Part shown: positions 1 through 32,838 of the stretch, piece after piece
How the letters are laid out: the number at the start of each line of letters is the position of its first letter
How positions within the stretch are numbered: the stretch's first letter is position 1
Source of the DNA: Pseudomonadota bacterium
GTDB taxonomy: Bacteria; Pseudomonadota; Gammaproteobacteria; Burkholderiales; Thiobacillaceae
Assembly: GCA_030653935.1 (NCBI GenBank)
Contig: JAURYL010000102.1
Coordinates: forward strand, 1-32,838
Direction of reading: 5' to 3'
DNA length: 32,838 nt
Translations under genes and position numbers: made by a program
The notes under the pieces: model-generated
Told to the model about the DNA's origin: nothing
Database searches by the model: none
The model's input: only the letters and a program-made list of their open reading frames with translations

Positions 1-20
1 CCCCCTTTGGAAAAGGGGGG
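1..20. repeat. Palindromic hairpin at the window edge
   Basis: The first 20 bases form an 8-bp stem (CCCCCTTT with AAAGGGGG) around a GGA loop. No T-tract follows inside the window. It could be a terminator or an intergenic palindrome of whatever lies to the left. The following 126 bases, up to the end of the channel gene, show no gene or clear signal. Confidence 0.4.
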
Positions 21-146
21 TTCCCGCTTGAACCTTCTGTGGGCGGGCTGCATCCGGGGGCTACCTGGAAACGCTCGTGCTTCGTGCCATTCATGTTTCC
101 TGAAAGCACGGCCATAACCCGGCCGGGATCAGGAAGTCTGACGTTG

Positions 147-1850
147 CTATTTCTTTACCTTGCGGCCTGACAGCCGCATCAGCCATTGCCAGAACCAGCC
201 GCCGGGGCTGTCTTTGCCGGTTAGCAGGTAATTGAGCACTTTGAAATTGCGTAGGGCCAGTACTTGGCGGCCACGCGCGCCTTTGCCGCCGCAGAACAGG
301 ATGCGGTCGCCGGGGAACAGCGGGGTGTCCAGGTCCGGCAGCAGAGCTTCCGAATTGCCCAGGAGCAGGGGGGTGCAGGGGAGTTCGGCGTCGCGGTCGG
401 AAGGGTCGCGCAGCAGGTCGCGCAAGGTTGGTTCCATGCCCAGGTCCATGGCCTGGCGGATGGCGATGGCGTTTTCCGGGCTGAGTTCCACATCCCAGAT
501 TTCCGGCACGGTTTCGCCCACCACGGCGGCGATGCGCGACAGCAGTTCGTTGGCCCAGTCGTTCGACTGTTCCTTGCTCCTGACGAAGAAGCGAGAGAGC
601 AGGGGGGTGGTGAGCAGGGAGAGGAATTCATGCGCCACGATGTCGGCGGACTGCATGGTGATCTCGGCGCCGAAGCGCTTGAACAGGGGGGCGTTGGCGT
701 GCCGGTTCTGGCGCGCAACCATGAATAACTCCGGTTTGATCTGACGCGCGGTCATGACAATGGAAAGGTTGTTCACGTCGTTGTCGGTGCCGGCGACGAT
801 GCCGACGGCATCCCTGATGCCGGCCTCGATCAAGGTGTTGGCCTCGGTGCCGCTGCCGACGATGCAATCCTTGCAGCCGGTCGCCTCGGGGTTGGCCTCG
901 ACGATCACCAGTTCGATCTTCTCCCGGCGCAGGTTGCGCACCACGGACTTGCCGAAGCGGCCATAGCCGCAAATGATCCATTTACCGTGGGGCGGGTTGA
1001 GTGGCTCGCTCAGCACCATGCCGGGGATGTCGGTGAGCCAGTCGTAGAGCAGGTGCTGGCCGGGGCTGTGCAGGGCCATGCCGAGATGCTCGCCGAAGGC
1101 GGTGAAGGCGTTGACGATTTCCTCGGTGCCGAACGAGGCCATGTTGCCGGCGGTTTCCATGCCGTCGGCGCGGCAGAGCACCGGCAGTTCCGGGCGCAAC
1201 AGTTTTGTGGTGACGGCGACCGACAGGTTGGCCTGGTCGTCGTTGGTGAGGGCGATGACGCCGGCGCAGGAGCGGTGGTTCAGGCCCGCCGCTTCCAGGT
1301 TTTCCGGCAGCCGCGCGTCGCCGGTCAGGGCGGGAATCTCCAGGTGATATTGGCCGAGTTCGAGCTCGCTGATCCGTTCCGGGTCGATGTCGAGGATCAC
1401 CGCTTGCTGGTTGCGGCTGTCCAACGCCTGCATCAGCAGGGCGCCGGTCTCTCCGCAGCCGCAGATGATGTAGAAGGGCTGGCGCAGGCGCCGCACCCGG
1501 TGTTCGAAGGCGGTGGCCTTGATCACCCGCTGGAAGGCCGGGTCCTGCAACAGCGCCAGGATGGTGCCGATGCTGTAGAGCCAGACCAGCACGGTCATGT
1601 AGACGGTGACCAGCGCCCAACTGCGCTGGGCCTCGCTGAAGGCGGCCGGTATCTCGCCGAAGCCGATGGTGGTGGCGGTGTAGCTGACGAAGTAGAAGGC
1701 GTGGAACAGGCTCATGCCCGGCGTCGGGTGGCCGTCGGCGTCGACGCCGGGCACCAGGCTCATGCCCAGGACGGAGATGGCATAGCTGGTGATGAGCAGG
1801 ATCAGCGGCAGCCGCATCCGCCGCAGAACCAGGAACAGCACGCTGTGCAT
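147..1850 (-). CDS. Potassium channel protein with two RCK/TrkA-N domains
   Basis: A 567-residue inner-membrane protein expected to conduct K+ and to be gated by cytosolic ligand-binding domains. The N-terminus has one membrane helix (about residues 14-34), a pore helix and a filter-like TTIGFGE at 60-66. A second helix follows (about 78-100). Two Rossmann-type RCK units come next, with glycine motifs CGCGETG (about 130) and CGYGRFG (about 294), each ending in a mixed alpha/beta region. This matches the family of two-TM channels fused to paired TrkA-N domains. The filter ends in Glu where the usual signature (TVGYGD) has Asp, so ion selectivity is inferred. The gene lies 24 nt downstream of the small membrane-protein gene at 1875-2258 on the same strand and is probably co-transcribed with it. 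The start codon has only a weak GGAT-like ribosome site. Confidence 0.88.
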   Translation of the reverse strand: MHSVLFLVLRRMRLPLILLITSYAISVLGMSLVPGVDADGHPTPGMSLFHAFYFVSYTATTIGFGEIPAAFSEAQRSWALVTVYMTVLVWLYSIGTILALLQDPAFQRVIKATAFEHRVRRLRQPFYIICGCGETGALLMQALDSRNQQAVILDIDPERISELELGQYHLEIPALTGDARLPENLEAAGLNHRSCAGVIALTNDDQANLSVAVTTKLLRPELPVLCRADGMETAGNMASFGTEEIVNAFTAFGEHLGMALHSPGQHLLYDWLTDIPGMVLSEPLNPPHGKWIICGYGRFGKSVVRNLRREKIELVIVEANPEATGCKDCIVGSGTEANTLIEAGIRDAVGIVAGTDNDVNNLSIVMTARQIKPELFMVARQNRHANAPLFKRFGAEITMQSADIVAHEFLSLLTTPLLSRFFVRSKEQSNDWANELLSRIAAVVGETVPEIWDVELSPENAIAIRQAMDLGMEPTLRDLLRDPSDRDAELPCTPLLLGNSEALLPDLDTPLFPGDRILFCGGKGARGRQVLALRNFKVLNYLLTGKDSPGGWFWQWLMRLSGRKVKK

Positions 1851-1874
1851 CGCGCGATCCGTGGGAATGCGTGG

Positions 1875-2258
1875 TCAGCGGTGGTACAGCACCGTCTCGA
1901 TGATCAGGATGATCACCGAGAGTACGTTGGCCATGAGCGCGCCGGCGGCGAGGGAGACGATGCTGGCCATCATCGAGGGGGTCATGCCGGTGTCGGTCAT
2001 GTGTACCGCCCAGGCCCAGACGCAGGCGGCGGCGCTCAATTGCAGGATGGCGGCAAAGCTGGTGGCCAGGTGGATGGCGCCGATCTGTGTGCGTTCGCCG
2101 AATTTCAGCACCGTGGCGATCAGGTTGACCACCACCACCGCGAACAGCTCGTAGACATGGTGATGCTCGATGTTGTCCAGTTCACCGATGACGAAGCCGA
2201 AGTTGAGGGTCATGGCGAGGATGATGAAGAAGCCGAAAACGACCTTTTCCAGATTCAT
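1875..2258 (-). CDS. Small four-helix membrane protein (DUF6394-like)
   Basis: A 127-residue protein, almost entirely hydrophobic, with four predicted membrane helices (about residues 7-25, 39-53, 60-81 and 95-121). The motif NLIATVLKFGERTQIG sits in the loop after helix two. It resembles the uncharacterised family I know as DUF6394, which I recall next to TrkA-type channel genes; that name is from memory. GGAG lies 8 nt before the ATG, supporting this start. It precedes the K+ channel gene by 24 nt on the same strand, so an accessory role in ion transport is a reasonable guess, but no catalytic residue is visible. Confidence 0.75.
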   Translation of the reverse strand: MNLEKVVFGFFIILAMTLNFGFVIGELDNIEHHHVYELFAVVVVNLIATVLKFGERTQIGAIHLATSFAAILQLSAAACVWAWAVHMTDTGMTPSMMASIVSLAAGALMANVLSVIILIIETVLYHR

Positions 2259-2313
2259 GACGTGGGCTCCGCATAAGTGGTGCGCGGCATGATAGCGCTT
2301 CGCGTTGGTGCCG

Positions 2314-2344
2314 TAGCGCCGGTTCCGCCTGAAGACCGGCGCTA
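2314..2344. repeat. Diverged palindromic repeat of family B
   Basis: Perfect 10-bp inverted arms (TAGCGCCGGT and ACCGGCGCTA) flank an 11-nt loop. The outer sequence matches the TAGCGCCGGC-type repeats found elsewhere in this window. It lies in the 210-nt gap between the divergent DUF6394-like gene and soxY. No other clear signal is visible in that gap. Confidence 0.6.
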
Positions 2345-2468
2345 TGGGCGATTACCGCGCAACCCCGCGCCGGCGGATTTGCATTTCACGGGGCGTCGGA
2401 CGGGGGGATTGGCCGCCGCCGTGGGATGATTCCCGCCATCTCATTTGCTTATGAATTCGGAGTCAGTC

Positions 2469-2930
2469 ATGAATCAGTCCCGACGCGCCGTCCTGCGCGG
2501 AACGCTCTCCACCGCCGCGCTATCGGTCGCGGTGGTCGCCGGATTGTTGCGCCCGCAATCGGCGCTGGCCTTTAACCGCGAGAGTCGCCTGGGGAAAACG
2601 CTGCGCGCCCTGCAAGCCAGCAATCCCGCCATGACCGACGCAATCCGCTTGAACGCGCCCAATATCGCGGAAAACGGCGCCAGCGTCTTCATCAACTTCG
2701 CCTGCGCGTTGCCCGATGTCGATGCCCTGTTCGTGCTCGTGGATAAAAACCCGCAACCCCTGGTCGCGGCTTTCCATATCGCGCCGGAAGTGGTGCCTGC
2801 GCTGGAAATGCGCATCAAGCTCTCGGGGACGGCGCAGGTCTGGGTGATCGCCCGCAGCGCCGGGCAGTTCTTCAAGACGATGAAGACGGTGACGGTGACC
2901 GCCGGCGGCTGCGGCGCCGGGGAGAACTGA
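2469..2930 (+). CDS. soxY: SoxY-like thiosulfate-oxidation carrier protein
   Basis: A 153-residue secreted protein. The N-terminus MNQSRRAVLRGT followed by a hydrophobic stretch ending ALA is a twin-arginine signal peptide, so the protein should be exported folded to the periplasm. The body matches SoxY, and the C-terminus carries the swinging-arm Gly-Gly-Cys motif (Cys148 in GGCGAGEN). In the Sox pathway this cysteine holds the sulfur substrate. The ATG at 2469 is chosen because GGAG lies 6 nt upstream and it begins at the Tat peptide; in-frame TTG (2445) and ATG (2451) codons upstream are less likely. Oddities: residues AGEN extend past the usual GGCGG end, and no soxZ (the obligate partner in characterised systems) or other sox gene is adjacent. 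Confidence 0.85.
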   Translation: MNQSRRAVLRGTLSTAALSVAVVAGLLRPQSALAFNRESRLGKTLRALQASNPAMTDAIRLNAPNIAENGASVFINFACALPDVDALFVLVDKNPQPLVAAFHIAPEVVPALEMRIKLSGTAQVWVIARSAGQFFKTMKTVTVTAGGCGAGEN

Positions 2931-2993
2931 GCCGGGTAGGGGCGCTCGAACAGTTTGCTTGAACCGAGATTGTTCGTCTGCCGAAGCGGGCAA

Positions 2994-3015
2994 GTAGCGC
3001 CGGCGTCTCGCCGGC
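2994..3015. repeat. Palindromic repeat B
   Basis: GTAGCGCCGGC joined to the inverted half GCCGGC through a TCTC-containing centre (variant with CGTCTCG core). It lies 63 nt after the soxY stop codon in a gene-free gap. A small AAGGGA/TCCCTT hairpin follows near 3054-3070 without a T-tract. Confidence 0.7.
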
Positions 3016-3088
3016 TTTGTCCTTCTGATTAGGCCCACGAAGCAGGCTGGCCCCAAGGGATGCCGTCCCTTCAGTGCATCCGAAATGG

Positions 3089-3319
3089 TTACAGCAGCTT
3101 GACCAGGGTGGCGACGATGCCGACGGCGGCGATCATGAGGCCGCCGAGTTTGATGGTCATGCGGTACTCCAGTTCGCGCAGGTCGCGCTGGAGTTCGAGG
3201 CGCAGATCGGCCAGGTCGCGCCGGGTGGCGAGATCGCTTTGTGCTTCCGTCACCACGCGCACCACGGCCTCAATCAGGCGGCGAACGAAATCATGGGTAT
3301 CGAAGGTTACCGTGCTCAT
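3089..3319 (-). CDS. Small DUF1640/CCDC90-like coiled-coil membrane protein
   Basis: A 76-residue protein starting MSTVTFDTHDFVRRL. A heptad-rich helical segment (about residues 17-50, rich in Leu, Arg, Glu and Asp) is followed by one C-terminal membrane helix (KLGGLMIAAVGIVATLVKLL). This arrangement is typical of the DUF1640 coiled-coil family in proteobacteria, whose function is not established. I start at the ATG at 3319, which gives the family N-terminus; a GTG three codons upstream would add MRR. No strong ribosome site is visible. The gene is monocistronic and faces away from the GH57 gene; the 259 nt between them show no identifiable operator. Confidence 0.75.
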   Translation of the reverse strand: MSTVTFDTHDFVRRLIEAVVRVVTEAQSDLATRRDLADLRLELQRDLRELEYRMTIKLGGLMIAAVGIVATLVKLL

Positions 3320-3578
3320 GCGGCGCACTTTACCGGATACCCCGCGTTTCAGGAATCGAATGTGACGCCACGCCGTTCGACGCTATCCGGGTGGTCTCTA
3401 CGCCACGGCTTGAGTAGCGCGATCAACCGCGCCAACGCGACTCAACGACTGGGGTAGGGGGCAAGGGGCGCACCGGAGGCGGATGGGCTGATATGCTTCG
3501 CCCCCTCCCGTTGTTCCGGGTCGGCGCGCCGCCGGTTTCAGGGAACAACTCGCCTCACCACGAATACCAGGATCATTT

Positions 3579-5606
3579 ATGTCTCGAACCGTCAGCCTGC
3601 TTTTCGGCGTCCATGCTCATCAACCCGTCGGCAATTTTCCGGAAGTCATGGAGGACGCCCACCAGCGTTGCTACAAGCCCTTCCTGGAAACCGTCCACCG
3701 CTACCCCGATTTCAAGTTCGCGCTACATGCCTCCGGCTGGTTGCTGGAGTGGCTGTTCACCCATCATCCCGACGACATGGCGCTGCTGCGCGAGATGGCG
3801 ACACGTGGCCAGGTGGAGTTCTTCGGCGCTGGCGACATGGAGCCGGTGCTGGCGGTGATTCCCTACCGCGACCGGATGAGCCAGCTCGCCGCCATGTCCG
3901 ACCGCCTGGAGCAGTATTTCGGCCAGCGCCCGGATGGTGCCTGGCTGACCGAGCGGGTCTGGGAGGCCACCGTGGTTCCCGCCCTGGCCGACTCCGGCAT
4001 TCGCTATGTGATGGTGGACGACTACCATTTTCTCTGCGCCGGCGCCGAGCGTGAGCAACTCAACGGCTACCACACCACCGAGGAGGATGGGCGTCGCATC
4101 GACGTCTATCCGATCTCCGAGGCCTTGCGCTACCGCCTGCCGTTTTCCCCGGCGCAGGAGGCGGTCGGCTATGTCGAATCGCTGGCCGACGAGACGGGCG
4201 ACGCCGCAGCAATCTATTTCGACGACATCGAGAAATTCGGCATCTGGCCGGAAACCTACAACTGGGTCTACGAGCGCGGCTGGCTGAAGCAGTTCATCGA
4301 GGGCGTGCTCGCCTCGCAAACGATCCGCAGCGCCCACATCCGCGACCACCATCGGGAGACCCGCACCCACGGCATCGTCTATCTGCCCACCGTTTCCTAC
4401 AGCGAGATGGGCGAGTGGACCTTGCCGGCGCCGGCGGCGCGACGCTATTCGGAACTGGTGCACGCCGCCCAGCACGAGGGTGTTCTGGAACGCGACCGCC
4501 CCTACATCCGTGGCGGCATCTGGAAGAATTTCCTGACCCGCTACCCGGAGGCCAACTGGGCGCACAAGCGCATGCTGGGCCTGTCCGAGCGCCTCGCCGC
4601 GCTGCCGGAAGGCCAGGTGCGCCAGGATCTGGTCGAGTTGCTGCATGAGTCGCAGGCCAACGACGCCTACTGGCACGGCCTCTTCGGCGGCATCTATCTG
4701 CCGCATCTGCGGCGCGCCGTGTGGCACGCCATGATTCAACTGGAGCGTCGGCTCGACGGCCTGCAAGCGCGGCCGCCATTCACCACCGGCGATCTCGATC
4801 TCGACGGCCGAGAAGAAATCTTCATGAGCAGTCTCGCGCTCCAGGCCGTGGTCAGGCCGGACAAGGACGCCGCCCTGATCGAACTGTCCAGCTACATCCT
4901 GGGGCAGAACTTCGGCGACACGCTCAAGCGTTACGAAGAGCATTACCACGAGAAAGCCCAAGCCGGCGCCGCCGCGGCCAGGGCGCACGAAGGCGAAGGC
5001 ATTGCCTCGGCGCATGACGTGGTGCGCTTCAAGCACGAAATCACGGCGGAGGACCTGCGACCCGACAGCCGCTCGCGCGGCCTGTTCGTGGAAAGCTGGA
5101 CTGATCACAACCAGAAATTGCCGGTCGAGTACGCCACCACCTTCATCCAGGGCGGCGCCGTGCTGTGCATGGGCCAGGCCGGGGAAACCCGGATGGCGAA
5201 GATCTACAGCCTGCGCGACAACATCGTGCAGGTCGCGTTCAAGACCAATGGCAGCGGCCGCCTTGCCACCCGGATCAATCTCGCCATGCCTTGCTGCGAT
5301 GGCCCCGCCGGACGCTATGTCGTCAACGACGCTGATGGCCAACCCTCTATCGCCGGTGGTTTCGGCCAGAGCCTGACCTGGGACGCGTGCTCCGATCTCG
5401 GCGTCGAGGATCATTTCCTCGGCGGTGCCATCCGCCTGCACCTGTCCGTGCCGGCCCGGATCAAGGCGCAACCGCATTTCACAGTGTCGCAATCGGAGGC
5501 CGGCTTCGAAAAGATCATGCAGGCGGTCGAACTGACCCTGATCTGGGAAGTTGATGGTCCGTTCGAAGCCAATCTGACACTTGAAGTGGCGCAGTTGGCT
5601 CGCTGA
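3579..5606 (+). CDS. Glycoside hydrolase family 57 (4-alpha-glucanotransferase/alpha-amylase type)
   Basis: A 675-residue cytoplasmic enzyme with no signal peptide. The N-terminal catalytic barrel begins with the GH57 signature HAHQPVGNF (residues 12-20). Glu125 in WLTERVWE corresponds to the nucleophile (Glu123 in the Thermococcus litoralis enzyme), and Asp216 in FDDIEKFG to the acid/base (Asp214). The central region (about 310-400) and the C-terminal beta-sandwich (about 430-670) fit the DUF1925 and DUF1926 modules of family glucanotransferases. The expected activity is transfer or hydrolysis of alpha-1,4-glucans such as glycogen. AGGA lies 6 nt before the ATG. No glycogen or maltose gene is adjacent; the next gene is an FKBP isomerase 71 nt away. 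Family assignment is firm; amylase versus transferase cannot be settled from sequence. Confidence 0.9.
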   Translation: MSRTVSLLFGVHAHQPVGNFPEVMEDAHQRCYKPFLETVHRYPDFKFALHASGWLLEWLFTHHPDDMALLREMATRGQVEFFGAGDMEPVLAVIPYRDRMSQLAAMSDRLEQYFGQRPDGAWLTERVWEATVVPALADSGIRYVMVDDYHFLCAGAEREQLNGYHTTEEDGRRIDVYPISEALRYRLPFSPAQEAVGYVESLADETGDAAAIYFDDIEKFGIWPETYNWVYERGWLKQFIEGVLASQTIRSAHIRDHHRETRTHGIVYLPTVSYSEMGEWTLPAPAARRYSELVHAAQHEGVLERDRPYIRGGIWKNFLTRYPEANWAHKRMLGLSERLAALPEGQVRQDLVELLHESQANDAYWHGLFGGIYLPHLRRAVWHAMIQLERRLDGLQARPPFTTGDLDLDGREEIFMSSLALQAVVRPDKDAALIELSSYILGQNFGDTLKRYEEHYHEKAQAGAAAARAHEGEGIASAHDVVRFKHEITAEDLRPDSRSRGLFVESWTDHNQKLPVEYATTFIQGGAVLCMGQAGETRMAKIYSLRDNIVQVAFKTNGSGRLATRINLAMPCCDGPAGRYVVNDADGQPSIAGGFGQSLTWDACSDLGVEDHFLGGAIRLHLSVPARIKAQPHFTVSQSEAGFEKIMQAVELTLIWEVDGPFEANLTLEVAQLAR

Positions 5607-5642
5607 GAGGCTGGGAAAGATTGCCGCCGACGTATCGCAAAT

Positions 5643-5665
5643 GCCGGCTGGAAGCCGGCGCTACA
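5643..5665. repeat. Palindromic repeat B
   Basis: Inverted copy of the TGTAGCGCCGGC family. It ends 2 nt before the TGGAGA ribosome site of the FKBP gene, so it occupies most of the 71-nt gap after the GH57 gene. Confidence 0.8.
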
Positions 5666-5677
5666 TTGGAGAAATGA

Positions 5678-6169
5678 ATGAGCAACGACATCATCGGCCA
5701 CGGCAAAGTGGTTTACATCACCTATTCGGTCCTGGATGAGGACGGCAAGATCATGGGCCAGCAGGACATGCCTACCGGCTACGTGCACGGCGCCGGCAGC
5801 GGCCTGTTCCCGGCCGTGGAGCGTGCCCTGGAAGGACGCCAGCCGGGCGACGCGGTTAAAGCCGAGGTCAGCCCGGAGGAGGGTTTCGGCCCGAGCGATC
5901 CGAACCTGATCATCGTCGATGAAATCGACCATGTGCCGCCCACCATCCGCTACATTGGCGCCGAGGCCGAATTGCAGAACGACGCCGGCGAAAAACTCTC
6001 TTTCCGCGTCATCAACATTGCCGACGGCAAGATCACCCTCGACGGCAACAACCCGCTTGCCGGCCGCACCGCCACCATCGTGGCCACCGTCGTTTCCGTG
6101 CGCGACGCCGTCGCCGAGGAGCTGAACAGCGGTTTCCCCGCCGAACAGGGGCCGCCACCGCTGCACTGA
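5678..6169 (+). CDS. SlyD-like FKBP-type peptidyl-prolyl cis-trans isomerase
   Basis: A 163-residue cytoplasmic isomerase that catalyses cis-trans isomerisation of proline peptide bonds during folding. The FKBP half-domain is split by an insert-in-flap region as in SlyD: the opening strand with YSVLDEDGKIM (about residues 17-27), the active-site stretch YVHGAGSGLFPAVERALEG (about 36-54), the EVSPEEGFGPSD turn, a flap from about 80 to 125, and the closing HPLAG-equivalent NNPLAGRT. It lacks the histidine/cysteine-rich metal-binding tail of E. coli SlyD and ends in PPPLH. GGAGA lies 5 nt before the ATG. It may be transcribed with the upstream GH57 gene, although a repeat separates them. Confidence 0.88.
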   Translation: MSNDIIGHGKVVYITYSVLDEDGKIMGQQDMPTGYVHGAGSGLFPAVERALEGRQPGDAVKAEVSPEEGFGPSDPNLIIVDEIDHVPPTIRYIGAEAELQNDAGEKLSFRVINIADGKITLDGNNPLAGRTATIVATVVSVRDAVAEELNSGFPAEQGPPPLH

Positions 6170-6231
6170 GCCCCGCTCGGCGGCGCTGACAATCATGTCT
6201 CGATGGACACCCCCGACGATGAAACAAGGCG

Positions 6232-6260
6232 GTAGGGGCGGGTTTCAAACCCGCCCCTAC
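6232..6260. repeat. Palindromic repeat A, copy 1
   Basis: A 29-bp near-perfect palindrome, GTAGGGGCGGGTTT with its inverse AAACCCGCCCCTAC around a short centre. The same element recurs at 6386, 16731 and 30877. Confidence 0.9.
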
Positions 6261-6267
6261 GGGAACC

Positions 6268-6378
6268 CCCTCGCTCCCACGCTCCAGCGTGGGAGCAGTT
6301 CTTGGACGCTCCAGCGTCCAAAAGACCCCCACGACGCTGGAGCGTCGAAACGGCATTCCCACGCTGGAGCGTGGGAAC
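6268..6378. repeat. Repeat E block (CTCCCACGCTCCAGCGTGGGAG family)
   Basis: A series of nested palindromes built on CGCTCCAGCG and CGCTGGAGCG. The first 54 nt (6268-6321) are identical to 7891-7944. The two copies lie on either side of the RND adaptor gene in direct orientation. Confidence 0.85.
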
Positions 6379-6385
6379 GAGACCA

Positions 6386-6413
6386 TAGGGGCGGGTTTCA
6401 AACCCGCCCCTAC
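6386..6413. repeat. Palindromic repeat A, copy 2
   Basis: TAGGGGCGGGTTT and its inverse, as in copy 1 at 6232. It lies 68 nt upstream of the RND adaptor start codon. Confidence 0.9.
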
Positions 6414-6481
6414 GGGATGTGTTTCACGTTAAGTGAGCAACATCCTGGATAATTCCCGATCCTTTCAAGCCTGACTCCGCG

Positions 6482-7717
6482 ATGAACAAGAAGAAGGTTT
6501 TCCTGCCCGTGCTGCTGCTGGTCCTCGGCATCGGCGGTTTCGTCGCGCTCAAGGCGACGCGGCCGACGCCGCCGGTGGCGGTTCCCAAGGAGCCGGTCTG
6601 GCGGGTACGGACGGTTGTCGTCCAGCCCGCCGCGCAAAGCCCGGTGACCGCCCTCAACGGGCGGGTGGAAAGCCCGGAACAGACCCGCGCGGCCGCGCCT
6701 GGCGTGGGGCGGGTGCTGCGGGTGCAGGTTCGTGAGGGCCAGGCCATCAGCCCCGGGCAGCGTTTGCTGGAGCTGGACCCGCGTGACTTCCAGCCCAAGG
6801 TGGACCAGGCGCGCGGCGAAGTGGATGAACTGGAGGCCGCCATCGCCAGCGAGGAACTGCGCCACAAGGCGGACCTGGATCTGCTCGCCCAGGAGCGCAA
6901 ATTGCTCGACTTCGCCGCCGCCGATGTCGGCCGCTTCGAACAATTGCGCAAGGAGAACTTCTATTCCCAGAGCGCGGTGGATCAGAGCCGCCAGAGCCTG
7001 GCACGTCAGCAGATCACCTTGCGCGGGCGTGAGTTGGCCATCGCCGATCACAAGGCGCGCCTGGCACAGTTGCAGGCGCGTCTGTCCAAAGCGCGGGCCA
7101 ATCTCGATCAAGCCGCGTTGGCGTTGCAGCGCAGTCGGGTGACGGCGTCGTTCGCCGGTTATGTGGCGAAGGTGGAAGTCGCCGAGGGCGATCAGGTGAA
7201 CAGCGGCCAGAGCCTGCTTACGCTTTATCCGGCCGCCGGGCTGGAAGTGCGCGCCAAATTGCCGACCACCCAGCAGGACGAGTTTCTCGCCGCCATGCGT
7301 CGTGGCCAGCATCCAACCGCCACGGCGGTGGTGGCGGGCGAGACGCTGGAATTCAAGCTGGCGCGCAGTGCCGGCGCCGCCGATGCGCGCGGCCTCGACG
7401 CTTTCTTCGTGGCGCGACGCGCCTCCACGCATCTACGAGTGGGTGAACTGGTCAGCCTGCAAGTCGCGCGCGCGCCGGTCGCCGATGCCGTGGCCATCCC
7501 CTATGTGGCGCTGTTCGGCGGGCGTCAGGTGTATCGCATCGAAGGCGGTCGCCTCAAGGCGCTGGAGGTGGAGGTGCTGGGCGATGCCGGTGGCGAATCG
7601 GGGCAAACCGGCGCGCGTCTGCTGGTGAAAAGCCCGATGCTGAAACAGGGCGATCTGTTGCTCGCTACCCACCTGCCCAACGCGGTCAGCGGCTTGAAGG
7701 TCGAGGTGGTGAAGTGA
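6482..7717 (+). CDS. RND efflux periplasmic adaptor (membrane fusion protein, HlyD/AcrA type)
   Basis: A 411-residue periplasmic adaptor, anchored by one N-terminal helix (about residues 6-24). It should couple the inner-membrane pump at 8079-11198 to an outer-membrane channel. Domain order matches the family: lipoyl half-motif (about 65-95, GRVLRVQVREGQAISPGQRL), a long helical hairpin (about 100-215, rich in Ala, Leu, Arg and Gln), the second lipoyl half (VTASFAGYVAKVEVAEGDQV), a beta-barrel (about 245-330) and a membrane-proximal domain. There is no lipobox cysteine, so it is held by the uncleaved helix. The gene is separated from its pump by 361 nt of repeats rather than the usual few bases. 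No TolC-like gene is present. Substrate is unknown. Confidence 0.88.
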   Translation: MNKKKVFLPVLLLVLGIGGFVALKATRPTPPVAVPKEPVWRVRTVVVQPAAQSPVTALNGRVESPEQTRAAAPGVGRVLRVQVREGQAISPGQRLLELDPRDFQPKVDQARGEVDELEAAIASEELRHKADLDLLAQERKLLDFAAADVGRFEQLRKENFYSQSAVDQSRQSLARQQITLRGRELAIADHKARLAQLQARLSKARANLDQAALALQRSRVTASFAGYVAKVEVAEGDQVNSGQSLLTLYPAAGLEVRAKLPTTQQDEFLAAMRRGQHPTATAVVAGETLEFKLARSAGAADARGLDAFFVARRASTHLRVGELVSLQVARAPVADAVAIPYVALFGGRQVYRIEGGRLKALEVEVLGDAGGESGQTGARLLVKSPMLKQGDLLLATHLPNAVSGLKVEVVK

Positions 7718-7785
7718 GGAATTTGCTTCGATCATTGACCCGTCGTGAGTGTTCGGCCGGTCGAAATCGCACCTTCGATCCGGGC

Positions 7786-7808
7786 TGTAGCGCCGGCGTC
7801 CCGCCGGC
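7786..7808. repeat. Palindromic repeat B
   Basis: TGTAGCGCCGGC with the GTCCC-centre variant, ending GCCGGC. It is the same variant as at the 3' end of hoxH (32768). Confidence 0.8.
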
Positions 7809-7839
7809 TCCCTCGCTCCCACGCTCCAGCGTGGGAGCA

Positions 7840-7884
7840 GTGGAATTTCGCGCCGCAAGCGGACGCTCCTACGGGACGTGTTTC
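7840..7884. repeat. Direct repeat D, copy 1
   Basis: A 45-bp sequence beginning GTGGAATTTCGCGCCGC and ending GGGACGTGTTTC. It is identical to 7996-8040. Confidence 0.85.
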
Positions 7885-7890
7885 GCGTCT

Positions 7891-7977
7891 CCCTCGCTCC
7901 CACGCTCCAGCGTGGGAGCAGTTCTTGGACGCTCCAGCGTCCAACAGGCCACTACGACGCTGGAGCGTGGGAACGAG
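7891..7977. repeat. Repeat E block, second copy
   Basis: Positions 7891-7944 match 6268-6321 exactly. A shorter third copy (31 nt) lies at 7810-7840. The remainder repeats the CGACGCTGGAGCG palindrome and ends GTGGGAACGAG, as at 6368-6381. Confidence 0.85.
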
Positions 7978-7995
7978 GCCAAAAAACAAGCGTGC

Positions 7996-8040
7996 GTGGA
8001 ATTTCGCGCCGCAAGCGGACGCTCCTACGGGACGTGTTTC
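7996..8040. repeat. Direct repeat D, copy 2
   Basis: Identical over 45 bp to 7840-7884 and in the same orientation, about 110 bp apart. Confidence 0.85.
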
Positions 8041-8052
8041 ACGTTAATAGTT

Positions 8053-8074
8053 GCCGGCGAGACGCCGGCGCTAC
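8053..8074. repeat. Palindromic repeat B abutting the pump start codon
   Basis: An inverted family-B copy that ends 4 nt before the ATG of the RND pump gene. It occupies the position where a ribosome binding site would be expected. Confidence 0.8.
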
Positions 8075-8078
8075 TCCA

Positions 8079-11000
8079 ATGAAACGCCAGGACCTCCTCG
8101 GTACCTTCGTCCACCATCCGGTGGCGGCCAATCTGCTCATGTTGATTTTGTTGTTGGCCGGCCTGTTCGCGGTCTCCAAGCTCAATGTGCAGTTCTTCCC
8201 CAACTTCAATCTCGATTTCGTCACCGTGCGCGTGGACTGGCGCGGGGCGGCGGCGGAGGACGTGGAAGAGGGGGTGACCACGCCGCTGGAGCAGAAGCTG
8301 AAGAGCGTGGCCGGGGTCAAGCACCTGACCTCCACGTCCAGCCAGGGCGTCAGTTCCATCTCCATCGAATTCAAGGAAGGCACCGACCCGATCACCGCCG
8401 TCGACGAGGTGAAGCAGGCGGTGGACCAGTTCCGCAATCTGCCGCAGGACGCCGAGCCGCCGGAAGTCGGCCGCGTCATCCGTTACGAACCCATCGCCCG
8501 CGTCCTGCTCAGCGGCGCCAGCCTGCCGGAACTCAGGCGGCTGGCGCGCCAGTACGAGCAGGAACTGCTTGGACGTGGCGTGGACCGGGTGGATCTGCTC
8601 GGCCTGCCCGACGAGGAAATCGCCATCACCGTACCGGGCAAGGAACTGGAGCGCCTGGGCCTGACCCTGGATCAGGTAGCCACCCGTCTGGCGTTGACCA
8701 ACCGCGATCTGCCCGCCGGCAAGGTCGGAGGTGGGGAAATGAATGGCGAGGTGCAGCGCGAAGTGCGCGGCGTCAACCTGCGCCGCGACCCGCGCGACTA
8801 TCAGGATTTGCCCCTGGTCACCGAGGCCGGCAGCCGCATCGAACTGGGTCAGGTGGCGGAAATCACGCGTGGCCCGCGCGACAACAGCCTGTTCCTGGAA
8901 GTGAACGGCAAGCCGGCGGTGGAATTGCTGCTGAAGCGCGCCGAAGAAGGCAACACGCTGAAAGCGGCGGAGATCCTCAATGCCTGGCTGGCCGATACCC
9001 GTCCCAAGCTGCCGCCCACCTTGCAGCTTGAGGTCTATGACGAGACCTGGAGCCTGATCGAGGACCGCATCGGTTTGCTGCTCAGCAACGGCGCCATGGG
9101 TCTGATCATCGTGGTGTTCATCCTGTTGCTGTTTCTCAACGGCCGCGTCACGGTCTGGGTGGCGATGGGCATTCCCACCGCCTTCATGGCCACCCTGGCG
9201 GTGGTCTGGCTGGTGGGCGGCTCGATCAACATGATCAGCCTGTTCGCCCTGATCATGGCCCTGGGGGTGATCGTCGACGATGCCGTCGTGGTCGGCGAGG
9301 ACGCCTATGCCCACCACAAGATGGGCGAAGACCCCATGTTCGCCTCGGAAGGCGGCGCGCGGCGCATGTTCTGGCCGGTGATCGCCTCCAGCCTGACCAC
9401 GGTGGCGGCTTTCCTGCCGCTGATGCTGGTGTCCGGGCCGATGGGCAAGATCCTCGGCGACATCCCCTTCATCATGATCTGCGTGCTGCTGGCCTCGGTG
9501 GTCGAGTGCTTTTTCATCCTGCCGGCGCATTTGCGCAATGCCTTCGCCCACGAGGGAAAAAAGGTGAGCAAGGCGCGTCTCTGGCTGAACCAGACCTTCG
9601 ACAACTTCCGTGACGGCCCCTTCCGGCGCGCGGTGACCGCAGCGATCGAGTATCGCGGCGTCACCATCACCGCCGGCGTGGTCATCCTGATTCTGTCGGT
9701 CGGCCTGCTGGCCGGTGGGCGGGTCAAGTTCACCTTCTTCCCGACGCCGGAGCCGCAGATCGTCTATGCCAATGCCACCTTTGCCAGCGGCACGCCGCGT
9801 GTCCAGGTGGAAGCCTTCCTGGAACATCTGCGCCAGAGTCTGGAGGCCACCGAGAAAAGCTATGGCGTGGAAAACAAGGTCGTGGCGCACGCGGTCTTCA
9901 GCAACGGCGGCCTCGCCGGGGAACAGCGGGTGCGCCAGGGCGACCAGTTCGGCTCGGTCAATGTGGAACTCACGCCCTCGGAAAAGCGCGACGTTCGCAC
10001 CGAAACCTTCATCAAGGATTGGCAGTCGCGCATCCAGGTGCCGGCCGGTATCGAGAACTTCGTCGTGGTGCCGCGCCGTCAGGGACCGCCGGGTGGCGAT
10101 CTGGTGGTGCGCCTGGCCGGCCACGACGCCCACGCATTGAAGCTCGCCGCGCTCGACCTGCAAGCCAGCCTGCGCCAGATTCCCGGTGTCTACGGCATCG
10201 AGGACGACATGCCCTATGGTCGCGAACAGGTGGTGTTCAATCTCACCCCGGCCGGCGAGGCGCTCGGCCTGACCCTGGACGATCTTTCCCGGCAACTGCG
10301 CGCCGGCCTCGACGGCAAGCTGGTGCAACTGTTCCAGGATGGCCCGGAAGAGGTGGAAGTGCGCGTGCGCCTGCCGGCCGCCGAGCGCGCCAGCCTGGCT
10401 TTGCTGGAGCGCTTCACCGTGCGTACCCCGAGCGGCGATTGGGTGCCGCTCGCCACCGTCGCCCACTGGAGCACGCGCCAGGGCTTCGAGGCGCTGCGCC
10501 ACGCGGAATCGCAGTTGGCGGTGGAGGTGAATGGCACGGTGAACAGCGCCGTGGCCAACAGCAACGAAATCCTCGCCGGTCTCGCCGAAGCCACCATGCC
10601 GGCGCTGGAACGGAAGTACGGCATCCACTGGTCGTTCCAGGGCCGCGCGGCGGATCAACGCGAGACCATGGCCGACATGAAGACCGGCCTGATGCTGGGT
10701 CTGGCGCTGATCTACATCGTCCTGGCCTGGGTGTTCGGCCATTACGGCTGGCCGATCATCATCATGCTGGCGATTCCCTTCGGCCTGGTCGGCGCCATCA
10801 CCGGCCACTGGGTCATGGGCATCGATCTCACCATTCTGTCCATGTTCGGCTTGTTCGGCCTCTCCGGCATCGTCGTCAACGACGCCATCGTCCTGGTCGA
10901 GTTCTACCGCCACCAGCGCGAAAAAGGCCTGGCGGTGACGGAAGCCTTGATCAACGCCGCCTGCCTGCGTTTGCGCGCCATCCTGCTGACCTCGCTCACC

Positions 11001-11198
11001 ACCATCGGCGGCCTCTCCACCCTGATGGCGGAAACCTCCCTGCAGGCGCAGTTCCTCATCCCGATGGCCACCAGCATCACCTTCGGCCTCGCCTTCACCA
11101 CCTTCATCGCCCTGCTTTGGCTGCCCGCCATGCTCTCGTTCTATGAATCCGGGCATGTGCGGCTGATGCGGTACCTGGGGAGAACGCAGATCGCGTAG
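8079..11198 (+). CDS. RND efflux pump, inner-membrane subunit (HAE/AcrB type)
   Basis: A 1039-residue proton-driven exporter, the usual length for AcrB-like pumps. TM1 (about residues 15-33) is followed by the first large periplasmic domain, then TMs 2-6 (from about 333). TM4 carries the paired proton-relay aspartates Asp400-Asp401 in VIVDDAVVV. A second periplasmic domain (about 540-860) and six more helices complete the fold. The start at 8079 gives the typical N-terminus (MKRQDLLGTFVHHPVAANLLM); an in-frame codon at 7878 would add 67 residues made only of repeat sequence. No Shine-Dalgarno is visible because a repeat ends 4 nt upstream. The TAG stop lies inside repeat F. It works with the adaptor at 6482-7717; substrate unknown. 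Confidence 0.9.
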   Translation: MKRQDLLGTFVHHPVAANLLMLILLLAGLFAVSKLNVQFFPNFNLDFVTVRVDWRGAAAEDVEEGVTTPLEQKLKSVAGVKHLTSTSSQGVSSISIEFKEGTDPITAVDEVKQAVDQFRNLPQDAEPPEVGRVIRYEPIARVLLSGASLPELRRLARQYEQELLGRGVDRVDLLGLPDEEIAITVPGKELERLGLTLDQVATRLALTNRDLPAGKVGGGEMNGEVQREVRGVNLRRDPRDYQDLPLVTEAGSRIELGQVAEITRGPRDNSLFLEVNGKPAVELLLKRAEEGNTLKAAEILNAWLADTRPKLPPTLQLEVYDETWSLIEDRIGLLLSNGAMGLIIVVFILLLFLNGRVTVWVAMGIPTAFMATLAVVWLVGGSINMISLFALIMALGVIVDDAVVVGEDAYAHHKMGEDPMFASEGGARRMFWPVIASSLTTVAAFLPLMLVSGPMGKILGDIPFIMICVLLASVVECFFILPAHLRNAFAHEGKKVSKARLWLNQTFDNFRDGPFRRAVTAAIEYRGVTITAGVVILILSVGLLAGGRVKFTFFPTPEPQIVYANATFASGTPRVQVEAFLEHLRQSLEATEKSYGVENKVVAHAVFSNGGLAGEQRVRQGDQFGSVNVELTPSEKRDVRTETFIKDWQSRIQVPAGIENFVVVPRRQGPPGGDLVVRLAGHDAHALKLAALDLQASLRQIPGVYGIEDDMPYGREQVVFNLTPAGEALGLTLDDLSRQLRAGLDGKLVQLFQDGPEEVEVRVRLPAAERASLALLERFTVRTPSGDWVPLATVAHWSTRQGFEALRHAESQLAVEVNGTVNSAVANSNEILAGLAEATMPALERKYGIHWSFQGRAADQRETMADMKTGLMLGLALIYIVLAWVFGHYGWPIIIMLAIPFGLVGAITGHWVMGIDLTILSMFGLFGLSGIVVNDAIVLVEFYRHQREKGLAVTEALINAACLRLRAILLTSLTTIGGLSTLMAETSLQAQFLIPMATSITFGLAFTTFIALLWLPAMLSFYESGHVRLMRYLGRTQIA

Positions 11199-11279
11199 GA
11201 GCGGACCGAGTCCGCGATATCACCGTGGCTATCGCGGACGCGGTCCGCTCCTACTATCGCGGACGCGGTCCGCTCCTAC
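11195..11279. repeat. Repeat F cluster (GTAGGAGCGGACC family), three 25-bp units
   Basis: Unit 1 (11195-11219) begins GTAGGAGCGGACC and includes the TAG stop of the RND pump. Units 2 and 3 (11230-11254 and 11255-11279) are exact tandem copies in the opposite orientation, differing from unit 1 at one base. Unit 1 can therefore pair with either one to form a long hairpin, which may act as a terminator. Confidence 0.88.
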
Positions 11280-11305
11280 GGCTTTTTTTGAGGTATTCCT
11301 GGATC

Positions 11306-11923
11306 ATGCCCACCGAATCCGTCCGTTTCTTCGACACCCAGTTCCAGCGTCAGGTGGATGCCGGCGAGTTCGAACTCAACCCGTTTGAGCGGTTGACGCT
11401 GCCGTATTTGCAAGGTGAGGTGCTCGACCTCGGCTGCGGCCTCGGCAACCTCGCCTTGGAAGCCGCGCGCGCCGGCTGCCGGGTCACCGCGCTGGACGGC
11501 AGCCCCGCCGGTATCGCCCGCTTGCGCGAGACGGCGGCCGGCCTCGGTTTGCCGGTCGCGGCACATGAGGCCGACCTGGGCCATTGGGCCGGCGACCGCG
11601 ATTACGACAGCATCGTTGCCATCGGCTTGTTGATGTTCTTCCCGCGTGAACGCGCCGAAGCGTTGCTCGCCGACATTGTCGCCCATGTCCGACCGGGCGG
11701 CGTGGTGGCGCTCAATGTGCTGACTGAAGGCACCACCTTCCTCGGCATGTTCGAACCGGATCACTACCACCTGTTCGCCCCCGGTGCCCTGAAAGCCGCG
11801 TTGCCCGGCTGGGAAATCCTGGCCGAGTCGGTGGATCAATTCCCCGCGCCCGGCGATAGGGTGAAAGTCTTCGATACCGTGATTGCGCGCCGTGTAGCGC
11901 CGGCTTCCAGCCGGCTGTTTTAA
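11306..11923 (+). CDS. TehB-like SAM-dependent methyltransferase
   Basis: A 205-residue class I methyltransferase. The SAM-binding glycine loop DLGCGLG is at residues 41-47, the ribose-binding acidic strand end is in VTALDGS (about 63-69), and a post-I acidic residue is in HEADLGHW. The C-terminal half (VNVLTEGTTFLGMFEPDHYHLF, split by family-typical turns) resembles TehB-type tellurite-resistance methyltransferases, but the substrate is not shown. The ATG at 11306 is preferred: upstream in-frame codons are translated repeat F. GAGG lies 12 nt upstream, rather far. The last nine residues (VAPASSRLF) are encoded by repeat B (11893-11915) and the bases beyond it, so the native C-terminus was probably altered by the repeat. 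Confidence 0.8.
   Translation: MPTESVRFFDTQFQRQVDAGEFELNPFERLTLPYLQGEVLDLGCGLGNLALEAARAGCRVTALDGSPAGIARLRETAAGLGLPVAAHEADLGHWAGDRDYDSIVAIGLLMFFPRERAEALLADIVAHVRPGGVVALNVLTEGTTFLGMFEPDHYHLFAPGALKAALPGWEILAESVDQFPAPGDRVKVFDTVIARRVAPASSRLF
11893..11915. repeat. Palindromic repeat B inside the 3' end of the methyltransferase gene
   Basis: TGTAGCGCCGGC with the TTCCA centre and GCCGGC end. It is read through in a frame where its TAG is out of phase, adding codons before the TAA at 11921. Confidence 0.85.
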
Positions 11924-12257
11924 GGGATGCCAGTGTCACGCACCAGGCGTCAGTTACATTGAAACGCGAGGATACAAGCGTGTTCAAACCGCACCACGCA
12001 ACGCGACCGTGCTGCGTCACGAGCCAACGCCAAAAGAGCGGAGTAATCGGCCCGCCGCAGCAAATCGTTCCGAAGAAACAGGGCCGATGCACCGCGTGTA
12101 GCGCCGGCTTCCAGCCGGCGTCTTGACCGTATCGGCAGCCGACACTTTTAAAAGACGCCGGCTGGAAGCCGGCGCTACAGGTGCGCGAAAACTTCATTTC
12201 GAATCAGTTGGTTGCAATGTGCTTCTTGGGCGCCTTGGGAAAGGGGGGGGTGGATAG
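11924..12257. other. Gene-free gap of 334 nt with a long inverted repeat
   Basis: About 170 nt of non-repeat sequence (11924-12096) shows no recognisable gene or motif. It is followed by the 83-bp inverted pair of repeat B (12097-12179) and about 78 nt leading to the dehydrogenase gene, including a run of eight G. No promoter could be assigned with confidence. Confidence 0.6.
12097..12179. repeat. Perfect long inverted repeat of family B (28-bp arms)
   Basis: Arm 1 (12097-12124) starts TGTAGCGCCGGCTTCC. Arm 2 (12152-12179) is its exact reverse complement, with a 27-nt spacer. Each arm is itself a short palindrome. It is an inverted pair similar to that at 32768-32838. Confidence 0.9.
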
Positions 12258-13097
12258 ATGAAATCCATCCTCATCACCGGCTGTTCCAGCGGCATCGGCC
12301 ATACCGTCGCCCTTGGCTTGAAACAACGCGGCTGGCGGGTGTTTGCCAGCGCGCGTGACGCGGTCGACGTGGTGCGCCTGGCCGACGAGGGGCTGGAAAG
12401 CCTGCGCCTGGACCTGAACGATTCTGCCAGCATTCGCACCGCCGCCGCCGATGTCCTGGCGCGTACCGGCGGTACCCTGGATGCCCTGTTCAACAACGGC
12501 GGTTTCGGCCAGGTGGGGGCGGTGGAGGACCTCACCCGCGATGCGCTACGCGAACAGTTCGAGACTAATCTGTTCGGCTGGGTGGAACTCACCAATCTCG
12601 TCATCCCCGCGATGCGCGCCCAGGGCCATGGCCGCATCGTCATGAACGGCTCGGTGCTCGGCTATGCCGCCTTCCCCTATCGCGGCGCCTACAACGCGGT
12701 GAAATTCGCGCTCGAAGGCTTGAGCGATACCCTGCGCATGGAACTGGCTGGCGCCGGCATCTCGGTCAGCCTGGTGGAACCCGGCCCCATCGTTTCCCGC
12801 TTTCGCGAGAACTGTCTGCCGCACTTCGAGAAGCACATCGCTTGGCGGACCAGCGTGCATCGCGCCAGCTACGAAGCCCAGCTCACGCGCCTGAAGAATC
12901 CCGGCCCGGTGGCCCCCTTCACGCTCGGCCCGGAAGCCGTGCTGGAGAAGGTGATTCATGCCCTGGAAAGCCCGCACCCACGCGCCCGTTACCCCGTCAC
13001 CGTGCCCTCGGTGGCGTTCTGGTGGCTGAAACGGCTGCTCTCGGTCCGGATGATGGACAAGCTGCTGTTGCGCGCTTCCGGCGGGGGGAAACGCTGA
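12258..13097 (+). CDS. Short-chain dehydrogenase/reductase
   Basis: A 279-residue cytoplasmic NAD(P)-dependent oxidoreductase with a Rossmann fold. Visible motifs: cofactor loop TGCSSGIG (residues 7-14), an acidic residue in LRLDLND, the structural NNGG where most members have NNAG (about 80), catalytic Ser in NGSVLG, and catalytic Tyr145 and Lys149 in YNAVK. The PGP motif follows (VEPGPIVSRF). An Arg after the first strand (ASARD) hints at NADP preference. Substrate cannot be deduced. It ends 26 nt before the TonB-type gene and is probably transcribed with it. The upstream G-run provides a possible ribosome site. Confidence 0.88.
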   Translation: MKSILITGCSSGIGHTVALGLKQRGWRVFASARDAVDVVRLADEGLESLRLDLNDSASIRTAAADVLARTGGTLDALFNNGGFGQVGAVEDLTRDALREQFETNLFGWVELTNLVIPAMRAQGHGRIVMNGSVLGYAAFPYRGAYNAVKFALEGLSDTLRMELAGAGISVSLVEPGPIVSRFRENCLPHFEKHIAWRTSVHRASYEAQLTRLKNPGPVAPFTLGPEAVLEKVIHALESPHPRARYPVTVPSVAFWWLKRLLSVRMMDKLLLRASGGGKR

Positions 13098-13123
13098 GCG
13101 GGGGAAATCGCTCCAAACATGCC

Positions 13124-13939
13124 ATGACCACGCGCTCAACCCCCTTGTCCTCCGATTGGCGCTGGCTTTTGCGCCAGCCCATCGCCACCGGCCTGGCACT
13201 GTCGTTGTGTCTGCATCTGGCGCTGCTGGCCCTGGTTCAGCCGGTGCCAGGAGGGGGCGGGATGGGCGCGCTGGTGATCCAGGCGCGCCTGACCCCGCCC
13301 GAGCCCGAACTCGAAACCACGGTAGTGGCGCCGGAATTGCTTCCGGAAGCGCCCCCGGAAGTGCCCCCGGAAGTGCCCCCTGAACCCATACCCAAACCTG
13401 TCGTCGAGACGGAGGCGAAGCCGCCCGTGGAACCCACCCGGACAGCCGAGCACTTGTTGACCAGCCATGTCCCGTCCCCGGCGCCGCCTTTGCCGCTGCC
13501 ACCCGTCCCCGTCCCCGCCGCGGCTGCCAGTGAACCCGCGCCAGCCGCGGTTGCGCCGCCGGCGAGTGTGCCGGTCACCGCCGCCGCCGGTACGCCGGCG
13601 CGCCATGAGACCAGCGCGCCGCTCGGCGTCGGCATCGACACCAACTGGTATTTCGCCCGCCAGGTGGACACGCGAGCCCGCGAAACGGGTCGAATCGTGC
13701 CTGAATATCCGGAGTCGGCTAGGCGGCGCAACCAGGAAGGCACGCTCAAGTTGATGGTGAAAATCGACGATCTTGGCAGGGTGCGCGATGTCGAGGTGGT
13801 GGAGGCGGATTACCCCGGCGTCTTCGATGAGGCGGCGCTCGAGGCTTTCCGTGAGGCGCGCTTCCACCCGGCCATGAAGGATGGCCGGCCGGTGCGCTAT
13901 CAGGCGTATATCCGGGTGGTATTCAAACTGCGGGATTGA
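13124..13939 (+). CDS. TonB-family energy-transducing protein
   Basis: A 271-residue inner-membrane protein. One N-terminal helix (about residues 19-37) is followed by a long Pro/Glu/Ala/Val-rich periplasm-spanning stretch (about 55-180), including tandem EVPP repeats. A C-terminal TonB domain follows (about 195-271, with PEYPESARRRNQEGTLKL and a final RVVFKL strand). TonB proteins transmit proton-motive force to outer-membrane receptors together with ExbB and ExbD. Neither exbBD nor a receptor gene is present here. The ATG at 13124 is the first in-frame start after the dehydrogenase gene; GGGGGAAA lies about 16 nt upstream, so the ribosome site is imperfect. The gene faces the TRAP receptor gene tail to tail with a 12-nt gap. 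Confidence 0.85.
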   Translation: MTTRSTPLSSDWRWLLRQPIATGLALSLCLHLALLALVQPVPGGGGMGALVIQARLTPPEPELETTVVAPELLPEAPPEVPPEVPPEPIPKPVVETEAKPPVEPTRTAEHLLTSHVPSPAPPLPLPPVPVPAAAASEPAPAAVAPPASVPVTAAAGTPARHETSAPLGVGIDTNWYFARQVDTRARETGRIVPEYPESARRRNQEGTLKLMVKIDDLGRVRDVEVVEADYPGVFDEAALEAFREARFHPAMKDGRPVRYQAYIRVVFKLRD

Positions 13940-13951
13940 GCCGCGCCCAAG

Positions 13952-15058
<1,107 letters not shown>

Positions 15059-15088
15059 GAGAACTCTTGGGTCGGTGTGAGGCGTGGA

Positions 15089-15529
15089 TTATGCCGTCGC
15101 AGGCTGACTTGGGCGGATACGCACGATGATGTCGATGCTGTCCGTTTCCATGCCTTCGGGCGCTATGGGCATGCCCGCGAGTTTCAGGCTGTCGTCGTGG
15201 ATGTCTGTCAGTTCGCCACTCGCCATATTGTAGAAATGGTGGTGAGGCGCGGTGTTCGGGTCATAGAACACCCGGGTCGGGTCGACGATGACCTCGCGGA
15301 CCAGCTTCTTTTCCAGAAACAAGCGCAGGGAGTTGTAGACCGTCGCCTTCGAGACCTCGCTGTAACGCGCGTTGACGATTTCCAGAAGTTGATCGGCGGA
15401 AAAATGCTCATGGCGCGAGAACATCACGCCGGCGATTTCAATGCGCTGGTGGGTGGGCGCGATGCCATGTTCTCGCAGCATGTCTGCTATCTCGCCCCGC
15501 TGCATCGGGGCCGGCGAACGAGTGGGCAT
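15089..15529 (-). CDS. Fur-family regulator, Irr-like
   Basis: A 146-residue DNA-binding regulator. The N-terminal winged helix (about residues 8-75) includes APTHQRIEIAGVMF and the recognition-helix motif SKATVYNSLRLF. The dimerisation domain has the metal-site cluster PHHHFYN. The paired cysteines of a structural zinc site are missing (MASGEL replaces CxxC), which resembles the Irr branch, known in alphaproteobacteria as an iron/heme-responsive regulator. Equating the function is inference. I choose the ATG at 15529: AGGA lies 7 nt upstream, whereas the ATG at 15550 would lie about 5 nt from the predicted transcription start. The protein may control the downstream TRAP receptor or itself. 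Confidence 0.85.
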   Translation of the reverse strand: MPTRSPAPMQRGEIADMLREHGIAPTHQRIEIAGVMFSRHEHFSADQLLEIVNARYSEVSKATVYNSLRLFLEKKLVREVIVDPTRVFYDPNTAPHHHFYNMASGELTDIHDDSLKLAGMPIAPEGMETDSIDIIVRIRPSQPATA

Positions 15530-15561
15530 GGATAAGTCCTGTTGGTTCATTAAGTGGCGTT

Positions 15562-15590
15562 ATTTTAGGAGCGTGCTTACACCGTGTCTA
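15562..15590 (-). promoter_or_regulatory. Sigma-70-type promoter of the Irr-like gene
   Basis: On the minus strand, TAGACA (15590-15585, 5 of 6 to TTGACA) and TAAAAT (15567-15562, 5 of 6 to TATAAT) are separated by exactly 17 nt. Transcription should begin near 15555. The promoter occupies the 41-nt gap after the ThiO-like gene, so the regulator and the TRAP receptor gene need not depend on readthrough. Confidence 0.65.
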
Positions 15591-15591
15591 A

Positions 15592-16656
15592 TCAGCGCGC
15601 CCGCCAAGCATAAGGCGTCACATCGACGGTCGTGGCGGTTCCCGTCATGTGATGCGACAAAATCTCGGCCGCGGCTGGCGCCATCGTCACCCCATAGCGG
15701 AAGTGGCCACTGTTCACGTACAGGTTTTCAAGCGAGGGATGGCGCCCGATGGTGGGGATGTTGTAGGGTGCACCGGGACGCAGGCCGGACCATTGGGTGA
15801 CGATTTCCGCCTGCCGCAATTCCGGCATCACCCCGTAGGCGAAGTCCAGCAATTCCGTTCTCGCCCGTGCCGTGGTGGAGCGGTCGAACCCCACTTCCTC
15901 CAGGGTGCTGCCCACCAGGATCAGACCATCCGCGCGGGGCACCAGATAATGCCCGCGCCGGTAGATCACGCAGGGCAGCAAACCCGGTTCAGCCTTGAGC
16001 AGCACAATCTGGCCGCGTACCGGGGCGATATCGGGCGCGTGCTCCAGGGGCGCCAGCAAACCGCCACTCCACGCGCCCGCCGTGACCAGCACGTTATCCG
16101 CGGCTAAAACGCCGCCGGGGGTCGCCACGCCGATGACTCGCGTGCCCTCGATCAGAAGTTGCGTGGCCGGGGTGTGTTCGTGAATCCTGACCCCGGCGCG
16201 CGAGGCCGCCACATACAGGGCTTGCATGATGCGTGGGTTGCGCGCCTGCGCCACGTTCGGCAGCCAAAGACTGTCGGGAGCGCGGAATCGAGCCAGGGAG
16301 GCGGGAGGCGTGGCCACTGTTTCGCCCTGTTGTTCGCACCAGTTCAGGGCAAGCTCACGATGCTCGGGTTCCAGCACCAGCATGCCGCAGCGGAGGTACT
16401 CCGGATCGACACCGCCGGCCAGGCGCAGGCGTTCCGCCAACTCCGGCCACAACGCGCGTCCGAGTTTCGCCAGCGCGTTGACCTCCGGGCCGTAGTTCCA
16501 GGGCGGCAGCAATGAAAGAATGCCCGCGCCGGCCCAGGACGACTCCCTTCCGGTCGAGTTCCGCTCCAGAACGCTGACCTCCTGGCCGGCTTGCCGGAGC
16601 ATGAGCGCGGAGAGCAGGCCGTTGATGCCGCCACCGAGGATGAGACAGGAAATCAT
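15592..16656 (-). CDS. thiO: FAD-dependent amine/glycine oxidase, ThiO-like
   Basis: A 354-residue flavoenzyme of the DAO family. The N-terminal dinucleotide fold has the FAD motif LGGGINGLLSAL (residues 7-18) and Glu31 ending the second strand. The segment SSWAGAGILSLLPPW follows, as in glycine oxidases. The C-terminal part has LYVNSGHFRYGVTMAP, the second FAD contact. ThiO oxidises glycine to the imine used in thiazole synthesis for thiamine; here no thi gene is adjacent, so a related amino-acid oxidase is possible. It is the upstream member of a minus-strand series with the Irr-like regulator and TRAP receptor, and is divergent from the pilin cluster. No TPP riboswitch was recognised upstream. 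Confidence 0.8.
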   Translation of the reverse strand: MISCLILGGGINGLLSALMLRQAGQEVSVLERNSTGRESSWAGAGILSLLPPWNYGPEVNALAKLGRALWPELAERLRLAGGVDPEYLRCGMLVLEPEHRELALNWCEQQGETVATPPASLARFRAPDSLWLPNVAQARNPRIMQALYVAASRAGVRIHEHTPATQLLIEGTRVIGVATPGGVLAADNVLVTAGAWSGGLLAPLEHAPDIAPVRGQIVLLKAEPGLLPCVIYRRGHYLVPRADGLILVGSTLEEVGFDRSTTARARTELLDFAYGVMPELRQAEIVTQWSGLRPGAPYNIPTIGRHPSLENLYVNSGHFRYGVTMAPAAAEILSHHMTGTATTVDVTPYAWRAR

Positions 16657-16730
16657 GTGGGTAAACGCTCCAGGGTGGTGATTGCGCCAGATGTAACAAA
16701 CAGGTCGGGTCGCGGCGGTATCGCCACTGA

Positions 16731-16759
16731 GTAGGGGCGGGTTTGAAACCCGCCCCTAC
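16731..16759. repeat. Palindromic repeat A, copy 3
   Basis: A 29-bp perfect palindrome with GGTTTGAAACC at its centre. It lies in the 262-nt gap between the divergent thiO-like and fimT genes and may insulate them; no other element is clear in that gap. Confidence 0.9.
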
Positions 16760-16918
16760 CCTCGCCGGCTGCATTTCATATAGAGCCAGGAAGATCCGGG
16801 GAAATGCGCCGTTCATCGTGGCAGAATCGCCGTTCGTCGTATGCCCGCCACGGCACGGCGCGGCGGCGGCTAGGATAGCAGAGCCGAAACAACACAGCCC
16901 ATCGGGAGCACCGGCACC

Positions 16919-17545
16919 ATGCGCCACACCTTGGCAAACACCTTGCAACGCGGCCTTAGCCTGATCGAGCTGATGGTCACCCTGAGCATCGCGGTGATAC
17001 TGCTCACCATCGGGGTACCGTCGTTCGTCGACATGATGTCGTCGAATACGGCGAGCAGCTATGCCAACGATTTATTGGCTGACATCAATTACGCGCGGAG
17101 TGAGGCAATTACGCGGGGAAGTAGGGTGGTGGTGTGCAAGGGGGCGGCAACGGCGACGGGATCGGGTTGTACGACGGGTAATTGGGAAGAGGGTTGGAAA
17201 GTGTTCGAGGATTGCAATGACAATCGAACCATCAACACGGCGACTTGTCCGGATCGGAATGGAGATGGGGCATTGGATGACGAGGAAGTGCTGCGGGTTC
17301 ATGCCGCTTTGTCAAACGGCTGGACCCTGAGAGGAAACAACAACGTCACGAATCGCATTACCTTTCTGCCGGATGGACGCACCAATAACAACGGGACATT
17401 AGTAGCCTGCAAGGACGGGGTTCTCAATGTCGGAAATCAAACGCGTTCTGGCGCGGTTATCGTCAATGTGACCGGCAGGGCCAGGGTGTCTCCGGATAGT
17501 AATGGTGATGGCGTTCCTGATGATGCGGCGGGTTGTAATCTTTAA
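16919..17545 (+). CDS. fimT: GspH/FimT-type minor pseudopilin
   Basis: A 208-residue type IV pilus minor pilin. The prepilin leader is MRHTLANTLQRG, cleaved before LSLIE with Glu at +5, and is followed by the hydrophobic N-terminal helix. FimT/FimU proteins help prime pilus assembly together with PilVWX and PilY1. The globular domain contains an EF-hand-like loop, DRNGDGALDDEE (residues 112-123), and near the end a second acidic loop, DSNGDGVPDD (193-202), both compatible with Ca2+ binding. GGGAG lies 10 nt before the ATG. It opens the pil cluster, which has clearly lower GC than its neighbours. The gene name is by position and domain; fimU is an equally fair label. Confidence 0.87.
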   Translation: MRHTLANTLQRGLSLIELMVTLSIAVILLTIGVPSFVDMMSSNTASSYANDLLADINYARSEAITRGSRVVVCKGAATATGSGCTTGNWEEGWKVFEDCNDNRTINTATCPDRNGDGALDDEEVLRVHAALSNGWTLRGNNNVTNRITFLPDGRTNNNGTLVACKDGVLNVGNQTRSGAVIVNVTGRARVSPDSNGDGVPDDAAGCNL

Positions 17546-17562
17546 GTGGTGTAAAATTTTAA

Positions 17563-18099
17563 ATGCCGATGCCAGATATTTATACATTAAAGCCTGTGTG
17601 GAAACAGTCAGGCCTCACCCTGCTGGAAATAATGATCACCGTGGTGATTCTTTCACTGGGCCTGTTGGGGCTGGCCGGGTTACAAATGACCGGCCTCAAG
17701 AATAACCGCAATGCCTACTATAACGGACTGGCTGGTCAGGCCGTTCAGGATATAGCCGAACGGTTGCGTGTGAATGCGGCTACGCTCAATGCAATCAGTG
17801 GCAGTACATATAAGGTGATTGATGCGGGTGCTGCGCGCTGCGCCTCCAATCTGGAAAATACATTCGATAATCGAGTGGCCTGCGTAATCGCAACATTGCC
17901 CGCAGGGCAGGCAGTCATCAGTGAGTTAAGTACCAATCAGAAAGCTTGGTATATTGCCATACGCTGGACTGACCTGGAGTTGCCGGAAAATGGGCAATCC
18001 TGGAGCAGTGGCAATGCGGCGGCAGTGGCGGCCTGCGATACGCCGACAGAAGCTTCCAATGCTCAGGTGAGTTGTTACTTCAGTGTATTTAGGCCATGA
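17563..18099 (+). CDS. pilV: Type IV pilus minor pilin PilV
   Basis: A 178-residue pseudopilin. The leader ends KPVWKQSG and is followed by LTLLEIMITVVILSLGLLGLAGLQ, with Glu at +5; the GLLGLAGLQ pattern is typical of PilV. The rest is a small globular domain with four cysteines, two of them in the last 20 residues. It is predicted to join the priming complex at the pilus tip. The start at 17563 has a weak ribosome site; a second ATG at 17569 is possible and would shorten the leader by two residues. The stop overlaps the pilW start (ATGA), indicating translational coupling. Confidence 0.88.
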   Translation: MPMPDIYTLKPVWKQSGLTLLEIMITVVILSLGLLGLAGLQMTGLKNNRNAYYNGLAGQAVQDIAERLRVNAATLNAISGSTYKVIDAGAARCASNLENTFDNRVACVIATLPAGQAVISELSTNQKAWYIAIRWTDLELPENGQSWSSGNAAAVAACDTPTEASNAQVSCYFSVFRP

Positions 18100-18782
18100 A
18101 ACAACCGCATATCCAATCAAAACAATTCGGACTCAGCTTGATTGAGCTCATGGTGGCGATGACGCTTGGGCTGATGATTACCACAACACTGGGCTATATC
18201 ATGGTGGGTAGTCGCGCTACCTATCGAACCCAGGATGCCAGTGCTCGCGTACAGGATACAGGCCGTTTTGCCATTGAATACATTACCAGAGAGCTACGGG
18301 CGGCCGGACGGACCGGGGACATGACCTTGTTGCTTCGGGGACAACAGGCGGATCTTGATGAAGACGGTAATGCCGGTTATTCCGGGAATGTCGATATCAC
18401 TGGTGACAATGACGATATTACGGTCCGCTACCAGAATAATGACGGCAGCATAGCGGTAAATCAGATTTGCTATGATGCAGCGGGCAGGGAACTGGAAAAC
18501 AATTGTGGAGAGGCCGGTGGAAATCAACCTATTGCGGAAGGGGTAACAGAAGTCAGATTCCGTTATCTGGCCAATGATGGGACATGGGGAGATGCCGCAA
18601 ATGCAAACACGGTTGCGGTAGAAATGTGCTTTATGCTGCGGTCTCAGTCTTCGGGTGTGGTGAACCTGGCGCAGACCATGCGGAATTGTGCGGGTAACTT
18701 GGTGACTCAGGGAGATACCAGGTTATATCGAACCTTTGCCACCGTGGTCGCTTTACGTAATCGGATTAACGCAATCCCATGA
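18096..18782 (+). CDS. pilW: Type IV pilus minor pilin PilW
   Basis: A 228-residue pseudopilin with leader MKQPHIQSKQFG, cleavage before LSLIELMVAMTLGL and Glu at +5. The helix continues into the family-typical RVQDTGRFAIEYITRELRAAG segment (about residues 50-70). The globular part is rich in Asp and Asn (for example DLDEDGNAGYSGN), possibly metal-binding. It should act with PilV, PilX and FimT in the tip-priming complex that presents PilY1. It starts on the ATGA overlap with pilV and ends on an ATGA overlap with pilX. Confidence 0.9.
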   Translation: MKQPHIQSKQFGLSLIELMVAMTLGLMITTTLGYIMVGSRATYRTQDASARVQDTGRFAIEYITRELRAAGRTGDMTLLLRGQQADLDEDGNAGYSGNVDITGDNDDITVRYQNNDGSIAVNQICYDAAGRELENNCGEAGGNQPIAEGVTEVRFRYLANDGTWGDAANANTVAVEMCFMLRSQSSGVVNLAQTMRNCAGNLVTQGDTRLYRTFATVVALRNRINAIP

Positions 18783-19456
18783 GACTCCTGTCGGATGGAA
18801 AACCTTGCCCAGGGCAATCTGGCGCGGCCCTGATAACCAGTCTGGTGTTCCTGACCGTGCTCACTATTCTGGGTATGAGTACGTTGGGTACGGCGCTGCT
18901 TGAGAGCAGGATGGCCGGGAATGCCAGAGACAGGAATCTGGCGTTTCAGGCGGCTGAATCCGCGCTACGCGATGCGGAACGGTACATCAGGTTCTCGGGA
19001 CGGGTAGTGGGCCCGCAGGACGTTGGCGTCGTTAACGAAGGCTATGAGGAAACGGCCGCGTGTTCATCGGGTAACTGTGCTGCGCAGACCTGTACACATG
19101 GTATTTGCTACAAGGTGCCCAATATGAAAGACCCATGTTCAACAGACCCGACAACAGGTAATGACATATGGGCGCAAGGCAATACGAACTTATGGAATAA
19201 CGCGCTTCAGTATTACCGCAGTACAACCGTCGGAAAAGGTGTTGGACTTGCGGGGCGCGCGCTTGGGGTTGGTGGGGGCTATGTGGCGCCGGCGCAACTT
19301 CCGCTTGTCAGAAGGCAGCCGGAATATCTGATCGAGTCGTTTCCGGAAAATTGTAATGTCTATGCCAATGTCTATTATTACCGGATCAGTGCGCGCGCTT
19401 ATGGTGTGCGGAATGGGACACGTGTGATTCTGCAAGAAATATATAAGCCGTTGTGA
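18779..19456 (+). CDS. pilX: Type IV pilus assembly protein PilX
   Basis: A 225-residue minor pilin of the PilX type. The N-terminus GQSGAALITSLVFLTVLTILGMSTLGTALLESRMAGN keeps the pilin-like helix but lacks Glu at +5, which is the usual state in this family. The MAGNARDRNLAFQAAESALRDAERYI segment is strongly characteristic (about residues 44-69). The globular domain has several cysteines (about 98-121 and 198). It overlaps pilW by ATGA. The ribosome site of pilY1 follows within 3 nt of the stop. Confidence 0.9.
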   Translation: MRLLSDGKPCPGQSGAALITSLVFLTVLTILGMSTLGTALLESRMAGNARDRNLAFQAAESALRDAERYIRFSGRVVGPQDVGVVNEGYEETAACSSGNCAAQTCTHGICYKVPNMKDPCSTDPTTGNDIWAQGNTNLWNNALQYYRSTTVGKGVGLAGRALGVGGGYVAPAQLPLVRRQPEYLIESFPENCNVYANVYYYRISARAYGVRNGTRVILQEIYKPL

Positions 19457-19470
19457 TTGGAGTTGATGCC

Positions 19471-22400
19471 ATGAATAACAAATCTACCTTGAGTAGCGCG
19501 ATCTGCTTCGGCGCGTTGCTTGTGTCGAATCCGTCTGATGCGGGACTTAGTCTGTCGGACGCGCCCTTGTTCGTTACGGAAGTATTGGCGCCCAATGTGA
19601 TCCTCTCGCCCGCCTACAAATGGAACGCGAATGAGGTTTCCCTGATGGATATTCCATGGGATACCTATGTGGCCTGTGGCGATGGCGTCTTGCGTCCAAA
19701 TCGAGCTTTATGCCCTAAAGTGAATAGTCTGCTGACGCATCCGAATGATCCTGATCCTGGTTATGTGCTCAGAACCAATAATGACGAGTTTCCGTGGTTG
19801 GAGGATACTTATTCGCCTGTCTTTAAAGGGCATTTTCAGTGGGCGTATAGCTCTGCATTCTATCGGGGTGGAGCCTGGCGAGTGACTCCTTGGCCTGGTA
19901 TGGATATCTGTAATGACAATCTGTTATTCACGTGTACGGATATACAACTGTACCCGGATGATGGAGCGTATGGAGGGATGACCGACTCGGATGGAATTGG
20001 ATTCCGCTATGAGGAGCCTTATGGCCCAAAATACAGGGGAGGAGATCGTTATCTGCACCCTGGCAGAGAAAATTACTTGCGTAGCCAGCCTGGGGTCGCT
20101 CTATATGAACCAGGGCGGGTTCGATATTCAAGATCGGATAGAAATTTCCTTTATTACCGGGAGGATATGAAGAGTAACTACAAGCCATGGCCTAGCTTGG
20201 GTAGCCATGAATTTAATGCATACTCGGTGGCGGATGCTGCCAGGCCTCTTTACAACCCCCTGATTGCGGCGTCGCCACCACGTGCCACCTTGGGAACTGG
20301 CCAGACAACGAGATTTACTGATATCGATGCTTCCGGTTGGGTTGATGACGCTTTTATAGGAAAGTACTGGACTTACAATGGGACTGGAGATGTATGGAAG
20401 GCATCAAGCTATACCGAAAGTTCGTATAACAGCTCAAATATAATCCAGTTCGCGCATTGGTTCACTTATTGGAGGTCATCCTATCTTGCTTCGCGTGGCA
20501 TGCTCGGAACAGTATTATCAGAGTTGAATGATCGCAAGTTGATCAATCGTTTTCGCATCGGGCTGAATTACAAGAACTCGGCGGGTGTTAGAAAGGTGGG
20601 GTTGTTGGCGACGGATGGTAATGATGTGAGTGGAAGGATTGCTGATTTTGCTGATATTATTTATAATTATTCGGCAGACTTTACCCAATGGGATCATGCT
20701 GCCACACTCGAATACTTCAAGCGATCTGGTGCATACAAGGATGTGCCGGATGCATCGGTTGCCGAGTGGACGGGTGTGCGCGCATGTAGGCGTAATTATG
20801 AAATCATTCTTGCGCCAGACTATACTTGGCTAACAAACGAATTAGGCGGCAATCCGGCCATCGGTACGGTCAGCAACGTATGGGAATCGGCCATGGGCTC
20901 GCCTTATGCGAACCGATCTGGTAACCAATGGGGGGATGTTGGCGCCATAGGCTGGAAGCAGGACCTGGCCCCCAGACTGCAAGATAATTTATTGCCTGGA
21001 AAGCAGAACGAGGCGACATGGCAGCATTTGGTACGCTATGTAATCGCGCCGAAGGCGAGTGGCTTCATATTTCCTTCTAGTGTTGCGGATTATGACAGCG
21101 CACTTTCCATACTCAAGGCCAATCCCGCGCACACCTGGCCGAGTTCAAGCCTTATCGGTAAGAAGGCGATCGACGATATTTGGCACATGGTTCTGAACAG
21201 CCGGGGGATGTTCTATCCAAGTGAGAGCATCAATGGCGCCATAGAAAATCTCCTTCAGGCTTTTAATGATATTCTGGTCAGAAATGTTTCAGGTTCCGCA
21301 CTTGCCACTAATACTTCTTCCTTGAGAGAAGGTGGCCAGGTATACCAGGCCGCTGTGGAGAGTGACTGGAAAGGGCATCTTCGCTCGTTTAATGTTGTTC
21401 AGGATGCAAGTAACGCTTCGGTATTGAATGTCGATATCGCCAATCCGCTTTGGGACTTGGCGCAAAGCGTTTCAGGTGTTTCCTGGAATAACCGTAAAAT
21501 CGCAACTTACAGTGGCAGGTCTGGGGTTGCATTCCGTTGGGATACTATTGGGGGTGGCGTGCAATCATTGCTGAAGCAAAATCCGCCTGATGGCGTGTCC
21601 GTTGCGGATACTTATGGGCAAAAGGTACTTGAGTATTTGCGCGGCAGTGGGGAGTGTGAGGAAGGCTCTGGAAACGCCTGTGTCGCGGGCGGCTCGTTCG
21701 TGTTCAGGCGACGGAACCTGGATAGTTCTAACCGAAATCCCTACACCATGATTGGTAATCCAAATGGCCGCAATGTTCTGGGAGATATCGCGAACTCAAG
21801 CCCCTGGCTTACGCCCGCCCCTCCCGCCGGGCTGTCTGATGTCGATTTCCCCGGTTACAACCAGCATCGTATTGCCAAGGCATCCCGTTCTCGTGTTCTC
21901 TATGTTGGCGCAAATGATGGGATGTTGCACGCGGTTAAGGCAGATGGTAACGGTGCGGGTTCCGAATTGTTTGCTTATATTCCATCGTTCGTTCAACCCA
22001 ATCTGTCGCATCTTTCCAGGGTTGGATACAGCCATAAATTCTATGTGGATGGTTCGCCATTCAGTAGTGAAGTTGACGTTTCCGGCGATGGCAGGGGTTG
22101 GAAAACAGTGCTTGCTGGAGGAGGTAACAAGGGGGGCAAGGGCTACTATTTGTTGGACGTGTCCAATCCGGATTCAAATACCGAGGCCAATTCCGGGAAT
22201 TGGGTTCTCTGGGAGTTCACCAATAATGATGATGTCGATATGCACTATACCTACAACATGCCTGTTGATGACGGCAACGGGCACGCGGCTCAACTGGCTC
22301 GAATGAATAATGGGAAGTGGGCCTTAATTGTTGGTAATGGCTACCCTGAAGACTCTGGAAAGAAAGCCTGTCTTTTCATCATCCCCGTTGCCGGACCGGG

Positions 22401-23526
22401 CGAGGGAGGTGTCTGGGATGAGGGCACGGGTGGCACGGCGGGTGTAGACCACTTTGGTTCGGAGTACGTCAAGATTTGCGCTGGCAATATTGGTTATTCC
22501 GCTGATGGCGGGATTGATACGAACGGACTTTCCACTCCGCGTCCTTTCGATGCCAATGGTGATGGCAAGATTGATTATATTTATGCGGGAGACTTGAATG
22601 GGAATCTCTGGCGTTTTGATGTTACATCTACTACGGTTGGGAACTGGGGTGTTGCCTACAATGGCGCGCCAGTATTTGTGGCAAAAAACTCGTCAGGGCA
22701 GCGTCAATCCATTATCTCTCCACCTGCCGTAGTTCCACACTCTGTCAAGGAGGCGGATGGGAGAGGTGGCGTCACGCAAAGGACGGGTTATCTGGTTCTC
22801 TTCGGGACGGGTAAATATCTCGAAAACTCGGATCGTGTCAGTACATCGAAGCAATCATTCTATTCGGTATGGGATCGTGGCTTCTCGAATATCAACCGTG
22901 CCAATCTCTTCGAACAAACCTTGGTTGCTGGAACCCGCACACGCACACAATCTGCGGGCGCAAAACCACAGCCCGTTTACTGTACAGCAGCTGCGCTGGA
23001 TGCGTGTGGGAACAACCCCAATGTCGTTTCCGCAACAAACAGACACTTGGGTTGGTATTGGGATATGCCCACATCTGGTGAGCGTTTGACCGGAAAATTC
23101 AATGTCATCAATGGCGTGGCTTTGTTCAATACGTTCTTCCCAGCGCCAGATACTTATACTGATGCGAATGGTGTAACTCAGGTACGTATGATCAATGGTG
23201 TGCCGCAGCTCGACCCCTGCCAGTATGGTGGTGATGGCTGGCTGATGGGTTTGAATGCGGTTTACGGTTACATGGAAGATCGTTTTTCCATATTCGATAT
23301 CAACCAGGATGGTGTCGTGAATAATTCGGACTCCGTAGCTGCTGGTGTCAAGGTGGGTGCCGCCATTGGCGGGACAACTTTCGCGACGGGTACCGGCACA
23401 ACGAAGATCGGTATTTATTCGCCAACCAACCTGGGTACGCATGCCAGCGAGGGCAGAAATATGCGCGCGGTCATCAATGTGGGTGAGAGTTCCGGACGCG
23501 TTTCGTGGTATGAGTTACTCGATTAG
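19471..23526 (+). CDS. pilY1: PilY1/PilC-type pilus tip adhesin
   Basis: A 1351-residue secreted protein with a signal peptide (about residues 1-24). It caps the type IV pilus and acts in adhesion and in regulation of retraction. The N-terminal half is variable. A cysteine-containing region near 440-560 (RACRRNYEII, EATWQHLVRY) and DIWHMVLNSRG (about 570-580) match the family order. The C-terminal half (about 800-1240) is the PilC-type beta-propeller, with YVGANDGMLHA and the calcium-loop region DANGDGKIDYIYAGD at 1027-1041. A second acidic loop, DINQDGVVNNSDS, is at 1276-1288. The ATG at 19471 is chosen because GGAG lies 8 nt upstream; a GTG at 19453 overlaps pilX. GC content is far below the flanking genes. 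Confidence 0.9.
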   Translation: MNNKSTLSSAICFGALLVSNPSDAGLSLSDAPLFVTEVLAPNVILSPAYKWNANEVSLMDIPWDTYVACGDGVLRPNRALCPKVNSLLTHPNDPDPGYVLRTNNDEFPWLEDTYSPVFKGHFQWAYSSAFYRGGAWRVTPWPGMDICNDNLLFTCTDIQLYPDDGAYGGMTDSDGIGFRYEEPYGPKYRGGDRYLHPGRENYLRSQPGVALYEPGRVRYSRSDRNFLYYREDMKSNYKPWPSLGSHEFNAYSVADAARPLYNPLIAASPPRATLGTGQTTRFTDIDASGWVDDAFIGKYWTYNGTGDVWKASSYTESSYNSSNIIQFAHWFTYWRSSYLASRGMLGTVLSELNDRKLINRFRIGLNYKNSAGVRKVGLLATDGNDVSGRIADFADIIYNYSADFTQWDHAATLEYFKRSGAYKDVPDASVAEWTGVRACRRNYEIILAPDYTWLTNELGGNPAIGTVSNVWESAMGSPYANRSGNQWGDVGAIGWKQDLAPRLQDNLLPGKQNEATWQHLVRYVIAPKASGFIFPSSVADYDSALSILKANPAHTWPSSSLIGKKAIDDIWHMVLNSRGMFYPSESINGAIENLLQAFNDILVRNVSGSALATNTSSLREGGQVYQAAVESDWKGHLRSFNVVQDASNASVLNVDIANPLWDLAQSVSGVSWNNRKIATYSGRSGVAFRWDTIGGGVQSLLKQNPPDGVSVADTYGQKVLEYLRGSGECEEGSGNACVAGGSFVFRRRNLDSSNRNPYTMIGNPNGRNVLGDIANSSPWLTPAPPAGLSDVDFPGYNQHRIAKASRSRVLYVGANDGMLHAVKADGNGAGSELFAYIPSFVQPNLSHLSRVGYSHKFYVDGSPFSSEVDVSGDGRGWKTVLAGGGNKGGKGYYLLDVSNPDSNTEANSGNWVLWEFTNNDDVDMHYTYNMPVDDGNGHAAQLARMNNGKWALIVGNGYPEDSGKKACLFIIPVAGPGEGGVWDEGTGGTAGVDHFGSEYVKICAGNIGYSADGGIDTNGLSTPRPFDANGDGKIDYIYAGDLNGNLWRFDVTSTTVGNWGVAYNGAPVFVAKNSSGQRQSIISPPAVVPHSVKEADGRGGVTQRTGYLVLFGTGKYLENSDRVSTSKQSFYSVWDRGFSNINRANLFEQTLVAGTRTRTQSAGAKPQPVYCTAAALDACGNNPNVVSATNRHLGWYWDMPTSGERLTGKFNVINGVALFNTFFPAPDTYTDANGVTQVRMINGVPQLDPCQYGGDGWLMGLNAVYGYMEDRFSIFDINQDGVVNNSDSVAAGVKVGAAIGGTTFATGTGTTKIGIYSPTNLGTHASEGRNMRAVINVGESSGRVSWYELLD

Positions 23527-23639
23527 GACAAAGTCGTATCTCTTTGGTGGTGTGCTTGATGGTTAAGGATATAGATTGTGGCGGCCTTCGATTTAATCGG
23601 AGTACAGTGCGCTTGGTCAGGAATCAGGAGAGATTACGA

Positions 23640-24050
23640 ATGAACAAAGGCTTCACGCTGATCGAGTTGCTGGTCGCGATCATGATCGTAGGTATTCTGA
23701 GCGCGGTGGCGGTGAGTTCCTATCAGGACTACATATTGCGGGCGCAGCGCGCGGATGCAAAGGCCGTGCTCCTTGAGGTGGCGGGCTGGATGGAACGCAA
23801 CTACACGGCGACGGGAAGCTATAACGTCAATCCAGCCGGTGACGCCATAGCCGCTCCCCCCATCACCCAATCACCGAGGGATGGGACGGCTCGCTATGCG
23901 GTTTCCTTCAGCGCCATCGCGGCACAGTCTTTTACCGCACGGGCAGTACCCGCCAGAGCGGACGCCGAGTGCGGCACCTTGACGCTTGATAATCAGGGCG
24001 TACAGGGAGAATCCGGCTCGGGTACCGTCGCCGACTGTTGGCAACGCTGA
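23640..24050 (+). CDS. pilE: Type IV pilin PilE-like (minor pilin)
   Basis: A 136-residue pilin with a very short leader MNKG, cleaved before FTLIELLVAIMIVGILSAVAV with Glu at +5. The segment SYQDYILRAQRADAKAVLLEVAGWMERNY is typical of PilE-type minor pilins located after PilY1. The C-terminus contains a disulfide-loop pair, Cys in AECGTLTLD and Cys in ADCWQR. CAGGAG lies 9 nt before the ATG at 23640; further upstream in-frame starts would hide the leader. It lies 113 nt after pilY1, and its composition is closer to the chromosome average than the rest of the cluster. Confidence 0.88.
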   Translation: MNKGFTLIELLVAIMIVGILSAVAVSSYQDYILRAQRADAKAVLLEVAGWMERNYTATGSYNVNPAGDAIAAPPITQSPRDGTARYAVSFSAIAAQSFTARAVPARADAECGTLTLDNQGVQGESGSGTVADCWQR

Positions 24051-24093
24051 GCCGGATGCCACGTGTAGCGCCAGTCTCCTTGTGACCGCGCGT

Positions 24094-24177
24094 TAGGATG
24101 GGTTGAGCGATAGCGAGACCCATCAATACACGCAAGCCAACGCCACGATGGGTTTCGCTATCGCTCAACCCATCCTA
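24094..24177. repeat. Long inverted repeat C (31-bp arms) before birA
   Basis: Arm 1 (24094-24124, TAGGATGGGTTGAGCG...) and arm 2 (24147-24177) are reverse complements with one mismatch and a 22-nt spacer. It ends 11 nt before the birA ATG. A decayed start of repeat B (TGTAGCGCCAG, 24064) lies just upstream, after pilE. Confidence 0.9.
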
Positions 24178-24188
24178 CCGACTCCCCC

Positions 24189-25163
24189 ATGCCCCCCCAA
24201 CTGCTGGACATCCTGCGGCAGCTTTCCCACGACGACTTCCATTCCGGTGAGGAAGTCGCGCGTCGCTTGCATATTTCCCGAGCTTCCGTGCACAACGCGG
24301 TCCAGGAAGCCGAAGCCTTCGGTTTGCGCGTCCAGGCAGTTCGCGGTCGCGGTTACCGACTGGCACAACCGATTTCCTGGTTGAACCTGGATGCTTTCGC
24401 GCCGCGGTTAAACGACTGCGGTGTGCGTTGCCAACTGGTCGACGTTCTGGACTCGACCAATTCCCATCTCATGCAACTTGCCCATGAGGGTGAACCACAC
24501 AAGAGTCTGGTCGTCGCGGAGTGGCAGGCTAAAGGCCGTGGTCGCCGCGGCCGCACCTGGTTGGCCGGTCTCGGGGGGAGTCTGACCTTTTCCCTGCTCT
24601 GGCGCTTCAATCGTCCGGCCAGTGAACTGTCGGGGCTGTCGCTGGTGGTGGGGATGGGTTTGACGCGGGTGTTGCGTGATCTTGGTTTGGTTGCGGCCGG
24701 TGTCAAATGGCCCAACGATATTCTTGTTGAAGACGCAAAGCTGGCGGGGGTGTTGATCGAGTTGGTTGGTGACATGCTGGGGCCGAGTACCGCCATCATT
24801 GGCGTCGGGGTGAATGTGCTGGGTAGCGACGCGTTGCGCGGCCAAATCGATCAGGCTGTCACCGATCTTTCCGAACACCTGCCGGTGAACCAGCTTGATC
24901 GCAATGCCCTGCTTGGGGCCATGGTGACGCGCCTCAATGGCGATCTGGAGCGCTTCGACGGTGCCGGCTTTGCGCCATTTCGCGCGGAGTGGGAGGCGCT
25001 TCATGCCTATCAGAAGCGCCATGTTCATGTGCTGACCGGCCTGGGTGAGCAGATTGGGGGCCAGTTGGCCGGCGTCGATGATGGGGGGGCCTTGTTATTG
25101 GATACGGAACAGGGAACGCGGCGTTTTCATTCGGGTGAGGTCAGTTTGCGGAGTGGTTCATGA
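24189..25163 (+). CDS. birA: Bifunctional biotin ligase and biotin-operon repressor BirA
   Basis: A 324-residue cytoplasmic protein that activates biotin as biotinyl-AMP and attaches it to carrier proteins such as acetyl-CoA carboxylase BCCP. The N-terminal winged helix (about residues 1-65, HISRASVHNAVQEAEAFGL) suggests repressor activity. The catalytic domain has GRGRRGR at 116-122 (adenylate loop), KWPNDI from 173, and GVGVN. The small C-terminal SH3-like domain ends at RFHSGEVSLR. The start codon has no visible ribosome site, since repeat C ends 11 nt upstream. The stop overlaps coaX (ATGA). Confidence 0.92.
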   Translation: MPPQLLDILRQLSHDDFHSGEEVARRLHISRASVHNAVQEAEAFGLRVQAVRGRGYRLAQPISWLNLDAFAPRLNDCGVRCQLVDVLDSTNSHLMQLAHEGEPHKSLVVAEWQAKGRGRRGRTWLAGLGGSLTFSLLWRFNRPASELSGLSLVVGMGLTRVLRDLGLVAAGVKWPNDILVEDAKLAGVLIELVGDMLGPSTAIIGVGVNVLGSDALRGQIDQAVTDLSEHLPVNQLDRNALLGAMVTRLNGDLERFDGAGFAPFRAEWEALHAYQKRHVHVLTGLGEQIGGQLAGVDDGGALLLDTEQGTRRFHSGEVSLRSGS

Positions 25164-25894
25164 TCCTGCTGCTGGATGCAGGCAATAGTCGCATCAAGTG
25201 GGGGGTGCGCCAGGGTGGGCGCTGGCTTGCGCGAGGCGTTTGCCCAACCCGCGAAGTGGCGCGCCTGGGCGCCGATCTGGAGCCGTTTCCATGTGCTCAG
25301 GCATTACTCTGTTGTGTGGCGGATGGAATCACCCGGTCGACGCTTGATGCGCTGTTGGCGGCGCGTGTGGAACAGCTTGTCTGGCTGTCCGCGCTTGCCG
25401 ATGCGCATGGCGTTTGCAACCGCTATCAACCGCCGGCGTCGCTCGGGGCTGATCGTTATGCCGCGCTGGTGGCGGCGCGGCATCGTGAGTTGGGGGGTTG
25501 TGTCGTGGTGACCGTGGGCACGGCGCTTACCGTGGATGCGCTGACGGGGGCCGGGGTATTTCTCGGTGGCGTCATCGCGCCCGGCCCGGAGCTCATGCGC
25601 GCCGCCTTGCTGCGGGGGACGGCGGGGGTGCGTGAGCTTTCCGGTGACGTGCTGGACTTTCCCGTCGATACTGGCGCGGCGGTGAGCAGCGGGATCGCGC
25701 TGGCCCAGGTGGGTGTGGTGACAGGCATGCGGGCGCGCCTGCTCCGGCAAGGTCGTGGCCCGGTGACGATCTTGTTGAGCGGTGGGGCCCGCGCGGTGAT
25801 GGCGGGGTTGTTGGAACCCCCTGTCGTCGAGGCCGATGATCTGGTATTGGAAGGCTTGCTATGGATAGCGAGGGAACGTGAATGGGACGTCTGA
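25160..25894 (+). CDS. coaX: Type III pantothenate kinase CoaX
   Basis: A 244-residue enzyme that phosphorylates pantothenate, the first step of coenzyme A synthesis. It belongs to the ASKHA fold: phosphate-1 motif LLDAGNSRIKWG (residues 4-15), GADRYAALVAARH (about 99-111) with the catalytic Asp, and TVGTALTVDALTG (about 117-129). Type III enzymes need a monovalent cation and are insensitive to CoA feedback. It starts inside the birA stop codon, with GGAG 6 nt upstream, and overlaps the SPOR gene by 13 nt. The birA-coaX pairing is common in betaproteobacteria. Confidence 0.92.
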   Translation: MILLLDAGNSRIKWGVRQGGRWLARGVCPTREVARLGADLEPFPCAQALLCCVADGITRSTLDALLAARVEQLVWLSALADAHGVCNRYQPPASLGADRYAALVAARHRELGGCVVVTVGTALTVDALTGAGVFLGGVIAPGPELMRAALLRGTAGVRELSGDVLDFPVDTGAAVSSGIALAQVGVVTGMRARLLRQGRGPVTILLSGGARAVMAGLLEPPVVEADDLVLEGLLWIAREREWDV

Positions 25895-26565
25895 TCGGCC
25901 TGCTGCTGTTGTTGAACGGGGTGATTCTGGTCGCCGGCTTGAGCATGGAACATGTGCGTGCCCAACCCGCCAAACTGGTGGATTTCAATGCGGACAAGGT
26001 GCGCTTGCTGGAGCGGGTCGAACGGCCGGTCGTCGTGCCCGTCGTCAGCAGCGACACGGCGCCCGCAGCGCCCGCCTCAGCGCCCGAACCGACCATGCGG
26101 GCGGCCACGGTGGCTACCCGTTGCTGGTCGTGGCCCGGCCTGGATGTGGACTTGCTGGGCGAAATCGAAACACGATTACGCGCTGTGGGTATCGCTGATT
26201 CACACTTTGACCTCCAACTGGAAAAACGGTTGGGCTGGTGGGTTTATCTACCGCCGTTCGCGGATGCCGGTGCCGCGCAGGCGGCCATTGAGGCGGCGCG
26301 CGAGAAGGGGGTCAAGGATATTGTCGCGGTACGTGGCGGTGTGATGGCACACGCCGTTTCATTGGGCGCTTTCCCGACGCTGGCCAAGGCGAGGACGCAA
26401 TTACAGGCCCTACGGGCGCTGGGTGTTCAGGGTGCGATGGCGGGCCCCCGTCCGAATTCCGGCGTGGTTCGCCTGATCCTCGCCGACAACGTGCCGGATG
26501 CCGGCTTGGTCGGGCTGGGCAAGGACTGGGGCAAGCGTGCGCCGCTTGCTTGCGCGGGGAACTGA
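25882..26565 (+). CDS. SPOR-domain protein, membrane anchored
   Basis: A 227-residue protein with one N-terminal membrane helix (about residues 3-20), a Pro/Ala-rich linker (about 50-70) and a C-terminal SPOR-like region (about 110-205). That region contains GWWVYLPPFADAGAAQAA and SLGAFPTLAKARTQLQALRALG. SPOR domains bind denuded peptidoglycan at division sites. The position after coaX is frequent for such a protein in betaproteobacteria. GAGGGAA lies about 6 nt before the ATG. The first codons overlap coaX, so translation is probably coupled. The specific partner is not known. Confidence 0.8.
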   Translation: MGRLIGLLLLLNGVILVAGLSMEHVRAQPAKLVDFNADKVRLLERVERPVVVPVVSSDTAPAAPASAPEPTMRAATVATRCWSWPGLDVDLLGEIETRLRAVGIADSHFDLQLEKRLGWWVYLPPFADAGAAQAAIEAAREKGVKDIVAVRGGVMAHAVSLGAFPTLAKARTQLQALRALGVQGAMAGPRPNSGVVRLILADNVPDAGLVGLGKDWGKRAPLACAGN

Positions 26566-26568
26566 GGT

Positions 26569-27477
26569 ATGAGTGTCCGCGTAGCAGACAGAGACATAGG
26601 GCCTGCCGCAGTGCTGGGAGGCGCTTGGAGCGCGATGCTCTTCGCGCTTTGCCTGTTGTTCGGCGCTGTTTCCGCCTGGGCCGAGGTGGCGGTGCCGCCA
26701 CTCAATGCCCGGGTGATCGACTTGACCGGCACCCTGGATGCGGCCAGCAAGCAGGGGGTCGAAGGCAAACTCGCCGCCCTGGAGCAGGCCAAAGGCGCTC
26801 AGATTGCGGTACTGGTCATTGCCGCCACGGCGCCGGAGAGCATCGAACAATATGCGTTGCGGGTGGCGGAAGCCTGGAAGCTGGGGCGCAAGGGTGTCGA
26901 TGACGGCGCCTTGTTGCTGATCGCCAAGGACGAACGCGCGCTCCGCATTGAAGTCGGTTACGGCCTGGAAGGGGCCATTCCCGACGCCATGGCGAAACGC
27001 ATCATTGCCGAAATCATTGTGCCGCGCTTCCAGGTGGGGGATTTCGCCGGGGGCGTCGAAGCCGGCGTTGATGCGCTGATCAAGCTGGTTCAAGGCGAAC
27101 CTCTGCCGCTGCCGGCGAAGTCGCGGGGCGGCTCCCTCGCGGAACTGGGCGATATGCTTCCCGCCGCGATGATGTTCATCTTCGTTCTCGGGGGGGTGCT
27201 GCGCATGATGCTGGGTCGTCTGGCCGGCGCCGGCGTCGCCGCGACCGTCGCGTTCATGGGGGCCTGGCTCTTGTTGGGCGGCGTGCTGATCGCCTTGATC
27301 GTCGCCGTGGGGGCATTTGTGTTCGTGCTCGCCGGTGGCGTCACGGGTGGCCGCCGCCGTGGTGGTTATGGCGGCGGTGGATTCGGGGGCGGCATCGGCG
27401 GTGGCGGTGGCGGTGGGGGCGGCTTCGGTGGCGGTGGCGGTGGCTTTGGCGGCGGTGGCGCCTCCGGACGTTGGTGA
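26569..27477 (+). CDS. TPM-domain membrane protein (YgcG-like) with glycine-rich tail
   Basis: A 302-residue exported protein. A signal peptide or membrane helix (about residues 18-40) is followed by a TPM domain (about 45-180: VIDLTGTLDAASKQGVEGKL, KGVDDGALLLIAKDERALRIEVGYGLEG). Two membrane helices come next (about 195-260), then a tail of about 45 residues that is almost only Gly and Phe and ends GASGRW. TPM proteins occur next to LemA and have been linked to photosystem assembly and to phosphatase activity; no role is established in this context. No lemA gene is adjacent. The gene follows the SPOR gene by 3 nt and precedes a second TPM gene by 10 nt. Confidence 0.85.
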   Translation: MSVRVADRDIGPAAVLGGAWSAMLFALCLLFGAVSAWAEVAVPPLNARVIDLTGTLDAASKQGVEGKLAALEQAKGAQIAVLVIAATAPESIEQYALRVAEAWKLGRKGVDDGALLLIAKDERALRIEVGYGLEGAIPDAMAKRIIAEIIVPRFQVGDFAGGVEAGVDALIKLVQGEPLPLPAKSRGGSLAELGDMLPAAMMFIFVLGGVLRMMLGRLAGAGVAATVAFMGAWLLLGGVLIALIVAVGAFVFVLAGGVTGGRRRGGYGGGGFGGGIGGGGGGGGGFGGGGGGFGGGGASGRW

Positions 27478-27487
27478 GGACAAACGC

Positions 27488-27979
27488 ATGAACCGTTTAT
27501 TAAGACATCTCATCTATCCGGATTGGCTGATCCGGCGGCGCTTCCCGGAACCTGTTCTGGAGCGGATAGAAACCGCTGTGGGTACGTCGGAGCGTGGCCA
27601 TGCCGGTGAGTTGCGGTTCGCGGTTGAGGGCACCTTGCACCCCGGCGCGCTGTGGGTCGGCATGACGGCGCGGGAACGCGCGTTGGACGTGTTTTCCAGC
27701 CTTCGTATCTGGGACACCGCAGCCAATAACGGGGTATTGATTTATCTGCTGCTCGCGGAGCGCGATGTGGAGATCGTCGCGGATCGCGGTTTCAATGGCC
27801 TGGTAGCGCCCGCCGAGTGGGAGGACATCTGCCGCGAGATGGAAGCCTGCCTGCGGCGGGGTGAATATGAGGTGGGCGTTCTGCGTGGCATCGAGCGGGT
27901 GGATGCGTTGCTACGAAGGCACTTTCCCGGCAGCGGCGACAATCCCAACGAGTTGCCGGACGCGCCTCGGGTGTTGTAG
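27488..27979 (+). CDS. Second TPM-domain protein, without membrane anchor
   Basis: A 163-residue protein with no signal peptide. The TPM-like core includes RIETAVGTSERGHAGELRFAVEG (split by family turns), RIWDTAANNGVLIYLLLAERDVEIVADRGF (about residues 75-104) and a C-terminal helix pair. Tandem TPM genes of this type, one with a glycine tail and one soluble, are common in proteobacteria. The ATG at 27488 follows GAGGACAAACGC and starts at MNRLLRHLIYPDW; longer upstream frames overlap the glycine tail. The TAG stop is the TAG of repeat B, so the last codons border a repeat. Confidence 0.82.
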   Translation: MNRLLRHLIYPDWLIRRRFPEPVLERIETAVGTSERGHAGELRFAVEGTLHPGALWVGMTARERALDVFSSLRIWDTAANNGVLIYLLLAERDVEIVADRGFNGLVAPAEWEDICREMEACLRRGEYEVGVLRGIERVDALLRRHFPGSGDNPNELPDAPRVL

Positions 27980-28011
27980 CACCGGCTTCCAGCCGGCCAG
28001 CCGGCGCTACA
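27975..28011. repeat. Palindromic repeat B with internal duplication, carrying the TPM stop codon
   Basis: TGTAGCACCGGC to GGCGCTACA with an extra GCCAGCCGGC in the centre. It is directly followed by the efp terminator on the other strand. Confidence 0.85.
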
Positions 28012-28043
28012 AAAACGATGGGCGCCCTGCGGCGCCCATCGTT
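28008..28043 (-). terminator. Rho-independent terminator of efp
   Basis: Perfect 13-bp arms (AACGATGGGCGCC, 28014-28026, and its inverse, 28031-28043) around a 4-nt loop. On the minus strand they are followed by TTTTTG. It lies 20 nt after the efp stop. Confidence 0.88.
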
Positions 28044-28062
28044 CATCTCAAAGCCGGAGAGC

Positions 28063-28623
28063 TTACTTCACGCGGTTGCGGTACTCGCCGGACGTGCAGT
28101 CGATCTCGATCTTGTCGCCGATTTCCACGAAGGCGGGAACCTGGATGGTGTGGCCGGTGGGCTTGATGCGGCAGGGCTTGAGCACCTTGCCGGAGGTGTC
28201 GCCCTTGACGGCGGGTTCGGTGTATTCCACTTCGCGCACGACGGAGCTGGGCAGGTTCACGGAAATGGCCTTGCCTTCATAGAACACCACTTCCAGCGGC
28301 ATGCCGTCTTCCAGATAGGGCAGGGCGTCGGACATGTTGTCGGCTTCGATTTCGTACTGGTTGTATTCGGTATCCATGAACACATACATGGGATCGGCGA
28401 AGTAGGAGTAGGTACAGTCGCGGCGTTCCAGATTCACCGTTTCGAACTTCTCGTCGGCCTTGTAAACCGTCTCGCTGGCGGCGCCGGAGAGCAGGTTCTT
28501 GAATTTCATCTTGACCACGGAGGAGTTGCGGCCAGATTTCTGGAATTCGGCCTTCTGCACGACCAGCGGGTCGTTGCCGACCATGATCACATTGCCGGCG
28601 CGGAGTTCTTGAGCGGTTTTCAT
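28063..28623 (-). CDS. efp: Translation elongation factor P, arginine-32 type
   Basis: A 186-residue ribosome-binding factor that relieves stalling at polyproline stretches. It has the three beta-barrel domains of EF-P: KOW-like N-terminal (about residues 1-62), OB (about 65-125) and C-terminal (about 128-186, ending in [18 protein letters not shown]). The tip loop reads KSGRNSS with Arg32 at the modification site. In this subgroup Arg32 is rhamnosylated by EarP using dTDP-rhamnose, and the earP gene lies directly upstream on the same strand. AGGA precedes the ATG by about 9 nt. A strong terminator closes the operon at 28008-28043. Confidence 0.95.
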
Positions 28624-28637
28624 GGGTGAAGCGTCCT

Positions 28638-28653
28638 GGGCTTTAAAAAGCCC
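28638..28653 (-). promoter_or_regulatory. Hairpin between earP and efp
   Basis: GGGCTTT and AAAGCCC form a perfect 7-bp stem with a 2-nt centre. The stem includes the earP stop codon and ends 14 nt before the efp start. No T-tract follows, so it may be an RNA-processing or stability element rather than a terminator. Confidence 0.45.
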
Positions 28654-29827
28654 GAGATTCTAACAACTTGTTGATAAATTTCACCAAATTTGCGGAAAGA
28701 TCGGTTTGTTTCGCGAGTTTTGTGGCCCACGCACGTGCGTGCCTGGCCAGCTCCGGCATCGCCGCCAGCAAGGCCGGCCAATAGGGCGTCATATCTTCTT
28801 CCTTGTTCCAGGCTCGCCACGTATCGCGCAGCAGATCGGCGTCAGCGCCGGCGAGATCGGCGCAATAGAGGTCGAGAAAGGCTTCGAGCTTGTCCAGATG
28901 CGCGGCTTCCGCCTGACGGTAGGCTTGCCAGATCAGCGGGCGAGCCGCGAACTGGGCGCGCACGAAAGAGTCCTCGCCGCGCACAAAGTTGAAGTCGCAG
29001 GCCCACAGCAAACGGTCATAGTCGTCCTGCGGCAACATCGGCAGGAGATGCACCTGGAGATTGCCGTGTATCAGGGGGGCGTTGATCCGAATGCCACGGT
29101 TTGAAAACCAGTCGGTGATTTGCGGAATGGCCTTGCCCAGTGGAACCATCAGATCAACCGCTTGTGTCCCCTGGGCGCAAGTGGTCAGGAGTCCAGGCAA
29201 GGAGGCGCACTCGTAACTGAAGAGGGAAACACGCAAATGCCGTGGGTCTTTATCCGGTAATCCCAGCCCCGCCCAGAAGCGCGATTGCGCATGGCGATCA
29301 CGCTGAAATGATTCACGGCTGTGGTACAGCCCTTGTTCGCGTGTCAGCCCGCCGGTTTCTGGAACGTAGCCGGGCATGAAGAAGTATTTTGTCAGCGCTA
29401 ATCTGGGATGCGGCGACGGCAGTCCATGGACTCCCGCCACCCAGTTTTCCGCGCTCAGATATTCCAGATTGATCCAGACTGGCTGCGGCGATTTTTCCAG
29501 CATCGCCTGAACGAATGCATCCGGTAAATTACATGCCAACGCTTCGATTACGACATCGCCCGGCTCTATTTGGGGAAGAGGTGTAGTCCAATGCCTTATC
29601 TCGACAGCATTGAAATGTTGGGTCGCGGCGGTAGTGTCAATCTCCGGGCGAATATTCCGGAATGCCTGGAGATCGTCCACCCAAAGGCGCACGGCAATGC
29701 CATATTCAACCGCCAATTGCCGCGACAGGCGCCAGGTCACGCCGATGTCGCCATAGTTGTCGATGACACTGCAGAAGATGTCCCAATGAGCCGGTGAATT
29801 ACGCACGGTGCAATTAGAGGGATGCAA
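28643..29827 (-). CDS. earP: EF-P arginine rhamnosyltransferase EarP
   Basis: About 394 residues. A GT-B glycosyltransferase that transfers rhamnose from dTDP-L-rhamnose to Arg32 of EF-P. The diagnostic N-terminal motif [25 protein letters not shown] contains the conserved Asp that acts in catalysis in characterised EarP. The C-terminal nucleotide-sugar region has [25 protein letters not shown]. The start is uncertain, with no ATG near the motif. I prefer TTG at 29827, with AAGGTG 7-8 nt upstream. GTG at 29806 is nearer the motif but lacks a ribosome site, and GTG at 29902 would add an unrelated N-terminus. The gap to efp is 19 nt, so the two are one operon. Confidence 0.92.
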
Positions 29828-29922
29828 GGGAATCACCTTCTGGCCGCGCTGTCGGGCGACCGCGGGGTACCGCCATGGCGCGCGCCCGGCGTCTTGCGGC
29901 ACCTGCCGCCGGTAGCCTCATA

Positions 29923-30033
29923 GGTTGCCTCGAACAACCCGTCATTCCCGCGCAGGCGGGAATCCAGTGTATTGATCCCACTGGGTTCCCGTCTTCACGG
30001 GAACGACGAATCAGGGGTTTTTCGAGGTGACCC
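29923..30033 (+). mobile_element. MITE-like element, copy 1
   Basis: About 111 bp with imperfect terminal inverted repeats (GGTTGCCTCGAACAACCC at the left and the inverse of GGGTCACCTCGAAAAACCCC at the right). Inside are two TTCCCG/CGGGAA hairpins similar to the ATTCCC-type intergenic repeats of Neisseria. It has no coding capacity. An inverted copy, about 85% identical by eye, is at 31069-31179. Confidence 0.7.
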
Positions 30034-30094
30034 ATAATCGTCCAGGTTAGTCATTTACGGCCGCCAAGGTTGGATGCGGGGTTTCCGAGAAACG

Positions 30095-30127
30095 AAAAAA
30101 AACCCTCGGTTATTTCCCGAGGGTTTT
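30095..30127 (-). terminator. Rho-independent terminator of hns
   Basis: Arms AAAACCCTCGG and CCGAGGGTTTT with a 7-nt loop. On the minus strand the stem is followed by eight T. It lies 17 nt after the hns stop codon. Confidence 0.9.
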
Positions 30128-30144
30128 CATTGCGCCGTGGTCAT

Positions 30145-30447
30145 TCAGGCCACGAGGCAGTCCTCGATGGACTTGCCTTGCGCTTCCAGGGCGGCTACCC
30201 AGCCAGGACGGCGGCCGCGTCCGGACCAGCCCGATCCGGAAACAGGATCGCGGTACTTGACGATGCCGGAACCGGCGCGTTTGACTTTGCCGCCACGCGT
30301 GGGGAAAAGGTCACTGGGATCAATGCTGTATTCGGTCATGATGCGTTTGATTTCGGCAATAGCACCCGAAATTTCCTGCTTGCGGGCATCTTCCGCTTGA
30401 CGCTTCAGCCCGTCGATCTGGGCCATCAATTCCTGATAAGACGCCAT
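30145..30447 (-). CDS. H-NS family nucleoid protein (HvrA-like)
   Basis: A 100-residue DNA-binding protein. An N-terminal coiled-coil oligomerisation segment (about residues 5-40, QELMAQIDGLKRQAEDARKQEI) is joined by a linker to the C-terminal H-NS DNA-binding motif (KYRDPVSGSGWSGRGRRPGWV, in about 64-84). The RGRRP core inserts into the minor groove of AT-rich DNA. Such proteins silence AT-rich, often acquired genes; the AT-richer pil cluster in this window would be a natural target, which is inference. AGGAG lies 6 nt before the ATG. A strong terminator follows. The gene is monocistronic and flanked by inverted MITE-like elements. Confidence 0.92.
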   Translation of the reverse strand: MASYQELMAQIDGLKRQAEDARKQEISGAIAEIKRIMTEYSIDPSDLFPTRGGKVKRAGSGIVKYRDPVSGSGWSGRGRRPGWVAALEAQGKSIEDCLVA

Positions 30448-30816
30448 GGTTGCTCCTTATGTATAAGTAAATTCCCCAAAATTATTGGGTGGCGCGATGG
30501 TAGTTGAAAATTCAGGATAACGAAAGTTATAAAACATAATAATTGCCGGGAAGGGCTTGTCATCCTCCAGATCATTCGCATGTTTGCCGCTTTCAATCAT
30601 TGCGATGAAAAATGTGGGGTAACTCTCCGGGTTTTCATCGACGGGGCCGGTATGGCTGGACCCCAGGTCGCCAATCTGATTACTTCCTTTGGGCATCGGT
30701 CCTTCGAACTGGATTCCAGTTTTCGCGAGAATGTCGATTGGGAGAGGTTGCGGGTGCGATTCAAACTGATGTGGAAACCTGGGTTGGTATGGCGAGGTGA
30801 TCGTGCAACATCCGCC

Positions 30817-30839
30817 GTGGGAGCGGGCTTGCCCGCGAT
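30817..30839. repeat. REP-like hairpin G
   Basis: GTGGGAGCGGGCTTGCCCGCGAT, given here as GTGGGAGCGGGC plus TTGCCCGCGAT, folds through GCGGGC/GCCCGC. It looks like the intergenic REP units common in Pseudomonas. This is the only copy in the window. Confidence 0.6.
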
Positions 30840-30876
30840 TGGCAACGCTTTGTATGCATAGACGTGGAATATCGCA

Positions 30877-30905
30877 GTAGGGGCGGGTTTCAAACCCGCC
30901 CCTAC
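30877..30905. repeat. Palindromic repeat A, copy 4
   Basis: GTAGGGGCGGGTTT and its inverse, identical in both arms to copy 1 at 6232. Confidence 0.9.
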
Positions 30906-31068
30906 AACGGGCCTTATCATGCGGGGCAGCCACGCCTTGCGTACTGCCACATCAGTCTGAATCGCGCCCAGAGATTGCAAGGTGGTGATCGTTTCAATCA
31001 AAGCCGATGGAGTTAAAGCAAGTCTCCCGGTTCAGAGTCATTCCCGTCACATTGTCAGCATCGACTCA

Positions 31069-31179
31069 AGGGCACCTTGAAAAACCCCTGATTCGTCGTT
31101 CCCGCGAATGCGGGAACCCAGTGAAATCAACACACTAGATCCCCGCATGCGCGGGAATGACGGGTTTTTCGAGGCGCCC
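31069..31179 (-). mobile_element. MITE-like element, copy 2 (inverted)
   Basis: About 111 bp. Its left end (AGGGCACCTTGAAAAACCC) and right end (inverse of GGGCGCCTCGAAAAACCC) form terminal inverted repeats. The two internal TTCCCG-type hairpins are as in copy 1, but in opposite orientation. With copy 1 it brackets about 1.0 kb containing hns. Confidence 0.7.
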
Positions 31180-31189
31180 TCAACTCGGT

Positions 31190-31213
31190 CCCGGCGATTT
31201 GTCCGGGTTTTTT
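31190..31213 (+). terminator. Terminator-like hairpin upstream of hoxH
   Basis: A CCCGG/CCGGG stem with an 8-nt loop is followed by six T on the plus strand. No plus-strand gene precedes it in view, so it may be a leader attenuator of hoxH or a leftover of a lost gene. The stem is only 5 bp. Confidence 0.5.
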
Positions 31214-31306
31214 GTGCTGCGTTTGCTGTTCGGCGGGTGACCAAGGTGGCGCTTACGCATGATTTGATGCAGGCTTGAGCCGGATTCAGAAAAAGAGGAA
31301 TGCGCC

Positions 31307-32797
31307 ATGAACCTGGAAACAGCCGCCCACCCGGAGACCTTGCGCCGTGTCGCCATCGACCCGATCTCGCGCGTCGAAGGCCATGGCAAGGTCACTCTGT
31401 TGCTGGATGAAGACGACCATGTTCAGCAGGTACGTCTGCATATCGTCGAGTTCCGCGGCTTCGAGAAATTCATCCAGGGCCGGCCGTATTGGGAAGTGCC
31501 GGTGATGGTGCAGCGCCTGTGCGGCATCTGCCCGGTGTCGCACCATCTGGCCGCCTCCAAGGCGCTTGATCAGATCGTCGGCGCGCACCGGCTCACGCCC
31601 ACCGCCGACAAGCTGCGCCGGCTCATGCATTACGGCCAGATCCTGCAATCACACGCGCTGCATTTCTTCCACCTGTCGTCGCCCGATCTGCTGTTCGGCT
31701 TCGGTTCCGACGTCGCCAAGCGCAACATCGTTGGCGTTGCCGAGGCGCATCCCGAGGTGGCGCGCCAGGGCGTGCTGCTGCGCAAATACGGCCAGGAAGT
31801 CATTCGCCACACCGCCGGCAAGCGGGTGCATGGCACCGGCTCGGTGCCGGGTGGGGTGAATAAAAATCTGAGCCTGGTCGAACGCGATGAACTGCTGAAG
31901 GACATCTATCAGATCATCGGCTGGAGCCGCGAGGCGGTGCATATCGCACGCAATCTGTTCGAGCAGAACCTGGCGGAATACAACGCTTTCGGCCGCTTCC
32001 GCGCCCATACCCTGAACCTGATCCGCGCCGACGGAGCGATGGACCTCTACCACGGCGGTTTGCGCGCCCGTGACATGGATGGCAAGACGCTGTTCGACCA
32101 TGTCGATTACAACCACTACTGGGAGCACATCCTGGAAGAGGTGAAGCCCTGGTCGTACATGAAGTTTCCCTTCCTGCGCGCGCTCGGGTCGGAACAGGGT
32201 TGGTATCGGGTCGGCCCGCTGACCCGCGTGACCCAGTGCGATTTCATTCCCACCCCGCTGGCTGAACGCGAGCGCCAGGAATTCCTGGCTTTCGATGGTG
32301 GCAGCGCCACCGGCGCCACCCTGGCCTACCATTGGGCGCGGATGATCGAAATGCTGCATGCCGCCGAGGCGATCAAGGAACTGCTGCACGACGCCGACTT
32401 GCAGGGCAACGAGCTGATGGTCAAGGGCGAACGCCAGGAACGCGGCATCGGCATGATCGAAGCGCCGCGCGGCACCCTGATCCACCATTACCGGGTCGAT
32501 GAAAACGACCAGGTGATCCGCGCCAACCTGATCGTCTCCACCACCCACAACAACCAGGCCATGAACGAAGCCGTGCGCCAGGTGGCGCGCCAGTATCTGG
32601 ACGGGCGCAAGCTGACCGAAGGTCTGCTCAATCACATCGAAGTCGCCATCCGCGCCTTCGACCCCTGCCTCTCCTGCGCCACCCACGCCCTGGGCAAGAT
32701 GCCGCTGCAACTGGAATTGCTCGACGCGGAAGGGCGCGAGATCGACCGGCTGGTGCGCGACGCACCCTGTAGCGCCGGCGTCCCGCCGGCTTCGTAG
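31307..32797 (+). CDS. hoxH: NiFe hydrogenase large subunit, HoxH type (bidirectional, NAD-linked)
   Basis: A 496-residue catalytic subunit. The L1 motif [11 protein letters not shown] (Cys72 and Cys75) and L2 motif DPCLSCATH (Cys454 and Cys457) ligate the Ni-Fe site. The N-terminal [12 protein letters not shown] and [12 protein letters not shown] resemble HoxH of group 3d enzymes, which pair with HoxY and the HoxFU diaphorase to couple H2 and NAD(H). A HoxW-type protease normally cuts after the L2 histidine (His460 here), removing the C-terminal tail. The tail is 36 residues, and its last nine (CSAGVPPAS) are encoded by repeat B. AGAGGAA lies 8 nt before the ATG. No hoxF, hoxU or hoxY lies upstream, where they usually are. 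Confidence 0.9.
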
Positions 32798-32838
32798 GGC
32801 TGATCAGATGTACGAAGCCGGCGGGACGCCGGCGCTAC
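32768..32838. repeat. Long inverted repeat of family B at the hoxH 3' end
   Basis: Arm 1 (32768-32796, TGTAGCGCCGGCGTCCC...) lies inside hoxH and reaches its TAG stop. Arm 2 (32811-32838) is the exact reverse complement up to the window edge, with a 14-nt spacer. The hairpin could serve as a terminator. Confidence 0.9.

Follow-up and report, generated by a model that had tools for sequence, protein, structure and literature searches.

A REPIN at the junction of hoxH and hoxW supplies the tail of a hydrogenase large subunit and the putative head of its maturation protease

A 70-bp palindrome at the 3′ end of hoxH is a REPIN, i.e. an inverted pair of GTAG-class REPs. As read from the sequence, this single element would supply the tail of a substrate (HoxH), its stop codon, a Shine-Dalgarno (SD)-like AGGG, and the start codon and head of the protease (HoxW). 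The best explanation, which we hold to be probably correct, is an insertion in the ancestor of nine genomes that was tolerated, touched only unconstrained protein ends and later became the basis of the hoxW start in seven of them. The names REPIN and RAYT are taken over from the REP literature, and "the window" denotes the whole 32,838-nucleotide stretch of DNA analysed.

Results

A REPIN encodes the end of HoxH

HoxH was assigned by its match to the Pfam family NiFeSe_Hases (107.8 bits against a cut-off of 25.8) and by its best solved relative 5xf9_D (E 9.2e-189), a chain of an NAD-reducing hydrogenase. It possesses the DPCxxCxxH signature of HoxH-type large subunits as DPCLSCATH, followed by a 36-residue extension (Table 1). 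The chain 5xf9_D stops at the His aligned with His460, which agrees with a predicted cleavage of HoxH after His460. A decaying hoxH is unlikely, with a HoxY-like small-subunit gene found at 84-90% identity in all six genomes tried.

Positions 32769-32838 form an inverted pair of 35 + 35 nt with 91% complementarity. Folding of the 98-nt RNA from 32741 to 32838 gave -75.1 kcal/mol with an outer stem of 28 bp (32769-32796 with 32811-32838), and the fold (z = -7.9) was matched in stability by none of 200 shuffles. HoxH residues 488-496 (CSAGVPPAS) are encoded by the left REP, with the first base of Cys488 (32768) alone lying outside the arm. The REP pattern GTAGCGCCGGCNNCNNGCCGGC has 87 exact matches on the plus strand and 92 on the minus strand (179 in total) of the 3.8-Mb genome, whereas the reversed control pattern has 0 and 0; together with the fold z of -7.9, this places the repeat beyond chance. 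A GTAG head stands beside an imperfect palindrome in many copies, as in GTAG-class REPs. The inverted pair, the REP family and the sequence thus confirmed the original observation that the nine last HoxH codons and the TAG stop are repeat-encoded. An intrinsic terminator was rejected, as no T-run follows the right arm.

Table 1. Features at the 3′ end of hoxH, in window coordinates
Feature	Position	Strand	Basis or content
hoxH, large subunit of an NAD-reducing-type [NiFe] hydrogenase	31307..32797	+	496-aa ORF
L2 motif DPCLSCATH, last residue His460 = putative cleavage site	32660..32686	+	sequence
C-terminal extension, 36 codons (residues 461-496)	32687..32794	+	conserved positions only to residue 476
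Left REP arm	32769..32796	+	HoxH residue 488 (codon bases 2-3) to 496 and first two stop bases
hoxH stop TAG, supplied by the REPIN	32795..32797	+	sequence
SD-like AGGG, 8 nt upstream of hoxW start, of putative use	32796..32799	+	sequence
hoxW start: ATG in REPIN loop, codons 2-10, one base of codon 11	32808..32838	+	putative start, from sequence
Right REP arm, inverted	32811..32838	-	other strand encodes HoxW residues 2-10

The right arm runs into hoxW

The window is the whole of contig C107 and, with the final base of the right arm, ends within the palindrome. In the direction of hoxW, contig C69 from this genome opens with a stretch identical to the window's final 54 bases and continues into hoxW. 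The gene lies at the end of C69; its putative ATG (32808-32810) sits in the REPIN loop, and the right arm supplies residues 2-10. In genome G019 the junction lies inside a 366-kb contig, where HoxH ending in CSAGAPPAS is followed by TAG, ten bases and then MNEAGGAPALLVIGIGNPSRGDD. HoxW of G019 scored 78.1 bits against TIGR00072 (hydrogenase maturation protease; cut-off 47.45) with a match from residue 11, and no Pfam family was found for it at E 0.001. HoxW of the window's genome (G000) is 86% identical to this protein, on which the TIGR00072 match was scored. In a structure model of the G019 protein, residues 1-10 have a mean pLDDT of 62, residues 1-4 fall below 50, and residue 10 opens the first strand.

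The repeat occupies a variable part of the HoxH extension

In an alignment of 46 HoxH sequences (that of the window and 45 out of 74 found), no column after residue 476 was invariant or at least 90% conserved. Residues 484-496 have pLDDT values below 50, which is soft evidence because the mean of the model is just 74.4. Both observations support the original suggestion of an insertion-tolerant site, and the repeat appears to have rewritten a part of the extension that was already variable. According to PMC7294309, such extensions vary in length between 3 and 68 aa, and a hydrogenase whose extension is changed or deleted is generally inactive, although the enzyme of that study itself stayed active; by this account the discarded peptide as a whole is not free to change.

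It had further been claimed that the repeat is confined to the discarded peptide. Within HoxH this stood, since only residues after the putative His460 site are changed; it did not hold for the element as a whole, since the second arm changes the N-terminus of HoxW. Nor need the peptide be removed for the insertion to be explained.

The insertion maps to one branch of the genus

The genus comprises 23 genomes, 19 of which have a readable hoxH 3′ end. A REP tail was found at hoxH in 9 of these 19, clearly in seven (G000, G019, G006, G005, G011, G017 and G022) and in degenerate form in G008 and G009, whose tail CGAGVS was judged by eye to be REP-derived. The nine residues occurred in 0 of the 10 same-genus repeat-free genomes with a readable hoxH end, so alignment of the relatives' C-termini favoured the insertion proposed originally. 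Going by sequence, hoxW starts inside the REPIN in seven carriers, with ATG in five and TTG in G008 and G009, and the remaining two (G017 and G022) combine a REPIN at the hoxH end with a separate putative hoxW TTG start beyond it. Among the 10 genomes without the repeat, the hoxW start overlaps the hoxH stop in 7 (TTG or GTG with TGA), hoxW starts later in G014 and G021, and hoxW was not found downstream of hoxH in G012. REPIN carriers have tails of 30-36 aa, compared with 34 aa throughout the sister clade (five genomes); with hardly any lengthening, the originally proposed effect of a longer tail on protease recognition is unsupported.

In a hoxH + hoxW tree of the 19 genomes and an outgroup, the nine carriers formed one side of a branch (support 89/96, unstarred), which recurred in 90% of 200 bootstrap trees, and as tight a clustering appeared in 0/500 label shuffles. 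Support was 81/82 in an earlier 17-row tree of both genes that left out three same-genus repeat-free genomes, and the carrier group was unresolved in a tree from hoxH alone. A single clade of the seven fused genomes was weakly rejected (p-AU 0.031 with 20 rows and 0.051 with 17 rows), and fusion may therefore have been multiple or the junction may have recombined. From these sequence comparisons, the REPIN was likely inserted once, while it is doubtful that fusion to HoxW happened only once.

Exact REP counts in the seven clear carriers were 179, 155, 152, 124, 108, 105 and 47. Elsewhere in the genus we counted 3 in G008, 1 in G009, 19 in G012, 2 in G013 and none in the remaining 12 genomes; no REP lies at hoxH in G012, and no hoxH was found in G013 (58% complete). 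In G008 and G009, the hoxH ends have the look of relics that survived the repeat family.

Several further observations concern this region. G011 (L005) has a partial tandem duplication of the REPIN loop (TAGGGCTGATCAG / TAGGGCTAATCAG) and keeps the hoxW start. Genes resembling hoxF, hoxU and hoxY do not lie upstream of hoxH in the window, G019 or G022; in G021 (L034, 1-2253) they nearly precede hoxH, with two small genes between. We take hoxF and hoxU to be such by their appearance. The HoxY-like gene of the window's genome is on contig C59 (L228). Just upstream of hoxH, 29922-30032 and 31070-31180 form a 111-nt inverted pair, 87% complementary and 1037 nt apart, that is unlike the REP.

Members of the REP family elsewhere in the genome

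The first 100 listed places of the 179, together with the window, gave 95 elements; 5 at contig edges were dropped and 90 were counted, among which the hoxH REPIN occurs a second time via L146. By a home-made gene caller, 72 of the 90 elements were intergenic, the hoxH copy itself not being so, and 37 (the hoxH one included) were two-arm inverted REPINs. An SD-like motif together with an ATG in the loop was present in the hoxH REPIN only and in 0/36 of the other two-arm REPINs sampled. One other match to the strong pattern (L181) has an ATG in an arm and a similar loop (GGGCTGATCAG), and the REPIN loop at L190 holds a TTG as a possible start of the next gene, with an alternative TTG just past the element. 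REPs were also located in the called N-terminal part of genes at L124, L191, L192 and L200, where the true starts may be downstream. At L192 (309-1142, minus strand) and L200 (1425-1973, plus strand) the called starts overlap the upstream stop and the REPs fall in the first codons; these genes may have REP-encoded N-termini or mis-called starts.

The GTAG head provides the TAG stop of a gene in 9 of the 90 sampled elements, and two genes of the sample, hoxH and 11306-11923, read through a REP at their 3′ ends in a different frame. At least 9 head-TAG stops among 11 would arise with P = 0.0014 if frames were equal (binomial), which suggests that REP read-through tails are selected against, as far as a home-made gene caller with perhaps unequally detectable frames can tell. 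One of the 9 is in the window, where the head GTAG of the REP at 27976-27997 (plus strand) holds the TAG stop of a gene ending at 27979. The gene at 11306-11923 (plus strand) is presumably methyltransferase-like, as named from a motif, and the REP at 11894-11915 encodes its tail VAPASSRLF. Its same-genus counterparts end in RRP or RKP in 4/8 cases and have different tails in the other 4. A REP tail on such a protein implies that no discarded peptide is needed for one to arise.

A long gene contains an entire 69-nt REPIN in frame, at L133 1501-1569 (G000:C33:65782-65850); from its appearance we take this gene to encode an efflux pump of RND type. The counterparts in G006, G011 and G022 align contiguously without this REPIN, with query residues 100-122 absent there. 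Five Y1_Tnp genes above the family cut-off were detected in the genome. The one at L145 is flanked on both sides by a different GTAG-type family (GTAGGAGCGGACC...GTCCGCGAT), and the one at L142 is followed by a hairpin that is similar yet distinct and preceded, at some 300 nt, by a single REP of the hoxH family. The family around L145 also occurs in the window, at 11194-11280.

The hairpin is stable in some carriers and lost in others

Junction folds were compared with 100 shuffles each, over 91 nt in G000 and 110 nt in the others. Strong hairpins were obtained for G000 (z -9.2), G019 (-7.6), G017 (-5.9), G005 (-4.7) and G006 (-3.2), and a weak one for G022 (-2.3, whole element). The hairpin is lost in G011 (-0.7), G009 (-0.7) and G008 (-0.1), where both frames are still open; six junctions without the repeat ranged from +1.6 to -2.0. 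As the frames survive loss of the hairpin, these data can be read as tolerance first, with coupling as a possibility.

Covariation between the arms was analyzed in five ungapped REPINs, the four carriers whose elements differ in length or have decayed arms being left out. Double changes were found in 4 of 28 pairs (37/500 shuffles had as many), and the covariation score was 0.118 versus 0.076 in shuffles, 4/500 of which were as high; the percent of paired cells was not unusual, with 51/500 shuffles as high. Divergence per genome pair was 0.04-0.39 in the REPIN versus 0.13-0.42 at fourfold sites of hoxH + hoxW. G000 and G019 differ at 3/70 REPIN positions, below their fourfold sites, and the other nine pairs at 12-27/70. 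Strong purifying selection on the whole REPIN was thus not seen, G000 and G019 alone being conspicuously alike; their likeness and the excess covariation give a hint of constraint or conversion. A paired difference between these two genomes gives V492/A492 in HoxH and T7/A7 in HoxW.

Discussion

The sequence of events that fits these results best begins in the shared ancestor of the nine genomes, where a REPIN, presumably moved by a RAYT-type transposase, most likely inserted next to hoxW, into the variable hoxH 3′ end. It would have affected the distal HoxH extension, which is presumably discarded after maturation, and a few residues before the first strand of HoxW, and it would have been tolerated because only unconstrained protein ends were touched. 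In G017 and G022 the hoxW TTG start apparently survives downstream of the REPIN. In the other seven genomes this downstream TTG start would have been lost, so that hoxW starts in the REPIN and reads through its right arm; the fusion would then have come after the insertion, with the start in the loop probably the one in use. A ribosome finishing hoxH may melt the left arm and reinitiate 10 nt further, replacing the ancestral stop/start overlap. Reinitiation drops steeply with distance and is nearly lost near 20 nt, according to PMC10666635; the gap here is 10 nt. A tolerated insertion is the best explanation because the ends are predicted to be disordered and the REPIN diverges mostly like synonymous sites.

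The most serious alternative, which we nevertheless regard as rather unlikely, is that the REPIN is kept for an RNA hairpin that controls expression, whether by coupling hoxW to hoxH, by slowing the ribosome or by protecting the upstream message, so that much HoxH and little HoxW would be made. The hairpins of G000, G019, G017, G005 and G006 are indeed very stable, covariation between the arms exceeds that of shuffles with double changes in 4/28 pairs, and the stop, the AGGG and the ATG sit in or at the loop in the window's genome, a set absent from the loops of G017 and G022 with their separate hoxW start. REPs within 15 nt of a stop have also been reported to stall ribosomes (PMC12306157). 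Yet the frames persist in G011, G009 and G008 without the hairpin and in G022 with a weak one, the percent of paired cells is not unusual, and REPIN divergence is about that of fourfold sites in most genome pairs. A bolder version, to which we give a still smaller chance, makes the palindrome both a translational coupler and a two-protein mutational unit tying the substrate tail to the protease head: the stop, ribosome site and start in the loop would make protease synthesis depend on a ribosome finishing the substrate, and a change that one arm passes to the other, perhaps through template switching, would alter both proteins at once, as in V492/A492 with T7/A7.

It is very unlikely that the new tail or head alters recognition between HoxH and HoxW. 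One element does alter both partners of one cleavage reaction, and extensions matter for maturation (PMC7294309), but the tail is not notably longer (30-36 versus 34 aa), the changed residues lie past the conserved part, both ends have low model confidence and their residues vary freely among carriers. That the window is a whole contig ending exactly with the repeat might point to an assembly artefact; we reject this idea as extremely unlikely in view of the 54-base overlap with the hoxW contig and the G019 junction inside its 366-kb contig.

Elements of this picture are known from other systems. A 2013 paper in BMC Genomics (PMC3733652) describes GTAG REP termini that often provide a TAG stop and REPs that can encode protein ends. 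The hoxH REPIN resembles the GTAG-tagged REPs described there in its GTAG head, in inverted dimers and in a mostly intergenic family near gene 3′ ends; unlike theirs, the hoxH stop is a TAG 26 nt into the element and not the head TAG, and one dimer ending a gene and beginning the next, as here, is not described in the passages of that paper considered. REPINs (PLoS Genet 2011, PMC3116915) likewise consist of two inverted REPs as one unit, whereas both arms are coding here. The translation-slowing REPs described in PMC12306157 are likewise at a stop codon, whereas the present one opens ahead of the stop and is part of the translated sequence. Rickettsia palindromic elements, mentioned in PMC3733652, are mobile palindromes translated in proteins, while the present element spans a gene junction. 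Coding palindromes of Nematomorpha mitochondria (PMC6649704) are inverted repeats with both arms translated within genes, while the arms here belong to two genes. Among the matches listed from open-licence PMC papers, none dealt with REPs at hydrogenase genes, with a REPIN that joins two genes or with a REP linking a protease to its substrate. REP-encoded stops and termini are already known; to the extent of this search, a single REPIN that links a substrate to its protease is new.

REPs are generally regarded as extragenic elements, and here both arms of one element are coding. The two gene products act on each other, and the REPIN has taken the place of the stop/start overlap that ancestrally joined their genes. 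The genus offers a series from no REPIN, through a REPIN with a separate hoxW start and a REPIN fused to hoxW, to REPIN-like ends in genomes where the family is nearly gone; with such a comparable series in one genus, the absorption of mobile repeats into genes and the role of REPIN hairpins as translational couplers become testable. The finding also shows which part of the disposable tail of a hydrogenase may vary freely.
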